From positions 300,757-364,756 of the forward strand of contig NZ_LNNH01000012.1 of NCBI RefSeq assembly GCF_001542915.1: 64,000 nt of DNA, read 5' to 3'. Below, piece after piece: positions 1-64,000 of the stretch. Source of the stretch: Peribacillus simplex. GTDB taxonomy: Bacteria > Bacillota > Bacilli > Bacillales > DSM-1321. The notes under the pieces are model-generated. The model was not told where the DNA came from and did not search any database. It saw only the letters and a list, made by a program, of their open reading frames with translations. Position numbers and translations under genes: made by a program. Numbering within the stretch: the first letter of the stretch is position 1; every line of letters starts with the position of its first letter.

Positions 1-85
1 ATTCAATTTCCGGAAACTGCTGCATGATCAATTTCCCTGCCAGCTCCAGTGAAACTGGATATTCTGCCACCCAAGGCTTTTCCAC
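1..85 (-). CDS. Phosphotransferase-like protein, N-terminal fragment (runs off the window)
   Basis: Only the first 28 codons are present. The GTG start at 85 follows a perfect AAAGGAGG ribosome binding site at 92-99, which lies just inside the 3' flank of the helicase gene, so the two are probably co-transcribed. The residues begin VEKPWVAEYPVSLELA and continue without a stop to the window edge. From memory this resembles the start of aminoglycoside phosphotransferase (APH) family proteins of bacilli, but no catalytic motif is within the window. The gene reality is well supported by the ribosome binding site; the family call is tentative. Confidence 0.55.
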   Translation of the reverse strand, partial: MEKPWVAEYPVSLELAGKLIMQQFPEIE

Positions 86-99
86 TCCGTCTCCTCCTT

Positions 100-1593
100 T
101 TACCGGTTTCTCCCTCTGTTGGAGCTGCTGCCGGAACCGCCCCTTCGGCTGCTTGGTCCTTGTGCACGCGCCCCTTTGGAACCGCGTCCTTCTTGGCGGC
201 CGCCTCGTGGATTTTCGCGAGTTTGTGCCTTACCTTTTTCAGGGCGCCTCCCCCGTGAATCCTCACGCTCAGGCCGGCCACCGCGTGGTTTCTCCTTGTC
301 CAATTCCCGATTGTCCGCCTGGTTCACGGAACGGTGGCTGCCCCTGTTCGGCCCTCTTGTATCTATTCGCTCCCGATGGCGTCTTCCCCCGCCAGTACGC
401 GGCCGGCGGGCACCGTCTTCAGCGGAATCTTCATAACGCTTCTTTTTATGTGCCACTTCATCAGGCTGGAACATTTTCACGCCTTCAATCGTCCTTCTTT
501 CGATTTTCATGGAAATCCCTTTTTCCACTTCACTTAAAAGCTGAAGATCCTTCGTCGCGATGAAGGTTACAGCAAGGCCATTCTCGCCCGCCCGTCCTGT
601 ACGGCCAATTCGATGGATGTAACTTTCCGCATCCTCTGGGACATCATAATTAAATACATGCGTCACGCCTTCTACATCGAGCCCCCGTGCCGCAACGTCG
701 GTGGCAACCAAGTATTGCAGCTTTGCATCCCTGAAGTTTTTCATGACACGTTCACGCTTGGCCTGTGAGAGGTCGCCGTGCAGTTCTTCGGAATTGAAGC
801 CAGCGGCCTTTAGGGCATCATTCAATACGGAAACACGGCGTTTCGTGCGGCAAAATATAATGGCCAGATATGGCTGTTCTTCCTTAAGCATGTTCATCAA
901 TGATGACTGCTTGGCACGGTCGGTCGTCTCGATGACAAGCTGCCTGATTTGCTCGACCGTCACCTGCTCTGCCTTTACAGCGGCCGTCAACGGTTTTTCC
1001 ATGTACCGTTTAGCCAGCTGATGCACTTGTTCAGGCATCGTGGCCGAAAACAGCAGAGTTTGGCGTTGCTCGGGAAGCTGCCCCATGATCTCCTCCACCT
1101 CAGGTAAGAAGCCAATATGGAGCATTTGATCAGCTTCATCGAGCACGAGCGTCCGCGTTTCGGAAAGGTCGATGGTTCCCCTTCGCAAATGGTCCAATAG
1201 CCTGCCTGGTGTGGCGACGACCACCGATATATTCCTTGTCAGCTTCTTCATTTGCTGCTCGACATCTTGTCCGCCATAAACGGCAAGCACTTGAAGCTCC
1301 TCGATTTCATTGGCGAATTTTTTCAATTCCGCAGTGATTTGCAAAGCCAACTCCCTTGTCGGCGTGACGATCAGCGATTGGATGTGGGAGGCCGCGGGAT
1401 CGACTTTTTCCAGGATTGGCAGCAAGAATGCCAGGGTTTTCCCCGTCCCTGTCTGCGCCTTCCCGATGACATCCCTTCCAGCCAGGATATCAGGTATCGC
1501 TTTTTCCTGGATCGGAGTTGGAGTGGCTATTCCTATTTGCTTTAATATCGTATGAATCGCCGGGCTGACGCCAAGGTCGATGAAATTTTTCAT
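100..1593 (-). CDS. DEAD-box ATP-dependent RNA helicase (CshA-like)
   Basis: Unwinds RNA duplexes with ATP, in ribosome assembly, mRNA turnover or cold adaptation. All core motifs are visible: Q motif with PTPIQ at about 25-29, Walker A AQTGTGKT at 46-53, PTRELA at 78-83, TPGR at 128-131, DEAD at 152-155, SAT at 183-185, and HRIGRTGR at 327-334. After about residue 380 comes a 115-residue tail very rich in Arg, Gly and Ser (RGG-like repeats), typical of RNA-binding extensions of CshA-type enzymes. The 497-residue length fits. Bacilli have several paralogues (CshA, CshB, CshC, DbpA) and I cannot say which this is, though the RGG tail argues against DbpA and CshC. Confidence 0.93.
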
Positions 1594-1759
1594 GTTATTG
1601 CCTACTTTCTGAATTTCTTCATTTTATTCAATGGTAAATCAACTTGAAATTGTGGATGTATCTTCCTTCGCTTCTGATCATTTTTCTTATTCTGAGCTAT
1701 TTGTAAGTATATCATTATCTAATTTCGAGAAAACCCGTCACATAAAATTTTTCATGCTA

Positions 1760-1788
1760 TTGTACTTTAATTATTTTTCTAATATAAT
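1760..1788 (+). promoter_or_regulatory. Sigma-A type promoter of the purine permease gene
   Basis: A TTGTAC -35 box (1760-1765) and a perfect TATAAT -10 box (1783-1788) are separated by 17 nt. Transcription would start near 1795 and give a leader of about 110 nt before the permease start codon. The rest of the 310-nt gap shows no gene; a 76-codon frame at 1631-1861 overlaps the promoter and has no ribosome binding site. Confidence 0.7.
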
Positions 1789-1852
1789 TTATAAGATTTT
1801 ATTACCGAATCATAGATCGAGCTACTTACTTGAGAAAATGGTAAGCATCTCC

Positions 1853-1880
1853 TCCTTGTAGTGCTTTGCAAGGATTTTTT
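1853..1880 (+). terminator. Terminator-like hairpin in the permease leader (possible attenuator)
   Basis: TCCTTGTA (1853-1860) pairs with TGCAAGGA (1867-1874) around a 6-nt loop, with one G-U pair, and is directly followed by six T residues (1875-1880). It lies between the promoter and the start codon at 1904, so it would stop transcription early unless prevented. The left arm lies in a CTCCTCCTT stretch that could also pair with the AAGGGAG ribosome binding site. No consensus purine riboswitch aptamer is recognisable upstream. Confidence 0.5.
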
Positions 1881-1903
1881 GTATATAAAAAGGGAGTGAC
1901 CGC

Positions 1904-3196
1904 ATGTTTAAATTAAAAGAACGGAATTCAAATATCAAGACGGAAGTGCTTGCGGGGCTTACAACCTTTTTAACGCTGGCTTATATCATCGTTGTAAACC
2001 CAATGATCCTTTCCGATGCCGGTGTTCCTTTCGACCAGGCTTTCACGGCAACCGTCATTGCCATAATAGTCGGGACCCTATGCATGGCCCTTTTAGCCAA
2101 TTACCCGATCGTCATAGCGCCGGCAATGGGATTGAACGCCTATTTTGCCTATTCGGTTCTCGGGACCCATGATATCTCATACACTGTCGCCTTTTCGGCA
2201 GTTTTTGTTACCGGGATCATCTTCATCCTTTTATCGCTCACTTCATTCCGGTCGAAGTTGATCGAAGCCATCCCCAACAATTTAAAGCATGCAATCAGTG
2301 CCGGGATCGGCCTTTTCATCACGTTCATCGGGCTTCGTCTGTCAGGTGTCGTGACACAGCATGAATCGAACCTTGTAACGCTTGGAAGCTTCAGGGAGCC
2401 GAGTGTAGCGCTCACACTGATTGGTCTGGTCATCACGATCGTGCTGATCGTTCGTAATGTACAGGGAGCGATATTCATCGGCATGATCCTGACGGCCATC
2501 ATCGCTTTCTTTACAGGTCAGTTGAAAATCGATGGTCTTGTGTCGACCCCTTCGCTGCCAGAAGGAATCATCGTCGCGAATCCCATCACGTCCATTGCGG
2601 ATGTCATCAACTATGGACTTTACGGCGTCGTCTTCTCCATCCTGCTTGTCATGCTTTTCGATACGACGGGAGCCCTTTTGGGAATCGTGCGTCAGGCTGG
2701 TTTGCTCAAGGATAATAAGCTTGAGAAATCGGGCAGTGCTTTTTTTGCGGATTCAGTCGGCACGACCGTCGGCGCCATGTTCGGTACTAGCCCGACGGCA
2801 GCATCCGTCGAATCCTCCGCTGGGGTGGGAGCCGGCGGCAAGACAGGTTTAACCGCACTTGTAGTGGCGATCCTTTTCTTGATAACCGCTTTTTTCAGCC
2901 CACTGATAGGGGCTGTTTCAAATGTAGCGGCCATCACGGCACCAAGCTTGATCATCGTCGGAAGCATGATGATCAAAAGCATAAACGAAATTGATTGGAC
3001 ACACTTTGACGAATCCTTCCCAGCCTTTTTGGTGATTGTCGCCATGCCGTTAACGTCGAGCATCGCAAACGGGATAGCGCTTGGATTCATCGCCTACCCG
3101 ATTTTGAAATTGGCCAGAGGGAAGTTTCGTGAAGTGCATCCTTTCGTGTACATCTTTGCCATCCTATTTCTTTATCAACTGATTTTCCTAGCTTGA
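1904..3196 (+). CDS. NCS2-family purine permease (PbuG/PbuO-like, AzgA type)
   Basis: Membrane transporter for uptake of guanine, hypoxanthine or adenine. The 430-residue protein is almost wholly hydrophobic with about 12 to 14 predicted helices. It carries hallmarks of the AzgA subgroup: an N-terminal KTEVLAGLTTFLTLAYI segment, an APAMGLNAYFAY motif near residue 70, and GTSPTAASVESSAGVGAGGKTG near residue 300. The start follows AAGGGAG with good spacing. In Bacillus subtilis, permeases of this group are normally controlled by purine riboswitches; here only a terminator-like hairpin is seen. The exact substrate cannot be told from sequence alone. Confidence 0.9.
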   Translation: MFKLKERNSNIKTEVLAGLTTFLTLAYIIVVNPMILSDAGVPFDQAFTATVIAIIVGTLCMALLANYPIVIAPAMGLNAYFAYSVLGTHDISYTVAFSAVFVTGIIFILLSLTSFRSKLIEAIPNNLKHAISAGIGLFITFIGLRLSGVVTQHESNLVTLGSFREPSVALTLIGLVITIVLIVRNVQGAIFIGMILTAIIAFFTGQLKIDGLVSTPSLPEGIIVANPITSIADVINYGLYGVVFSILLVMLFDTTGALLGIVRQAGLLKDNKLEKSGSAFFADSVGTTVGAMFGTSPTAASVESSAGVGAGGKTGLTALVVAILFLITAFFSPLIGAVSNVAAITAPSLIIVGSMMIKSINEIDWTHFDESFPAFLVIVAMPLTSSIANGIALGFIAYPILKLARGKFREVHPFVYIFAILFLYQLIFLA

Positions 3197-3206
3197 TCGT
3201 TTCCAG

Positions 3207-3232
3207 AGGGGCCCAAGGGGTCCCTTTTTTTT
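3207..3232 (+). terminator. Rho-independent terminator of the purine permease gene
   Basis: AGGGGCC (3207-3213) pairs with GGTCCCT (3219-3225) around a CAAGG loop and is followed by eight T residues. Confidence 0.8.
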
Positions 3233-3276
3233 CAAAAAAAAAGAAGGATATCCAACTTGCCGTCGGATATCCTTCT
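3233..3276 (-). terminator. Terminator of the actin-like (parM-type) operon
   Basis: On the minus strand a perfect 12-bp stem (arms 3242-3253 and 3265-3276, with the core AAGGATATCC) is followed by a T tract that appears as the A run at 3234-3242 on the plus strand. It sits 7 nt after the stop codon of the 3284-3829 gene. Confidence 0.85.
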
Positions 3277-3283
3277 CTTTCAT

Positions 3284-3829
3284 TCATTGATTCATTTGAT
3301 CGAGAAAATCTCCAAGAAGATCGTCGAGGTTCTCCTCTTCCGTCTCCGGTTCTTCCTCTTGCCGTTCCAATTCATTCAAGCCCCAGTCAAAGTCATCCAG
3401 TTCCTTCTTGGGCAAGTTTTCCTGGACTTCCATGATCGGATCGTCTTCCTCCGGTTCGGCCTGTAAATATGGTTCCTCATTCAATACATTGCCGTTTAAA
3501 GACGCAAGCAACGCCGTAGCGCGTAAAGGATCGGATAAAAGGTGATACATGATCGTTCCGAGCATAGCTTCCGAGTGGGAATGCTTGAGCCAATCACGCT
3601 GCGATTTGCTTAGCTTATTCGGCATCGGCAAGGCGATCATTTCCCGATCCTGATGGGTGGCTTGCCCGACTCCATCGAGAACATACTCGGCAATTTTACT
3701 GGAAAAATTCCTTCTTTCCGTTTCCTTCAATTTCTGCAGCAGCCTTAACGTATAATCTGATACATCCGAAGGGATACGAAAAGTGATGGCTTGTCCTCTC
3801 TTAATTTCAGAAGAAGCTGTTTTTTTCAT
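3284..3829 (-). CDS. Small acidic-tailed protein, probable ParR-like partner of the actin-like protein
   Basis: A 181-residue protein with no family I can name with certainty. The first ~60 residues contain ITFRIPSDVSDYTLRLLQKLKE followed by RRNFSSKIAEYVLDGV, i.e. a short strand then helices, as expected for a ribbon-helix-helix or similar DNA-binding domain. The last ~70 residues are strongly acidic (many Glu and Asp). It starts 8 nt downstream of the actin-like gene and shares its terminator, so the two form an operon. In plasmid parMRC systems the gene after parM encodes the DNA-binding adaptor ParR. That analogy, plus the repeat array upstream of the operon, suggests this is the adaptor; direct homology is not shown. 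Confidence 0.65.
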   Translation of the reverse strand: MKKTASSEIKRGQAITFRIPSDVSDYTLRLLQKLKETERRNFSSKIAEYVLDGVGQATHQDREMIALPMPNKLSKSQRDWLKHSHSEAMLGTIMYHLLSDPLRATALLASLNGNVLNEEPYLQAEPEEDDPIMEVQENLPKKELDDFDWGLNELERQEEEPETEEENLDDLLGDFLDQMNQ

Positions 3830-3837
3830 TCTCCCAC

Positions 3838-5034
3838 CTATTTAATGGAGCCTGTTCTTTGCTCTTTCCTCTTTGGATGGGCTTGATTTTGTTCCTTTTT
3901 TGCATTCCGGCGATTGAAGTCCGAAATCAATTTATAATAGGCGTTTGCCATCATCCAAACGCTTTCCCGCTCGTCTTCGAAAAAGTCGATATTGTAGCCA
4001 TCGAAATTTTGGTTCAATGTTTTCAAGTAATCTTTCAGGACAATCGATCCCCCGCCAACAAAGTAGCAAATTTCCGTTTGGGAATTTTTTTGCCAGACGT
4101 TGCGCAGGTGGCGATATTGTTTCTTGGCAAGCTCACCTAAAATACGGTCGACGATATCATGCACGCTTGTCCGGCTTCCGCGGACCATGATATGATTGCG
4201 ATCATTTTTCTTCGTGATGATTTCAACGACATCGCGCCTGCTGTCCAGCTCGACACCATGTTTTTTCCTGATTTCCTCACGGATCGACTCAAGCGCTTCA
4301 GCCACTCCCAAGTTGAAACCTTGTGCCTTATCGTCGTCTACTTTACGGTTTTTAATGACCGCGATATCCGTCGAAAGTCCGCCGATATCCTGAATCAGTA
4401 TCCTTCTATCTATTAATTCACGGTTGATGATATTCAAGTCATTGTCCATGACCAAATTGATATAAGCAGCAAAGCCCTCTGGATAGACCTTCACTTCATC
4501 GAATTTGATATTGACCTTCAACCCTTGGTATTTAGGGGTAATCAGGAATTCCACCTGATGGACCGAACCTAGTAACTTCGAGCGGTACCCGACGTCTTTT
4601 CCTTCTTTAACCTCACGAAGGGGCAAGCCGGTTCCAAGTGTATAATTGGCTTCCACAACATTATTCACTTTTTTGAATGTATCATTGTTCCCTTGTTTGG
4701 CAGCGTCCAAAGCCAGGGCTGCAAAAAGCATGACCAATGTTTGATCTTCTTCCGATTTACTGCTTCCCATATCCAATTCGGTAGGGTTATCACTCTTTGT
4801 TGCCAGATTCCCGACGCGATAGATGGCATTATTATCTTGCAGGGCTGGTGAATGAACTCTGATATGAATCCCTTCGAGCGGGTTTTTTTCATCAAGTTCT
4901 TCAATCCCGATAACCGGGCGATCTTCTATGTCCTTTGCAATGACGTTTGGTATATATAGCTCTGACTCTAGCTTTCCAAAAATAGCTTTGATAGCATCAT
5001 TACCTACGTCTACTGCTGCGATTCTAGAACTCAT
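3838..5034 (-). CDS. ParM/StbA-family actin-like ATPase
   Basis: A 398-residue bacterial actin homologue. Phosphate-1 loop: AAVDVGNDAIKAIFG near residues 6-20. Phosphate-2 region: QDIGGLSTDIAVI near 215. A later YFVGGGSIVLK near residue 325 matches the adenosine-binding loop of the actin/Hsp70 fold. Such proteins polymerise with ATP and push DNA or other cargo apart. The start is preceded by AAGGGGA. It is followed by a small acidic-tailed gene and preceded by a dense TGTNNACA array, which is the parC-parM-parR layout of plasmid segregation loci, although the surrounding genes look chromosomal. Its real cargo cannot be told from sequence. Confidence 0.85.
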   Translation of the reverse strand: MSSRIAAVDVGNDAIKAIFGKLESELYIPNVIAKDIEDRPVIGIEELDEKNPLEGIHIRVHSPALQDNNAIYRVGNLATKSDNPTELDMGSSKSEEDQTLVMLFAALALDAAKQGNNDTFKKVNNVVEANYTLGTGLPLREVKEGKDVGYRSKLLGSVHQVEFLITPKYQGLKVNIKFDEVKVYPEGFAAYINLVMDNDLNIINRELIDRRILIQDIGGLSTDIAVIKNRKVDDDKAQGFNLGVAEALESIREEIRKKHGVELDSRRDVVEIITKKNDRNHIMVRGSRTSVHDIVDRILGELAKKQYRHLRNVWQKNSQTEICYFVGGGSIVLKDYLKTLNQNFDGYNIDFFEDERESVWMMANAYYKLISDFNRRNAKKEQNQAHPKRKEQRTGSIK

Positions 5035-5087
5035 CTAAAAACATCCCCTTTTTCATAGAAAAAAATTTAAGTGAAGCATTCTTCTCA

Positions 5088-5116
5088 AGGATAGAAAAAA
5101 TTGCCACGATAGTCAA
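5088..5116 (-). promoter_or_regulatory. Sigma-A promoter of the actin-like operon
   Basis: Minus-strand TTGACT -35 (5111-5116) and TATCCT -10 (5088-5093) with a 17-nt spacer, placed about 54 nt before the start codon at 5034. Confidence 0.65.
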
Positions 5117-5158
5117 TCCTTCATTAGTTGTAGCTATATTTGTCGAAATGTTTTCAAA

Positions 5159-5284
5159 TTGTTTACAATAGGAACAAATATGTACACACCTTATATATAG
5201 CCATGTGTACATGTTTGTAAACATGTTTACATATTAGTGTACAATCTATCTATTTTTGTTTACTTGTATACGTTTTTGTAAACA
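5159..5284. repeat. Array of TGTNNACA palindromic sites (parC-like centromere/operator candidate)
   Basis: Six exact copies of the 8-mer TGTNNACA begin at 5160 (TGTTTACA), 5181 (TGTACACA), 5204 (TGTGTACA), 5216 (TGTAAACA), 5224 (TGTTTACA) and 5277 (TGTAAACA). Further imperfect ones begin at 5238 (TGTACAAT), 5257 (TGTTTACT) and 5265 (TGTATACG). This is far above chance for 125 bp. The array lies directly upstream of the actin-like operon promoter, the position of parC in plasmid parMRC loci, where it serves both as centromere and operator. Confidence 0.7.
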
Positions 5285-5330
5285 CCCATATAATGTATTC
5301 CAGATCTCCCCCCTCCTTCAAAAAACAAGC

Positions 5331-5353
5331 GTATAAAAAGTGATTTTGGGTAT
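5331..5353 (+). promoter_or_regulatory. Possible sigma-B (general stress) promoter
   Basis: GTATAA (5331-5336) and a perfect GGGTAT (5348-5353) are 11 nt apart, close to the sigma-B consensus GTTTAA-N12-14-GGGTAT, although the spacer is slightly short. It lies 47 nt before the start of the Rieske/FAD oxidoreductase. Confidence 0.4.
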
Positions 5354-5400
5354 GGTAATAAATGGACAATTCACTATTGGAGAGTAATGGAGGTAATTAC

Positions 5401-6921
5401 ATGACTGAGAAAAATACAGATCTTCCTCAATTCCCGGAACCTTATTGGCGTAATGCATTGGATTTTCCCTCATTTGCTAAGTTGGATTCGGATATCACCA
5501 CCGATATCTTAATCGTGGGCGGCGGAATTACCGGAATCACTTCTGCTTACCTTCTAGCGAAACAGGGGGTAAAGGTCACACTCATTGATGCAGGCAAAAT
5601 CCTGAATGGAACGACAGGACACACGACAGCGAAAATCACGGCCCAGCATGGCCTCATTTACGATCAATTGATCACGGACCATGGAGCAGAGAAGGCCAAG
5701 CTTTATTATGAAGCGAATGCTGAAGGAATGCAGCTAATCAAAGACCTGGTCGCCAAACATTCCATCGACTGTGACCTGACCGCACAGGATGCCTATGTTT
5801 ACGCGAATACGGATGAATATAAAAACAAAATCCAAAAAGAACTGAAAGCCTATCAAAAGCTTGGCATCAGGGGTGACTACACCGATGAAATCCCGTTCTC
5901 CATCCCTTGTAGAGCTGCCGTGATCATGAAGGATCAAGCCCAGTTTCACCCGTTGAAATATTTAAAGGCGCTGATTTCCACAATCCAGGAGGCTGGCGGC
6001 ACAATCCACGAATATACAACGGCAATGAAAATTGAAGACGGCGATCCACCGACCGTCTTGACTGATACGGGACATAGCATCAAAAGCAAGCAAGTAATCG
6101 TGGCTTCCCACTTCCCTTTCAATGATGAAACGGGCCTATATTTCGCCCGTGTGCATGTAAAAAGGTCGTATGTACTGGCAATCAGGACCGAGAAGGAGTA
6201 TCCCGGCGGCATGTATTATTGTGCCGACAGCCCTTCACGCTCCCTCCGCTACACGGAAGGGGAAGATGGCGAGAAGCTGATCCTTGTCGGCGGCGATGGC
6301 CATAAAACGGGGCAGGGAGTCTCGACGATCGAGCATTATGAAGCTTTGAAAGACTTCAGCTCGAACTATTTCGATGTTACGGATATTCCTTATCGCTGGT
6401 CGGCACAGGATATCGTGACACCGGATAAGATTCCCTTCGTCGGTCCGGTGACCCCCAATCATCCAAACGTCCTGATTGCTACTGGTTATGCTAAATGGGG
6501 CATGACCAATGGATCGATCGCTGCAAAGATCATGACCGACCATATTTTACAAAAGGACAATCGGTATGCCGATTTGTATAACCCTTCCCGCTTAAAGGGT
6601 TTGATGAATATGGTCGAAGACAATGCCGATGTCGCGAAGCATATGATTAAGGGGAAATTGGCCGTCATCCAAAAAACTCCAGAGGATGTAGGCATCGATG
6701 AAGGAGCGATCGTGAAAGTCGACGGAGACAAGGCGGGATGTTACCGCGATCATGACGGCCAGCTTCATATCGTCGACTCCACGTGTACCCATATGGGCTG
6801 CGAGGTTGTCTGGAATAGCGGTGACCGTACATGGGACTGCCCTTGCCATGCCTCTCGGTTCTCCATCACAGGAGAGGTGCTGAATGGCCCAGCTGTCGAG
6901 CCTTTGAAGAAAATACAATAA
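5401..6921 (+). CDS. FAD-dependent oxidoreductase with C-terminal Rieske [2Fe-2S] domain (YhfW-like)
   Basis: A 506-residue two-domain redox protein. The N-terminal D-amino-acid-oxidase-like fold starts with the FAD-binding GGGITG at 40-45. Residues about 410-506 form a Rieske domain with ligands C462-x-H464 and C480-x-x-H483, so it should carry FAD and a [2Fe-2S] cluster. Length and layout match Bacillus subtilis YhfW, whose substrate is not established to my knowledge. I chose the start at 5401 because TGGAGG lies just before it; an upstream ATG at 5362 in frame has no ribosome binding site. A possible sigma-B promoter precedes it. Confidence 0.88.
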   Translation: MTEKNTDLPQFPEPYWRNALDFPSFAKLDSDITTDILIVGGGITGITSAYLLAKQGVKVTLIDAGKILNGTTGHTTAKITAQHGLIYDQLITDHGAEKAKLYYEANAEGMQLIKDLVAKHSIDCDLTAQDAYVYANTDEYKNKIQKELKAYQKLGIRGDYTDEIPFSIPCRAAVIMKDQAQFHPLKYLKALISTIQEAGGTIHEYTTAMKIEDGDPPTVLTDTGHSIKSKQVIVASHFPFNDETGLYFARVHVKRSYVLAIRTEKEYPGGMYYCADSPSRSLRYTEGEDGEKLILVGGDGHKTGQGVSTIEHYEALKDFSSNYFDVTDIPYRWSAQDIVTPDKIPFVGPVTPNHPNVLIATGYAKWGMTNGSIAAKIMTDHILQKDNRYADLYNPSRLKGLMNMVEDNADVAKHMIKGKLAVIQKTPEDVGIDEGAIVKVDGDKAGCYRDHDGQLHIVDSTCTHMGCEVVWNSGDRTWDCPCHASRFSITGEVLNGPAVEPLKKIQ

Positions 6922-7022
6922 TGGTCCTCACCTAATGGTCGACTAGGCCCGCTGTTTTCCTTATACTGAAGTTACTGCATGAACGAATCGTTGCAAATAC
7001 CTCAAAAAGGATGGGATCGAGC

Positions 7023-7217
7023 ATGAACGGTAAAAACCGGAAAGATATTACACCAGGTACGTCTGTAGATATTGTACTGAAAGCTGATCAACGCAGCGGT
7101 AAACTGACAAACGGAACGGTAAAGGATATTTTGACCAACTCCAGCAGTCACCCACATGGAATAAAAGTAAGATTGACCGATGGCCAGGTTGGCAGGGTCC
7201 AAGTCATCCATAAGTAA
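7023..7217 (+). CDS. ywbE: YwbE family small protein (DUF2196)
   Basis: A 64-residue protein matching the well-conserved YwbE family nearly end to end: NRKDITPG, then DIVLKADQRSGKLT, SSHPHGIKVRL and a final GRVQVIHK. The family is widespread in bacteria and of unproven function; the small beta-rich, KOW-like look hints at nucleic-acid contact but this is inference. The start at 7023 matches the family start (MNG.NRKD); an ATG at 7011 lies in frame but sits right on the ribosome binding site region. A strong terminator follows. Confidence 0.85.
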   Translation: MNGKNRKDITPGTSVDIVLKADQRSGKLTNGTVKDILTNSSSHPHGIKVRLTDGQVGRVQVIHK

Positions 7218-7221
7218 ACCG

Positions 7222-7248
7222 CACTCGGTCCAGGCCGAGTGTTTTTTT
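7222..7248 (+). terminator. Terminator of ywbE
   Basis: CACTCGG (7222-7228) pairs with CCGAGTG (7235-7241) around a 6-nt loop, followed by seven T residues. Confidence 0.88.
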
Positions 7249-7351
7249 AATTTTTCAAGCAAACGGGAATGACAGCGATATTTCAATCATGTTTCCCGCC
7301 CATACTTCGTACAATAGGGTTATGTATCTCTTTAAAAAGGCTGGTGTCATA

Positions 7352-7993
7352 ATGAATCAACAATCTTTTGCCCGCAATGATGAACATACATTGAAGGTTT
7401 CCGGCTCGGAAACGCTGCAAGCAGCTCCCGATCAAGCCACCATCACCCTTGGGGTCATGACGGAGAATGAGGACCCGCAGCAGGCACAGCAGGCCAATTC
7501 CCAAGCGATCGCGAATGTCATCGCCTCCCTTACATCCGCGGGCATTCCCGAAGAACATATGAAAACGAGTGAATACAGAATCGATCCGCAATATGATTAT
7601 ATCGATGGAAAGGAATTGTTCAAGAATTATAAAGTCCAGCATATCATCCAGGTCCAAACGACCGACATCGAAAAAATCGGAAGTTTACTTGACACAGCTG
7701 TCAAAAGCGGCGCCAATACGGTCACGAGCATTCGCTTTTCCTTATCAAATCCAGAAGCTTACTATAACCAAGCACTTTCGCTCGCATTAAATAATGCTTA
7801 CGAAAAAGCGCTCTCCATGGCCCAAACGATAGGAATCTCATTGAATCCCATCCCCAATCAGGTTGAAGAGGTATCCGAAACGGCAGCTCCCATGCTTTAC
7901 CAGTCGAGTTCCTTTGCAAAAATGGCTGCCACCCCGATCCAGCCTGGGGAATTGAACATCACTGCCTCCGTAAGGGTCGAATACACGTACTAA
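7352..7993 (+). CDS. SIMPL domain (DUF541) protein
   Basis: A 213-residue protein of the SIMPL/DUF541 (BP26/YggE-like) family. Family marks seen are LKVSGSETLQAAPDQATITLG near the start, a KTSEYRIDPQYDY segment in the middle, and NITASVRVEYTY at the C-terminus. YggE-type members are usually exported and linked to oxidative stress protection, but no signal peptide is visible here, so this copy is probably cytoplasmic. The start at 7352 follows AAAAAGG; an in-frame ATG at 7289 lacks a ribosome binding site and would add 21 residues without family similarity. Function in bacilli is not known. Confidence 0.82.
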   Translation: MNQQSFARNDEHTLKVSGSETLQAAPDQATITLGVMTENEDPQQAQQANSQAIANVIASLTSAGIPEEHMKTSEYRIDPQYDYIDGKELFKNYKVQHIIQVQTTDIEKIGSLLDTAVKSGANTVTSIRFSLSNPEAYYNQALSLALNNAYEKALSMAQTIGISLNPIPNQVEEVSETAAPMLYQSSSFAKMAATPIQPGELNITASVRVEYTY

Positions 7994-8016
7994 AACACCC
8001 CTTCTTCCATGCTAAA

Positions 8017-8041
8017 CCCCCCCTTGGTTTGCCAAGGGGGG
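8017..8041. terminator. Perfect GC-rich hairpin between convergent genes
   Basis: CCCCCCTTGG (8018-8027) pairs with CCAAGGGGGG (8032-8041) around TTTG. It lies between the ends of the SIMPL gene and purU, which converge. The T tract is weak on both strands (TTT on the minus side), so it may act on either or both. Confidence 0.6.
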
Positions 8042-8050
8042 CACTTCACT

Positions 8051-8953
8051 TTAAAAGACTACCGTTTTATTTTCATGGACAAGGACACGATCCTCCAAAT
8101 GCCATTTAACGGCACGGGCGAGCACCCTCCGTTCAGCCGAACGGCCGATTTTCTTCATATCCCCTGCCGAATCACGATGATCGACACGTTCGATATCCTG
8201 CTCGATGATCGGACCTTCATCCAAGTCATTCGTCACATAATGTGAGGTCGCCCCAATCAGCTTGACACCCCGGTCATATGCCCGTTCATAAGGCCGTGCC
8301 CCGATGAATGCAGGTAAAAAGGAATGATGGATATTGATGATTTTATTCGGATGGGCCGCTACGAAATCCGGCGTCAGGATCTGCATATACCTCGCTAACA
8401 CAATCAGGTCGATATTGAATTCCTCGAGAAGGCCAAGCTGCTTCGTCTCCACTTCCTTACGAATATCCTTATTTGCAGGAATATAATAAAAAGGAATGCC
8501 CATCGATTCGACAATTTGTCTCGTATCTTCATGATTACTGATGACGAGCGCTATATCGGCCAACAAATCCCCGCTTTGCCATTCCCATAGCAATTCAAGC
8601 AGGCAATGCGGCTCCTTGGAAACGAAAATCGCCGTCCGCTTCAAATCACTCACATGCGTAAGCGTCCATTCCATCGAAAATGTTGCCGAAACCTCTTCAA
8701 AAGCCGATTCCATTTCCGCTGCCCTCTCCTTTAATCCTGGGCAATCGAATTCAATCCGCGTAAAAAAAGTACCACCCTCAGGATTCATCGAATACTGGCT
8801 TAACTCGACGATATTTGCATCATATTGTTTAAGGAACGCCGTAACTGTCGAAACGATCCCTGGCTGATCCGGACATTTAATAATCAAACGGCCCCTATCT
8901 TGATTTTTTTCGCGAAATTCCTCTAATTGCCCTTGCACAAAGTTGCTCACCAT
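8051..8953 (-). CDS. purU: Formyltetrahydrofolate deformylase
   Basis: Hydrolyses 10-formyl-tetrahydrofolate to formate and tetrahydrofolate, balancing one-carbon units and feeding formate to purine synthesis. The 300-residue protein has the PurU layout: an N-terminal ACT domain starting RGRLIIKCPDQPGIVSTV (about 20-100) that senses amino acids in other members, then a formyltransferase-fold domain with NIHHSFLPAFIGARPYERA near 225-245 and VTNDLDEGPIIEQD near 255-268. These segments hold the catalytic His and Asp of the family. The start is an ATG at 8953 preceded by a weak GTTGGGA site. It is transcribed alone. Confidence 0.93.
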   Translation of the reverse strand: MVSNFVQGQLEEFREKNQDRGRLIIKCPDQPGIVSTVTAFLKQYDANIVELSQYSMNPEGGTFFTRIEFDCPGLKERAAEMESAFEEVSATFSMEWTLTHVSDLKRTAIFVSKEPHCLLELLWEWQSGDLLADIALVISNHEDTRQIVESMGIPFYYIPANKDIRKEVETKQLGLLEEFNIDLIVLARYMQILTPDFVAAHPNKIINIHHSFLPAFIGARPYERAYDRGVKLIGATSHYVTNDLDEGPIIEQDIERVDHRDSAGDMKKIGRSAERRVLARAVKWHLEDRVLVHENKTVVF

Positions 8954-9341
8954 TTTCCCAACTGCCCTTCTACTATTTTGCTACATTATACTTCATGTCA
9001 TGGGCAGAATTAAAGTCGGTCCAACAATACGAGCATAAATACAGCTTCTCATTACAATGTATTCTACATTTTTCATACAAACAGCAGCATGCCGTTCAGT
9101 TGAATATAGGAGGAAACTTGCATACAAATAGCTGATCAATTCTTCCTTTCAGCTTTTTCTCTCCTCTCCGAAATATATACCATATTTACTAAATGATATT
9201 GTTTCAAAATTGGAATTTATCATCTCTATATTGGAATTCAAAAAAGCAATATTCATGTTAATTTTAGTACAAGTTGAGGTTTTCATCGAAAAACTCAATC
9301 GGCCGAATAGTAGTATGAAATGAAAAAAGGAGAAGGAATAA
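8954..9341. other. 388-bp gap at the left edge of the AT-rich island
   Basis: No supportable gene. Base composition falls sharply after about 9000, marking the start of the AT-rich region. A repeated TTGGAATT (starting at 9209 and 9232) and an AGGAGG at 9108-9113 with no open frame behind it are the only noticeable items. Confidence 0.5.
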
Positions 9342-10166
9342 ATGAAATATTTATCAATAGTAGCAGTATTTTTATTTTCTTTTGGTTTTGCCACAGAAGG
9401 CTTTGCCGAGGAAAATGGTACAAATGTTAGCAAAGAGAGACTAACAAATACAGAGTTAGATTATCTTGTAAATGAAGTTGGTAATACTGAAGAAGAAGCC
9501 GAGGATTTACCTGTTGAAATTGCGAAACAATTAATTGAAGAGGAAGCTCAAGTTATTGATACTGGATCAGAAATCATGGATATATATCTGCCAGAATTCA
9601 ACAAGCCTGGTCAAGTGCAAATTAGACCATTTGCAACTATCGCTGCTTCAACGTTAAAACTAGGCGGAACGGTATATAAAGTAACTAGTGATCGATCAAA
9701 AGAAGATAAATTTTATGTGTACGGTAACTTTCAATGGTTAAAGACACCTTCGTATACTTTAGTTGACAAGATGACTATTGGTTTCCCTTCAAGTTCAGGG
9801 CTCTATTTACCAACTAGCGGAGGAAAAGTAACACAACACCAACACAGATATTCCCAAGATCAACAAGGAAATGGGCGATGGATTGATTATGCCATCAAAT
9901 ATTCTCCAAGTAATTGGGAACCAAGTGCTGGTGTGGCTGGTTCGTATGATTTAAAAGCTTCTACTAGTAAAACTAAGCATAAAGGGTATATCGGACAATA
10001 CGTATATGTTCCAACATCTAAAAATGGTAAAATAAACATAAAAATAGAGTATGGGCATAGAAGAGTTGGTGGTACACCTACTGTGTCCGTTTATCCAGCC
10101 GGTTTATCCATTACACCCACTAGTATAACAGATACAAGGCCATATGGATTAACTCTGTCTTATTGA
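9342..10166 (+). CDS. Secreted protein of unknown function, AT-rich
   Basis: A 274-residue protein I do not recognise. Residues 1-22 form a clear signal peptide (hydrophobic run then GFAEE, cleavage likely after FA). Next is an acidic stretch of about 50 residues rich in Glu that could be a prosegment. From about 85 on the sequence becomes rich in Thr, Ser, Tyr, Gly and Lys with an alternating pattern, which suggests an all-beta domain. It has no cysteine. The start follows AAAAGGAGAAGG. A tiny two-helix membrane gene follows 24 nt later and is probably co-expressed. Codon use is much more AT-rich than the flanking core genes, which suggests acquisition by transfer. Confidence 0.75.
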   Translation: MKYLSIVAVFLFSFGFATEGFAEENGTNVSKERLTNTELDYLVNEVGNTEEEAEDLPVEIAKQLIEEEAQVIDTGSEIMDIYLPEFNKPGQVQIRPFATIAASTLKLGGTVYKVTSDRSKEDKFYVYGNFQWLKTPSYTLVDKMTIGFPSSSGLYLPTSGGKVTQHQHRYSQDQQGNGRWIDYAIKYSPSNWEPSAGVAGSYDLKASTSKTKHKGYIGQYVYVPTSKNGKINIKIEYGHRRVGGTPTVSVYPAGLSITPTSITDTRPYGLTLSY

Positions 10167-10190
10167 TTGGTTGTTAGAAAGGGAGGGGCC

Positions 10191-10358
10191 ATGAGGCAAA
10201 CCATTATTTATTTCATATCCATTCTATTCGTATCTGTATTGTTATTTTATATCTTTATCTTTGTTGCGCCTTTAGATGAACAATTTATTATCTCCTTTTT
10301 AATTATCATTTCACTGCAGCTTTCTTTAATATTAGCTATTGTATTAAAAAGAAGATAA
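10191..10358 (+). CDS. Small two-helix membrane protein
   Basis: A 55-residue protein beginning MRQTIIYFISILFVSVLL and ending LILAIVLKRR. Two hydrophobic helices are separated by APLDEQ, and the C-terminus is basic, so both ends are likely cytoplasmic. The start at 10191 follows GGGAGGGG; an in-frame ATG at 10167 directly abuts the previous stop and lacks a ribosome binding site. It is placed 24 nt behind the secreted-protein gene, an arrangement often seen for toxin/immunity or small accessory proteins, but no function can be assigned. Its first 24 nt are duplicated at 12304-12327. Confidence 0.6.
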   Translation: MRQTIIYFISILFVSVLLFYIFIFVAPLDEQFIISFLIIISLQLSLILAIVLKRR

Positions 10359-10545
10359 CACAGGGGTTTTTCAGGGTAAACGTTTAAACAAATCAAACAC
10401 ATTCCTCGGTTTTAACCCATCTAAGATCAATCCCTGAACAAAGTTTAACTCCTAAAGAATTTAGTACTGGAATGACTTCAAATTGACTAAAAATCTAGAA
10501 AACGCTTAAATCACCTAGTTAATGCAATGATTGAGGAGGCATAAC

Positions 10546-10677
10546 ATGAATGAAACAATTGTGAATTGGTTTGATGTAGGATATCAAATTACTATATTCA
10601 TATTATTGGTTGCTTTAATTTCTTTCATTATCCATTTGGTAAAAAGAAAAAAGCGTAATAAAAAATCTAACTATTAA
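10546..10677 (+). CDS. Tiny single-helix membrane protein (DUF4083-like)
   Basis: A 43-residue frame with an ideal ribosome binding site (GAGGAGG, 10533-10539) seven nt before the ATG. It starts MNETIVNWFDVGYQITIF, has one transmembrane helix, and ends with a highly basic tail (RKKRNKKSNY). Length, the short polar N-terminus before one helix and the basic tail resemble the DUF4083 family of tiny bacillus proteins, whose role is unknown. It is too short for usual ORF cut-offs. The reading frame continues open for another 38 codons after the stop with a peptide-like sequence (see 10678-10794). Confidence 0.55.
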   Translation: MNETIVNWFDVGYQITIFILLVALISFIIHLVKRKKRNKKSNY

Positions 10678-10794
10678 TATCCAGTTTGGAGATGTAGAGG
10701 CGGAACTTCCGTAACTCACAGTGGAAGAAGATCTAAAAAAGAGGCTGTAAATGAGGCTAAATCAGCATTTACAGCCTCTCTCTATTTATTCTCT
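10678..10794 (+). pseudogene. Possible remnant frame with terminator-like hairpin inside
   Basis: Directly after the stop of the tiny gene, the same frame reads on through residues like GGTSVTHSGRRSKKEAVNEAK and then loses sense. The motif recalls the end part of some polymorphic-toxin C-terminal domains, but this is a weak resemblance from memory and there is no start codon. A strong 13-bp stem, GAGGCTGTAAATG (10741-10753) with CATTTACAGCCTC (10766-10778), followed by a pyrimidine-rich run, lies in it and may terminate the upstream gene. Confidence 0.25.
10741..10790 (+). terminator. Hairpin likely ending the tiny-gene transcript
   Basis: A perfect 13-bp stem (10741-10753 with 10766-10778) around a 12-nt loop, followed by TCTCTATTTATTC. 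The T tract is broken, so termination may be incomplete. Confidence 0.55.
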
Positions 10795-10874
10795 TCCGGT
10801 TTTACTACCCTTTTGAGACAGCAAGAAGTTTAAATATAAATAGCTAACGACGTGTCTTTATGCTGTTATATTAT

Positions 10875-11342
10875 TTATTTTTTTTCACCTAAACATGCCG
10901 CTAAAGATAAAAATATATATGGGAAAGCCAATAAAATTAAATCCGGAAATCCATAACCATGAAACACTAAGTTATAATCTGGATGTTCATCCATATAATA
11001 ACCATTTCCCGCCATATAGAATCCCACAAACAAATAAGTAATGAAAGATATTGTTAAAGTACTTATAGTTAGAGAGTTTAATTTTATAGTACTTATGATG
11101 ATCGCAAAGTAAACTAAATATAAAATCGCTAAAATAACTAACAGTAAAAAATATAAACTGGCTCATAAATCGCTTTTCTTTTGATTTTTTTGCAGCAACC
11201 AAATAATCAGTAAGAAAAATAACGCCCAAGTAATTCTAAAAAATATATTTAGCATAAGGTTATACTGGTTGAAAAAATCATCTTGAATAATGAAAGTCGA
11301 TAAGAAGCCTATTATAAATATTATTATGTACCGCAGCAGCAT
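10875..11342 (-). pseudogene. Membrane protein gene split by an in-frame TGA
   Basis: A frame of 156 codons from ATG 11342 (after GATGAGG) to TAA 10875 reads as one continuous multi-helix membrane protein except for a TGA at codon 60 (plus-strand 11163-11165). The part before the stop begins MLLRYIIIFIIGFLSTFI and contains ITWALFFLLIIWLLQK. The part after it runs SLYFLLLVILAILYLVYF, then FITYLFVGFYMAGNGYYMDE, and ends LILLAFPYIFLSLAACLGEKK. Hydrophobic segments and sensible codon use on both sides show that both halves were one gene. No start with a ribosome binding site lies near the second half. The 80-codon frame at 10987-11229 is a shadow in another frame. Confidence 0.65.
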
Positions 11343-11429
11343 ATATTTACCTCATCTTTATGTAAAAGGTATCGTAATCGTACACCTACAATGTCGCGCA
11401 ACTGGCCTACAAAACATCCATACTTTCCT

Positions 11430-11537
11430 TCATTTCTGTTTCTCCTTACCTCTTACCTTTTTAAACACAAAAACTAATAAATATATAAATAACAAAAGTC
11501 CTCCAAAATTCAACACTTGCCAAATAATATCTCCCAC
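11430..11537 (-). CDS. Tiny single-helix membrane protein, GTG start
   Basis: A 35-residue frame begins with GTG at 11537 after GGGAGG (11545-11550). It reads VGDIIWQVLNFGGLLLFIYLL and ends with a basic tail (KKVRGKEKQK). The layout (short polar start, one helix, Lys-rich end) is the same as that of the 10546 gene and of DUF4083-type proteins. It lies 88 nt upstream of the broken membrane gene on the same strand. Support rests on the ribosome binding site and composition only. Confidence 0.4.
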   Translation of the reverse strand: MGDIIWQVLNFGGLLLFIYLLVFVFKKVRGKEKQK

Positions 11538-11801
11538 CAGTAGACCTCCCTTTTTTTTATAAAAAATCTAAAAAATTTAACTAATGGCAAGAACACGGTA
11601 CAATAACCAGTATGCTCCAAAGCAAGGCGGAAGTAGGCAATAGCACTCCAAAACTTGAGCCAACCAGCTTTTTAGTCGTGGCAACATTATTCGAACCAAC
11701 GCCGCTATTGAACAACCAATCAAAGTCCTGCTGATCAACAATTATATAGAAGGTTGGTTTTGAAATTGTCCTTTTTTCATTTAAATGAGATACAATTTAG
11801 A
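11538..11801. other. Gap with a patch of higher GC, possible gene debris
   Basis: No complete gene. A stretch from about 11580 to 11780 is less AT-rich than its flanks. On the minus strand it keeps one frame open for about 70 codons without a start codon; a segment of it reads QQDFDWLFNSGVGSNNVATT. On the plus strand a short frame ends in EQPIKVLLINNYIEGWF. Both cannot be real and neither has a start or ribosome binding site, so this is best read as a leftover of transferred DNA. Confidence 0.3.
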
Positions 11802-12020
11802 TTACATATCTTTCAGACTTACATTTTTAATGTTTGTAGCTATCATAAAGATGATACTGACTAAAACATAATAAATACCTAGAATGCCGAAGTTATCACT
11901 AAATAATAATGAGAATTCTCCACCCTGTAGAAGATACCTTATAATAAATGAACTAACTAGATATAAAACAGGAAGTAATACGAATAATACGATATAAGTA
12001 AGTTTTAATTTGTTTGTCAA
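11802..12020 (-). CDS. Small membrane protein (possible immunity-type protein)
   Basis: A 72-residue protein starting with TTG at 12020 after AAAAAAGGAG. It has two to three hydrophobic segments: an N-terminal helix with LTYIVLFVLLPVLYLVSSF, and a second region from GILGIYYVLVSIIFMIATN. The N-terminus is basic. No family is recognised. It lies 33 nt downstream of a broken gene for a Cys-containing hydrophobic peptide and would share its transcript. In many bacteriocin loci the toxin gene is followed by such a small membrane immunity protein, so that role is a reasonable guess, not shown. Confidence 0.6.
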   Translation of the reverse strand: MTNKLKLTYIVLFVLLPVLYLVSSFIIRYLLQGGEFSLLFSDNFGILGIYYVLVSIIFMIATNIKNVSLKDM

Positions 12021-12053
12021 TGTAACACTCCTTTTTTACATATGTGTATTACT

Positions 12054-12311
12054 TTATTTACCAACACAAGTCACACCATACCATGATAAGAATGCAGTAA
12101 GACCTACAACGTTTCCTCCAATACCAATCTTAATAAGTAATTTTGCAGCCTCTTTATATGCTTTTTTCTCTAAATAAGGCCAACATCCTCGGCAAAGATC
12201 ATTGTAAGGGATCAACTAAGATGCACCCATATCATCTTCTTTAAAATTAATTATATTAATAAGTAAACTTTTACGCGTTCCAACATTGGAATAATAGGTT
12301 AAAGGGGCCAT
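12054..12311 (-). pseudogene. Cys-containing hydrophobic peptide gene with in-frame TAG (bacteriocin-like)
   Basis: An 86-codon frame runs from ATG 12311 to TAA 12054 with one TAG at codon 32 (12216-12218). After the TAG it reads LIPYNDLCRGCWPYLEKKAY, then a [18 protein letters not shown] segment and a C-terminus TAFLSWYGVTCVGK: three Cys, an amphipathic basic helix and a Gly-rich hydrophobic end, much like class II bacteriocins. Codons 8-27 match a second decayed copy near 14846-14910 at the protein level. The proposed start is uncertain, because the first codons overlap antisense to a duplicated piece of another gene (12304-12327). A TTG directly after the TAG could restart translation, but no ribosome binding site precedes it. 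Confidence 0.45.
12236..12300. repeat. 65-bp imperfect direct repeat, copy 1
   Basis: About 59 of 65 positions match 14846-14910 in the same orientation without gaps. The core holds a near-palindrome GTTCCAACATTGGAAT. On the minus strand both copies continue weakly similar beyond the block, so they are decayed copies of the same gene. Confidence 0.8.
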
Positions 12312-12327
12312 GAGGCAAACCATTATT
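12304..12327 (+). repeat. Duplicated 24-nt start of the 10191 membrane gene
   Basis: The 24 nt from GGGGCC through ATGAGGCAAACCATTATT are identical to 10186-10209, which spans the ribosome binding site end and first six codons of the small membrane gene. After that the sequences diverge, so this is a truncated copy. Confidence 0.8.
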
Positions 12328-12760
12328 AATTTTTATTAATTTTTACGCCAAAGCGAAAGAGGTAAAAAGCCGATCTCCTTTACGTTAAGGAATTGACTTT
12401 TTACTTCTTCTTAGTGAACAAACGCACCGGTTAGCCATCCATGAAGCGCAAAAATCAGCGCTTCACCCACAGAGAATGAAAAACTGTTAATATGGATTTT
12501 AAATTTGCTAATATGTGTTTATAAGATTGATTAAGTGAACTTACTCGAAGGTCATAGATAGGGTACGACCGAGATACCTGTAAAATTCTATTACAAGCAT
12601 TAGCTGACATTGATGAACCCTTGAAGATACTGTTTTTTTGCCGATTTATCCAACAATGGAGCATATGTCCACTAAAGCAAGGATTAATGCCCAAAAACAT
12701 ATCCGCTAAGGTCTATGATAAGTTATTACATGTATCTGTACCTATATAATCAGAATAAAA
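12312..12760. other. 449-bp gap with no supportable gene
   Basis: An inverted repeat GAAGCGC (12442-12448) / GCGCTTC (12457-12463) and a longer antisense-open stretch (12455-12700) are present. Neither strand offers a start with a ribosome binding site. On the plus strand a frame of about 65 codons from roughly 12560 lacks a start codon. The stretch could be a decayed insertion sequence or transposase fragment, but no terminal repeats or transposase motif can be seen. Confidence 0.3.
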
Positions 12761-13702
12761 CTATATTGAATTTAATGATTTTAAATCTACTTTTTTCATA
12801 AAGTCGTCTTTAAAAATCGTAATTGTATATCCATTTAAGTTATAGCCCTTTAAATTTTTAATTTTATAAACATACCTTTTGTTATTAGTTGAGTAGATAC
12901 GTAGGTTTTGAGAACTGTCTTCTTTAACGTCCAAAAATAATAACCAATCTTTATAAACAATTGTTATCTCTGCAGAAGGATATTCCTTCTCTTTATTTGA
13001 AACTAATTTCCCCTCTGAAAACTTTAAAAACAATTCGTCATTAATATTATAAATCTCGGAACCATCTATATTATTTTTTATCAACTCAATCTTATTTCTT
13101 TCTGTTAAATTTGATTCATACAAGTCATACTTTTGTTTTTCTTCATTATAAGAAGTAAAAAATAATTTTTTCTTTATAACACTAACATCCATAAGTTTAC
13201 CAACATCAATAGCTAAATCATCCAATTGATTACTCTTTTCATTATACTTTGATATAACTCTTTTTTTCTCAGTTTTATCATCATTATAATAAATTCTACA
13301 AAAATACATATTATCTTTATCATCAATTGTTAGTGGAAACAACGCTTCGTTTTCGGGTAATTTTAATAATGTCCTAACTCCCTTTTCAGTATAACGAATA
13401 ATCGAGAAATTATTTGTTATACTGTTTCCACTCGTCAAAACATCGCTATATTCTTTAAAATTATATTGAAACTCATTTTCAGTATCTTTCCAATATCTAA
13501 TAAACTTATAAGTATCTTGATTATATACTTTCAGTTTTTGATCCCAATAATCCAAAACATATAGTTCTTCTATATTTTTTTCGCCTCTATATTTTTTCAT
13601 TTCAAAAGAACCCTTAAATTTAATAAAACTAAACAATAAAATAATTACTATGGTTAAAGATAATACAACGTATATTTTTTTATGCTCCTGCTGAAATCTC
13701 AT
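12761..13702 (-). CDS. Membrane-anchored extracellular protein of unknown function
   Basis: A 313-residue protein with one N-terminal membrane anchor (basic HKK, then VVLSLTIVIILLFSFI at about 12-27) and a large outside part. The outer domain is rich in Tyr, Asp, Asn, Lys and aromatic residues with repeated short strands such as ELYVLDYWDQKLKVYN, KDNMYFCRIYYNDDKTEKK and DLYESNLTERNKIELI, resembling a beta-propeller of six-bladed style. No enzyme motif is seen. Its start overlaps the frame-corrected end of the preceding secreted-protein gene by 23 nt, so the two form one operon and may work together at the cell surface. Strong AT bias, as elsewhere in the island. Confidence 0.65.
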   Translation of the reverse strand: MRFQQEHKKIYVVLSLTIVIILLFSFIKFKGSFEMKKYRGEKNIEELYVLDYWDQKLKVYNQDTYKFIRYWKDTENEFQYNFKEYSDVLTSGNSITNNFSIIRYTEKGVRTLLKLPENEALFPLTIDDKDNMYFCRIYYNDDKTEKKRVISKYNEKSNQLDDLAIDVGKLMDVSVIKKKLFFTSYNEEKQKYDLYESNLTERNKIELIKNNIDGSEIYNINDELFLKFSEGKLVSNKEKEYPSAEITIVYKDWLLFLDVKEDSSQNLRIYSTNNKRYVYKIKNLKGYNLNGYTITIFKDDFMKKVDLKSLNSI

Positions 13703-14317
13703 AAGACTTTTTATCTCCTGATAATTTCACTTTAGTAGTATTAGTTACTGAAATAGTCCCAGTTCTATAGTCTCCTTTAGGTGAAATAATTACATTGGAT
13801 CTATATGAGATTCCTTAGCTCCACTGCTATTTTCCCAGTACTTAGTTTTCGTTGAAGTAGTAGTCCATGCTGAACCTCCACCAGTATTAACTCCACTGCC
13901 GGATATTCCTAATGATATATTCGCTGAATTTCTCATTGATGCAGAAGCTTTCCAAGTTGTTCTAATAGATTCCACCTTTTTAGATCCTGAATAAACTGCA
14001 GAAACTTGATAATCCCATTGCAAAGTGTTTCCAGAAGTTTGTCCAATTTGTGATCGCCAAACGTTAGACGTTAATTTCCCTTGATTACCAGGTATATTAT
14101 ATCCTTTGTCTTGTGAAGCTCTAGGCATCGGGATCGCGCGAAGTGGTGACATTTCTTCTAGTGTCGCTGGAGTTCCCCCCTCAAGATAATCAAAAGGATC
14201 AACCTCCGAAGTATGATACGGATCATAAGTGAAATCTTCTTCCTCTGCAAATACAGCATCTATCTTCAACGATAAAAATAATAAAGATGATAACAATAAC
14301 AACAATATTCTATTCAT
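13680..14317 (-). pseudogene. Secreted protein gene with a -1 frameshift near its end
   Basis: The start at 14317 follows TAGGAGG. The intact frame ends at 13790 after 175 residues: a signal peptide (hydrophobic run then DAVFAEEE), an acidic segment, then a Ser/Thr/Asn-rich domain with KLTSNVWRSQIGQTSGN and SMRNSANISLGISGSGVN. Downstream, another frame continues with YRSNVIISPKGDYRTGTISV and ends SGDKKSYEISAGA at 13680. One extra A in the AAGG at about 13813-13817 would join the two frames as GAKGISYRSN. The restored protein would have 212 residues. This is therefore a recent frameshift, a phase-variable A tract, or a sequencing error. The layout (signal, acidic segment, beta-like domain) resembles the 9342 gene product. 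Confidence 0.65.
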
Positions 14318-14622
14318 TTCTTTTCCTCCTAAAATTTCACTTTTAATTTTTACTGATAATCCCTTGGGTTCCAAATACGTTCTGTAAGTCCTGACGAAAG
14401 AGTAGCTGTTCTAGCCCTCAGAATAACTACTAGGAGTAATACCAGCCAAGATCTCACCACCCGTAATAAGAAGATATTCCCTACAATGATTTATCTTAAT
14501 TTTCCATTTAATAAATCCCCTACCTTTTCTTTTTTTTACTAACATAGTTATTATTGTTAATAAACTCTTTAATTGGATTATTAAGGGTATAAATAGTAAT
14601 GATCAAGGTTCTATGCTGGGGA

Positions 14623-14757
14623 TTATGAAATTGCAATCTTTTTTTCTAATTCTTTTATAATAGTATTCCTTTCTGACAAGCTTTCTTGCGCCAATGTATT
14701 GAACGGGCTAAGAATAATGCAGGTTAAAATAATAATACCTATAATTTTGAACTTCAT
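14623..14757 (-). CDS. Very small secreted peptide
   Basis: A 44-codon gene with a strong TAGGAGG site (14764-14770) seven nt before ATG 14757. The product starts MKFKIIGIIILTCIILSPFN, a full signal peptide with likely cleavage after TLA, and leaves a mature part of about 21 residues, QESLSERNTIIKELEKKIAI plus Ser, predicted helical and charged. It could be a true small exported peptide or the head of a longer gene cut short; the downstream DNA shows no clear continuation. Its signal and strand agree with the nearby secreted-protein genes. Confidence 0.5.
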   Translation of the reverse strand: MKFKIIGIIILTCIILSPFNTLAQESLSERNTIIKELEKKIAIS

Positions 14758-14845
14758 AATAATCCTCCTATTTAATTATAAAATCTTACGTTTCCAGCCA
14801 GACACATCCTCGACTCATGTAATGGTTCATATGTGCTAATGTCAC

Positions 14846-14910
14846 CTTCTTTGGAATTAATTATATATATAAGTAAACTTTTACGCGTTCCAACATTGGA
14901 ACACTAGGTT
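14846..14910. repeat. 65-bp imperfect direct repeat, copy 2
   Basis: Matches 12236-12300 at about 59 of 65 positions. Here the core is a perfect palindrome GTTCCAACATTGGAAC. The minus-strand frame equivalent to the Cys-peptide gene has a stop just before the block (CCTAG) and then reads NVGTRKSLLIYIINSKEGDI, so this is a decayed paralogous copy. Confidence 0.8.
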
Positions 14911-15089
14911 TCATTTTTAAACAATCAAAGAGCATGAAATGAATTAAAGTCACTAGTTTTCCCTTTAGTAACACTTCTAAAATCATAGGCCTTCCTCTTA
15001 GGTAGCCCCCCTTCCTTTAACTCATATGACACCACAAAGTATTTGAATATTCAGTTTATATTTTTGATAAAATAAGGTTATCCACTACT

Positions 15090-15123
15090 TCGGAAGGGTA
15101 TAGACCTTTCGATTAGTTTTTTT
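15090..15123 (+). terminator. Terminator-like hairpin in the leader of the amino-acid ABC operon
   Basis: TCGGAAGG (15090-15097) pairs with CCTTTCGA (15105-15112), 8 bp with one G-T pair, followed by TTAG and seven T residues (15117-15123). It ends 21 nt before the start codon at 15145 and could act as an attenuator. No plus-strand gene lies near enough upstream to need it as an ordinary terminator. Confidence 0.45.
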
Positions 15124-15144
15124 GAAGGGAGAAATGAGATTATC

Positions 15145-15924
15145 ATGAAATCATCCGTTACATTCATTCTATCCATACTGGTTATTCTCGGGCTTTTGTC
15201 CGGCTGTGCCGAAAAGGATCAGCTAGAGGATGGGAGTAAGCTGATTGATAAGGACCAGTTTGTTTTCGCTGCCTCAGGTGAATTCAAGCCATTCAGTTAT
15301 GTCAATGATGACATGACCGTAACAGGTTTCGATATCGAAGTGGGCGATGCCATTGCCAAGGAACTTAACCTTAAGCCAGTCCCTAAGCGGATTAAATTCA
15401 AAGGGATCGTCGAGGGTGTTAAAACCGGCCGGGCGGATGCCGCGGTTGCCAGCCATACGATCAATGAAGAACGAAGTAAACATGTTGCCTTCTCGACCCC
15501 CTATTATTACTCGGGGCCCCAAATCTTCGTCAGGTCCGATAGCGATATTAAAACGGTTGATGATTTAAAGGGAAAGGAAGTTGCGGCTTCGAAAGGCTCT
15601 ACATATGCAACCACTGCAGAAAAATATACAAATCATGTAAAAACGTATGACAGTGATATCACCGCGCTTAAAGCGTTGAGCGAAGGACGTCATGATGCCG
15701 TCATCACCGACTTCGTCACCGGCAAGGAAGCAGCCAAGGAAGGTTTCGATGTCAAGGGCCGGCAATTGATCGAACGCAGCGAGCAGGCGGTCGTCCTGCC
15801 AAGCGACAATCCCCAGCTGCTTAAACGCATCAACGAGGCGCTAGAGAACCTCCGGGAAGACGGAACGCTTGCGAAAATCAGCAAAAAGTACTTTGGTGAG
15901 GACATCACTACTAAGCCTGAATAA
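15145..15924 (+). CDS. Amino-acid ABC transporter, substrate-binding lipoprotein
   Basis: A 259-residue family-3 solute-binding protein for polar amino acids. The signal ends in the lipobox LLSGC, so Cys21 should be lipid-modified and the protein held at the outer membrane face. Family motifs are FKPFSYVNDDMTVTGFDIEVGDAIAKEL near 55-80, then SKHVAFSTPYYYSG near 110-125 and LKGKEVAASKGSTY near 145. The ribosome binding site is GAAGGGAG. It is the first gene of a binding protein/permease/ATPase operon with short gaps. The ligand could be arginine, lysine, cystine or glutamine; sequence alone does not decide. Confidence 0.9.
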   Translation: MKSSVTFILSILVILGLLSGCAEKDQLEDGSKLIDKDQFVFAASGEFKPFSYVNDDMTVTGFDIEVGDAIAKELNLKPVPKRIKFKGIVEGVKTGRADAAVASHTINEERSKHVAFSTPYYYSGPQIFVRSDSDIKTVDDLKGKEVAASKGSTYATTAEKYTNHVKTYDSDITALKALSEGRHDAVITDFVTGKEAAKEGFDVKGRQLIERSEQAVVLPSDNPQLLKRINEALENLREDGTLAKISKKYFGEDITTKPE

Positions 15925-15950
15925 AGAATGATAGAAAGGGAGTCATTACA

Positions 15951-16616
15951 TTGCCAAGTTTTTCACATTTTTTCGATACATTATTTAGCTCGTCGGACGT
16001 GTTCATCCGTGCCATGCTCCTCACATTGGAACTGACGGTAGTCTCCATTATTGTAGGGATCGTCATCGGTTTGCTTTTTGCACTTTTAAAAATTTCCAAT
16101 ATAAAGGTCCTTGCCTGGATTTCTGATGCTTATGTATTCCTCGTACGGGGTACACCGCTGATCGTCCAAATCTTCATCCTCTACTTCGGTATCAGCAATC
16201 TCTTCTTATTGCCGGACTTCTGGGCGGCGTCTCTTGCCCTCGCCTTCCATAACGGAGCTTATATCTCCGAAATATTGCGAGGTACGATTCAATCGATCGA
16301 TAAAGGCCAAATGGAAGCCGGACGTTCCCTTGGAATGAGCAATTCACTCGCATTGAGGAGAATCATCCTGCCACAGGCCTTCCGCCGCGCATTGCCGCCG
16401 CTAGGCAACCAATTCATCATCGGACTGAAGGATTCTTCTCTAGCAGCCTTCATCTCCATGAATGAGCTGTTTAACGTAGCCACCACTCTAGGCTCGAATA
16501 ACTTCGATGAGATGACGTATTTATTGATTGTAGCGGTCTACTACTTGATTCTTGTGGCATTCCTGACCATTGTCGTCAATTTATTCGAAAAGAAACTGTC
16601 CATCAGTGATCGATAG
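15951..16616 (+). CDS. Amino-acid ABC transporter, permease
   Basis: A 221-residue permease of the polar amino-acid (His/Glu/Gln/Arg) family. It has several transmembrane helices, starting with [26 protein letters not shown]. The conserved EAA loop that contacts the ATPase reads [20 protein letters not shown] near 123-142. Translation starts at TTG 15951 after GAAAGGGAG. It lies 26 nt after the binding-protein gene. A single permease suggests it works as a homodimer. Confidence 0.9.
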
Positions 16617-16627
16617 GAGGAATTGAA

Positions 16628-17368
16628 ATGGAACAAAAAGAAATGATTCGCATCAGGAATTTAAATAAATCGTACGGCGACCTGCATGTTCTTAAAGATA
16701 TTGATATGAAGGTATTGGATAGCGATGTGGTATGTCTGATCGGGCCAAGTGGTTCCGGTAAAAGCACCCTGCTTCGCTGCTTGAATTACTTGGAGAAGAA
16801 AGACAGCGGGCAAATCCTCATTGAGGGGACCGAGGTCAAGCCAGGCACCCATGATATCAATGAAATCCGCGCGAAGGTAGGAATGGTCTTCCAGCATTTT
16901 CATCTCTTCCCGCATATGACGGTCCTTGAAAACGTCATTGAAGCACCCACTCATGTTAAAAAGGTGCCTAAGGCCCAGGCGATTGAAGAAGCAAAGGCAT
17001 TGCTTGCCAAAGTCGGCTTATCAGATAAAGCCGATGTTTATCCCAGCAAACTCTCAGGCGGGCAGAAACAACGTGTTGCCATCGCCCGTGCCCTTGCCAT
17101 GAAGCCTGATATCCTGCTTTTTGATGAGCCTACCTCCGCCCTCGATCCCGAGCTGGTCGGCGAGGTTCTAACTACGATGAAGGAGCTTGCCCTGGAAGGC
17201 ATGACGATGGTGGTCGTAACGCATGAAATGAGCTTTGCCCGTGATGTTGGCGACTGGATCGTTTTCATGCATGATGGCCGGGTTGTCGAAAGCGGCCCGC
17301 CAAAAGATTTCTTCACGAACCCAAAAGAAGAGCGGACAAAGGAATTCCTGCAAACGACAGTCTTTTGA
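16628..17368 (+). CDS. Amino-acid ABC transporter, ATP-binding protein
   Basis: A 246-residue ABC ATPase that powers the transporter from the cytoplasmic side. Walker A is GPSGSGKST (about 39-47), the Q-loop region is [19 protein letters not shown], the signature is [15 protein letters not shown], and Walker B is [14 protein letters not shown], followed by the H-loop VVVTHEM. These are typical of the GlnQ/HisP/ArtM subgroup for polar amino acids. A GGAGG site lies 7 nt before the start, 11 nt after the permease gene. It is the last gene of the operon. Confidence 0.93.
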
Positions 17369-17676
17369 TTTGGCAGGGAGAATTCGTCCTTCATTGCCGA
17401 TTTTCCGGCCTGAAGCCAGGACATCATTATAAGCAATACAGGCGTAAGTTCCTGTATTGCTTATTTTATTTGCCAGGTAAAGATCATACTCGACCCATAA
17501 AATGAACGATTCAAGGATATTTTCTTTTTGGAGGCAAAAACGATATACTTGATGAATGGTTTAAGAATGCGCCTCTAAACCTTGTTCCCGGCTCGAACAT
17601 GGAAAAATATCTGTATTTATGGTATATATACAGGTAAAAGTAAAAGAAGTATATAAATGAAAGAGGTCGAATTCAG
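17369..17676. other. 308-bp gap between the ABC operon and glnS
   Basis: It holds the terminator at 17431-17470 and an upstream region for glnS. No T-box leader could be recognised: there is no conserved T-box sequence or terminator close to the glnS start. Confidence 0.5.
17431..17470 (+). terminator. Terminator of the amino-acid ABC operon
   Basis: AAGCAATACAGG (17431-17442) pairs perfectly with CCTGTATTGCTT (17451-17462), followed by ATTTTATTT. Confidence 0.85.
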
Positions 17677-19329
17677 TTGGAAAATAACGCTTCGAATTTT
17701 ATTAAAACGATCATAAAAGATGATCTGGAGACCGGAAAACATGATCATATCATCACACGCTTCCCTCCTGAGCCAAATGGATATTTGCATATCGGGCACG
17801 CCAAATCAATCATTTTGAATTTTGGGGTGGCCGATGATTTCAACGGCAAAACGAACCTGCGCTTCGATGATACGAATCCGCTGAAGGAAGATATCGAGTA
17901 TGTCAATTCCATCAAGGAAGACGTAAAATGGCTTGGTTACGATTGGGATAATCTTTTCTTCGCTTCCGACTATTTCGATGAAATGTTCAAACGAGCTGTG
18001 CTGCTCATCAATAAAGGACTGGCATACGTGGACGACCTTAATGCCGATCAAATCCGGGAATATCGCGGATCGCTGACAGAGCCTGGAAAAGACAGCCCTT
18101 ACCGCAATCGTACGGTTGAGGAAAACCTTGAACTATTCGAAAAGATGCGCAACGGTGAGTTCGAAAACGGTGAAAAGGTGCTGCGTGCCAAAATCGATAT
18201 GAGCTCGCCGAACATCAATTTGCGCGATCCGGTTATCTACCGCATTTCCCATACCGAGCACCATAATACCGGCAATAAGTGGTGCATCTATCCGATGTAT
18301 GCCTTTGCCCACCCAATAGAAGATGCGATCGAAGGAGTCACCCACTCGATTTGTACTCTTGAGTTCGAGGATCAACGTCCGCTTTATGACTGGATCGTCG
18401 AACATTGTGAAATGGAAAGTAAACCGCAGCAATATGAATTTGGCCGCCTTAATCTGACCAATACCGTAATGAGCAAGCGAAAACTGAAACAATTGGTCGA
18501 CGAACGCTTCGTGGACGGCTGGGACGATCCCCGGATGCCAACCATCTCAGGCTTGCGCAGGCGCGGGTATACTCCTGAAGCCATTCGTGCATTCTGCCAA
18601 GAGATTGGCGTCGCGAAAACAAGCGGTGTCGTGGACTCCCAAATGCTCGATCATTTCGTAAGGGAGGATTTAAAGCTGAAGGCCCCACGGACGATGGCTG
18701 TGTTGAACCCGCTTAAGGTGGTCATCACCAATTATCCGGAAGGCGAGGTTGAATGGCTGGATGCTGAAGTCAATCCGGAAGTTCCGGAAATGGGCATGCG
18801 CAAAATCCCATTCTCTCGTGAAATCTATATCGAACAAGACGATTTCATGGAAAATCCGCCAAAAAAATATTTCCGTCTTTTCCCGGGCAATGAAGTCCGT
18901 TTAAAGCACGCTTATTTCATTAAATGTGAAGAAGTGATAAAAGACGACAACGGCAACGTCATTGAGCTTCGCTGCACGTATGACGTGGAAACGAAAAGCG
19001 GATCAGGCTTCACTGGACGCAAGGTAAAAGGGACATTGCACTGGGTCGAGGCTTCACAAGCGATTTCAGCGGAATTCCGCAATTACCAACCGTTGATCTT
19101 GGATTCCGCAGCGGAAGATGAAGAAGAAAAATCATTCTTGGAGCGGGTTAATCCGGATTCGATTGAAATTTTACAAGGATTCGTCGAACCCAATATGAAA
19201 GACGTACAGCCTCAGGATAAATTCCAATTCTTCAGGCATGGCTATTATAATGTCGATACCAAGCTTACGAAAGCCGATCGCTTGGTGTTCAACCAAATCG
19301 TCGGATTGAAAAGTTCATTCAAGCTGTAA
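17677..19329 (+). CDS. glnS: Glutaminyl-tRNA synthetase
   Basis: Charges tRNA-Gln with glutamine directly. The 550-residue protein has the class I marks: [15 protein letters not shown] (HIGH motif) near 29-43 and VMSKRKL (KMSKS motif) near 264-270, plus the GlnRS-type C-terminal beta-barrel region with GTLHWV near 452. The TTG start at 17677 is preceded by AAGAGGT. Most bacilli lack this enzyme and instead make Gln-tRNA by amidating Glu-tRNA with GatCAB, so its presence is notable and suggests gain by transfer. It stands alone between two terminators. Confidence 0.95.
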
Positions 19330-19331
19330 TC

Positions 19332-19370
19332 AAAAAAGAGAACCAGGCCCCCGTGGGCACTGGTTCTTTG
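19332..19370. terminator. Bidirectional terminator between glnS and the STAS gene
   Basis: AGAACCAG (19339-19346) pairs with CTGGTTCT (19360-19367), extended inside by GCCC/GGGC with one bulged A. An A run lies on the left (19332-19337) and TTTG on the right, so both converging genes can use it. Confidence 0.8.
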
Positions 19371-19377
19371 CTTATTT

Positions 19378-20229
19378 TCAAGCGTATAGTTTGACCCCTT
19401 GCTTGGAAAGGGCCTGCTTTAACGTGCTATAGGTCGATACCTGGCTGAAATCGAGGCCGAGCTGAATCGACGTCTGGGCTACCTCCGGACGTATTCCGGA
19501 AATGGTCGATTGTATGCCCAATAATTTAAGGGTGCTTATCAATTCAAAGACTTGTTGGGCAACCATCGTATCCAAGAGTGTGACCCCCGATAAATCGATG
19601 AACAGATGAGAAATATTTTTGCTGATGCATTTGCTTGGAGTCGTATCCATGATTTCCTTTGCCCGATGGGTATCGATTTCCCCTATCAAAGGCAACACCG
19701 CCATGGCGTCAACGATCGGAATGACCGGTGAACCTAATTCCGTGATCAAATCCTGTTGAGCCAGCAACCGTTTTTGGGTCAATAGATAATACTGCTCAGT
19801 GAACTCACGGTTCAATTGATCGAATGCTTGGTTAATTAGCCGGCTCCAGCGAATGATCGTATCCTTCGGAATTTTATTATCATCCTTAAGCATATGGTCA
19901 GTGATGAAGTCCCAGTATGTTTCCCTCACTTTATTAAGCGCTTCCAATACCTCGTATATCGGTGTGTCAGATTCAACCCTGCTTTTAGCGACCATAGTCG
20001 CCCAATGCTCCATATTTTCAATAAAAGAACTTTTATCTTCTAGTAATGCACTGGTCACGGTCTTGATCGTCAACGTATTTTGTTTCCTCAGGAGCTCCTC
20101 CACTTCCGCATCGGTATCCACGGAATAGATCGAACCAACCTGCTTTTCCCTTAAAGCCAGCCATTTATCCGTAATCGTTGATGAATGATCAAGGATATAC
20201 CGATATAAAATCCCGTCTACTTTTTCCAT
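19378..20229 (-). CDS. RsbR-family STAS regulator
   Basis: A 283-residue protein with an N-terminal helical RsbRD-type sensor domain (about 1-150) and a C-terminal STAS domain (about 160-275). In bacilli such proteins form part of the stressosome, the large complex that controls the stress sigma factor sigma-B through RsbT and RsbS. The STAS domain has the phosphorylation-region motif FIDLSGVTLLDTMVAQQ near 215-231, with Ser and Thr residues in the places RsbT modifies in RsbR proteins. Closest in layout to B. subtilis RsbRD (YqhA). The start follows ATAGGGGA. It lies 24 nt after msrAB on the same strand, so both may be stress-induced together. Confidence 0.85.
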   Translation of the reverse strand: MEKVDGILYRYILDHSSTITDKWLALREKQVGSIYSVDTDAEVEELLRKQNTLTIKTVTSALLEDKSSFIENMEHWATMVAKSRVESDTPIYEVLEALNKVRETYWDFITDHMLKDDNKIPKDTIIRWSRLINQAFDQLNREFTEQYYLLTQKRLLAQQDLITELGSPVIPIVDAMAVLPLIGEIDTHRAKEIMDTTPSKCISKNISHLFIDLSGVTLLDTMVAQQVFELISTLKLLGIQSTISGIRPEVAQTSIQLGLDFSQVSTYSTLKQALSKQGVKLYA

Positions 20230-20253
20230 TTTCGTTCCCCTATCTCAAAAAAG

Positions 20254-21207
20254 TTATTTCATCTTAAAAAGCAACAATATATCCCCATATCCCTCTTTTT
20301 CCATATCCATCCTTGGAATGAAGCGAAGGGCGGCGGAGTTCATGCAATATCTTGTGCCTTTGGGGCCTGGTCCGTCAGGAAATACGTGGCCCAGATGGGA
20401 ATCGGCTTCCCTGCTGCGCACCTCCGTGCGGGTCATTCTGTGGCTTACATCTACTTTCTCATGGACACTTGCCGACATGATGGGCTTCGTGAAACTCGGC
20501 CAGCCGCATCCGCTATCATACTTATCCTTTGAACAGAATAGAGGCTCACCAGAAACGACATCCACATATATGCCTTCTTCAAAGTGATCCCAATAGGCAT
20601 TATCAAAAGGTGGCTCGGTACCATTTTCCTGGGTGATATGATACTGGGTCTCGGTCAACCTATCTCTAAGATGGGCGTTATCCTTAGGCCAATTTTCTTT
20701 TATGAAGGATTCCCGACCTGAGCCTTTGCGATATAATGCATACCGAAATTGATTTTTCCGATGGAATTGTTGGTGATACTCTTCAGCTGCATAAAATGTT
20801 CCCGATGGTAAAATGTCCGTGACAATCGGCTTTTTAAACCGTTCGCTCATCATCAATTCTTCCTTTGATCGCTCGGCTTCCCGTTTCTGGCGTTCATCAC
20901 GATAGAAAATGGCTGCCTTATATGGCTGTCCCCTATCGGTGAATTGGCCGCCGTCATCTGTAGGATCGATTTGGCGCCAAAATATCTCCACTAATTCCTT
21001 ATATGAAATGATCGATGGATCGAATATCACCTGAACCGCTTCAACATGATCAGTCGATCCGGCTATCACTTGTTTATAACTCGGGTTGGGAGCAATACCT
21101 CCCGTATAGCCTGATGTCACTTCAATAATTCCATCTGTTTCATCAAAGGGAGCGACCATGCACCAAAAACAACCTCCTGCAAAAATGGCCGTTTCATTCT
21201 CATTCAT
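20254..21207 (-). CDS. msrAB: Bifunctional methionine sulfoxide reductase A/B
   Basis: Repairs oxidised methionine in proteins: MsrA reduces the S-form, MsrB the R-form. The 317-residue protein is a fusion. The N-terminal MsrA domain has AGGCFWC with catalytic Cys13. The C-terminal MsrB domain (from about 170) has [11 protein letters not shown] and [11 protein letters not shown] with its catalytic Cys. Two CXXC zinc-site pairs usual for many MsrB are not evident. It lies just upstream of the STAS regulator and may be co-transcribed with it. Confidence 0.94.
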
Positions 21208-21300
21208 TTTCCACCATCATTCCCTTCATGACAAGATGTATTATATGCCGGTATGCCGATACCCTTCCATTTCAATAAAATTCTTGTAACAAAATATGAA

Positions 21301-21332
21301 AGAGGCACTTAGAAGTATATCCAAGTGCCTCT
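21301..21332 (-). terminator. Terminator of the nucleoside transporter gene
   Basis: AGAGGCACTT (21301-21310) pairs with AAGTGCCTCT (21323-21332). On the minus strand it is followed by TTCATATTTTG. Confidence 0.75.
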
Positions 21333-21368
21333 CAAGATAAATCCGCTTTCAATTCAAAGATGTGGTAC

Positions 21369-22553
21369 TTAAATGATCACACTGACGATGATCGCTGATA
21401 GGATGCTGACAAGTGTCGCACCATATAGCAGCTTCAGCCCGAAACGAGCAACAACATTCCCTTGCTTCTCATGCAGGCCTTTGACTGCACCTGCAATGAT
21501 CCCGATGGAAGAGAAATTCGCAAAGGAAACCAAGAAAACGGAAACGATTCCAATCGTACGGTCACTCAATGTTTTTGCGGCATCCCCTAAGCTCAGCATC
21601 GCAACGAATTCATTCGTCACTAGCTTTGTCGCCATGATTCCGCCAGCCGTCACGGTTTCCGAAATCGGAACACCCATGATGAACGCAAATGGTGCAAAGA
21701 TATAGCCCAAGATGTCCTGGAAGCTGATGCCGATGATCATATCGAATAAGCTGTTGATCCCTGCAATCAATGCCACGAACCCGATTAGCATGGCTGCAAC
21801 CGTCATGGCGACTTTAAAGCCATCCATGATATATTCGCCAAGCATTTCAAAGAATGACTGCTTTTCTGCCCCTTCTTCAACGACGAGGATATCATCATCA
21901 TCCGTAACGGTATAAGGGTTGATGATCGATGCAATGATGAATCCGCCAAACATATTGATGACAATTGCCGTCACGACATACTTTGGCTCGATCATTGTCA
22001 TGTATGCTCCGACGATCGACATCGATACGGTTGACATCGCTGATGCACAAAGTGTATACATCCGTGCTGGCGGAATGGCACCAAGTTGTTTTTTCAAGGT
22101 TATGAAAACCTCGGATTGTCCGACAATTGCGGATGCGACCGCATTGTAAGATTCTAATTTACCCATTCCATTTATCTTGCTTAACAGTAAACCGATCCAT
22201 TTCATGATGAATGGAAGGATTTTAAAGTGCTGTAAGATCCCGATCAATGCCGAGATGAATACGATGGGAAGAAGAACATTTAAAAAGAACGGTGCTGCTC
22301 CTTCATTTGCAATGCCGCCAAATACGAAGCTAATCCCTTCATTTGCCCATTCCAGGAGTTTTCCAAAGCCATCGGCAATCGAGTTGATAATCACTAACCC
22401 GAACTTCGTATTCAATAAAAGATAAGTCAAAATTAGCTGAATGATCACCATGAAGATAATCGGTTTAATTTTAACCTTCTTCCGGTCACTACTCACTAAT
22501 AAGGCTAGTCCAAAAACAATAAGCAGTCCTAAAATAGCAATCAGAAATTTCAT
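21369..22553 (-). CDS. Concentrative nucleoside transporter (NupC/CNT family)
   Basis: A 394-residue membrane protein that imports nucleosides with H+ or Na+. CNT marks are [13 protein letters not shown] near 148-160 (QSE motif) and a later [19 protein letters not shown] near 307-325 containing the TNEF nucleoside-binding motif. It has the gate region helices and about ten membrane segments. A cre-like site for CcpA lies 66 nt upstream of the start, which suggests glucose repression. It is a single gene with its own terminator. Confidence 0.92.
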
Positions 22554-22618
22554 ATTCTGCCTCCACTAAGGTGAATTTAATGTTCGTGCATTAATAGTAG
22601 GGTACCCTCAAAAAATTT

Positions 22619-22633
22619 ATGCAAACGTTTTCT
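22619..22633 (-). promoter_or_regulatory. Candidate cre (CcpA) site upstream of the nucleoside transporter
   Basis: ATGCAAACGTTTTCT fits the degenerate cre consensus WTGNAANCGNWNNCW at every position. It lies 66 nt before the start codon, as expected for a site that blocks transcription in the presence of glucose. The rest of this 260-nt gap holds no gene. Confidence 0.5.
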
Positions 22634-22813
22634 CTTTCATCCAAAATAGTTGTACGTACCTCTTTAGAACTATATATTAAACTAATTTATTTTGAAGTGC
22701 AATCATTATTTCTCATTCAAAAATGGCAATTAGTTACATGTGTGATTTTCTCAAAACAAAAAGAAAGGTCCCTTCTCGAGGAGCCTCCCTGTTTATGAAC
22801 TTCTTTACCATTT

Positions 22814-23266
22814 TCAGGCTGCCGTCTTTCTCGTCATTATCGCCGTCGCAATTCCAGCTCCCCCGATCAGAAGGATGATGATGGATGTTGCCAAGCCGCC
22901 TGCCCCTTGATAAAAATCGATGTATTCACGAGCTAGAGAATTCCCGCGCTGGAAGCCTCCGCCGCCTGGCATCTCTTCTTTTGTTCCGCTGCCATCAGCC
23001 CACCCTTGTGGAGGCGTCCCCAAATTGCCGCTTGCATCATTTGGTGCGGTTTCGTCAGCCTCACCTGCGGATTCACTGCTCTTGGACGAATCTCCAGATG
23101 CCCCCGTGCCGCGATCCGCAGGCTGCCCCGCCATCGCTTGGCCATTCATGGGCACATTGTCGCTACTGTCGACAAACATCATGATCCCCATTACCGCTTG
23201 AACGATTAAAAGAAAAAATGCCACGATCGAAATTAAAAAACGCATTTTACCAAGTTTATTCACCAT
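22814..23266 (-). CDS. Small membrane protein with Gly/Pro/Ser-rich outer loop
   Basis: A 150-residue protein I cannot name. It has a first helix (about 10-31, FLISIVAFFLLIVQAVMGIMMF), an outside loop of about 90 residues that is low-complexity and acidic (many Ser, Gly, Asp, Glu, Pro, with EEMPGGGGFQRG near its end), and a second helix (GGLATSIIILLIGGAGIATAIM). The start follows AAAGGAG. It lies next to the two-component genes and has its own TTAAGG-N5-TTAAGG site with a GATAAT -10 box, so it is probably a target of that regulator. The MPGGGG piece recurs in the adaptor, kinase and CotH proteins nearby. Confidence 0.7.
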   Translation of the reverse strand: MVNKLGKMRFLISIVAFFLLIVQAVMGIMMFVDSSDNVPMNGQAMAGQPADRGTGASGDSSKSSESAGEADETAPNDASGNLGTPPQGWADGSGTKEEMPGGGGFQRGNSLAREYIDFYQGAGGLATSIIILLIGGAGIATAIMTRKTAA

Positions 23267-23308
23267 TGATGATTCTCCTTTGCCAAAAGAAATGGATTAC
23301 TGATAGAC

Positions 23309-23340
23309 ATTATCTAAAAAGACCCTTAATTTTTCCTTAA
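23309..23340 (-). promoter_or_regulatory. Response-regulator site and promoter of the small membrane gene
   Basis: On the minus strand TTAAGGAAAAATTAAGG (23324-23340) gives two perfect TTAAGG half-sites 11 bp apart, typical of OmpR-family binding. Exactly 9 nt later is GATAAT (23309-23314), a good -10 box, with no separate -35 box. The start codon is 43 nt further on. Confidence 0.7.
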
Positions 23341-23373
23341 GCAACACGGAATGGGTTAGATATTTCAGCCGTC

Positions 23374-24612
23374 TTACATTTTCTTTTGGTTTCTCGGAAA
23401 AATGATTTCAAAACGAGTGCGTACATTCTGTTCACTCGTAACCTTGATGTTCCCTTGATGTGCTTGTACAATCCATTTGGCAATGGATAGCCCTAAACCG
23501 GAGCCCTCATTTGCTGAACGAGATTGCTCCACTTGATAAAACCGGTTAAAAATCAAGGGGAGTTCTTCCTGTGGCATTCCTATTCCATTATCTTCAACGG
23601 CAAGGATGATCGACGCTGCATTCTTGATGCAGGAAAGCGAAATCTCCCCGCCTTTCTCCGTGAACTTCATCGCATTATCGACCAGAATCACCAAGAGCTG
23701 ATGCATCCTTTCTTTGTCCCCATGAAACACCACCTGTTCAGGAGCATGGCTGATGATGGTTTTTTCTTGAAAAGAAGCTATATCAGTATACTGTTCCACG
23801 ATATCCATAAGTAAGTCGTCGAGAAAAAAATTCGCTTTATTCACCTGCACCTGATTCGAATCGGTCCTGGTCAAGGTCAAAAGTCCGTTAACAAGCTTAT
23901 TCAGGCGGCGGACTTCCTTTGAAATGATCGATATATCGACGGCTTTTTCCTCGATTGTCGCGTTCGGTGATTGGAATAACAAATCAGCCCTTGATTGTAT
24001 GACGGCAAGCGGTGTGCGGATTTCATGCGAAGCATCCGAAACAAACTGCTGCTGTTGATCCCATGAGCGTTTTACCGGAATAAGGGCCCGTCCTGCCAAT
24101 AGATAACCGGCCCCAACTGCCACCAAGCTGCCAATGCCCCCGCCAACAAACAATATGAGCAGCAGGCGATCGAGCATATCTTTTTCGGAATCGACATTCC
24201 TGATGAATTGTACGATCAACTCCCCATAATCCGTATCGACCTTGGTGGAAAGGGCGCGATACGTGTAGCCATTCGCCGGGATTTCTTCGATCTCGTCAAA
24301 TTTTTCAGGGTGGAATTTCGATTCATTGACCTTGAAGTAATCGTCCACGCTAAGTCTAGGCTCGATGATCGTATCTTCAGGTCCCCATACGATGACGCTC
24401 GGACCCGGTCCCAAGAGAAACTCGCCTTGCGGCCGGCCTCCGGGCATGCCCCCATTGATGAAGCCCCTGTAATCCTTTTTCAGCGAATCATTGACATCCC
24501 TATAGATTTGATTTTCCGTATAAAAATAAATCGTTCGGCTTAATATGGCTATCAAGACAATAAAGACGATAGAATTCAATAATGTTAGTTGAAGTCTTGT
24601 TTTTTGGAACAT
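23374..24612 (-). CDS. Sensor histidine kinase
   Basis: A 412-residue two-component kinase. Helix 1 (about 8-28) and a second helix near 145-170 enclose an outside sensor of about 115 residues containing GFINGGMPGGRPQGEF and a GPGPS stretch. The phospho-acceptor motif is FVSDASHEIRTPLAVIQ near 196-212. The ATPase domain has the N box HQLLVILVDNAMKFTEKGG, then VEDNGIGMP and SGLGLSIAKWIVQAHQG. I start it at 24612, where ATG follows AAGGGGA; an upstream in-frame start overlaps the regulator gene without support. It lies 10 nt behind the response regulator. The Met/Pro/Gly-rich sensor part is similar in composition to the tails of neighbouring export proteins. Confidence 0.9.
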   Translation of the reverse strand: MFQKTRLQLTLLNSIVFIVLIAILSRTIYFYTENQIYRDVNDSLKKDYRGFINGGMPGGRPQGEFLLGPGPSVIVWGPEDTIIEPRLSVDDYFKVNESKFHPEKFDEIEEIPANGYTYRALSTKVDTDYGELIVQFIRNVDSEKDMLDRLLLILFVGGGIGSLVAVGAGYLLAGRALIPVKRSWDQQQQFVSDASHEIRTPLAVIQSRADLLFQSPNATIEEKAVDISIISKEVRRLNKLVNGLLTLTRTDSNQVQVNKANFFLDDLLMDIVEQYTDIASFQEKTIISHAPEQVVFHGDKERMHQLLVILVDNAMKFTEKGGEISLSCIKNAASIILAVEDNGIGMPQEELPLIFNRFYQVEQSRSANEGSGLGLSIAKWIVQAHQGNIKVTSEQNVRTRFEIIFPRNQKKM

Positions 24613-24622
24613 AATGATCCCC

Positions 24623-25294
24623 TTATGGTTGTTTGAGCATATAACCAATGCCCCTGACGGTTTGAATGTCCTTATGGTAATTGTAAGGTTCCAGCTTTTT
24701 CCTGAGATGATGGATGAACACTTCGACTATCGCAATCGTCGTATCCGAGTCGAATCCCCAAATACGGTCAAAAATTTGCTCACGGGTCAATATTTTCCCC
24801 TTGTTTTGAATGAGGTACTCTAATAGTTCGTACTGCTTCACGGTCATCTTGATGACCTTCCCATCGACCGAAATATCCTTTTCTTTTTCCAGCAATTCGA
24901 TTCCACGGTACTTCACATGCTGCGAAAGCGTTATGATGCCGCTTCGGCGAAGGAGGGCACGAATCCTTGCCTTAAGCTCCGGTGCCTGGAACGGTTTGAC
25001 TAAATAGTCATCACCGCCCATCTCAAGCCCTCTGACACGATCCTCAAGACCATCCTTTGCCGTCAAAAACAAAACGCTTGTATCGATTTTTGCTTCCCTG
25101 ATGTTTCGGACGATTTCGAAGCCATCCATTCCCGGAAGCATCACATCCAATAAAATGATATCGTAAATGCCTTGCAGGGCCATGAACAGCCCATCCTCCC
25201 CGTTAGTCTCCGTATCGACTTCATATTCATCCGCCAAAATTTGCCGGATCGATTCCAATAATGAAGCATTATCTTCCACCACCAAAATCTTCAT
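24623..25294 (-). CDS. OmpR-family response regulator
   Basis: A 223-residue DNA-binding regulator. The receiver domain has the acidic pair VVEDN near 5-9, the phospho-Asp in ILLDVMLPGMDGFE near 50-56, Thr in FLTAKD near 80 and Lys in YLVKPF near 102. The C-terminal winged helix (about 125-222) has YELLEYLIQNKGKILTREQI and IVEVFIHHLRKKL, then VRGIGYML. I chose MKILVVED at 25294 because it follows AGGGGGGA and matches the family start. It is probably the protein that binds the TTAAGG repeats found at three promoters in this window. Confidence 0.92.
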   Translation of the reverse strand: MKILVVEDNASLLESIRQILADEYEVDTETNGEDGLFMALQGIYDIILLDVMLPGMDGFEIVRNIREAKIDTSVLFLTAKDGLEDRVRGLEMGGDDYLVKPFQAPELKARIRALLRRSGIITLSQHVKYRGIELLEKEKDISVDGKVIKMTVKQYELLEYLIQNKGKILTREQIFDRIWGFDSDTTIAIVEVFIHHLRKKLEPYNYHKDIQTVRGIGYMLKQP

Positions 25295-25355
25295 GAAGAG
25301 TCCCCCCTGACCGTTTCTCTTGCTATTTATGTTGATTTTATCCTTTTTCATATAC

Positions 25356-25387
25356 AAAAGAAAGCGGGCATATTCCTAGCCGCTTTC
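25356..25387 (-). terminator. Terminator between the MacB-type permease and the response regulator
   Basis: GAAAGCGG (25360-25367) pairs with CCGCTTTC (25380-25387). On the minus strand a TTTTG tail follows. It separates the export operon from the regulator genes. Confidence 0.65.
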
Positions 25388-25403
25388 TTTATAATTTGTA
25401 TGT

Positions 25404-26573
25404 TCACTCGTGCCGCAGTGCCTGGATTGGATTCAATTTCGATGCCTTATTGGCAGGGAATACGCCAAAGACAATCCCGATCAATATCGAGAATAAGAAG
25501 GCAAACACTGTCACCGACCATGAATAACTAATCGTTAATGTTGAAAAATCTGAAATCGACCTTGCGATTCCGAATCCAATTGCCACTCCCAACAATCCCC
25601 CTAGGCAGCTCAAGACGACCGCTTCAATTAAAAATTGCAGAAGGATCGATTTCCGGTTTGCCCCGATTGCCTTTCGGATCCCGATTTCCTTCGTCCTTTC
25701 CGAGACGGATACCAGCATGATATTCATGATGCCTATCCCGCCCACAAGCAGCGATATACTGGCAATGCCGCCAAGCATGAGCGTGAACGTATCGGATACG
25801 GAGCTCATTGTTTCCATCAAATCCTCTTGATTGGATACGGAATAATTATCACTTTGGCCAGGAAATGAAGCGGTCATCACACCTTGCACTTGATACATGA
25901 CCCGTTCCACGATGTTCTCGTTCTTGGCTTTTACATAAACGGTCCCGATCGTCGTGCTGCCCGTCGCCCGTTCGGCAGTGGTGATCGGTGCAATGATTAC
26001 ATCATCGCCGCTCGAGCCCATGGAGGTTCCTACTGATTTCAGCACACCGATCACTCGATAGGAAACACCGCCGATAAGAACGTTTTGATCCACCGCGTTT
26101 TGATCTTCAAAAAGCGTGCTTGCTGTATCAGACCCTAGGATAACGACCTTGGAGCGTAATTCCGTTTCCAGGTCCGTCAAAAATCGCCCTTGACTAAGCT
26201 CAAGGTCCCGAACCGATAAATAAGCTGAAGTGGCACCTGTCATGGAGACCTGGGCCGAATTTTCACCGTTTTTTGCATAAACGCGGCCAGTGACCACAGG
26301 CGCCACACCGGCTATCCCGTCTAGTTCCTTAAACTGATCAATCGTGTCCTCCGTCGGCTCCACTGAATCCGTATCCGTGACACTTACCGTCAATAAATTC
26401 GTTCCCAGGCTATTTATCTCATCTTGAACGGACTGTGAGGACCCTTGCCCAATCGAAACCAGGACAATGACGGAGGCAACGCCGATAATGATGCCAAGCA
26501 TGGTTAAAAAAGCACGGACCTTATTGGTTTTGATAGAGCGTATGGCCATCTTCATCGATTCGCTCAAGTTCAA
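25404..26573 (-). CDS. MacB-type ABC transporter permease
   Basis: A 389-residue FtsX/MacB-fold permease. The first helix follows MKMAIRSIKTNKVRAFLTMLGIIIGVAS, then comes a large outside MacB-type domain (about 50-260), then three helices; MLVSVSERTKEIGIRKAIGA near 305-325 is the conserved cytoplasmic loop. Such proteins do not transport through a channel but act as mechanical pumps with an adaptor. I start it at TTG 26573 because AGGAGGTGATT-like GGAGGTG lies just before and the family begins near there; this overlaps the ATPase gene by 53 nt. It forms a tripartite system with the two preceding genes. Confidence 0.88.
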   Translation of the reverse strand: MNLSESMKMAIRSIKTNKVRAFLTMLGIIIGVASVIVLVSIGQGSSQSVQDEINSLGTNLLTVSVTDTDSVEPTEDTIDQFKELDGIAGVAPVVTGRVYAKNGENSAQVSMTGATSAYLSVRDLELSQGRFLTDLETELRSKVVILGSDTASTLFEDQNAVDQNVLIGGVSYRVIGVLKSVGTSMGSSGDDVIIAPITTAERATGSTTIGTVYVKAKNENIVERVMYQVQGVMTASFPGQSDNYSVSNQEDLMETMSSVSDTFTLMLGGIASISLLVGGIGIMNIMLVSVSERTKEIGIRKAIGANRKSILLQFLIEAVVLSCLGGLLGVAIGFGIARSISDFSTLTISYSWSVTVFAFLFSILIGIVFGVFPANKASKLNPIQALRHE

Positions 26574-27261
26574 TCCAATCACCTCCGCTTTCAAAAAGCT
26601 GTCCATCCTGAATCCGAACGACACGAGTTGCTTCCTTTGCCACTTCCATGTCATGGGTGATAAGGATGATGGTTTGCCCCTTTTCGTTTAAATCTTTTAG
26701 CATCTGCAGCACTTCTTTACTTGTTTTGCTATCAAGTGCCCCCGTCGGTTCATCCGCCAATAAAACGGGAGGGTTGCCCGCCAATGCCCTTGCGATTGCC
26801 ACCCTTTGCTGCTGTCCGCCGGAAAGTTGATTCGGCAAATGGTTCATCCGGTCACCCAGGCCTACCCTATCCAGACAGGCAACGGCGGCCTCTTTTCTTT
26901 CCTTCACGCTCACTCCTCTATAGACAAGGGGAAGCTCGACATTTTCCAGCGCTGTCAACTTCGCCAACAGATTGAAATTTTGAAAGATGAACCCTATTTT
27001 AATATTGCGAATTGCCGCTAGCTCATTATCCTTCATTTTTTCAACTTCTTTTCCGTCAAGAAGATATTCACCTGTGTCAGGCTTATCGAGGCACCCTATC
27101 ATATTCATGAACGTCGATTTCCCTGATCCGGATGGACCGATGATGGAAATGAAATCGCCTTTATCGATGGTAAGACATACATCCTGAAGCGCCTTAACGG
27201 TTTCACCGCCCAGTTCATATGATTTGGACATATTTTGGATTTTGATGATGGGTTTCACCAT
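26521..27261 (-). CDS. MacB/LolD-type ABC transporter ATP-binding protein
   Basis: A 246-residue ABC ATPase. Walker A is GPSGSGKST near 41-49, the Q-loop is GFIFQNFNLLAKLTALENV, the signature is [15 protein letters not shown] near 146-160, and Walker B is VLLADEPTGALDSKTS. These are typical of the MacB/LolD/YknY group. The start at 27261 follows GGGAGGTCA. The C-terminal 18 residues extend over the start of the permease gene. It is 1 nt after the adaptor gene, so translation of the operon is tightly coupled. Confidence 0.92.
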   Translation of the reverse strand: MVKPIIKIQNMSKSYELGGETVKALQDVCLTIDKGDFISIIGPSGSGKSTFMNMIGCLDKPDTGEYLLDGKEVEKMKDNELAAIRNIKIGFIFQNFNLLAKLTALENVELPLVYRGVSVKERKEAAVACLDRVGLGDRMNHLPNQLSGGQQQRVAIARALAGNPPVLLADEPTGALDSKTSKEVLQMLKDLNEKGQTIILITHDMEVAKEATRVVRIQDGQLFESGGDWIELERIDEDGHTLYQNQ

Positions 27262-27262
27262 T

Positions 27263-28234
27263 TCACTGACCTCCCTTGCCGCTCGGCATTCCGCCACCGC
27301 CTGGCATTCCGCCTCCGCTTGGCATTTGCATTTCCCCGCCGCTTGGCATTCCGCCTCCGCCCCTCATTCCATTGAAGCCGCTGCCTGTCCGGTTTTCATT
27401 GGAGATCGTTATCGGTAACGAAACCTCCTGTCCCTCTTCCAGCCCAGAAGTTATTTCAATATACCTATCATTACTGATTCCAGTCTCGACCAACGTCTTT
27501 GAACTGGCTACCGCATCCGTTGCACCAGCCTCCTGGACACTGACATATTTCTGATCACCATCCATTTGGACTGCTTCAATTGGAACATATAAGGCATCTT
27601 TCGCACGATTCGTCAAAATGCTCACCTCGGTCGACATCCCAATTTTAATATCGCGAGGCTTATCGATTTGAATCGTGACATCGAATGAAGAGACGCCATT
27701 TTCATACGTACCCTCCCTTGATACACTGGTCACCTTCCCCGTGAACGTTTCATCTTCGAAGGCGCTCGCTTTTATCTCGACCGTTTGTCCTTTTTTGACG
27801 CTTGGAATATCCAATTCATCCACACTGACCGTTGTTTTCAATTTTTTATAATCCGTAACATGTGCCACCACATCACTGCCTGATATTCTGTCGCCCGCCT
27901 CTACATCCAACGTGGTTACCGTACCATCGAATGGGGCCGTTACCGGGTCACTTCCATCCGTGAAGGTAATGAGCTCATCACCCTTTTCAACCAATTCATT
28001 TTTCCCTACAAGCACCTCATCCACCTCGGCTGCGGCCGAGGAAGTGACGTCCTCACTATTGATTGCAGCAACAGAACCCGAACCACTTATCTCGACTTCA
28101 AGGTCTCCCTTTTCAACCTGGGCCGTCACCGACTTAGCCACAGCTGGCTCCGCTTTTTCCTTCATGAAAAACCAAAACGAACCCCCAATGGCTAGCACCA
28201 ATACCGCGCTTAGCATCATCCACTTTTTCATCAT
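27263..28234 (-). CDS. HlyD/MacA-type membrane-fusion adaptor with Met/Gly/Pro-rich tail
   Basis: A 323-residue periplasmic-adaptor-like protein of the RND/MacA/YknX type. One N-terminal anchor (MLSAVLVLAIGGSFWFFM) is followed by a lipoyl/barrel-sandwich domain with SGSGSVAAINSEDVTS and ITFTDGSDPVTAPFDGTV, then beta-barrel parts with VGKNELVEKGDEL. The last ~35 residues are an unusual low-complexity tail with repeated MPSGGG and MPGGGG units. The protein should sit outside the membrane and work with the MacB-type ATPase and permease encoded after it. A TTAAGG-repeat promoter lies 48 nt upstream of the start. Confidence 0.9.
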   Translation of the reverse strand: MMKKWMMLSAVLVLAIGGSFWFFMKEKAEPAVAKSVTAQVEKGDLEVEISGSGSVAAINSEDVTSSAAAEVDEVLVGKNELVEKGDELITFTDGSDPVTAPFDGTVTTLDVEAGDRISGSDVVAHVTDYKKLKTTVSVDELDIPSVKKGQTVEIKASAFEDETFTGKVTSVSREGTYENGVSSFDVTIQIDKPRDIKIGMSTEVSILTNRAKDALYVPIEAVQMDGDQKYVSVQEAGATDAVASSKTLVETGISNDRYIEITSGLEEGQEVSLPITISNENRTGSGFNGMRGGGGMPSGGEMQMPSGGGMPGGGGMPSGKGGQ

Positions 28235-28266
28235 TTTTCTCCCTTCAGATTTCCTTTGCTGAAAGA

Positions 28267-28298
28267 AGTATCGCTAACGAAGCTTAATTTTTCCTTAA
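28267..28298 (-). promoter_or_regulatory. Response-regulator site and promoter of the adaptor/ABC operon
   Basis: On the minus strand TTAAGGAAAAATTAAGC (28282-28298) has two half-sites with 11-bp spacing (second one TTAAGC). Exactly 9 nt later is GATACT (28267-28272) as a -10 box. A 17-bp core is identical to the site in front of the small membrane gene (23325-23341). Confidence 0.65.
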
Positions 28299-28399
28299 GG
28301 GTCGTTTTATCGTAATGGAATAATCCGGCCTTTTTCACCGATATTCCGGCCATTGGCCGACTTTTTCCGGTCTTTGATGTCGAATGAAAAAGGGACGAT

Positions 28400-28420
28400 T
28401 TGTAAATTTTGAATTTACAA
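28400..28420. promoter_or_regulatory. Perfect palindrome upstream of the DUF485/symporter pair
   Basis: TTGTAAATT and AATTTACAA flank TTG, a 9-bp inverted repeat about 87 nt before the first start codon. It looks like an operator for a dimeric regulator; which one is unknown. Confidence 0.4.
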
Positions 28421-28506
28421 TATATTCAGATAAATATATACTAAAGGCTGGTACCACAAAAATTGGAAATCTACACCAAATTCGAATGAATGAAGGGGGA
28501 ACCACT

Positions 28507-28845
28507 TTGGCAACAAACGATTCCATTGCAAAACAAGCGGAAGTAAGCGCTTCCGCAGACTACAGCAAAATCGTCCAAACCCATTCTTTTCAAGAGCTGC
28601 TGAGGAAAAAACGCAATTTCATCGTCCCGCTATCCATCTTTTTCATGGTCTTTTATTTCACCTTACCCATCCTTACTTCCTATTCGAAAGTTCTTAACTC
28701 CAATGCATTCGGGGACATCAGCTGGGCATGGGTCTTTGCTTTTGCCCAATTCATCATGACCTGGACCTTGTGCATCCTTTATTCCAGAAAAGCGGCCCGT
28801 TTTGACGAATTGGTTGAAAAAATCGTTAAAGAAGCGAAAGGATAA
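28507..28845 (+). CDS. DUF485 membrane protein (YwcB-like)
   Basis: A 112-residue DUF485 protein with two helices (near 42-62 and 76-97). The family motif is SFQELLRKKRNFIVPLSIFF near 29-48, followed by FYFTLPILTSY. DUF485 proteins are encoded next to ActP/YwcA-type solute symporters and are thought to be accessory subunits. I chose TTG 28507 because AAGGGGGA lies 6 nt before it and the family starts near there; the longer in-frame ATG at 28384 lacks a ribosome binding site. The symporter gene begins 13 nt later. Confidence 0.85.
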   Translation: MATNDSIAKQAEVSASADYSKIVQTHSFQELLRKKRNFIVPLSIFFMVFYFTLPILTSYSKVLNSNAFGDISWAWVFAFAQFIMTWTLCILYSRKAARFDELVEKIVKEAKG

Positions 28846-28858
28846 GGGTGAAATAATC

Positions 28859-30397
28859 ATGAATATGCTCGCATTTATACTATTTTTACTCATCGTCGGC
28901 TTAACATTGGTGATTACCTATTTTGCTTCTCGGCGCACAAAAACGACCGCCGACTTTTATACGGCGGACAGCAGCCTGTCTGGTTGGCAGAACGGCTGGG
29001 CGATTGCAGGCGATTATATGTCTGCCGCCTCTTTTCTCGGGATCGCGGGGATGGTCGCACTGTCCGGTTTTGATGGTTTTTTCTATAGCATAGGATTTCT
29101 TGTCGCTTACCTGGTCGTTCTTTATATCGTGGCCGAACCGTTGCGTAACCTTGGGAAATATACGCTGGCGGATATGATTGCTGCCCGCTTCAATGAAAAG
29201 AAGGTGCGCGGGGTCGCTGCCCTTAACACCATATCCATATCCACTTTTTATATGATCGCCCAACTTGTCGGTGCAGGTGCCCTTATAAAACTCTTACTCG
29301 GAATCGATTATCTGTACTCCGTTATCATCGTAGGCATTTTAATGACCGTTTATGTAGTATTCGGCGGGATGACGGCCACCAGCTGGGTCCAGATCGTCAA
29401 AGCCGTATTATTGATGGCAGGTACGTTCATCATCTCGCTGATCGTGTTGGCTAAATTCGACTTTAGTGTGATCGAGATGTTCAAGCAAATGAAAACAGCA
29501 ACCCCTTTAGGGGGCGATTTCCTCAATCCGGGGAATAAATTCAAGGATCCATTGGATACCCTTTCCCTTAATTTGGCTCTCGTCCTCGGTACAGCGGGAC
29601 TGCCTCACATTCTCATCCGATTCTTTACGGTAAAAGACGCCATCACTGCCAGGAAGTCCGTCGTTTATGCCACATGGATCATCGGAATCTTTTATATCAT
29701 GACCATTTTCCTTGGATTTGGAGCCGCGGCCTTTGTTGGTTATGACAAAATCATCGCGGCGAATGCTGCCGGCAATATGGCGGCTCCGCTGCTTGCCGAT
29801 GCCATCGGAGGCGACTTCCTGTTCGCCTTCGTGTCTGCAGTTGCCTTCGCTACCATCTTGGCGGTTGTGGCCGGACTCGTTCTATCGGCTGCCTCTGCCT
29901 TTGCCCATGATTTTTATGGCCATATCATTCGCAAAGGCCAGGCCACGGACAAAGAACAAGTCGTTGCGGCTCGCTGGGCATCAATCGGGGTGTCGGTCCT
30001 TTCCATCATCCTTGCCTTGTTTGCCCAAAACATGAATGTCGCTTTCCTTGTATCCCTTGCCTTTGCAGTCGCTGCCAGTGCCAACCTGCCCATCATCATC
30101 TTCACGGTATTCTGGAAACGCTTTAACACCGCCGGCGCTGTTACGGGGATGGTCGTCGGGCTGGCCAGTTCCTTGATTCTTGTTTTCCTTAGCCCCAATG
30201 TCTGGTCACCCATCGAGGGAGCCGCCATATTCGTAGGCGACCCAGTATTCCCGCTTGCCAATCCAGGCATCGTTTCGATTCCGATCGGCTTCATCGCCGC
30301 CATCGCCGGAACATTGCTGTCAAGCAAGAAAGCCGATGCCAAAAAATATGACGAGATCCTGGTGACGGCCAACACGGGAATGAAAGATCCTCTGTAA
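28859..30397 (+). CDS. Sodium:solute symporter (ActP/YwcA-like)
   Basis: A 512-residue symporter of the SSS family with about 13 helices. Family marks are TADFYTADSSLSGWQNGWAI near 26-45, then GDYMSAASFLGIAGM and LNLALVLGTAGLPHILIRFFTV near 235-256. The gene pair with DUF485 matches B. subtilis ywcB-ywcA and E. coli yjcH-actP, where ActP takes up acetate and other short acids. Substrate here is therefore likely a small organic acid such as acetate. The start follows AAGGGTG; the ORF extends upstream in frame but overlaps the DUF485 gene without support. A strong terminator follows. Confidence 0.9.
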   Translation: MNMLAFILFLLIVGLTLVITYFASRRTKTTADFYTADSSLSGWQNGWAIAGDYMSAASFLGIAGMVALSGFDGFFYSIGFLVAYLVVLYIVAEPLRNLGKYTLADMIAARFNEKKVRGVAALNTISISTFYMIAQLVGAGALIKLLLGIDYLYSVIIVGILMTVYVVFGGMTATSWVQIVKAVLLMAGTFIISLIVLAKFDFSVIEMFKQMKTATPLGGDFLNPGNKFKDPLDTLSLNLALVLGTAGLPHILIRFFTVKDAITARKSVVYATWIIGIFYIMTIFLGFGAAAFVGYDKIIAANAAGNMAAPLLADAIGGDFLFAFVSAVAFATILAVVAGLVLSAASAFAHDFYGHIIRKGQATDKEQVVAARWASIGVSVLSIILALFAQNMNVAFLVSLAFAVAASANLPIIIFTVFWKRFNTAGAVTGMVVGLASSLILVFLSPNVWSPIEGAAIFVGDPVFPLANPGIVSIPIGFIAAIAGTLLSSKKADAKKYDEILVTANTGMKDPL

Positions 30398-30421
30398 GTG
30401 CGAATCTTATTTTAAAATATT

Positions 30422-30460
30422 AAAAAGAGAAAGGAGCTCAACTCTCCTTTCTCTTTTTTG
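30422..30460. terminator. Bidirectional terminator after the symporter gene
   Basis: AGAGAAAGGAG (30426-30436) pairs with CTCCTTTCTCT (30444-30454), with T residues on the right and A residues on the left, so both the symporter and the ThrE genes can use it. Confidence 0.85.
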
Positions 30461-30461
30461 C

Positions 30462-30908
30462 CTACCTTCTTAATCTCATCTTTCTTCTATTGTACTTGAT
30501 TACCAGTTGGTTCATCACTTCCGCAAAGATCAGTCCCATCGCTATGGCTCCCGCCAGCATGAAAACCTTAGCGGCCAATTGAACCGCTACATAAAAGTCA
30601 TTCACGACAAAATGCTTCATGGCATTATAAGACAGGCCGCCCGGCACGAGGGGAATGATTCCCGATACATTGAATATGGTGATCGGTGTTTTAAACCTTT
30701 TAGCAAAATATTGACTGATGACCGCTACGACAAAGGCAGAGGCAAGAGTCGCTATGATGCTGTCTATCTCATTTTCAACCAAGAAATAATATAAGATCCA
30801 TCCGATCATCCCTACACAGCCACACTGGAACAATGAACTTTTCGGTACATTAAAGATGACTCCAAAGGCGGCAGAGGCAATGAAACTTGTTATAAGCTGT
30901 GCTAACAT
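30462..30908 (-). CDS. Threonine/serine exporter, small subunit (ThrE C-half, YjjB-like)
   Basis: A 148-residue membrane protein with four to five helices, corresponding to the C-terminal half of ThrE (DUF3815 family). Conserved stretch: ISGIIPLVPGGLSYNAMKHF near 90-110. The partner half lies directly upstream on the same strand, 19 nt away. I start at 30908, where ATG follows GGAGGAGAAAGG; the longer frame lacks support. The two-gene form of ThrE is common in bacilli. Confidence 0.85.
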   Translation of the reverse strand: MLAQLITSFIASAAFGVIFNVPKSSLFQCGCVGMIGWILYYFLVENEIDSIIATLASAFVVAVISQYFAKRFKTPITIFNVSGIIPLVPGGLSYNAMKHFVVNDFYVAVQLAAKVFMLAGAIAMGLIFAEVMNQLVIKYNRRKMRLRR

Positions 30909-30927
30909 CCTTTCTCCTCCCCAAAAC

Positions 30928-31683
30928 TCATAAGAAAACAAACGCAGCCGATATTCCTGCCCCGATCGCTAAAGCAGTCAAACCTGCGTCGGCTCCCTTG
31001 GATAGACCCGAAACTAAATGGCCTGCGATTAAATCCCTGGCTGCATTCGTAATTAACAGCCCTGGAACAAGCGGCATCACCGCACCAATGATGATCGTAT
31101 CCAAGTGACTTCCTACGCCAATGTACACAAAGAATATGGCCGCCAAGCCCACCACTAATGAGGCAATGAATTCAGCGAAAAAACGAACCTCCAGTAACCT
31201 ATGTAAATAAAGCAGACAGGAAAAGCCCATGCCACCCGCTATACAGGACCAGATGAAGTCATTCCATTGTCCTTGGAACATGATCAAGAAACATCCGCTC
31301 GCTATGAAGGCAGCAAAGATCTGGCCCCAAAGGGGATAACCCATTCCCGCCCTTTCAATTTCCTTTAACCGTAAAAAAGCCTCCGCTGGTGTCATTTCCT
31401 TGCTCGAAATGCTCCGGGAAATGCTATTGACCAAGGTTACCTTGTGTAAATCCGTAGATCGCGTGGAAACCCGGATCAATTTGGAAGCCGGGTGCATGCC
31501 ATCCAAGGAAAAAATGATTCCCGTAGGGGTCGAGAAGCTGTGTGAATCCCCACATCCAAACGCTGCAGCAATCCTGACCATCGTATCTTCCACACGTGAG
31601 GTTTCCGCCCCGTTCTGGAGCATGATTTTCCCCGCAAGTAAACAAACATCTATAATTTCATTGTATGGCAACTGTTCATCCAT
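30928..31683 (-). CDS. Threonine/serine exporter, large subunit (ThrE N-half, YjjP-like)
   Basis: A 251-residue protein with a cytoplasmic N-terminal part (about 1-110) and five helices. The family motif near the start is LAGKIMLQNGAETSRVEDTM (13-32), followed by SFSTPTGIIFS. ThrE exports threonine, serine and small peptides from the cell; B. subtilis orthologues are not well studied. The start at 31683 follows GGAGAGGA. It is followed by the small subunit gene, and the two are likely to make one transporter. Confidence 0.85.
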   Translation of the reverse strand: MDEQLPYNEIIDVCLLAGKIMLQNGAETSRVEDTMVRIAAAFGCGDSHSFSTPTGIIFSLDGMHPASKLIRVSTRSTDLHKVTLVNSISRSISSKEMTPAEAFLRLKEIERAGMGYPLWGQIFAAFIASGCFLIMFQGQWNDFIWSCIAGGMGFSCLLYLHRLLEVRFFAEFIASLVVGLAAIFFVYIGVGSHLDTIIIGAVMPLVPGLLITNAARDLIAGHLVSGLSKGADAGLTALAIGAGISAAFVFL

Positions 31684-32100
31684 TTTATCCTCTCCATCAC
31701 TTTCCCTGTAAGTTTCTCTCATTCTAAGAATCACGAACTTACCAGCTTAAATCCACCTCATAATAGCCCAATTCCCGTGAAAAGGATATAAAAATGTTCC
31801 TGCAGGACTTGCATTAGTTCCAGTATTCCCTTTATTGCATGCTGAAATCACTTAAATTGTTGAAATTGAGAGCTTCCGGAAGCAATGGAAACAAATCTCT
31901 CTTACAAAGGTTCAGTTTGGATAATTGTAGTAAAATAAAGATGGGTTTAAGTGGACTCATTTTCCGCATTCCATCTATTTACTACTATTAATTTCTCTTT
32001 TTTTACTTGTTAATCAAGATTTTTTGAAAGTGATAAGCTTTTATACAGTAAGTATATACATATCCTTCAAGCATTGGCTTCGATTTCAAAGGAGGGAAAT
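31684..32100. other. 417-bp gap
   Basis: No gene seen. It includes the upstream region of the ThrE genes and of the tiny 32101 gene. Near its right end a TTGTTA (32008-32013) and TGATAA (32032-32037) pair with an 18-nt spacer could be a promoter for the tiny gene, but this is weak. Confidence 0.4.
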
Positions 32101-32238
32101 ATGGAAATTCTAATTGGAATGGCTCTTATACTAATCGTATTTTTTTCTTCAAATATCATTGAAAAAAGATTAAAGAATATAGAAAAACAAAATAGCCGTG
32201 TAATAGAGATCTTAGAAGAAATTAGAGATAAGGAATAG
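32101..32238 (+). CDS. Tiny membrane-anchored helical protein
   Basis: A 45-residue gene with a strong AAAGGAGGG site right before the ATG. The product starts MEILIGMALILIVFFSSNII, one membrane helix, and continues as a charged helix rich in Glu, Lys and Ile that looks able to form a coiled coil (KRLKNIEKQNSRVIEILEEI). This layout is common among small bacillus proteins that dimerise at the membrane or tune a partner. I do not recognise a family. It lies 200 nt before the wall-anchored protein gene. Confidence 0.65.
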   Translation: MEILIGMALILIVFFSSNIIEKRLKNIEKQNSRVIEILEEIRDKE

Positions 32239-32437
32239 TACGGTTTTCATTAATCCAGCTGACTGAATCCTCCCCTTTCTCCTCCTTATAACAGGCGAAA
32301 AAACCTGTTCTTTAGACCAAGAAAATAGAAAATAAAAATTTATTTTTAAAAATAGTGATCCAAACCCATCCCTCTCCCCGTTTATTAGGTGTAAAGAAAA
32401 ACGGAGTGAAACATTATGAATGAGGAGAGTGGATAAA

Positions 32438-33784
32438 ATGAGATTGAGTAAAAAATTTATTATTCCTGTATTAGGTGCTTCACTACTAATGCCAACGATG
32501 GCCAACGTAAGTGCTGCAGAAATGAAACCAACGGCGGTGACACCGGCAGCCGATTTACGGGCTGACCTGGACTACTTATTATCTGAGCACTTCACATTGG
32601 CAGTAGCAGCAATGACAACGGCTTACGAAGGCTCTAAAGATGCAGACGAAGCATTCAAGGCCCTGGATCAAAATGCAGTCGATATGGAACCAGCCATTGC
32701 CTCCATTTATGGAGAGAAAGGCGCAGCTGAATTTGAGAGAATCTTCCGGGAGCATAACAACTATACAGATGATTTTGTGAAAGCGACAAAGGATAATGAT
32801 GAAGCTGCCATGGCTGAAGTAGATAAAGAAGTGGAACAATTCGTAAACGAATTTGCCAAGTTTTTAAGTACAGCGACTGAAGGTAAACTACCTGAAGCTG
32901 CAGCCAAAGAAGCGCTTCGCATGCATGAAGACCAAGTAAAAGAAACATTTGAAGACTACGTAGAAGGCGATTATGAAGGTGCTGCCAAAACATATCGTGA
33001 AGGCTTCCAACATATGTTCGACATCAGTAAAGCGTTATCCACTTCCATTGTAACGCAAATGCCGGATAAATTTGAAAATTCAAAAGCGGACACACCTGCC
33101 GCTGATTTACGGTCTACATTGAATAGTTTGGCAGCTGAACACTTTGCTTTAGCAACAATGGGCATGCAAAAAGGCTTCGAAGGGGCAAAGGACTATGATT
33201 ATATTGGATGGTCTGAAAATGCCAATACAGCTGATTTCAAAGCAGCGATCGGTTCCGTATATGGTGATGAAGGTGCCGCCCAATTCGAAAAAATCTGGCA
33301 GGGAGATCACATCAATGCCCAAGCTGAATTCGTAAGTGCACAAATAAAAGACGATAAAGCAGGCGAACAGGCCGCAAAAGATAAGCTCCATAAATTTGCA
33401 CAAGAGTTTGGTACATTCCTAGGTCGTGCAACAGGAGAGAATCTGCCAACTTTGGCAGCTCAAGAAGCGGTTAAAGCGCATGAAGATACTGTCATCAAAA
33501 CGTTTGAACAATATGTAGCGGGCGACTATGCTGGAAGCTATGACACATACCGTGAAGGGTACAAATTAATGTTTGGTGTCGGTCAAGCGCTTGGCGATGC
33601 GATTGTAAAGCAAAACCCAGACAAGTTTGCCGGAACGGCGATGCCATCCGATATGCCTAAAACGGGCATGGGCGGTGCTTCCGAACAAACAACGAACCCA
33701 CTAACGGTCATTTGGACAGCGTTAGGTTCATTAGCCGCGTTAATGGCAATAGTGGTCGTACGTAAAAGAAAACTGTCTAAATAA
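32438..33784 (+). CDS. Sortase-anchored surface protein with two helical repeats
   Basis: A 448-residue exported protein. A signal peptide ends near NVSAAE. Two repeats of about 180 residues follow (starting near AADLRADLDYLLSEHF and AADLRSTLNSLAAEHF), each ending with a similar AKTYREGFQHMFDIS / YDTYREGYKLMFGVG segment; they are helical, with repeated His and Glu. The C-terminus has a sorting signal: MPKTG (about 406-410), a hydrophobic helix and a basic RKRKLSK tail, i.e. LPXTG with Met in place of Leu. A class of sortase encoded next to it should attach it to the cell wall. Ligand unknown. I start at 32438 since GAGGAG lies upstream of that ATG. Confidence 0.82.
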   Translation: MRLSKKFIIPVLGASLLMPTMANVSAAEMKPTAVTPAADLRADLDYLLSEHFTLAVAAMTTAYEGSKDADEAFKALDQNAVDMEPAIASIYGEKGAAEFERIFREHNNYTDDFVKATKDNDEAAMAEVDKEVEQFVNEFAKFLSTATEGKLPEAAAKEALRMHEDQVKETFEDYVEGDYEGAAKTYREGFQHMFDISKALSTSIVTQMPDKFENSKADTPAADLRSTLNSLAAEHFALATMGMQKGFEGAKDYDYIGWSENANTADFKAAIGSVYGDEGAAQFEKIWQGDHINAQAEFVSAQIKDDKAGEQAAKDKLHKFAQEFGTFLGRATGENLPTLAAQEAVKAHEDTVIKTFEQYVAGDYAGSYDTYREGYKLMFGVGQALGDAIVKQNPDKFAGTAMPSDMPKTGMGGASEQTTNPLTVIWTALGSLAALMAIVVVRKRKLSK

Positions 33785-33820
33785 GAAATACCAAATTTTC
33801 CTTACCCTATATAATAATGA

Positions 33821-33850
33821 AAAAAAGAGAGTGTAATCTCTCTTTTTTTT
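33821..33850 (+). terminator. Terminator between the surface protein and sortase genes
   Basis: AAGAGAG pairs with CTCTCTT around TGTAAT, flanked by A and T runs (33821-33850). Some read-through into the sortase gene may occur, or the sortase has its own promoter. Confidence 0.65.
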
Positions 33851-33881
33851 TCAAATTGAGTGATTGAAATGAGGTCATGAT

Positions 33882-34838
33882 ATGAATAAACTAATTCATT
33901 TCGCTTGTTTTATCTTAATAGCCATTATTCTAGTAAGTGGAACGATTTATGTGAAACAATTAATGGTTCAAGCATCAGAAACGAAAGAGCAGGATATGAA
34001 ACAAGTTAAAGAAATACAAAAGGAAAATTTAAAAAACCGCGTCACACTTGCAGAAGAATTCACGGTATTAAAGGAGCATAAGACAGAAAAAAAACCGCTC
34101 AATAAAAAATTCACTGGCATTATCCCAACGAATATAGCCATTCCTTCCATTGATGTGAATGCTTCAATCGAGCAAGTCGGTTTATTGGAAACAGGGCAAA
34201 TGGATGCCCCTTCCACTGAAGACGGTGTCGCTTGGTTTGAACCCGGGTCAAAACCAGGGGTGAAAGGGAATGCAGTATTGGCAGGGCATGTAGACAGCAA
34301 GACAGGACCCGCCATTTTTTATCATTTGAAAGACCTCGAAAAAGGCGATGAAATTACGGTTAAGGACAAACAAGGAACAAAACTCACATTTGTGGTGAAA
34401 AAGAAACAAAGCTACCCACGGGACAAAGCCCCTCTTAACGAAATCTTCGGATATAGCAAAGGGCGCCATTTGAACTTAATTACATGCACAGGCACCTTCG
34501 ACCGATCAAAAGGCACGCATCAGGAACGATTGGTCGTATATGCAGAATTAAAGGAAGAAGAAGCGATGCAGCTTGAAAATGAAGCGAAGCTGCCAGATGC
34601 ACCAACGAACGTAAAAATAAGCGGTGATTTGTTATCCTGGTATGCCGTACGAGAAGGAAATATTATTGGCTACCGGATATACAAAAAAGTGCCTGGAGGG
34701 ACATTCATGCACATTGGAAGCATCTCGGAGTACGAACGTAAAAGTTATGTAGATAAAAATGCCTCAAAAGCTCATTATTATGTAACAGCCGTTAATGAAT
34801 ATGGGCAGGAATCCGCTCCATCCAGCATTGCCGAATGA
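33882..34838 (+). CDS. Class F/D-like sortase with C-terminal Fn3-like domain
   Basis: A 318-residue membrane-bound transpeptidase that should attach the neighbouring MPKTG protein to the wall. One N-terminal helix (7-22) is followed by a linker and the sortase fold. Catalytic residues fit His136 (AGHVDS), Cys202 (LITCTG) and Arg216 (QERLVVY). The preceding pattern IPSIDVNASIEQVG and DGVAWFEPGSKPG is typical of class F/D enzymes. Residues about 238-318 form an added domain with DAPTNVKISGDLLSWYAV, GYRIYKKV and YYVTAVNEYGQESAPS, matching a fibronectin type III fold. Most such sortases end after the Arg strand, so this extension is unusual. The start is an ATG with a weak GAGGTCATGAT site. Confidence 0.85.
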   Translation: MNKLIHFACFILIAIILVSGTIYVKQLMVQASETKEQDMKQVKEIQKENLKNRVTLAEEFTVLKEHKTEKKPLNKKFTGIIPTNIAIPSIDVNASIEQVGLLETGQMDAPSTEDGVAWFEPGSKPGVKGNAVLAGHVDSKTGPAIFYHLKDLEKGDEITVKDKQGTKLTFVVKKKQSYPRDKAPLNEIFGYSKGRHLNLITCTGTFDRSKGTHQERLVVYAELKEEEAMQLENEAKLPDAPTNVKISGDLLSWYAVREGNIIGYRIYKKVPGGTFMHIGSISEYERKSYVDKNASKAHYYVTAVNEYGQESAPSSIAE

Positions 34839-34959
34839 TAAAGGCCCACTGTTAAAAGTGAACTTTAGCTACCACTTTCAAGGATCGTATTCGGCATTGA
34901 ACCGGACCGGTCCTTTTACTTTTGCCTTCCACTGTAATCAGCTCCTGATCGTTACGGAA

Positions 34960-35000
34960 GGTGCGAAAATCCCGCTTAGCGATACGCTTCCTTTCGCACC
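34960..35000. other. Large inverted repeat downstream of the hydrolase gene
   Basis: GGTGCGAAA (34960-34968) pairs with TTTCGCACC (34992-35000); the 23 nt between contain further self-complementary pieces. It lies 35 nt after the end of the minus-strand hydrolase gene but has no T tract, so its role is unclear. Confidence 0.4.
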
Positions 35001-35035
35001 CCCGAATTTCTTAGCCATCGGAAACGGGAAAATGC

Positions 35036-35857
35036 TTATCCTCCAGCCCTTCCCATTCCTTTTTGAATAAAGTCATCGACGGTTTTGTTAAACAAATCGC
35101 TTTCTTCCAAAAAAGGACAATGGCAGCTATCTTCGAAGATTACGAGTTGGGAATCCGGGATATGTTCATGCAAATGCTCCCCTGCAGCAACAGGAATCAC
35201 TTTTTCCTCCCTTCCAAAACAAAGAAGCGTGGGAACGGTAATTTGGGGCAGGAATTCACGATAATCAACAATTGATTGGTCGAATAGAATGCTGCTGGCA
35301 ATGGATTCAGGCATTCTCGTTACTTCCCCGAGCATCCAATTTGCATCCTCCGCGGATAATTCGTTTTTAAACATGGAGGATAGGAAGGTTTGTAAAAAAG
35401 GCGTGCGATTCGTTTGGATCTCCGTCATGAAGGCGATCAATGTGCCAATGTCAAAAGCACCAATATCAAAGTCAGGCCATTTAAAATCAGAAGCCAGCTC
35501 ATCGACGATCACGGTTGAATGGACATTCCCCCCGCCGAATTGCTTCAGGTAATCCCAGACAACAAAAGCCCCCATCGACCAGCCGACAAGGATGACATCC
35601 TTCAATCCCCGTTCAGTAATGAACGCATGGAGATCCTTTGCATATACGGAAACCGTATTTCCGTAATGAACTTGGTTTGATTTTCCATGACTTCTTAAAT
35701 CAAGCAATATCGTGCGATAATTTTGGGAGAAGTAGGGAAGTTGCTTTGTAAAGAAGCGACTGCTCATCCATACTCCATGGATAAAAATGATTGGCCGGCC
35801 CTGCCCCTTTTCTTCATAAAATAGCCGGACACCCTCTTCCACATCAAAAAATGTCAT
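35036..35857 (-). CDS. Alpha/beta-fold hydrolase
   Basis: A 273-residue single-domain hydrolase. The oxyanion loop is FIHGVWMSS near 24-32, the nucleophile elbow is VGWSMGAF with Ser near 93, and the catalytic His lies in SCHCPFLE near 246. The acid is likely Asp or Glu in the FGREEKVIP turn near 215. Substrate cannot be told; members include esterases, haloperoxidases and lactonases. It is transcribed alone, towards the sortase gene. Confidence 0.88.
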   Translation of the reverse strand: MTFFDVEEGVRLFYEEKGQGRPIIFIHGVWMSSRFFTKQLPYFSQNYRTILLDLRSHGKSNQVHYGNTVSVYAKDLHAFITERGLKDVILVGWSMGAFVVWDYLKQFGGGNVHSTVIVDELASDFKWPDFDIGAFDIGTLIAFMTEIQTNRTPFLQTFLSSMFKNELSAEDANWMLGEVTRMPESIASSILFDQSIVDYREFLPQITVPTLLCFGREEKVIPVAAGEHLHEHIPDSQLVIFEDSCHCPFLEESDLFNKTVDDFIQKGMGRAGG

Positions 35858-36022
35858 ATTACTCCTCCTTACCCACGCTTTTCATCCATTCTTCTTATTA
35901 TGTATTGCGTTTCGGCTTTTAACATTCCTTCCTTTAAAAATATATTGTCAAACCTTCATCTAAAGTTGATAATGAAGTATATTTTTATTGATTATCTTCA
36001 TCCTGAAAGGACGGATTTTTTC

Positions 36023-37291
36023 ATGAAGAGCTTTTTTAAAAACTATCGATCCTCATTGATCCTACTCACTGCCATCATTATCGGTGGGATAGCAGGCGTC
36101 GTTTTCGGTGAGAAAACCTCGGTCATCCAACCGCTGGGAGATTTATTCCTAAATCTGATGTTCACGATCATCGTTCCCTTGGTATTTTTCAGCATCGCTT
36201 CGGCCATTGCCAATATGAGTGGAATGAACCGCCTCGGAAAAATCATGGGCAGCATCGTGATCGTTTTCCTGACGACAGCCGCATTGGCTGCCGTGATTGG
36301 ATTCATTGGGACAACCATCATCAACCCTTTGGAGGGCACAGATACGACAGCCATCAAAGAATTGATGGAAAACAGTTCCCCTGAGGAAAAGGTTGAAGAT
36401 GTTTCTTTCTTCAGTCAACTGGTCAACACTGTAACCGTATCCGATTTTCCCGAACTGTTCTCCAGGAGCAATATGCTCCAGCTTATCGTTTTCTCGGTAT
36501 TAATTGGACTTTCGACTGCACTTGTCGGCGAGAAGGCTAGACCGATCACCGAATTTTTAACAGCTGGAACGGCTGTCATGATGAAGGTCGTGAAGATCGT
36601 CATGTACTATGCACCCATTGGACTTGGCGCTTATTTTGCGACGATCATCGGACAGCTCGGGCCGCAGATTTTGGAGGGCTATGCCCGTACCTTCGTTCTT
36701 TATCTCGTCTTAGCTTTAATTTATTATTTTGGCTTCTTCACTTTGTATGCCTTTATCGCAGGTGGGAAGGATGGCGTTAAATTATTTTGGAAAAATGCCT
36801 TGGCGCCATCAATTACAGCCATCGCTACGTGCTCCAGTGCCGCGTGCATTCCAGTCAATCTGGAATCAGTCAAGAAAATGGGCGTGCCAAAGGATATTGC
36901 GGAAACGGTCATTCCACTCGGAGCCAACACTCATAAGGATGGGTCCGTATTTGGCGGAATTCTGAAAATCGTATTCCTATTCAGCTTATTCGGTAAGGAT
37001 ATGACCAGCATTTCAAGCATATTGAGCATCCTTGCCGTTGCCTTTTTGGTTGGTGCTGTCATGGGTGCCATTCCTGGAGGAGGGATGATCGGGGAAATGC
37101 TGATTCTCAGCGTATTCGGCTTCCCGGTTGAAGTTTTGCCGATCATTGCCGTTATATCGACGATAATCGATGCACCTGCTACACTGTTGAACTCAACAGG
37201 AAACACAGTTTGTGCCATGCTCGTGTCACGGCTCGTCGAGGGCAAGAACTGGTTAAAGCAAGCTTTCATTAAAGAAGAATCGGCCTTATGA
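36023..37291 (+). CDS. Dicarboxylate/amino-acid:cation symporter (DAACS family)
   Basis: A 422-residue sodium- or proton-coupled transporter of the glutamate/aspartate/C4-dicarboxylate family, with about eight helices and two hairpins. The conserved serine-rich hairpin reads SITAIATCSSAACIPVNLES near 268-288, and the second substrate region has IPLGANTHKDGSVFGG. The NMSG motif common in the family appears as ANMSGMNRLGKI near 66-77. I start at 36023, an ATG after AAAGGA, rather than the longer in-frame start at 35900. A strong terminator follows. The substrate is likely glutamate, aspartate or a dicarboxylate. Confidence 0.88.
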   Translation: MKSFFKNYRSSLILLTAIIIGGIAGVVFGEKTSVIQPLGDLFLNLMFTIIVPLVFFSIASAIANMSGMNRLGKIMGSIVIVFLTTAALAAVIGFIGTTIINPLEGTDTTAIKELMENSSPEEKVEDVSFFSQLVNTVTVSDFPELFSRSNMLQLIVFSVLIGLSTALVGEKARPITEFLTAGTAVMMKVVKIVMYYAPIGLGAYFATIIGQLGPQILEGYARTFVLYLVLALIYYFGFFTLYAFIAGGKDGVKLFWKNALAPSITAIATCSSAACIPVNLESVKKMGVPKDIAETVIPLGANTHKDGSVFGGILKIVFLFSLFGKDMTSISSILSILAVAFLVGAVMGAIPGGGMIGEMLILSVFGFPVEVLPIIAVISTIIDAPATLLNSTGNTVCAMLVSRLVEGKNWLKQAFIKEESAL

Positions 37292-37298
37292 TCGAATG

Positions 37299-37328
37299 GA
37301 CGCCTGGTTTTCCAGGCGTCTTTTTTTT
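37299..37328 (+). terminator. Terminator of the DAACS symporter gene
   Basis: GACGCCTGG (37299-37307) pairs perfectly with CCAGGCGTC (37312-37320) around TTTT, followed by eight T residues. Confidence 0.92.
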
Positions 37329-37383
37329 GGAGCAAGGTGTTCCATGCCGATGCATAGAATGTAACTGTAAAGGAGGGATTCCG

Positions 37384-38055
37384 ATGTTAACGAAGTGGTT
37401 GCCTGCGGCGATCCTTATTACGGGACTAGCCTATATATTCGTCATACCTGAAGAGCCATTGCTTCTGAAAATCAGCTGTAAAGTGATTCCGATGTTATTG
37501 ATTTTGCTTTATGCGAGCAAAAAAGGAGGACGAGGGAATCGATATCAAATTCCGATCCTCCTTGGACTATTCTTTTGCCTGATTGGAGATGGCTTGTTGA
37601 TTTGGTTTCTTATCGGCCTTTCCGCCTTCTTGATCGGCCACCTTTTCTATATTGCGGCCTTCCTGAAATCATGGAACTTTTCCTGGCTTCGATTCGCAAC
37701 GATTCTGCCGATTGCCGCTTACTCGACCGTGATTTGTCGGCAAATTATCCTTTCCTTGATAGAAACGGGTGAAAATGGCCTCATCATCCCTGTAATCGGT
37801 TATGTGACGGTCATTTCGCTCATGGGCTGGACGGCGATGATGACCAGAAATGCCGTTGCAATCATCGGCGGGATGCTGTTTGTGATTTCCGATTCCATCC
37901 TAGCTTGGAACAAATTCATCGACGTCATTGCCTTCTCTGGTCCACTGATCATGCTTACCTATTATGCCGCCCAGTTTTTCATCGCTGCCAGCATTCGCAA
38001 AGACCCTTCTTTCGGTTTTGCGAACGGACTGAAAAATGAAACGCCCAGCACATGA
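37384..38055 (+). CDS. YhhN/lysoplasmalogenase-like membrane protein
   Basis: A 223-residue protein with about seven helices and the YhhN (TMEM86) family marks: a KVIPMLLILLYAS-like stretch near 36-48, then GDGLLIW near 73-79 and ISDSILAWNKF near 179-189. The conserved Asp residues in these segments are thought to be catalytic in lysoplasmalogenases that cleave the vinyl-ether bond of lysoplasmalogens. Role in bacilli is not known. I start at 37384 because AAAGGAGGG precedes it. It ends before a strong terminator shared with the convergent methyltransferase gene. Confidence 0.85.
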   Translation: MLTKWLPAAILITGLAYIFVIPEEPLLLKISCKVIPMLLILLYASKKGGRGNRYQIPILLGLFFCLIGDGLLIWFLIGLSAFLIGHLFYIAAFLKSWNFSWLRFATILPIAAYSTVICRQIILSLIETGENGLIIPVIGYVTVISLMGWTAMMTRNAVAIIGGMLFVISDSILAWNKFIDVIAFSGPLIMLTYYAAQFFIAASIRKDPSFGFANGLKNETPST

Positions 38056-38097
38056 CAGGATGATGTTGATTCCGTTCCACATGAAACAATGAAGAAA

Positions 38098-38138
38098 GGC
38101 AATCACCGCTCTAAATGAGCGGTGATTGCCCTTTTTTT
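38098..38138 (+). terminator. Terminator of the YhhN gene
   Basis: GGCAATCACCGCTC (38098-38111) pairs with GAGCGGTGATTGCC (38117-38130) around TAAAT, followed by CTTTTTTT. Confidence 0.9.
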
Positions 38139-39337
38139 CAACCCATGATTTTCTTGATGAAGACCACTTTTAAATAGTTGCCTTCCTTATATTCCCGACT
38201 TGTCTTGAAATCAGCCGGCAATGAGAATTGCTCGACGATTTCATACTTCCCGTTACATTCCCTGAAGGCTGCATCGATGAAGCTCTTGAACTTTTTCATG
38301 TCGAACGTGCTGCAATTAGTCGAAGCGATGATGAACCCGTCGTCTTCAGTAATTGCAATGGTGTCCTTCAATAGATTCGTATAGTCTTTGCCAGCGCTGA
38401 ACGTAAACTTCTTCGATTTGGCAAAACTCGGCGGATCGAGGATGACCAAGTCGAATTTCAACTCTTTCTTCACTGCATATTTAAAATACTTGAATACATC
38501 CATCACCACGATGTTCTGTGTTTCAGGATCTATTCCGTTCACGCCGAACTGTTCGATCGTCTTCGGTAAACTCCGATTCGCAAGATCGACGCTTGTTGTT
38601 TTAATCGCACCGCCCAAAGCGGCAAACACGGAAAATGCCCCCGTGTAGGAGAACATATTCAGCACCGTTTTTCCTTTTGCGTATTCATCGCGGATTTTCC
38701 GTCTGACATCGCGCTGATCGAGGAAGACACCGACCATCGCGCCATCATTCAAATAAACGGCGAACTGGACTCCATTTTCCTTAACAAGAAGGGGAAATTC
38801 CGGTTGTTCACCCATGACGAAATCATCTTCATCGACATACTGCCCCTTCGTATCAAAGCGTTTCTTTTGATAAATCGATTTGACCTCGACCGTATCCTGC
38901 AATGCCTTGATAATGGTGTCTTTAAACGAATAAATCCCTTTGCTATACCAGCTGATGACATAGTGACCGTCATAATGATCGATGATTAAACCACCAATTC
39001 CATCGCCCTCTCCATTAAACAATCGGAAAGCGGTCGTCTCGGGATCGTCATAATACGGTTTACGGAATTCAACGGCCGCGCCGATTTTTCCATTAAAGAA
39101 GGTTTTGTCGATTTTTTCATTTTCGCTTTTGGTCAATACCCAGCCGTAGCCCTTATTTTGTTTCCCGTAATATCCCTTTGCCAGGAATCGCTTATTCTCA
39201 TCGACCAGACGTACTAGAGACCCCTCTTCCTGGAGGTCATCGAGATTGGCGATCGACTCTTTAGCGATCAACGGAAAGCCCTTGCCGATTTTGCTTGCAA
39301 ACTTAGCTTTCACTTTTATATCTATTTCTTTTCCCAT
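38138..39337 (-). CDS. Class I SAM-dependent 23S rRNA methyltransferase (RlmI/YwbD type)
   Basis: A 399-residue PUA-plus-Rossmann methyltransferase. Residues 1-80 form a PUA-like RNA-binding domain; about 185-395 hold the SAM fold with VLNMFSYTGAFSVFAALGGA (motif I, near 222) and LVILDPPSFAKSK (motif IV, DPPS, near 300). Members such as E. coli RlmI methylate 23S rRNA; the Bacillus relative YwbD has been linked, as far as I recall, to a modification of 23S rRNA. I chose ATG 39337 because AGGA lies at good distance; ATG 39346 has its purine stretch directly adjacent. It converges with the YhhN gene. Confidence 0.87.
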   Translation of the reverse strand: MGKEIDIKVKAKFASKIGKGFPLIAKESIANLDDLQEEGSLVRLVDENKRFLAKGYYGKQNKGYGWVLTKSENEKIDKTFFNGKIGAAVEFRKPYYDDPETTAFRLFNGEGDGIGGLIIDHYDGHYVISWYSKGIYSFKDTIIKALQDTVEVKSIYQKKRFDTKGQYVDEDDFVMGEQPEFPLLVKENGVQFAVYLNDGAMVGVFLDQRDVRRKIRDEYAKGKTVLNMFSYTGAFSVFAALGGAIKTTSVDLANRSLPKTIEQFGVNGIDPETQNIVVMDVFKYFKYAVKKELKFDLVILDPPSFAKSKKFTFSAGKDYTNLLKDTIAITEDDGFIIASTNCSTFDMKKFKSFIDAAFRECNGKYEIVEQFSLPADFKTSREYKEGNYLKVVFIKKIMG

Positions 39338-39403
39338 CCTTATCATCCTATCTATGCAAATGCTTTCCTTTCCATTTTACCCTAATCGCTTTATAAATAA
39401 AAA

Positions 39404-39424
39404 CCAGCCCGTAACACGGGCTGG
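39404..39424 (-). terminator. Terminator of the PfoR-like EIIC gene
   Basis: CCAGCCCGT (39404-39412) pairs with ACGGGCTGG (39416-39424) around AAC. On the minus strand TTTTTATTT follows. Confidence 0.85.
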
Positions 39425-39442
39425 CTTCACGAAAATCCTTGC

Positions 39443-40465
39443 TCATGATACCTCTAAATGCAGGTCGCCCGGTTTCACTTTACCCATCATTTTCAATACT
39501 CGATGCAGGACAAGGGTGATCACGGCTGGCAAGACCATGCCGACTGCGACATAAACCAAGAACGTATACAATCCTTGCCCGGTAATGATGGCAATCGGGG
39601 CAATCATTGAGCTTAACCCCATCCCTCCAAGCTCATACGGCACCTGAAAATCAAATGCCATGGTAGCGATCGGGGCGCAAATGATTGCCGCAATGAAAGG
39701 CGGGACGACATATAATGGCTTTTTGATTAAATTAGGAAACTGGACTTTTGGCGTAACGACCATCTGGGCCAGGAACCCGCCCATATCATTATCTTTATAA
39801 GACATGACAGTGAATCCGACAAACTGTACGGTACATCCGATTAAAGCTGCCGCACTGGAAACGGGATCTAATTGCAGGGCGATCGCAAGCGCCGCGGATG
39901 ACGCCGGGGTCATCAATAAAATGCTCCATACCAAAGCGATGACCATGGAGCCGATTAAAGGCGACCCACCGACGGCAGCGGTAATTTGACCGCTTAACCA
40001 TGTTAGGAATGGCGTCGTGACTAGAGCCAAGCCATATCCAGCCACTCCGCCGACTAGAACCGCCCCCAATGGGATGGCCATGATATCCAACTTTGTTTTG
40101 CCGATTAGCCGCTTACCTACATACGTTGCCACTACTGCTGCCAGGACGGCACTTAACGGCTGCCCCGTAGCGATCGTGAACGCCCCCTCGGCCGTTCTGT
40201 GAATTGCAGCGCCGCCAACGGCACTAGAAGCCATGGCACTAAAAATAATTAACGAATTCCCGCCAAGCTGATACGCGATGCCAGCCCCCAGCGCAGGCGC
40301 AAGCAAGACCTTTGCGGCTCCGCCTATGGCAAGGAAGACCTCCCACCCTAAATACCCGCCTACCGATTCGAACAATAACCCGATCCCTAATGTAACCAAT
40401 ACGGCGTTAGCTATTCCTGTTGAGGCTTTGTACATTCGCTCGTTGATATATGCTTTCCTGCTCAC
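39443..40465 (-). CDS. PTS EIIC-type / PfoR-like membrane protein
   Basis: A 340-residue membrane protein of the PTS_EIIC_2 family, with about nine helices and Gly-rich motifs such as QLGGNSLIIFSAMASSAVGG near 63-82 and AAVGGSPLIGSMVI. There are no EIIA or EIIB phosphorylation sites and no gene for them nearby, so it probably does not work as an ordinary phosphotransferase permease. Relatives in Clostridium (PfoR) were described as regulators of toxin genes. I start it at GTG 40465, 8 nt after AAGGAG; the upstream GTG at 40474 is too close to that site. An inverted repeat lies 60 nt upstream. Confidence 0.72.
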   Translation of the reverse strand: MSRKAYINERMYKASTGIANAVLVTLGIGLLFESVGGYLGWEVFLAIGGAAKVLLAPALGAGIAYQLGGNSLIIFSAMASSAVGGAAIHRTAEGAFTIATGQPLSAVLAAVVATYVGKRLIGKTKLDIMAIPLGAVLVGGVAGYGLALVTTPFLTWLSGQITAAVGGSPLIGSMVIALVWSILLMTPASSAALAIALQLDPVSSAAALIGCTVQFVGFTVMSYKDNDMGGFLAQMVVTPKVQFPNLIKKPLYVVPPFIAAIICAPIATMAFDFQVPYELGGMGLSSMIAPIAIITGQGLYTFLVYVAVGMVLPAVITLVLHRVLKMMGKVKPGDLHLEVS

Positions 40466-42261
<1,796 letters not shown>

Positions 42262-42278
42262 CTTTAAGCTAAATCATG

Positions 42279-42310
42279 AAGCGGTCCTGCACATGGGCCG
42301 CTTTACTTTT
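42279..42310 (+). terminator. Terminator of gdhA
   Basis: AAGCGG (42279-42284) pairs with CCGCTT (42298-42303), followed by TACTTTTG. Confidence 0.6.
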
Positions 42311-42470
42311 GCAATATAATGTCCGTCTTTTCACCGCGCCCGCTCATTCTCCCCACATAGGAATGTACATTCACATCATATAGCCCTTATGAAATTACTA
42401 AGCGTTAGTAGGCCCAGCGGCATCTGAAAGACACGTATGCAGCGTTTCCGAGACGCAGAAAACCTCTCAA

Positions 42471-42501
42471 AAATAGAGCGCCGGATTAGCTCCGGCACTC
42501 T
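42471..42501 (-). terminator. Terminator of the ribose operon
   Basis: GCCGGA and TCCGGC cores (AGAGCGCCGGA at 42475-42485 with TCCGGCACTCT at 42491-42501, one mismatch) form a stem, followed on the minus strand by ATTTTTG. Confidence 0.8.
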
Positions 42502-42515
42502 CAAAATTTGTTTTT

Positions 42516-43436
42516 TTATTTTTTCGTGACTAATTTCAGCGGTACGGAAATGGTCTCGTCCACTTTGTCGCCTTTCAAGATCTTTTCCGCTGCATTAACC
42601 GCCTCTTCGCCGATAAGGGCAGGTTGCTGGGCAATTGTCGCTTGTAGTTCACCGTTCTCGACTGCCTTCAATGCATCATCATTGCCATCGAAGCCAACCA
42701 CGATGATATCTTTGCCTGCTGCCTTGATCGCTTCAATGGCACCTAATGCCATTTCATCATTATGAGCGAATACCGCTTGGATATCTTTATTGCCTTGCAG
42801 GATATTTTCCATTACGTTAAGGCCTTTTGTCCGGTCGAATTCTGCCGTCTGGCTTGTCACGACATCCAATTGCTTGTCCGCAAGATTATGGAAGCCTTTT
42901 CCGCGTTCGCGAGTTGCTGACGCTCCTGATACACCTTCAAGCTCCACTACCTTTGCTTTTTCGCCAAGCTCCTTGACTAGGTATTCCGCGGCCATTTCCC
43001 CACCAGCGACATTATCGGAGGCGATGAATGTTTCGATATCGCCTTCATCGGATGAGCGGTCTATCGTAATGACAGGAATGCCAGCTTCATTTGCAGATTG
43101 AACGGCTGAAGATATTGCCGCTGAGTCTGTTGGATTTACAAGAAGGACATCCACCTTTTGCAGGATTAAATCCTCAATTCCGCTGATTTGTTTAGCCGTA
43201 TCATCCTGGGCATCAACAACAGTGACTTTCATGCCTTTTTCTTTTGCCTCTTTTTCAACCCCATCTTTTAATGAAACGAAGAAAGGATTGTTTAAAGTTG
43301 AAATGCTGACACCGATCTTCAATCCTTTTACAGAGTCTTTCTTTTCTTTTTTATCATCTTTCAGACCCGAATCCATTGAGCATGCAGCCAAGACCATTAA
43401 TGATAGGATCATGATGATCGATACGATTTTTTTCAT
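42516..43436 (-). CDS. rbsB: Ribose ABC transporter, substrate-binding lipoprotein
   Basis: A 306-residue periplasmic-binding-protein-like lipoprotein. The signal ends in LAACS (lipobox, Cys19). The mature part has the family-1 sugar-binding pattern: LKIGVSISTLNNPFFVSLKDGVE near 39-61, then VDVLLVNPTDSAAISSAV, and a VFAHNDEMALGAIEAIKAAG segment near 221. The ligand residues of RbsB (Asn, Phe, Asp, Arg) sit in these segments. It ends the rbsRKDACB operon, 15 nt after rbsC. The ribosome binding site is CAGGGG. Confidence 0.94.
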   Translation of the reverse strand: MKKIVSIIMILSLMVLAACSMDSGLKDDKKEKKDSVKGLKIGVSISTLNNPFFVSLKDGVEKEAKEKGMKVTVVDAQDDTAKQISGIEDLILQKVDVLLVNPTDSAAISSAVQSANEAGIPVITIDRSSDEGDIETFIASDNVAGGEMAAEYLVKELGEKAKVVELEGVSGASATRERGKGFHNLADKQLDVVTSQTAEFDRTKGLNVMENILQGNKDIQAVFAHNDEMALGAIEAIKAAGKDIIVVGFDGNDDALKAVENGELQATIAQQPALIGEEAVNAAEKILKGDKVDETISVPLKLVTKK

Positions 43437-43451
43437 AAATTACACCCCTGC

Positions 43452-44396
43452 TTATGATTTTTTACGGTCAAGTAAGACCGCGATTAATATAACTGCACCT
43501 TTCACCACTTGCTGGTAGAAAGAGGATACACCAAGTAAATTCATTCCGTTATTCAAGGTACCGATGATCAGGACCCCCACGAGCGTGCCGAACAATCGGC
43601 CTTTACCGCCTGATAGGCTTGTCCCGCCGAGCACCACGGCTGCGATGGCATCCATTTCATAGGATTGCCCCGCCGTTGGCTGTGCCGAATTCAGACGCGA
43701 GGTCAAGATCGCACCGGCAATGGCTGCCATCGTACCTGCCAGCCCATATATGGCCACCTTCACGCGATCGACTTTGATCCCGGAAATACGGGAAGCCTTT
43801 TCATTTCCGCCAATGGCATACGTTTTGCGGCCAAATGATGTTTTGTGAAGCAGGAACCATAGGATGAAAAACGCGATGATCATCACGACCGCCGGTACCG
43901 GCAAGCCTAGGAAGTACCCTCTCCCAAGCATTTGGAACGCGACCGAGTCACCAATACCCGTGATCGGCTTCCCGTCCGTATAGACGAGCGTCAGGCCTCG
44001 GAAAATCGTCATCGTAGCCAATGTAACGATGAAAGGAGCCATTTTACCTTTTGATACGAGAATTCCATTGATTACACCCATAATTGCACCAAGTAATATA
44101 CCTACCAATATGGCAAGGATCGGGTCCATTCCCGAAACCATCATGCCAGCCATAAGCGCGCTGGACAGTGCCAGAATCGAACCGACGGACAAGTCGATGC
44201 CGCCTGTCAGTATGATGAAGGTCATCCCGAATGCAATAAGTGCATTGATGGAGGTTTGACGCAATAGATTCAAAATATTGTTCGGTTCCATGAATGATGG
44301 ATTTAATACGGTTATTACGATAAATAATAGAACCAAGGCGAGTAACGGCCCGAATTTTTGCCAGATCCCGCTTTTTCCTGTAGCCTCAAGTTTCAT
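43452..44396 (-). CDS. rbsC: Ribose ABC transporter, permease
   Basis: A 314-residue permease with about eight to ten helices. Family motifs: TINALIAFGMTFIILTGGIDLSVGS near 49-73 and GGNEKASRISGIKVDRVKVAIY near 202-223 (the EAA-like loop), and a MDAIAAVVLGGTSLSGGKGR near 252. It carries ribose through the membrane with RbsA power. It begins 1 nt after the rbsA stop. Confidence 0.94.
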   Translation of the reverse strand: MKLEATGKSGIWQKFGPLLALVLLFIVITVLNPSFMEPNNILNLLRQTSINALIAFGMTFIILTGGIDLSVGSILALSSALMAGMMVSGMDPILAILVGILLGAIMGVINGILVSKGKMAPFIVTLATMTIFRGLTLVYTDGKPITGIGDSVAFQMLGRGYFLGLPVPAVVMIIAFFILWFLLHKTSFGRKTYAIGGNEKASRISGIKVDRVKVAIYGLAGTMAAIAGAILTSRLNSAQPTAGQSYEMDAIAAVVLGGTSLSGGKGRLFGTLVGVLIIGTLNNGMNLLGVSSFYQQVVKGAVILIAVLLDRKKS

Positions 44397-44397
44397 C

Positions 44398-45879
44398 CTA
44401 GTTCCCCCCTGTCGCCAATGCCATGATTTTTTCTTGTGTCGCTTCCTGCTTTAATAATTCTCCAGCAATTGCACCTTCGTGCACTACAAGGATCCTATCA
44501 CTCATCCCCACGATTTCCGGAAGCTCAGACGAAACCATGATGATGGCGATTCCCCGCTCCGTCAGTTCATTCATCAATTCATAAATTTCACGTTTTGCGC
44601 CAACATCGATCCCCCTCGTAGGCTCATCCATAATTAAAACCTTCGGGGAGGTGCCGATCCATTTCGCGATGACCACTTTTTGCTGATTGCCCCCGGATAG
44701 GTTGCCGATGATCGTTTCCGCAGAGGAAGTCTTCACGTGAAGCCGTTTGATCATCATATCTGCAAAATTTCTCTCATCGTCCGTTTTTACGAGTCCGCTT
44801 GGTGCAAAGCTCTTCAAATTCGGCAAACCGATATTTTCCCTTACTGAAAAGTCGAGGATCAGCCCCTCTTCTTTACGGTTTTCCGTAATGAAAGCCAAAC
44901 CGTGCCGCACTGCATCCGTCGGTTTTCGAATGGAAACCCTCTTGCCCTCAACGGTAATCTCCCCGCGATCTATTTGGTCGACACCGAAAAGGGCGCGCAT
45001 GATTTCCGTTCTGCCTGCTCCCATCAATCCGGCTACACCTACTATCTCGCCTTGCCGGACTGCGAAATTGATATTTTCAAACATCCCTTTTTTCGTCAAT
45101 CCTTTTACATCAAGGACTACCTCGCCAAGCTTTGCATCACGATGGGGGAACCGATCCTCCAGCTCCCGTCCGACCATTTTTTGTACGACTTCATCGAAAT
45201 TCGTATCGACGATTCTTTTCGTATCGACGGTTTTACCATCACGCATAACGGTGATCCGGTCACAAATGGCGAATATTTCTTCCATCCGATGCGAGATATA
45301 AACAAGTGATACACCCTTTTGGGTTAAGCCCTTCATCACTTCAAATAGCTTTTCGATTTCCCTATCGGTTAACGCAGCGGTCGGTTCATCCATGATGATG
45401 ACTTCGGCCTCCGTCATCAGCGCCTTGGCAATTTCGATCATTTGCTGTTCACCTACGGAACAAAGGCCGGCTTCCTTATCGAAGGGAAGGGAAATATTAA
45501 GTGTTTTAAAAACTTCTTTTGCACGCGCTTTCATTTGTTTCGTCTTTAGGACGCCTAACTTATTTACCAGTTCCTTGCCGATAAATAAGTTCTCCAGCAC
45601 GGTCATTTCCGGCCAAATATTCAATTCCTGACGGATAAAGGCCATCCCCGCTTCTTCTGCTTCCTTGGAATCCTTGAATGAGGTTTCATTGCCGTTAATC
45701 ACGATCGTTCCTTGATCCTGCTTATGAAGACCAGTCAAAATGTTCATCAAGGTTGATTTCCCTGCTCCATTTTCCCCCATGAGCGCGTGTACCTCTCCAG
45801 CCTCCAACGAAAAATGAACGCCCTCCAATACCTTGTTTTGACCGAATGCCTTATATATGTCGTTCATTTCGATTTGCAT
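44398..45879 (-). CDS. rbsA: Ribose ABC transporter, double ATP-binding protein
   Basis: A 493-residue protein with two ABC domains in tandem. The first has Walker [10 protein letters not shown] near 35-43, with signature [14 protein letters not shown] and Walker [11 protein letters not shown]. The second has a degenerate Walker A (GLMGAGRTE near 287) and a good signature [14 protein letters not shown] with Walker [15 protein letters not shown]. This asymmetric pattern is typical of RbsA/MglA-type sugar transporters. Confidence 0.95.
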
Positions 45880-45897
45880 GGCTCTTCACCTCTTTCT

Positions 45898-46290
45898 TTA
45901 AAAGAATACTCCAGACTGCAGAATGCAATTCGAATACGGCGTCGTCTCCCCCGTCCGAATGACGGCTTTCGCTTTACTTGACAGCTTCTTGAAATCTTCG
46001 TGTGAAACATATTCGATCGCTTCGCCGAACTGCTGCACCATATATTGATGCTGGCCTGGATTTTTCTCTATCACCTCAGTGGCGGCGATGACCTTTTCAA
46101 TGACCATATCTTCGTGAACGGCACGCACGACAGCTTGGAACGATGGGGTTCCAGGCGTCAAGGCTAAGTCTATCTTGATGACTCCCGGCGGCACCGGCAG
46201 ACCGGCGTCACCTACAACTATATAATCCGTATGACCAAGGTCGGCAAGGACCTTGGCTATCGAACTATTGATGATTCCTTGCCTCTTCAT
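45898..46290 (-). CDS. rbsD: D-ribose pyranase
   Basis: A 130-residue RbsD/FucU-fold enzyme that converts beta-pyranose to furanose ribose so that RbsK can phosphorylate it. Motifs: [20 protein letters not shown] near 4-23 with the active-site His20, then [20 protein letters not shown] near 28-47, and a C-terminal [17 protein letters not shown]. It overlaps rbsK by 4 nt (ATGA). Confidence 0.95.
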
Positions 46291-47171
46291 GCTTCAAGGC
46301 CCCTTTCGACTTCCGCCCTAACCGGCATGCCGCCTTGGGCCCCCAACTTCGTCACGGAAATGGACGCTGCCCGGTTGGCGAAAATCAAACATTCATCATA
46401 GCTTTTGCCTTCTGCAACGGCCACCGCAAAGGCAGCATTGAATGTATCGCCTGCACCTGTCGTATCCACCGCTTCCACTACAAAGCTAGGAACGACCCTT
46501 TCTTCATGGCCGTCAAAATATCGGACACCATTTTTTCCTTCCGTAATGAATAATTTATTGGGATGCTCCGTCAGGACTTCCGCTCGATCTCTCCCATTGA
46601 AAAGTATTTCGAACTCATGTTCATTAGGCGTCAGGAATGCTGCCTGTTGAATCACATCCTCACTTAGCTTGCGGGCGGGAGCGGGGTTCAATAGCAGTCT
46701 TTTTTGGAGCTTTTTGCACAGCTCAGCCAGGTATTCGACCGTTTCCTCGGGTATTTCCTGCTGGACCATGACGATGTCCGCTTCCTCGATGGCTTTTTGC
46801 GCCTTTTGGACATAATCGGGAGTAATGAAATCATTTGCCCCTTTCACGACAATAATGCTGTTATCGCCTTCCGAAAGGATGATATGTGCCGTACCTGAGG
46901 CAGAACCTGTAACCGGTTCCACATACTCCGTATTTACACCATTCTTTTTCAGGTTTTCTAAAATGATTTCCCCATAAAAATCATCTCCTACACATCCAAT
47001 CATCGATACTTCCGCACCAAGGCGGGCTGCTGCCACTGCCTGATTCGCTCCCTTTCCACCCGGGACCGTGATAAAGGATTCTCCTAAAACCGTTTCCCCT
47101 GCTTTTGGACGCTTTGCTGATGTCACCACCAGATCCATCGATGAACTTCCCACTACTGCCAATTTGATCAC
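46287..47171 (-). CDS. rbsK: Ribokinase
   Basis: A 294-residue PfkB-family kinase that makes ribose 5-phosphate. The N-terminal signature is [20 protein letters not shown] near 37-56 and the C-terminal one is [21 protein letters not shown] with catalytic Asp near 245. It overlaps rbsR and rbsD by 4 nt at each end, so the three genes are translationally coupled. Confidence 0.95.
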
Positions 47172-48154
47172 GGCTTTTCCACCTTTCTTCTCGTTGTTTG
47201 TCTTTCCACAAAAGAAACAGGCAGCTTCTTATGTGTTTCTTCTATTTTTTCCTGATTGATTTTCCTAATCAACATTTCCGCAGCTTGCGCCCCCATCTCA
47301 TAGGCAGGCTGGCGAATGGTCGATAACGGCGGGTGCAATAAGGCCGTGAAGGCGATATCATCATAGCCGATCAATTGAATCTCCTCCGGAATCCGGATTC
47401 CCCGTTTCAAGATTTCCTGAAGGGCCGCAGCTGCGACAATATCATTACAAGCGATGATTCCATCCGTTTCTGGATATTGCTCGAATAGCTGCCGCACACA
47501 TACTTGTCCTCCTTGTAGAGTGAGGGACGAGTCCATGACCTGTACATTCACTTTCGCCTGTGTCAATTCCTCCATTGCAGCCGTGTACCGTTCATATACA
47601 GGCTTTATTTCCACGGGTCCCCTGATCAGGACGATATTTGTACTGCCCCTATCGAGCAATACCCGTGCTGCCAACCTGCCGCCCGTCTTTTGGTCGGAAT
47701 AAACGGCTGGCAAGTTCTCTGCCGTCCGATCGAGAAGGACGACTGGAATTTCCAGATTGTCAAAATTTTCATTGGCTTCTTCGCTTGTCGAAGCAATGAT
47801 GCCCACTACATTATTCTGTAGAAAGGTGTCGATATATTCTATTTCCTTATCTCTCTTCTCATCGCTATTTCCGAATATCAGCCGATAGCCAAATTGCTGC
47901 AAGTAATCCTCGACACCCCTTGCCATTTCCGGGAAGAAAGGATTCGTAATGTCCGGTAAGATCAAGCCCACCAATTTGGATTTACGGTTATAGAGGGACC
48001 TTGCCACTTCATTCGGTTTATAATTCAGCTTTTCAACAGCCGCCATGACGACCTTCTTTGTGTCTTCATGTGCGTACCCGCTGCCATTCATGACTCTAGA
48101 AACCGTTGCCACGGAAACGCCTGCTTCCTTTGCAACCTCCCGAATAGTTGCCAC
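47168..48154 (-). CDS. rbsR: LacI-family ribose operon repressor
   Basis: A 328-residue repressor. The N-terminal helix-turn-helix is ATIREVAKEAGVSVATVSRV followed by LacI hinge residues, and the rest is a sugar-binding domain with GLILPDITNPFFPEMARGVE near 60-79. It should bind the palindrome 23 nt upstream of its own start and release it on ribose binding. I use GTG 48154 because GAGGTGG lies 5 nt before it and the family starts there. Confidence 0.92.
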   Translation of the reverse strand: MATIREVAKEAGVSVATVSRVMNGSGYAHEDTKKVVMAAVEKLNYKPNEVARSLYNRKSKLVGLILPDITNPFFPEMARGVEDYLQQFGYRLIFGNSDEKRDKEIEYIDTFLQNNVVGIIASTSEEANENFDNLEIPVVLLDRTAENLPAVYSDQKTGGRLAARVLLDRGSTNIVLIRGPVEIKPVYERYTAAMEELTQAKVNVQVMDSSLTLQGGQVCVRQLFEQYPETDGIIACNDIVAAAALQEILKRGIRIPEEIQLIGYDDIAFTALLHPPLSTIRQPAYEMGAQAAEMLIRKINQEKIEETHKKLPVSFVERQTTRRKVEKP

Positions 48155-48176
48155 TATATCCACCTCAATAATTTTC

Positions 48177-48190
48177 TGTAACCGTTTACA
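48177..48190 (-). promoter_or_regulatory. cre/RbsR operator of the ribose operon
   Basis: TGTAACCGTTTACA is a 14-bp near-palindrome fitting both the CcpA cre consensus and LacI-family operators. It lies 23 nt before rbsR and just downstream of a likely promoter (minus-strand TTGCCG and TAAGCT, 17-nt spacer), so a bound protein would block transcription. Confidence 0.75.
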
Positions 48191-48366
48191 CAAATAGCTT
48201 ATCACCAATCTATCTGCACGGCAAGCTTTATTGTTAAGATATTTTTTAGGTAATCGGAACCATATCGCAGGACTAACTCAAAAGATGGTGATCATCAGGC
48301 ACGTCATGTTTGAACGATTCTTCTTCTATCAATAAGCAGAACAAGACTATCACCCTCTGCCGAAAA

Positions 48367-48406
48367 ATAACAAAATAAAATGCTGGCTCAATGAAATTGA
48401 GCCAGC
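48367..48406 (-). terminator. Terminator of the siderophore operon
   Basis: GCTGGCTCAAT (48382-48392) pairs perfectly with ATTGAGCCAGC (48396-48406) around GAA. On the minus strand ATTTTATTTTG follows. Confidence 0.85.
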
Positions 48407-48416
48407 TTAGCAACAA

Positions 48417-50234
48417 TTAAATGGATTTGGCAGGTAGCTTTTCGTACAGAGCATTATTGACATATCCGTACTCTGATGCGTGCGGTCGATCTTCACCATC
48501 ACTGTATCCATATTGAAGCATCCTGTTCCTGTTTAAACAGAGCTTTGTTAATTTCGGGGCGAAGAAATTGAATAGGTCGAAACGGTCCTGCAGCTGCGGG
48601 AACTTTTGCTGATGTGCAAGGATCGCTTTCGTGACGCCTTCCCAGAAGCGATTCTCATTCAATAATTTCCTTTTCATCAGGAGCGTGGACAAATAACGGA
48701 AGTGACAAATGAAGAGTCCCGTGAAAATGAATTGAACAAGTCCTTCAGGCGGCTCGCACCTTAAAACCTTTTTTAGATCATCAGGAAGTTCGCTCAATTC
48801 AGGAAGCGGCTGATCACTTATATTGACGTCATCGACAAAATCCTTGATTGCCAGCCTATGCGGCTTGTAATCCTTCAATACTAAAATCGTATTTTGGCCA
48901 TGTGGCGAAAAAACGACACCATATTGATAAATGAAATGCAATAACGGAGAAAGGATGACTTCGAATAGTTGGTCCGTCCATTCTGCAGCGGTTACCCCTG
49001 ATTTTTCGATCAGACTTTCCACATACGGCTTGCCTTCTTGGTCCACATGCAGGAGCGACGCTAACGTAATCGGCTTCTCGCCTTCCTCCATATAACTGTA
49101 AATGCTTTCCCGCCAAATGCCGCCCAGCATCTCTAAATATTGATAGGGTACATTTTTCAACCTGGAGAAATAGGGATGATCGACATTCAGACTGGCGATT
49201 TCACCGGGAAGCACCACTTTGCATTCTTCTTTTAAATAACGATCATTGTCGTAAATATTCTTAATATACTCCGTGATCTTTGGTGCAATGACCGTACGTT
49301 CTGCTGGCAATCCGCGATAGACGAGCGTATTCAATATGCTCATTGGCAGCTTGACGTGGTGCTTATTCTTATTGGACAGATTAACGAAGGTCCGAATCGA
49401 CTGCTGCGGCAGATACTCATCAGGGCCATTACCTAATGCCACGATCAGCCCCTTGGCCAAATCATCGGTGAAATTCTGGATGATGACATTCTTCCATTGC
49501 CATTCATGAATCGGCAGGTAATAATAGTCTTTCTCTTCTAAGCCCTTCTCTGCCAATCTATCGGAAAAATCCTTTCGGGTTTCCATATCCAGTTCATTTT
49601 CCATCAATTGTTTGTAGTCCAAGGTTTTGATTGAATTGAAAGCGGCTCTTGTTTTATGGACGGCAATCCATGATAGCTGGATTTTCTCCTGGTTTTCCGG
49701 AGCAAACTTCAAATAATCATCATAACCGAATCCAATTCTCCCCTTATTATAAGCGATCCAAGGGTGCCCGCTCATTTCTCCCTCAAGCCATGCATAGTCC
49801 AGCTCGACCAACTCATCAGCGCTTTGTCCTGGTTTGGCTAGCAATTGCAGGTCGGCCAGCAATGTATGATTGAATTCTTTAATCAAATGGCCGGTTGTTT
49901 CTGCCGTCATTCCAATTAGCGGCTGAAGATCCAAAATGAATTGAATCGCATCATCCGCTTGTGTAGCTTCTCCAGTTGCGGTTTCATAGACTGAAATCGA
50001 ATCAGCCTGGACTTCATAGCTATCGAATAGGCGCGGCCTCGCTAAAAATCGATACGATAGATCTTCATTTATTTTCAGCTCATATAAGTTTCCTGCTGCA
50101 TCTTCGATCAAGAGAACTGGATGGATCATATCCTCATACATATATTCGGAAATCATTTTGGCGAGCAGGTTTCGGTTTACGATCGACCAATTTTTTTTCG
50201 TAGCCGCCTTTTCCACTTCATTTATGAATTGCAT
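48417..50234 (-). CDS. NIS siderophore synthetase, IucA/IucC family (RhbF-like)
   Basis: A 605-residue synthetase that activates a citrate carboxyl with ATP and joins it to an amine. Seen are GHPWIAYNKGRIGFG near 150-165 and HLYQ-type C-terminal sequence HFIYQYGVVFSPHGQNTILVLKDYKPHR near 430-460, where HGQN is the conserved motif of this family. A FhuF-like C-terminal region follows. It is the last of six genes in the order found in rhbABCDEF. I start at 50234 since AAGGGGAG precedes it. Confidence 0.9.
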   Translation of the reverse strand: MQFINEVEKAATKKNWSIVNRNLLAKMISEYMYEDMIHPVLLIEDAAGNLYELKINEDLSYRFLARPRLFDSYEVQADSISVYETATGEATQADDAIQFILDLQPLIGMTAETTGHLIKEFNHTLLADLQLLAKPGQSADELVELDYAWLEGEMSGHPWIAYNKGRIGFGYDDYLKFAPENQEKIQLSWIAVHKTRAAFNSIKTLDYKQLMENELDMETRKDFSDRLAEKGLEEKDYYYLPIHEWQWKNVIIQNFTDDLAKGLIVALGNGPDEYLPQQSIRTFVNLSNKNKHHVKLPMSILNTLVYRGLPAERTVIAPKITEYIKNIYDNDRYLKEECKVVLPGEIASLNVDHPYFSRLKNVPYQYLEMLGGIWRESIYSYMEEGEKPITLASLLHVDQEGKPYVESLIEKSGVTAAEWTDQLFEVILSPLLHFIYQYGVVFSPHGQNTILVLKDYKPHRLAIKDFVDDVNISDQPLPELSELPDDLKKVLRCEPPEGLVQFIFTGLFICHFRYLSTLLMKRKLLNENRFWEGVTKAILAHQQKFPQLQDRFDLFNFFAPKLTKLCLNRNRMLQYGYSDGEDRPHASEYGYVNNALYEKLPAKSI

Positions 50235-50257
50235 ACACTGACTCCCCTTCACTCTAT

Positions 50258-51586
50258 TTAATGGGCCGTGACCGGCGTTTTTACACGGAATGATTGAAAA
50301 GCTCCTCTTGGTTCAGCTGGATATACGTCCCTGCCCGCTATTCGGTTAATGATAATCGAATTCCTGAAAGCCCCCAGCCCTAAGTCCGGTGTACCTACAC
50401 CATGCGTATGTATCTCTCCGTTTTGAATGAAAAGGTGATTGGAAGTCGGGACAGTCGTACCAATCCGGTAGTCCTTGGTTATGTCCAGACGGCCAAGCTC
50501 ATCTCGGACAAGAAGGTCTTCCATTCCTTCAAGAAAGGTCGGGACGGTTGATTTATACCCTGTTCCGAATACGATCGCCTCAGTATCCACATTAAAATCG
50601 CTTTCTTCGACCCATTGATGACATTTCAATGTCCATCCACGATCGGAAGGTTTTAATGCTGACACTTCCGTCATGGCCCTAAGTTCAATGGCAAGTTCGG
50701 CATTTCCAATCGATTTCTCATATATTTTGTCGAAGATCGATGCAATCGTCGTCGCACTGATCCCCTTATACAAGAGGTCCTGCTTCGGCAGGATTTCATC
50801 CTTCTTCTCCTGGGGCAGACGATAAAAGAAATCGAGATAATCCGGCGTGAAGTATTCCAAACCTAGTTTTGAATATTCCATTGGGAAAAACCCTTTTGAC
50901 CTTGTATACCAGTTCAGCTGGTACCCATGATTCTCTTGCTCATTCAACAGATCCTCGAACACCTCGGCTGCACTCTGGCCCGAACCGACCACCGTTATCG
51001 ATTTTTTATTCAGGATCCTTTCCTTATTCCGCAAATAATCGGCAGAATGCAAGATGCTTTCTCCTATGAATGGACTAAATGCAGCAGGCACCGCCGGGGC
51101 ACTTCCGATACCCAGTACCACATGACGGCTATGAAACACCTCTACCTGCCGGGTTTGTTCATCCCTTACGTGTATACGGTAAACGGGCTCTTTTTGATCG
51201 TTTCTATACTCTATCGATTCCACCGTTTTTCCAAAGCAGCAGGTATCGAGCTGATTGGCAGTCCAGCGACAATAGTCGTTATATTCTTTCCGCGGGATCA
51301 GGAACTTTTCAAGAAAGTAGAAATGATAAAGCCTGTCATGCTGCTGTAAATAATTCAAGTAGCTATATTTACTTGTCACATCCGCCATGCTGACCAGATC
51401 AGCGAAGAACGGGACTTGCAGCGTCGTCCCCTCAAGCAGCATCCCTTCATGCCAATTAAACTCCTGCTTCCTTTCAAAAAAGAGAGCATTCAGTTCTGGA
51501 GTTTTCTCCAATAGGGCGGCTAGCCCAAGATTGAAAGGACCGATCCCGATCCCGATCACATCATAGGTAAATCGTTGCTTCTCCAT
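50258..51586 (-). CDS. Diaminopropane/lysine-type N-hydroxylase (RhbE/IucD-like)
   Basis: A 442-residue flavin monooxygenase that adds a hydroxyl to the terminal amine of 1,3-diaminopropane. It has the FAD motif GIGIGPFNLGLAAL near 13-26, an NADPH motif VVGSGQSAAEVFEDLL near 198-213 and the C-terminal ATGY-like signature (FGTGYKST) near 348-355. The start at 51586 follows AAAGGAAG. The gene overlaps the acetyltransferase gene by 26 nt. Confidence 0.9.
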   Translation of the reverse strand: MEKQRFTYDVIGIGIGPFNLGLAALLEKTPELNALFFERKQEFNWHEGMLLEGTTLQVPFFADLVSMADVTSKYSYLNYLQQHDRLYHFYFLEKFLIPRKEYNDYCRWTANQLDTCCFGKTVESIEYRNDQKEPVYRIHVRDEQTRQVEVFHSRHVVLGIGSAPAVPAAFSPFIGESILHSADYLRNKERILNKKSITVVGSGQSAAEVFEDLLNEQENHGYQLNWYTRSKGFFPMEYSKLGLEYFTPDYLDFFYRLPQEKKDEILPKQDLLYKGISATTIASIFDKIYEKSIGNAELAIELRAMTEVSALKPSDRGWTLKCHQWVEESDFNVDTEAIVFGTGYKSTVPTFLEGMEDLLVRDELGRLDITKDYRIGTTVPTSNHLFIQNGEIHTHGVGTPDLGLGAFRNSIIINRIAGRDVYPAEPRGAFQSFRVKTPVTAH

Positions 51587-52145
51587 ATTTCCACTTCCTT
51601 TCGAAGTTCTCACGCGTGCAAGCCATAAGCAAACCGGTCTTATCTGGAAGTTCAATTTCTTTCATTGGTGTGAACCCGCATTTTTCAAACAGATGAATCA
51701 TCTTTTCATTTCTAATATCCGGTTCGGCCATCACCTTTTTGGTATGGGAAGTGAGGAGTTGGTATTTCACCATCGACCGTAAAAATGGCAAAGCCAGTCC
51801 TTTTCCGAGGTATCCAGGATTGCCAATGAGCAAATGAATTCCCTGGTCACCCTCCTCGGCCTCATAATAGTCTTCAATGATATCGCCTTTTACCCAATAC
51901 GACTCCCAATAGCTCATTGGTGTTTCATCGAGGCAGCCTAAATAGAGTGTTTGATGTGAATCAGCCAATGCCTTTTGTAAATGGAGCGCAAATTTTTCCT
52001 TAGTGAAATTCAAATTCCAATAGGGTATCACATGTTCTTCGTGCATCCAACCATGCAACATATCGATATCCCGATCAAATTCAACTTTGACAAATGATAG
52101 TAATTGTTTATGGTCTTTCAACATTTCTTCATAACTATTTTTCAT
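51561..52145 (-). CDS. GNAT acetyltransferase (RhbD/IucB-like)
   Basis: A 194-residue acetyltransferase of the siderophore type that acetylates the hydroxylated amine. Motifs: MLHGWMHEEHVIPYWNL near 29-45, with a His-Gly-Trp-Met signature shared by IucB/RhbD enzymes, then GNPGYLGKGLALPFLRSMV near 105-123 (acetyl-CoA binding) and EPDIRNEKMIHLFEKCGF near 142. It lies between the synthetase and hydroxylase genes and overlaps both. The start is ATG 52145. Confidence 0.88.
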   Translation of the reverse strand: MKNSYEEMLKDHKQLLSFVKVEFDRDIDMLHGWMHEEHVIPYWNLNFTKEKFALHLQKALADSHQTLYLGCLDETPMSYWESYWVKGDIIEDYYEAEEGDQGIHLLIGNPGYLGKGLALPFLRSMVKYQLLTSHTKKVMAEPDIRNEKMIHLFEKCGFTPMKEIELPDKTGLLMACTRENFERKWKYGEATIYL

Positions 52146-53937
52146 TGACAGCCAAGACCCCTTGCGCAAATGGATTATCGATGATCGTATAGACGGATTG
52201 TGTCTCAAGTGAGCCTACAAGCTCGTCCAAGTCATGAAAACGTGTCAGTAAATTCGCTTTACAAGGCAGTTTTCTTTCTTGGAGCAGCCTGGAAACAACT
52301 CGATTCAGCCCTTCATCATCGCTCATTGCGTTGATCGATTCCAATTGTTCCTGAACGATTTGCAATAGTTCCTTTTCGGATGCCAATCCCTCTGTACCGA
52401 AATTATTGATCAATCCCAATAAATGATTGAAGAAAAAATAGTATTGCAGTCTTTCTTCAGCAACTTCATCGGAACATATGGTGAAGCTTTTTTTGCTAAG
52501 CTCGGGAAGGATGCTAAACAAGCGGTCCACCTTGGATTGGCAATAATAATATCCTTGGTTATCACGGTAATGGAATGTGGAAGGGTACCCGTTTTGAAGC
52601 TGGATGATGGAATTTTGCTGATGGGCCTCCAGGACGATTCCATATTTTTCAAATAACCAAAGCATTGGTTTTACGGTCATGGACAGATAACTAGTGAACC
52701 AATCGATGCTCACCTCTTCTGTCGGCCGGTTTTCATCTATGGCCAATTTATGGATGATGGCTGAGAGCCTGGAAGGTGCTCCAAAGGCATTATCCTGGCA
52801 AAGGCCGGCAATCAGACTGGTTTGTTTATCGTCTTCAAAGAAAGGATTTTCTCTTATATCTACATCGAAGCCTGAGTCATGTTCTTCTGTTTTAATCGTT
52901 AAGTACGCAGGGTCCTTTATGACACGGAAGGCCGGATGGTGTTGTTTGAGATCACCGCCCAATTTCGAATCCATCAGTCTAGCTATTTCCACACCGCGAT
53001 CCAATTCTTTTTGCAGATTCGCTCGTAATGAATTCGTGATCTTGACCGGCACTGAAAACTTATACATATACCGGGATGAGGCACTATAGACCGTCCTGAA
53101 TGAAGAAGTTGCGGTAAACTTTTTCCCAAGCGGACCTGCATGGATAAGCTGACCCGACTCGATTAATCGCCTGACCTCATCTTTTTCGACAAGATGCTCT
53201 GCCTGAAGCGGATGTGCCGGTATAATGATAGATTGGCTATCTTCATGGCAATACTTGTCACGGAATTCTTCAGGAATTTCCACGTCTGCCATTAATTCAC
53301 TTTTTATGATTTCACTTGCAGACAGGGCTTCGCTGGAGTCCTGGATGACGATCGCGGGATCGGCCAAAAAGTAATGCAGCTGGAACTCGCCTTTTAATTC
53401 AGGTGAATAGATCGTTTCATCCCGTTCTGAAATGCCTTGCTTACTTTTTGGAGTAGGATGGAGCAGATGACCGAATAAAAGCGACTGTTCTGCCTCAATA
53501 TATGTAAAATCACAGCTTTGAAGGGCGTCATGGTCTTCAAACCGGGCTTCGACATAGCGCTGAATATTTTGGCTGCTGAGGATGACGCGCAGCATCAGCT
53601 CATCTTCGCTATCCGTCCTTCCCTGTTCAGTCAATAATTCTTTGGATATCGCGGAAACCATTGTCACGTAGTCCAATTCGTGTACCTGTTTGGATGATGT
53701 TCGGTAATAGGCCGGGAAGGCGAAAATATGGCGCCCCGTTTCCGACCAATACTTAATGGGAACAAGCAAGGCAATATCTTGGGATGTAAGATTGCAAACG
53801 ATTAAAGAATCGGGAACCGTTCCCTCCAATTCAGGATAGTTCTTCGATTCTTCCAATCTGCCATTCCCGGTTTCCCTGAAATAACAATTCAGAAAGCTTT
53901 GCATCGTCGCCCTTTGGGCTATTTGCTTACTATTCAT
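52135..53937 (-). CDS. NIS siderophore synthetase, IucA family (RhbC-like)
   Basis: A 600-residue synthetase for the other amide bond to citrate. Seen are IIIPAHPLQAEHLV near 235-248 (conserved HP.QxxH pattern), KFSVPVKITNSLRANLQ near 285-301, and LEAHQQNSIIQLQNGYPS near 443 (HxQN motif). It is the third gene of the operon. I start at 53937 rather than 53943, because GGAGG is directly adjacent to the earlier ATG. Confidence 0.9.
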   Translation of the reverse strand: MNSKQIAQRATMQSFLNCYFRETGNGRLEESKNYPELEGTVPDSLIVCNLTSQDIALLVPIKYWSETGRHIFAFPAYYRTSSKQVHELDYVTMVSAISKELLTEQGRTDSEDELMLRVILSSQNIQRYVEARFEDHDALQSCDFTYIEAEQSLLFGHLLHPTPKSKQGISERDETIYSPELKGEFQLHYFLADPAIVIQDSSEALSASEIIKSELMADVEIPEEFRDKYCHEDSQSIIIPAHPLQAEHLVEKDEVRRLIESGQLIHAGPLGKKFTATSSFRTVYSASSRYMYKFSVPVKITNSLRANLQKELDRGVEIARLMDSKLGGDLKQHHPAFRVIKDPAYLTIKTEEHDSGFDVDIRENPFFEDDKQTSLIAGLCQDNAFGAPSRLSAIIHKLAIDENRPTEEVSIDWFTSYLSMTVKPMLWLFEKYGIVLEAHQQNSIIQLQNGYPSTFHYRDNQGYYYCQSKVDRLFSILPELSKKSFTICSDEVAEERLQYYFFFNHLLGLINNFGTEGLASEKELLQIVQEQLESINAMSDDEGLNRVVSRLLQERKLPCKANLLTRFHDLDELVGSLETQSVYTIIDNPFAQGVLAVNEK

Positions 53938-53939
53938 CT

Positions 53940-55448
53940 TCATTCCTCCATCATATTGAACATTTCACCTAGTACGCGAATCTCACCTAGTATGTCTTCT
54001 ATATGCTCAAGCCTTGTCATCGGATTCAGTAGGGTCATTTTTAAATAAACCTGGCCCTCGAAACGGGTTTTTGCTAAAAATGCGCGACCGCTATTCAATA
54101 ATTCCTGCTGGATCTGCTTATTTAACTGATCTGCCAACTGAGCACTTACTCCCTCTGGATCATAACGGAATACGACTGCATTCAATTCAGGATGGCTGTT
54201 CAAAACACGGAATCCGTCCTCTTTATCGATCATTGCCGCTGCGTCTCCTGCAAGATGACATGTATAGTCGATCATTTCAGCAAACGTATCAAGTCCAACA
54301 ACCTTTAATGACATCCAAAGTTTCAGCGCATCGAATCTCCTCGTTGTTTGGATCGATTTATTGACTAAGTGGACCATTCCTTCTTCTTCATCTTCCTCGG
54401 GATTCAAGTAATCGGCATGATGCTGGATATATTGAAAGTGGTCACGATCTGAAACAAGGAAAGCACCACAGCTTATTGGTTGATAGAATAGTTTATGAAA
54501 ATCGACTGTAATGGAATCCGCCGATTCCATTCCCTTTACCGATTCTCTGAAATTGCGACTCAACATCATTGCACCGCCATATGCGGCATCTATATGCAGC
54601 CAAATTCCGTTCGCCCTCGCAATTTCAGCCAAATCAGCCATTGGATCGATCGAACCGAAATCCGTTGTCCCACAAGTAGCAACGATGGCAAATGGAAGTA
54701 AATCCTGCTCCTTCAAGAGCTTCAGCTGTTGGTTCATTTCATCGATGGATAAACGGTGATTGGCATCCGTTTTAATCGTAATAACCGCCTGTTCACCAAG
54801 CCCCAGTTGTGCCGCCGATTTACGAACCGTAAAATGGGCGGCCTCCGAGCATAAAATCCTTAGTTTTTTCGAATCGGCCGGCAGTCCATGTTGTTGGACA
54901 TCGACATCCCAGACACGCTTACAATACGCATCCCTGGCCAGCAGCAGGCCCATATAATTGGATTGTGTACCGCCGCTGGTAAACACACCGTCCGCTTTTT
55001 CCGGTAATCCTGCCTGATTGCACAACCATTTGATTAGTCGCTCTTCAACAAAGGTTGCAGTCGAGCTTTGATCCCATGAATCCATCGATTGATTCAACGT
55101 ACTGATGATCATCTCGGCCGCCACGGCTGGTATTAACGTCGGGCAATGCAAATGCCCGATACAGGTCGGGCTGTGTACATTCATGCTGTCATTGATCACA
55201 AATTCAGCTAGCTCGGCCGCAACCGACTCAAGGGTCTCCCCTTTTATGGATGCAATGGACAGTTCATTTAACCTTGCTTCCAATTCATGCGGTTTTTTGC
55301 CGGAATAGGGGGAATCGTTCCCCTTTAAGAAGTCGGCTAACGTGTTTTCTATGATTTTGAGAGACCGTGTATAGTTATGGATCCCTTCCTCGTTATTCAG
55401 GAAAAATGGAGCATAGGCAAAGTCAGCTTTCTTTAAGGTTTCAATCAT
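53940..55448 (-). CDS. L-2,4-diaminobutyrate decarboxylase (RhbB-like)
   Basis: A 502-residue pyridoxal-phosphate enzyme that turns diaminobutyrate into 1,3-diaminopropane. Group II decarboxylase motifs: TSGGTQSNYMGLLLARDAY near 157-175, IHPTCIGHLHCP-like SPTCIGHLHCPTLIPA near 94-109, HIDAAYGGAMMLS near 279-291, and DSITVDFHKLFYQP near 306-319, where the Lys binds PLP. It lies 4 nt behind the aminotransferase gene. Confidence 0.92.
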   Translation of the reverse strand: MIETLKKADFAYAPFFLNNEEGIHNYTRSLKIIENTLADFLKGNDSPYSGKKPHELEARLNELSIASIKGETLESVAAELAEFVINDSMNVHSPTCIGHLHCPTLIPAVAAEMIISTLNQSMDSWDQSSTATFVEERLIKWLCNQAGLPEKADGVFTSGGTQSNYMGLLLARDAYCKRVWDVDVQQHGLPADSKKLRILCSEAAHFTVRKSAAQLGLGEQAVITIKTDANHRLSIDEMNQQLKLLKEQDLLPFAIVATCGTTDFGSIDPMADLAEIARANGIWLHIDAAYGGAMMLSRNFRESVKGMESADSITVDFHKLFYQPISCGAFLVSDRDHFQYIQHHADYLNPEEDEEEGMVHLVNKSIQTTRRFDALKLWMSLKVVGLDTFAEMIDYTCHLAGDAAAMIDKEDGFRVLNSHPELNAVVFRYDPEGVSAQLADQLNKQIQQELLNSGRAFLAKTRFEGQVYLKMTLLNPMTRLEHIEDILGEIRVLGEMFNMMEE

Positions 55449-55452
55449 TGCT

Positions 55453-56805
55453 TCAGCCCCTTGCTACTGCTGCACGAACAGCTTGTTCAAAAATTTCAGT
55501 AGCTTCGCGAAGCTGGGCTTCCGTTACGATTAATGGCGGCAGGAATCTCACTACGCTTCCATGTCTGCCTCCGACTTCCAGAATCAAACCTCTTTCGAAG
55601 CACTCCTGTTGTATCGCGCTTGCAAGCTCCGAATGGGCTGGGTAACTCCCATTTTGATTTTGCTCTTTTTGATGATCGACCATCTCAACGCCAACCATTA
55701 GGCCGCGACCTCTAACATCGCCAATCTGCGGTATATCCTTTTGCAAATCTTTGAGGATATCCTGTAACAGTTCACCCATTTTTGCTGCATGTTCAATAAG
55801 GTTGGTTTGTTTCATGTACTTTAAACTTGCAGTGCCTGCTGCCATTGCCAATTGGTTCCCGCGGAATGTGCCGATATGTGCACCTGGAGTCCAAACATCC
55901 AAATCTTTATGATAAATCACGACAGATAATGGCAGGCTGCCACCGATTGCTTTCGATAGGACAAGAACATCCGGAATGATTCCTGCATGTTCAAAGGCGA
56001 ACATTTTGCCTGTGCGACCTATGCCTGATTGAACTTCGTCAATGATCAGCGGGATGCCCTTCTCTTTTGTTATTCTTCTGATTTCCTTAAGCCAAGGGAT
56101 CGGCGCAGGTATGGAGCCGCCCTCTCCTTGCACGGCCTCTAAAATCATTCCCGCAGGAGCCAATAATCCGGATTCGGGATCATTCAGCAGGTTTTCGATA
56201 TATTGGCTGCTGATTTTATGACTATCCTCGCCCCCAATGCCAAAAGGACAGCGATATTGATAAGGATATGGCAGGAATTGTACATCTGGCATCAATCCTT
56301 GAACCTTTTCCTTCGGTTTTGTATTTCCGCTAATTGACATCGTTGCGTGCGTTGCCCCGTGATATGCACCTTGGAATGATAAAATGCCGCTGTTGCCTGT
56401 AGCGGTTTTAACTAATTTAAGTGCAGCTTCTATGGCATCCCCGCCAGTGGGGCCGCAAAATTGGATTTTTGCATTTTTTCGGAATTCTTCTGGCAGCCAT
56501 TCAAAAATTTCATCAACGAACTGCTCTTTTATCGGTGTAGTAAAGTCCAAAGTGTGCAAAGGACTTTTATTTTTAAGTACTTTTTCCATTTCTTCAAGGA
56601 CAGCCGGGTGATTGTGTCCAAGCGCTAATGTTCCGGCTCCGGCAAGAAAATCTATATATGTTTTCCCATCCATGTCTGTAAGGTAAATACCTTCCGCTTT
56701 TTCGATGGCCATGGGTAATCTTCTAGGATATGAACGAGCGTTTGACTCCCTTGTATTTTGCTGTTCCAGCAATTGATCATTTTTAGTGGGTGTGATAGTT
56801 GCCAT
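55453..56805 (-). CDS. Diaminobutyrate--2-oxoglutarate aminotransferase (RhbA-like)
   Basis: A 450-residue class III aminotransferase. It makes L-2,4-diaminobutyrate from aspartate semialdehyde and glutamate. PLP site: FCGPTGGDAIEAALKLVKTA near 115-134, then YHGATHATMSISG near 147 and LIIDEVQSGIGRTGKMFAFEH near 240-260, with catalytic Lys in LSKAIGGSLPLSVV near 273. It is the first gene of the six-gene operon and lies directly behind two Fur boxes. Confidence 0.93.
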   Translation of the reverse strand: MATITPTKNDQLLEQQNTRESNARSYPRRLPMAIEKAEGIYLTDMDGKTYIDFLAGAGTLALGHNHPAVLEEMEKVLKNKSPLHTLDFTTPIKEQFVDEIFEWLPEEFRKNAKIQFCGPTGGDAIEAALKLVKTATGNSGILSFQGAYHGATHATMSISGNTKPKEKVQGLMPDVQFLPYPYQYRCPFGIGGEDSHKISSQYIENLLNDPESGLLAPAGMILEAVQGEGGSIPAPIPWLKEIRRITKEKGIPLIIDEVQSGIGRTGKMFAFEHAGIIPDVLVLSKAIGGSLPLSVVIYHKDLDVWTPGAHIGTFRGNQLAMAAGTASLKYMKQTNLIEHAAKMGELLQDILKDLQKDIPQIGDVRGRGLMVGVEMVDHQKEQNQNGSYPAHSELASAIQQECFERGLILEVGGRHGSVVRFLPPLIVTEAQLREATEIFEQAVRAAVARG

Positions 56806-56829
56806 AATGAGCCTCCTAGTATATTAATT

Positions 56830-56848
56830 GATAATAATTATCATTTTC
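56830..56848. promoter_or_regulatory. Fur box 1
   Basis: GATAATAATTATCATTTTC matches the 19-bp Fur consensus (GATAATGATTATCATTATC) at 17 of 19 positions. It lies 25 nt before the aminotransferase start, so iron-loaded Fur would shut off the operon. Confidence 0.85.
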
Positions 56849-56871
56849 AATGACACAATCATCATTTTACT

Positions 56872-56890
56872 GACAATGATTATTATTCTC
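56872..56890. promoter_or_regulatory. Fur box 2
   Basis: GACAATGATTATTATTCTC matches the Fur consensus at 16 of 19 positions. It lies 24 nt upstream of the first box. Two boxes suggest strong, graded iron control. Confidence 0.75.
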
Positions 56891-56994
56891 AATAAGCTAA
56901 ATCTACCATTTTCCTTCTATAATATTCCAATAAAATTAAGAACAGGGTAATACTGGGACGATTTCTCCATGCGTTATTAAACATGAACAGGCTC

Positions 56995-57026
56995 TTAAGG
57001 TTTTATTAAGGTTGAGTTTATAAGCT
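56995..57026 (+). promoter_or_regulatory. TTAAGG-repeat site and promoter of the VTC/DUF4956/CotH operon
   Basis: TTAAGG (56995-57000), TTTTA, TTAAGG (57006-57011) gives two perfect half-sites 11 bp apart. Exactly 9 nt later is TAAGCT (57021-57026); TATAAG (57019-57024) is another reading of the -10 box. This is the same layout as in front of the adaptor/ABC operon and the small membrane gene near the two-component system. Confidence 0.65.
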
Positions 57027-57063
57027 GAACGCTGACAATCATCATGTAAAAGGAGGAACGGCA

Positions 57064-57747
57064 ATGAATGGTTTACAAGGAAGGCGGGAACTCAAACATG
57101 CAATCACCAAAGCGGATTGCCATTTATTAAGGAATGTCCTGCAAAACTTCATGAAGCTTGATCCCCACGGACTCGATGGGAAGTATTTAATTCGAAGTGT
57201 CTATTTCGATAACTTCGACAATAAAATCCTCCGGCAAAAAACGGAAGGGTTTTATCATAGGGATAAGTTCAGGGCCAGGCTTTATGATCATAATACCGAT
57301 TTCATCAATCTGGAAAAAAAGAGTAAGCGGAATAACCTTACCTATAAACAAAAGTGCAGGCTTTCTGCCGCTGAATACGAACGGATCCGTTCAGGAGATA
57401 TAAATTGGATGTCCGAGGATTCAAGGGATATCCTCAAGGACTTATACGTGCAAATGACGCTCTTCCAAATCAAGCCGACAACCGTCGTTGACTATGAAAG
57501 GGAGGTATTCATTTATGAGTACGGAAATGTCCGGGTCACCTTTGACAGTCATGTAAAAACGAGTTATCGCGATACGGACTTCCTGAATCCCGAATTAATC
57601 GTAGTCGATGCCCTCGATCCGGATGTCGTCATCCTGGAAATAAAGTATGACGAATTTCTTCCGGATATCATCAAACAATCGTTATCCATCATCGATACTA
57701 GAAAAACGGCTTTTTCAAAATATCAACTAAGCAGAAGATACGGCTGA
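57064..57747 (+). CDS. VTC domain protein (polyphosphate-polymerase-like)
   Basis: A 227-residue cytoplasmic protein of the VTC (tunnel-fold, CYTH/TTM-related) family. Conserved parts: RRELKHAITKADCHLLRNVL near 7-26, then RSVYFDNFDNKIL near 44-56 and FRARLYDHNTDFINLEKKSK near 75-94 with the typical alternating Arg/Lys/Glu tunnel residues. Yeast VTC4 makes polyphosphate from ATP in this fold; whether the bacterial short form does so is not proven. The ribosome binding site is AAAGGAGG. It is the first gene of a three-gene operon with DUF4956 and CotH, a combination seen in many bacilli. Confidence 0.87.
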   Translation: MNGLQGRRELKHAITKADCHLLRNVLQNFMKLDPHGLDGKYLIRSVYFDNFDNKILRQKTEGFYHRDKFRARLYDHNTDFINLEKKSKRNNLTYKQKCRLSAAEYERIRSGDINWMSEDSRDILKDLYVQMTLFQIKPTTVVDYEREVFIYEYGNVRVTFDSHVKTSYRDTDFLNPELIVVDALDPDVVILEIKYDEFLPDIIKQSLSIIDTRKTAFSKYQLSRRYG

Positions 57748-57785
57748 TGGCAGCAAACAAAAACATTCTATTGGAGGAATCACAA

Positions 57786-58481
57786 ATGGATACGACGACA
57801 ACGAGCACCACGTTTAATGATATTTTCAAATCAAGTTTTTTGGACAAGACCGAGAGCTTTTCGATCATTGACTCCCTGATTGGATTGCTGTTGGCATTTG
57901 CCATCGGATTGTTCATTTACGTCATTTATAAGAAGACTTTTTCCGGTGTGATGTACTCGCACAATTTCAATATATCCCTCATCATCATGACAATGGCCAC
58001 GGCCTTGATCATCATGGGCATATCAACGAATATCGTAATCTCCCTGGGGATGGTCGGCGCGCTCTCCATCGTACGATTCAGAACGCCCATCAAAGATCCC
58101 ATGGACCTGGTCTTCCTATTCTGGGCAGCGGCCTCTGGGATCTTATGCGGGGCGGGATTAATTCCGCTCGTTATTATCGGTGCCATTTTAATAGGGATCG
58201 TCATGCTCGTATTTGCCAATCGAATCACCGTTGAAAATCCCTTTTTATTAATCGTTAAATATTCAGATGCATCCATTGAAAAAACGTTGGAAGAAATGAT
58301 ATCCAGCAAGGTGAAAAAGCATTCCGTCAAATCGAAATCGATCATGGCCGATAATAACCTCGAAGTGACATATGAGATTCGATTAAAAGATAATAATGCA
58401 GAATTCATCAATCAAGTAAAGGACATGACCAGCGTCCATTCTGCCATCATGTTGAGTTATGATGGCAACTTCACAGCTTAA
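57786..58481 (+). CDS. DUF4956 membrane protein
   Basis: A 231-residue membrane protein. Three to four helices lie in the N-terminal half (from about 32), with the DUF4956 core ALIIMGISTNIVISLGMVGA near 77-96 and SIVRFRTPIKDPMDLVFLFW near 98-117. The C-terminal ~80 residues are a cytoplasmic domain. DUF4956 proteins are often encoded next to VTC and CotH genes; their task is unknown. I start at 57786, where ATG follows TTGGAGG, rather than 57747. Confidence 0.87.
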   Translation: MDTTTTSTTFNDIFKSSFLDKTESFSIIDSLIGLLLAFAIGLFIYVIYKKTFSGVMYSHNFNISLIIMTMATALIIMGISTNIVISLGMVGALSIVRFRTPIKDPMDLVFLFWAAASGILCGAGLIPLVIIGAILIGIVMLVFANRITVENPFLLIVKYSDASIEKTLEEMISSKVKKHSVKSKSIMADNNLEVTYEIRLKDNNAEFINQVKDMTSVHSAIMLSYDGNFTA

Positions 58482-58550
58482 GACAGATGGCGGACACAAG
58501 GAACCATGCCCACCCCTCTATAGTGGACGGCAGGAGGAAGGAGCCAAGGC

Positions 58551-60260
58551 ATGTTAAAAACAAGATATGTTGCAGCGGCAATTGGATCATTGATCATGAT
58601 TTTTATAGCAGCGATGTACCTCGTTCCCCTTCTTCAAGTGGAAAAAGCAACGAAAGGGAATACCTATGCAAAATCGGTATTTGACCAAAGTAAGGTGACG
58701 AAAGTTGATATCACACTGGCTGATGATGATTTGGATTCCATCCTGGATAACCCTTCTGAAAAAGAAATCGTTAACGCCGATGTGACGATAAATGGGGAGA
58801 CGGTTAAAAATGTGGGGTTTCGCACCAAGGGAAATCTTTCCTTGAATTCCGTTGTTCAAATGGACGATTCCGAACGTTACAGCTGGAAGATAGACTTTGA
58901 TTATTATCAGGACGATCAAGATTTACACGGGCTGAAAAAGTTGGCACTGAACAATAATTACAGTGATCCTACTTTTATGAGAGAATATCTTTCCTATGAA
59001 TTAATGGAAAAGATGGGCATAGCGACACCAGGGCACTCCTATATGTACGTGACCATCAACGGAAAGGAATGGGGCCTTTACTTAGGTGTGGAAGCTATAG
59101 AGGAAACCTTTCTAAATACCAACTTCGCTGATGCTACAGGCGATCTCTATTATCCTGATGGTACGGGAAGCGATTTAAAATGGATCAGCGAAGACATTGA
59201 TGACTACACAGGATTGAATTTGAAAACAAACGATCATTCGGACCAATCCGCCATGATCCACATGCTCGATGCCATCAATAATGGAGGCAATATCGAGGAA
59301 GTATTGGATGTCGATGAAATGCTGCGCTACTTCGCAGCCAACACTGCCCTTGTCAACCTTGATCACTATCAAGGAGATAAAAAGCACAATTATTACCTAT
59401 ATGAAGAGAACGGAGTCTTTTCGATATTGCCGTGGGACTATAATATGTCATTTGGCGGTTATTCCGGAGGCGGCGGGAGGCAGGCAGAAGGCACCGCTCG
59501 AAAAAATGAAGATGAAGCGACTGCTAAGAACGATAATGCTGAGCAGGATGACATGAAGCTTCCCGAGGAAGCACCGAATATGAACGGTGGCGGGATGATG
59601 GATATGAGCTCCAATTTCATGAATGAAAGTAACATCAACTTCAGCATCACCGAGCCCGTTTCAGGCACGGCCCTTGAAGATCGCCCTTTGTTGAATGCCC
59701 TGCTTTCTAACGACGAATACCGTGAAAAATATGATGATTATCTAAACGACATTGCCACAGATTTTTTCTCTGAAGAAAAAATGACAGCAATGACCTCTGA
59801 AATCTCAACGTTGATCACACCATATGTGAAAAGAGATCCAACCAAGTTTTATACAATGAATGAGTTTTTAGAAGCAACATCCGGTGAGGAAACCCTTGTT
59901 GACTTCGCCGTTCAACGTGCTGGATCGATCTTGGCGCAGCTATCCGGAGACCTGATTGTCGAAGGTGAGACGGAAAGCGGCACGGACGGCAGAGCGCCTA
60001 ATATGGGCGCTGACGCAAATGGAGGCCAGCAACCACCAAACATGGCCGGCGGCGGGGAAATGCCTGCCATGCACCCCCCTGACATCGATCGCGGCGGGAA
60101 TGGCTCACCCCCTGATATAACTGGGAAGATGGGCCAAAAGGAGCCAGGAAACAGCAGCTCCTCCAAAGATACGATCATTCTATCCCTCGTGCTCCTGATT
60201 TTATTATTGGGCGCAATCGCTTTCGCCCACTTCTTTAAACGAAGGGGCAAAACCGGATGA
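58551..60260 (+). CDS. CotH-family kinase-like protein, membrane-anchored at both ends
   Basis: A 569-residue extracellular protein. One helix at the N-terminus (AAIGSLIMIFIAAMYLVPLL) and one at the C-terminus (TIILSLVLLILLLGAIAFAHFF) hold it. The CotH fold, an atypical protein kinase that modifies spore-coat proteins in Bacillus subtilis, is seen as VGFRTKGNLSLNS near 85-97, then EWGLYLGVEAIEETFL near 163-178, and SILPWDYNMSFGGYSGG near 290-306 with the metal-binding Asp. After it comes a Gly/Pro/Met/Asn-rich stretch (near 475-530) with MGADANGGQQPPNM and GGGEMPAMHPPD. Its operon has the TTAAGG-repeat promoter. Confidence 0.87.
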   Translation: MLKTRYVAAAIGSLIMIFIAAMYLVPLLQVEKATKGNTYAKSVFDQSKVTKVDITLADDDLDSILDNPSEKEIVNADVTINGETVKNVGFRTKGNLSLNSVVQMDDSERYSWKIDFDYYQDDQDLHGLKKLALNNNYSDPTFMREYLSYELMEKMGIATPGHSYMYVTINGKEWGLYLGVEAIEETFLNTNFADATGDLYYPDGTGSDLKWISEDIDDYTGLNLKTNDHSDQSAMIHMLDAINNGGNIEEVLDVDEMLRYFAANTALVNLDHYQGDKKHNYYLYEENGVFSILPWDYNMSFGGYSGGGGRQAEGTARKNEDEATAKNDNAEQDDMKLPEEAPNMNGGGMMDMSSNFMNESNINFSITEPVSGTALEDRPLLNALLSNDEYREKYDDYLNDIATDFFSEEKMTAMTSEISTLITPYVKRDPTKFYTMNEFLEATSGEETLVDFAVQRAGSILAQLSGDLIVEGETESGTDGRAPNMGADANGGQQPPNMAGGGEMPAMHPPDIDRGGNGSPPDITGKMGQKEPGNSSSSKDTIILSLVLLILLLGAIAFAHFFKRRGKTG

Positions 60261-60284
60261 GGACCACCCCCTCCAACATGAACA

Positions 60285-60320
60285 AGGCATCCCGAAATAT
60301 TCGGGATGCCTCATTTTTAT
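60285..60320 (+). terminator. Terminator of the CotH operon
   Basis: AGGCATCCCGAA (60285-60296) pairs with TTCGGGATGCCT (60300-60311) around ATA, followed by CATTTTTATTG. Confidence 0.85.
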
Positions 60321-60485
60321 TGAAAATAGAATCTACTAAACTTGATACCAAAGTCGTCAAGGAGACGCCCTCTTTTTTCTATGAATTTCTTGATCTATTA
60401 CCAAGGAAAAAAACACTGCACAAACAGCATAAATCCCAAGATGCACAGCAGCTGACCCTTCTGATTCTCTTTTCGTTATCACGAC
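60312..60485. other. Gap before the interspersed repeat
   Basis: No gene supported. Open frames on both strands here lack ribosome binding sites. Confidence 0.4.
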
Positions 60486-60630
60486 ATGTGGAATGAAACG
60501 GAGGGGGCGACACTCCTGCGGCAACTGCGGTCTAGGGGAGACACCGTTGGCGTAAAGCCCGAGGAGGCTCCACGACCGCCCGCGGAAAGCGAGTGCCCGG
60601 AGTGCAATGCAACGTTCGACGTCCGGTTCC
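60486..60630. repeat. GC-rich Bacillaceae interspersed repeat
   Basis: A block far richer in GC than its flanks, with the typical pieces GGAATGAAACGGAGGG, CACTCCTGCGG, GCCCGAGGAGGCTCC, GACCGCCCGCGGAAAGCGAG and GCCCGGAGTGCAATGC. From memory this matches the element found in many copies between genes of Bacillaceae, often close to terminators. It can fold strongly. The open frames across it (60357-60635 minus, 60486-60704 plus) are not real genes. Confidence 0.75.
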
Positions 60631-60640
60631 TCCAAACGAT

Positions 60641-61039
60641 GGGAAATCAGGATTTCATTTTCACCTTATCCCAAAGTAGAGTGGAAAGGGAGTACCTGCA
60701 GTGAAACGAAACATTCGAATCCTCCATAACTATGAATAATTAGGATTCTTTCTTCGCCTTAAGACAGAGTTCAGGAACGTTCTATGTCCTCCCTCTTAAA
60801 CATCCGAAAATTATTTCTTTCCCCAGTTATTCCTCAACATTGAATTATTTTTTAGCTGCCAACTAATATAAAATACCCTTAATTGGTATAAAATAGTAAA
60901 ATAGAAAGACAAATCAACCTCCAGAGCATTTTCTACTTGTTTACCATTTGAATATAGAGGGTAAAGATTTCCATTATTAGTTTATCCGATCGTTCAGTAA
61001 CAAGTTTGCCAAAACGCGTCGGTGTCAGGGGGGAAATGG
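60641..61039. other. Upstream region of the alpha-amylase gene
   Basis: AT-rich, with several TATAAAAT-like runs (near 60886-60895). No clear cre site or gene is visible. Confidence 0.4.
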
Positions 61040-62521
61040 ATGAAAAGAAATCATACAATGATGCAATTTTTCGAGTGGCATCTTGAAGCAGATGGTTCTC
61101 ATTGGGACAGATTGAAATTAGCGGCCTCCAAATTGAAAGATACAGGTATTGACTGTGTTTGGCTCCCGCCTGTTACTAAAGGGCAGTCCATTGGTGACAA
61201 CGGTTATGGAATATACGACGGGTACGATCTAGGGGAATTTGACCAAAAAGGCACCATTCGTACCAAATACGGTACAAAAGAAGAATTGCATCAAGCCATA
61301 ACCACCTGTCATGACTACGGTCTGTGCGTATATATCGACTTAGTCATGAATCACAAAGCCGGAGCCGACGGAACCGAAAAATTTGAAGTCATCGAGGTCA
61401 ATCCAGACAACCGTATGGAAGACATCTCAGAGCCATTTGAAATTGAAGGCTGGACGACATTCGATTTCCCAGGCCGTAATAATCAATACTCTGATTTCAA
61501 GTGGAACCATACGCATTTCAATGGAACTGACTATGATGCTAAAAACGACAAAATGGGCGTCTATCGGATCACTGGGGAAAACAAACACTGGAACCAGCAC
61601 GTCATTGATGAATTCGGCAATTACGATTATCTAATGTTCGCGAACATCGATTACAGCCAGCCCGAAGTTCGCCAGGAAATGATTACTTGGGGAAAGTGGA
61701 TGGTTGATACATTGAAGTGTGATGGCTTCCGCTTGGACGCCGTGAAGCATATTGATTATGAATTCATTAATGATTTTTTACAGGAACTCCTTCCTTATAC
61801 GAAAGAACATTTTTTCATGGTCGGGGAGTTTTGGAAAGCCGATGTGAAATCCTGTCAAAACTACTTGGAGCAAACCAATCATGACCTCAATTTGTTCGAT
61901 GTTTCCCTGCATTATAAATTTCATGAGGCCTCAAATGCAGGAACCGACTTCGACCTCTCAACCATCTTTGATGATACCCTCGTCAAAACCAATCCGGAAC
62001 AGGCCGTCACTTTTGTCGACAACCATGACTCCCAGCCTCATGAATCGCTGGAATCGTGGGTAAAGGATTGGTTCAAACCGTCTGCATATGCTCTTATCCT
62101 GCTGAGGCAATGCGGTTACCCCTGTGTCTTTTACGGCGACTATTACGGCATTGGCGGTCCTTCGCCGGTACCCGGGAAAAAGGATATATTGGATCGCCTT
62201 TTATATGCCAGATATGAAAAAGCGTATGGGGAACAGAAGGACTATTTTGATGATCCAAATACGATAGGCTGGGTTCGATTAGGGGTTGAAGAGCTGGAAG
62301 GCTCGGGGTGTGCGATCGTTGTCTGTAACGCAGACCACAACAGTGAAAAAAGAATGTTCGTGGGTGAGCAACGTGCAGGCGAAATCTGGACTGATGTAAC
62401 CTATCACAGAGATGATCACATCACCATTGAAGAAGATGGCTACGCGACCTTTCCCGTACATGGAAAAAGCGTATCCGTATGGGCCCTGAATGAAAAACCG
62501 CTTGAAGCGGAAGAAAACTAA
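61040..62521 (+). CDS. Alpha-amylase, cytoplasmic (GH13, AmyS-like)
   Basis: A 493-residue enzyme that cuts alpha-1,4 bonds inside starch or glycogen-type glucans. Start: MKRNHTMMQFFEWHLEADG, typical of the GH13_5 liquefying group, but without any signal peptide, so it probably acts inside the cell on glycogen or imported dextrins. Catalytic regions: VYIDLVMNHKAGADG near 98-112, GFRLDAVKHIDYEF with nucleophile Asp near 230, FFMVGEFWKADV with acid Glu near 260 and TFVDNHDSQP with Asp near 328. I use ATG 61040 since GGGGGGAAA precedes it; a GTG at 61022 would add six residues. Confidence 0.92.
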   Translation: MKRNHTMMQFFEWHLEADGSHWDRLKLAASKLKDTGIDCVWLPPVTKGQSIGDNGYGIYDGYDLGEFDQKGTIRTKYGTKEELHQAITTCHDYGLCVYIDLVMNHKAGADGTEKFEVIEVNPDNRMEDISEPFEIEGWTTFDFPGRNNQYSDFKWNHTHFNGTDYDAKNDKMGVYRITGENKHWNQHVIDEFGNYDYLMFANIDYSQPEVRQEMITWGKWMVDTLKCDGFRLDAVKHIDYEFINDFLQELLPYTKEHFFMVGEFWKADVKSCQNYLEQTNHDLNLFDVSLHYKFHEASNAGTDFDLSTIFDDTLVKTNPEQAVTFVDNHDSQPHESLESWVKDWFKPSAYALILLRQCGYPCVFYGDYYGIGGPSPVPGKKDILDRLLYARYEKAYGEQKDYFDDPNTIGWVRLGVEELEGSGCAIVVCNADHNSEKRMFVGEQRAGEIWTDVTYHRDDHITIEEDGYATFPVHGKSVSVWALNEKPLEAEEN

Positions 62522-62528
62522 TATTCCA

Positions 62529-62574
62529 AAAGCGAAGAACAGCATGCCGTTTCCCGCATGCTGTTCTTCGCTTT
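62529..62574 (+). terminator. Terminator of the amylase gene
   Basis: A perfect 19-bp stem (62529-62547 with 62556-62574) with loop CGTTTCCC. The T tract is weak (GAAAATTC), so the hairpin might also act in mRNA stability. Confidence 0.65.
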
Positions 62575-62647
62575 GAAAATTCAAAAAAATTCTCATGGCC
62601 AGACAACCTTTCATGGTAAGATAAGGTAAAAAGGAGCTGATGGACAA

Positions 62648-63883
62648 ATGAAGAATGAAATCATTAATAGATTTACTTCTTATGTGAAAGTGGATACACA
62701 ATCAAATGAGGAAAATCCCTCCTGCCCCTCCACACCTGGTCAGCTGACCTTGGCAAATGCTTTAGTGAAGGAGTTGCAATCCATAGGCATGGAAGAAGTG
62801 ACGATTGATGATAATGGCTATGTAATGGCGACGCTTCCAGCCAACACGGATAAGGATGTCCCGACGATCGGGTTTTTGGCCCATATCGATACAGCAACGG
62901 ATTTCACAGGGAAAAACGTAAAACCGCAGCTCGTTGAAAACTATGATGGACGCGCTCTTACTTTACATGAAAAATTGGACATCGTCCTCTCACCGAATGA
63001 ATTCCCTTCACTTAAGGATTATGAAGGGCATACTTTAATTACGACGGATGGGACAACCCTGTTGGGCGCAGATAATAAGGCCGGCATTGCCGAAATCATG
63101 ACGGCCATGGATCATTTGATACAGCACCCGGAAATCAAGCATGGAAAAATCCGTGTCGCCTTTACACCGGATGAGGAAATCGGCAGAGGCCCGCATAAGT
63201 TTGATGTCGATGCTTTTGCTGCCCAATTTGCCTATACAGTTGACGGCGGCCCCCTTGGCGAACTTGAATATGAAAGCTTCAATGCGGCATCGGCCAAAAT
63301 CAAAATCAGTGGGACCAACATTCACCCCGGTACCGCTAAAGGAAAGATGGTCAATTCTGCTAAAATCGCCATGGAATTTCACAATATGCTCCCAGCGGCA
63401 GAAGCACCGGAACATACGGAGGGCTACGAAGGTTTTTACCACCTGCTATCCTTTCAAGGCGATGTCGAAGAGACTAGGCTTTCCTACATCATCAGGGATT
63501 TCGATCGCCAAAAATTCAATGAGCGCAAGGAATATATGACGCACATCACCAAGGAACTAAAAGAAAAGTATGGACAAAAACGTATCCAGCTTGAATTGCA
63601 GGACCAATATTTCAATATGAGGGAAAAAATTGAGCCAGTCAAAGAAATCGTGGACATCGCCCATGAAGCCATGGAAAAACTCGGTATACAACCAAAAATC
63701 TCGCCAATCCGCGGTGGAACGGATGGATCTCAATTATCGTATATGGGCCTGCCGACACCTAATATATTCACCGGCGGTGAGAACTTTCATGGCAAATATG
63801 AATTTATTTCCGTCGATAATATGATGCTGGCCACAAAGGTGATCGTTGAAATTGCCTCCCTCTTTGAAAGAAAAGCGAAGTAG
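62648..63883 (+). CDS. pepT: Peptidase T (tripeptidase)
   Basis: A 411-residue zinc aminopeptidase of the M20 family that takes the N-terminal residue from tripeptides. Metal-site motifs: [10 protein letters not shown] near 76-85 (His, Asp), [11 protein letters not shown] near 139-149 (bridging Asp), [10 protein letters not shown] near 170-179 (catalytic Glu pair), AYTVDGG near 195 and the C-terminal [14 protein letters not shown] near 376 with the last metal His. Length and motifs fit PepT throughout. It follows AAGGAG and ends before a bidirectional terminator. Confidence 0.96.
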
Positions 63884-63921
63884 CTTTATAGAAATCTCAC
63901 GAATGACCTTTTTCATAAAGG

Positions 63922-63953
63922 AAAACCCCAAACCTAAGCGGTCTGGGGTTTTT
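63922..63953. terminator. Bidirectional terminator after pepT
   Basis: AACCCCA pairs with TGGGGTT across AACCTAAGCGGTC, with an A run on the left and a T run on the right (63922-63953). Confidence 0.8.
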
Positions 63954-63956
63954 CCA

Positions 63957-64000
63957 TTATGCGCGTATCCAGTGTCGGTGCTTGGCAATGGCCTCGATAA
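63957..64000 (-). CDS. C-terminal end of a minus-strand gene (partial)
   Basis: The frame ending at TAA 63957-63959 reads IEAIAKHRHWIRA and is open to the window edge. It is followed on the minus strand by the terminator at 63922-63953, which supports a real gene end. Fourteen codons are too few to name a family. Confidence 0.45.
   Translation of the reverse strand, partial: IEAIAKHRHWIRA

Follow-up and report, generated by a model that had tools for sequence, protein, structure and literature searches.

A plasmid-style parCMR locus conserved left of the chromosomal origin in many Bacillus relatives

Main

Here, we describe a plasmid-style parCMR locus that many Bacillus relatives keep permanently on the chromosome, not far to the left of the origin in every genome measured, and that is a good candidate for a second machine moving or anchoring the chromosome. 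The locus lies in a 64,000-nucleotide stretch of Peribacillus simplex DNA (hereafter the window), and our evidence comes from its gene families, operon, array, conservation, purifying selection and position, and from second arrays without an intact gene. We give slightly better than even odds (about 0.52) to a domesticated, vertically inherited chromosomal parCMR that acts on the origin-proximal left arm beside ParABS/Noc. Chromosomal ParMs have already been published from Desulfitobacterium and Clostridium (Dh-cParMR-1 and Cb-cParCMR; Ali et al. 2025, PMC12270681); new relative to the papers searched are the breadth of the locus, its side of the origin and the gene-free arrays. That paper also names B. 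tropicus pairs (Bt-cParMR), with Bt-cParM conserved on several Bacillus species, work that may overlap with the locus family described here. It further reports that Cb-cParR binds the upstream palindromic cparC in a gel shift, and that ParCMR is yet to be implicated in chromosome segregation. Searches of open-licence literature, mostly without subscription papers, turned up no binding, filament or segregation experiment for this chromosomal parMR family, nor any description of a Bacillaceae locus that carries such an array and is linked to oriC.

Proteins and locus layout

A sequence-only reading of the window had proposed an actin-like ParM-family gene, a following small gene with a possible DNA-binding N-terminus and acidic tail, and an upstream array, together reproducing the parC-parM-parR layout of plasmid segregation loci. 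The first of these assignments is confirmed by Pfam, PHROG and fold. parM (3838..5034, minus strand), single copy in the window genome, encodes a 398-aa actin-like ATPase of the Alp7A/ParM group that matches Alp7A_like_C (E 2.5e-36) and ALP_N (2.2e-10) in Pfam, and PHROG 691 'partition protein' (6e-44). An AlphaFold model from 47 orthologues is of moderate quality (mean pLDDT 67.8, pTM 0.65). Its ten top Foldseek matches include B. thuringiensis ParM (the best), Dh-cParM1, pSK41 ParM and Alp7A. Identity in the fold alignment is 14–21% to B. thuringiensis ParM (4xe7/4xho) and pSK41 ParM (3js6), both plasmid encoded (PMC12270681). The protein falls outside FcmB, with an NCBIfam FcmB score of 27.3 bits against a cut-off of 300, and outside ParABS, being actin-type with no Walker ParA.

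The small gene, parR (3284..3829, minus strand; 181 aa, 8 bp after parM), has no match of its own in Pfam, NCBIfam or PHROG. Some relatives give weak, unrelated Pfam hits (best E 0.012), and comparison with PDB sequences returned nothing meaningful (best E 0.26 alone, 0.43 as a profile). An HMM of the chromosomal orthologues matches the partners of six plasmid ParMs at E 2e-23 to 2e-30, in a search of those six sequences only with heuristics off, over the N-terminus and a middle IPLPxxLxxxQxxWL-like block; the partners are annotated 'hypothetical protein'. As in ParCMR systems, parM thus has an adjacent partner homologous to plasmid ParM partners, and we take the small protein as a predicted ParR, the proposed DNA-binding adaptor. 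Its N-terminus (residues 11-54; 3668..3799, minus strand; RGQAITFRIPSD...ERRNFSSKIAEYVLDGV) holds many invariant columns in the orthologue alignment and, from pattern and recall, reads as a putative ribbon-helix-helix. Pfam gives no RHH hit there, the ParR monomer model is weak (pTM 0.27) and a fold search with that model found no match with E under 1. The acidic tail is correct as far as the linker goes, which is acidic and variable, but the description was incomplete: the chromosomal ParRs then end in a strongly conserved DDLLGDFLxxMN-like stretch with invariant or near-invariant columns. This DDLLGDFL end (residues 168-180; 3290..3328, minus strand), with a model helix at 168-179, is proposed as the filament-binding peptide that would contact ParM.

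The parC-like array (5141..5284) lies upstream of parM, in the gap before a divergent FAD/Rieske oxidoreductase gene. Between array and parM is a sigma-A-like promoter, TTGACT-17-TATCCT (5088..5116, minus strand; consensus match 9/12), with the array just upstream of it. Promoter-like matches in this region are not commoner than in shuffles; a loose TTGNNN-16/18-TANNNT occurs in the last 140 nt before parM at 76 of 80 loci, a count that has no shuffled control. An Rfam search gave no RNA element at gathering score. Family matches, fold, small-protein homology and array conservation bear out the parC-parM-parR layout, and the flanks are the ordinary chromosomal genes that had been read there: Pfam identifies the permease (Xan_ur_permease) and the FAD/Rieske oxidoreductase, and adds a DEAD-box helicase.

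Octamer array

Within 5160-5284 there are six exact TGTNNACA sites (5160, 5181, 5204, 5216, 5224 and 5277) and three with one mismatch (5236, 5257 and 5265), in agreement with the roughly nine sites in 125 bp counted originally. Further one-mismatch sites lie at 5179, overlapping 5181, and at 5141 and 5149, which extend the array to 5141. Spacings are mostly 8, 11-12 and 20-23 bp. Not one of 2000 dinucleotide shuffles of 5035-5361 reached at least six exact sites (mean 0.23, maximum 3). Exact sites number 12 across the 64 kb window, where about 10 would arise by chance; hence, the motif is common and only its clustering is special. Two exact sites stand within 30 bp of each other at 21 places in the window genome (9 places for the reversed pattern) and, among the matches listed genome-wide, the parC run alone has more than three. 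The proposed check for other arrays in the genome yielded one other triple, with sites 21 bp apart, at G000:C2:21868-21917 (L140:9869-9918), flanked by genes whose translations we read as a GntR-type regulator and a dehydrogenase. We rejected this triple as another parC, given that its neighbours point to an operator of the GntR-type regulator, which it probably is, with a spacing that mimics parC.

The sequence-only reading had named absence of the array from orthologous operons as evidence against itself, and the array is present at nearly all of them. At least three exact TGTNNACA sites stand within 500 bp upstream of parM at 78 of 80 loci (expected 0.1-0.6) and at least five at 61; the two exceptions, L087 with two sites and L095 with one, are not above chance. 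In L066, where parM is broken, the 500 bp were measured from codon 50. The commonest distances of up to 25 bp in the 80 upstream regions are 8, 12 and 20-21 bp, and the central pair of the octamer is most often AT (171 of 481 sites). The operon thus carries an iterated, binding-site-like array, as belongs to ParCMR.

Plasmid relatives

The plasmid relatives of ParM are at most 44% identical to it. Of 98 plasmid records that match ParM, seven were read, and six of these have an annotated partner gene. Paired octamer palindromes, following the pattern TGNATNCA with one mismatch (a pattern chosen after seeing the sites), occur upstream of all seven plasmid parMs; the members of a pair are separated by 11 bp in five plasmids, by 12 bp in a sixth and by about 21 bp in the seventh. 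About four looser octamers make up the operator in six of the seven plasmids and six in the other. Exact TGTNNACA is absent upstream of parM in six of the seven and present three times in L144. That the architecture is alike although the letters differ indirectly suggests that proteins of this family read such octamers. The chromosomal locus resembles Alp7A of pLS20 and the related Bacillaceae and Paenibacillus plasmid ParMs in closest Pfam family (Alp7A_like_C), in operon order and in partners that are homologous where annotated. It differs in ParM identity and in octamer letters for most plasmids, and plasmid partners end in acidic FDDDD- or FDEE-like residues whereas chromosomal ParRs end in DDLLGDFL.

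In L144, a P. polymyxa plasmid, the exact TGTNNACA sites lie about 100-60 bp upstream of parM and may show a shift in octamer specificity. A second ParM, 42-44% identical and probably plasmid-borne, is found on other contigs of five same-genus genomes (G014:C111, G035:C65, G017:C33, G029:C2 and G018:C3).

Distribution and descent

Conservation in related strains, also put forward as a check, was examined in several genome sets: about half of the order sample has an orthologue, and the flanks differ between genera. An orthologue occurs in 41 of 43 genomes of the window genome's family. Five of the 41 (G015, G002, G003, G009 and G010) are listed with a stop codon or cut short, although the fetched region of G002 has parM open to its own stop. 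Because dnaA is broken in G015 too, we take the broken parM in G015/L066 as an assembly fault and reject it as real. The class sample has an orthologue in 24 of 398 genomes (77-100% identity, three listed with a stop; next match 44%), and the order sample in 201 of 397 genomes and 55 of 135 genera at a threshold of E 1e-150 or better. The 80 loci are the best 80 of 435 encoding stretches in the named collection. All 80 have both parM and parR (parM broken in L066); no other neighbour cluster within 5 kb occurs at more than 20, and neighbours vary by genus.

In a tree of 41 proteins (28 chromosomal, seven plasmid, six other relatives), a long branch with full support separates the 28 chromosomal proteins, among which branches are short, from the plasmid and other relatives; the tool warns that some long branches may attract. 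Comparison of the window with two close relatives gives a dN/dS of about 0.02 for parM and about 0.13 for parR, with three farther pairs saturated. Conservation, tree and dN/dS together suggest that the locus was domesticated once and has since been inherited vertically under strong constraint. In its chromosomal location and its conservation among species, the locus is like the published cParMRs.

The Alp7A-like family is absent from a B. subtilis control genome. This absence, and that from about half of the order's sampled genomes, means that the job is dispensable or done otherwise there. SpoIIE is missing from 17 of the 397 order genomes, of which one has parM, compared with 200 of the 380 others (Fisher p 9e-5). 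Because the genomes share ancestry, some of them are small, and parM is absent from many that do have SpoIIE, we regard the co-absence as only a weak hint of a link to sporulation.

Position relative to the origin

In all 95 genomes that could be measured, parM is located to the left of dnaA and is encoded on the opposite strand. The tabulated set comprises 85 genomes from 21 families, with parM 32-281 kb left of dnaA (median 95) in every one. Ten further genomes placed by hand, with contigs paired according to their length, give 106 (G010), 41 (G440), 160 (G441), 107 (G442), 39 (G445), 68 (G447), 127 (G448), 67 (G453), 67 (G455) and 59 kb (G459). We sought dnaA in 43 family genomes, 45 further ones and 37 chosen mainly for few contigs, and compared positions where parM and dnaA share a contig; they are apart in 23 genomes, including the window genome. 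In the same-species genome G025, parM is about 99 kb from dnaA.

As position controls, two window neighbours were placed in 25 of the measured genomes. The nearest purU is within 300 kb left of dnaA in 3 of 12 evaluable genomes (8 no match, 5 on another contig) and the nearest Rieske oxidoreductase in 7 of 14 (2 no match, 7 on another contig; G297 and G215, whose matches are about 35% identical, left out). Compared with all for parM, this gives Fisher p 0.0003 and 0.006, respectively, with the orthology of distant matches not certain. The position of parM may nevertheless reflect general gene-order stability near oriC: in the 21 genomes read, spoIIE is always 70-85 kb to the right of dnaA, which indicates that gene order near the origin is generally stable and makes the parM position supportive, not decisive.

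G025 has separate ParA/ParB-type genes and Noc near the origin, left of dnaA, and parCMR would hence be an added system, not a replacement. For the B. subtilis parS consensus, the 64 kb window has no match with 0-1 mismatches and a single two-mismatch match, at 38073.

Second arrays

Nine of the 80 named loci have a second cluster of at least three exact TGTNNACA sites, about 1.0-2.3 kb upstream of parM and with no intact second parM (L031-L034, L036-L038, L055 and L099). Seven of the nine belong to the eight Peribacillus-type loci L031-L038, where they stand 0.7-2 kb farther out than the first array and have 4-7 exact sites with first-array-like spacing; the others come from other genera (L055, three sites; L099, six sites). 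The window genome has no second array. Decayed N-terminal parM pieces follow the second array in L032, L033, L034 and L038. No such piece was found beside it in L031, L036, L037, L055 or L099, and the -10 box after it is changed in L031, L036 and L037.

Across the seven Peribacillus-type loci the mean number of exact sites is 6.4 in second arrays and 5.3 in first arrays; between the two, site cores are 94% alike, spacers 82% and flanks 73% and 52%. In L031, L036 and L037, which have no parM piece, site cores and 5' flank are both 93% alike, and because the cores are no more alike than the flank these three alone show nothing. Most simply, these loci reflect a duplication after which the second gene died while its array was retained as a cis site. 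The second arrays may also be a recent duplication that is still undecayed, seven of the nine coming from one group. The existence of a conserved cis site a second time without its gene, in some strains, is a useful handle, as are the wide spread of the family, its single copy in the window genome, its strong constraint and its place on one side of the origin.

Discussion

In the mechanism that we propose, ParR dimers would bind the TGTNNACA octamers of parC cooperatively, and the array-bound ParR would display its C-terminal helices, which would capture or cap ParM filaments. Once formed, the filaments would exert force on the chromosome, pushing apart or anchoring the DNA to the left of oriC on the two sister chromosomes, and parCMR would be a second origin-region system working beside ParABS/Noc. 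A possible, though doubtful, extension concerns the cell-cycle stage: ParM filaments, with ParR on an oriC-left centromere, might segregate or hold the left arm above all at prespore capture, in the place that RacA-ram has in B. subtilis. Going by the 2025 paper on chromosomal ParMs, no ParCMR has yet been shown to act on a chromosome, and under this extension the present locus would be the first. According to PMC4949633, RacA sites in B. subtilis are concentrated in a 250 kb stretch to the left of oriC, and the first DNA captured in the prespore centres slightly left of oriC. RacA-ram and the present locus share arm and range; this is a functional comparison only, and no sequence relation is proposed.

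A repurposed cytoskeleton, in which ParM and ParR shape the cell or its envelope and the array is an autorepression operator, is in our view unlikely. It has a precedent in a filamentous cyanobacterium, where rod shape is under the control of FcmB/FcmC, a ParM-type pair encoded on the chromosome (PMC12645912); the window array just upstream of a promoter-like site would also suit an operator. CorM (PDB 9rmi), beside FcmBC, is a fold match to our ParM model. Both pairs are chromosomal and, on our reading of the present locus, domesticated, but FcmBC acts in cell shape whereas the locus here keeps a DNA array. That array has at least five exact sites at 61 of 80 loci, where six of the seven plasmid operators have about four octamers of looser match. 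Second arrays that persist beside a decayed or undetected parM, three of them with a changed -10 box, also speak against an operator, and a role in cell shape gives no obvious reason for the origin-side position.

We find it rather improbable that the operon is simply autoregulated and its filament does housekeeping unrelated to position, such as plasmid stabilising or a DNA tether, with nearness to oriC a relic of old gene order. The stable place of spoIIE and the 42-44% identical relatives on other contigs of some same-genus genomes would fit such a role, but exact TGTNNACA is missing in front of parM in six of the seven plasmid relatives, and the window neighbours are gone from the region in many genomes. 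A chromosomal incompatibility or plasmid-exclusion device, with parC/ParR as a decoy against incoming plasmids of the same type, is very improbable: L144 does have three exact TGTNNACA sites, but the other six plasmid relatives have none, and exclusion leaves the strong ParM constraint and the chromosomal position unexplained. A partition locus of a prophage or other mobile element resident in the chromosome is rejected as scarcely credible, despite the match to a PHROG partition family, by ordinary flanks, conservation on a constant side of oriC in 21 families, and phage matches that are weak (3 among 50,697 records, 24-26% identity), with neither a phage element nor close phage relatives to set beside it. 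Hence, where the sequence-only reading had left a chromosomal region and a prophage-like element side by side, the former is favoured and the latter falls away.

The chromosomal parCMR that we prefer resembles cParCMR in being a chromosomal parM-parR pair conserved within groups. It differs in that its array is conserved across genera, whereas PMC12270681 states that no conserved cparC was identified among the Clostridium strains, and in that the locus occurs in about half of the order's sampled genomes and keeps to one side of oriC.

Additional observations

Several genomes have open frames of about 600-614 aa that suggested a ParM-ParR fusion. We rejected it: in eight of eight fetched regions (seven of the long-frame kind or near kin, one plain) parM ends in its own stop. 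Where parR was printed, in five, it follows in frame after parM in four (L170-L173) and out of frame in L177. The locus also occurs in harmless bacteria, Alkalihalophilus pseudofirmus OF4 (L091) among them. The genomes without SpoIIE, 16 of 17 of which are also without parM, include G512, G561, G583, G629, G671, G730, G711 and G769. Finally, a search pattern designed for other sites picked up a dispersed palindrome family, TGTAGACAaactc...gagttTGTCTACA, resembling REP-type or terminator-type elements, at ten places in the window genome (G000:C2:21057; C12:130172 and 157118; C17:31117; C28:142960; C38:66298; C40:106441; C46:93368; C54:51830 and 220130).
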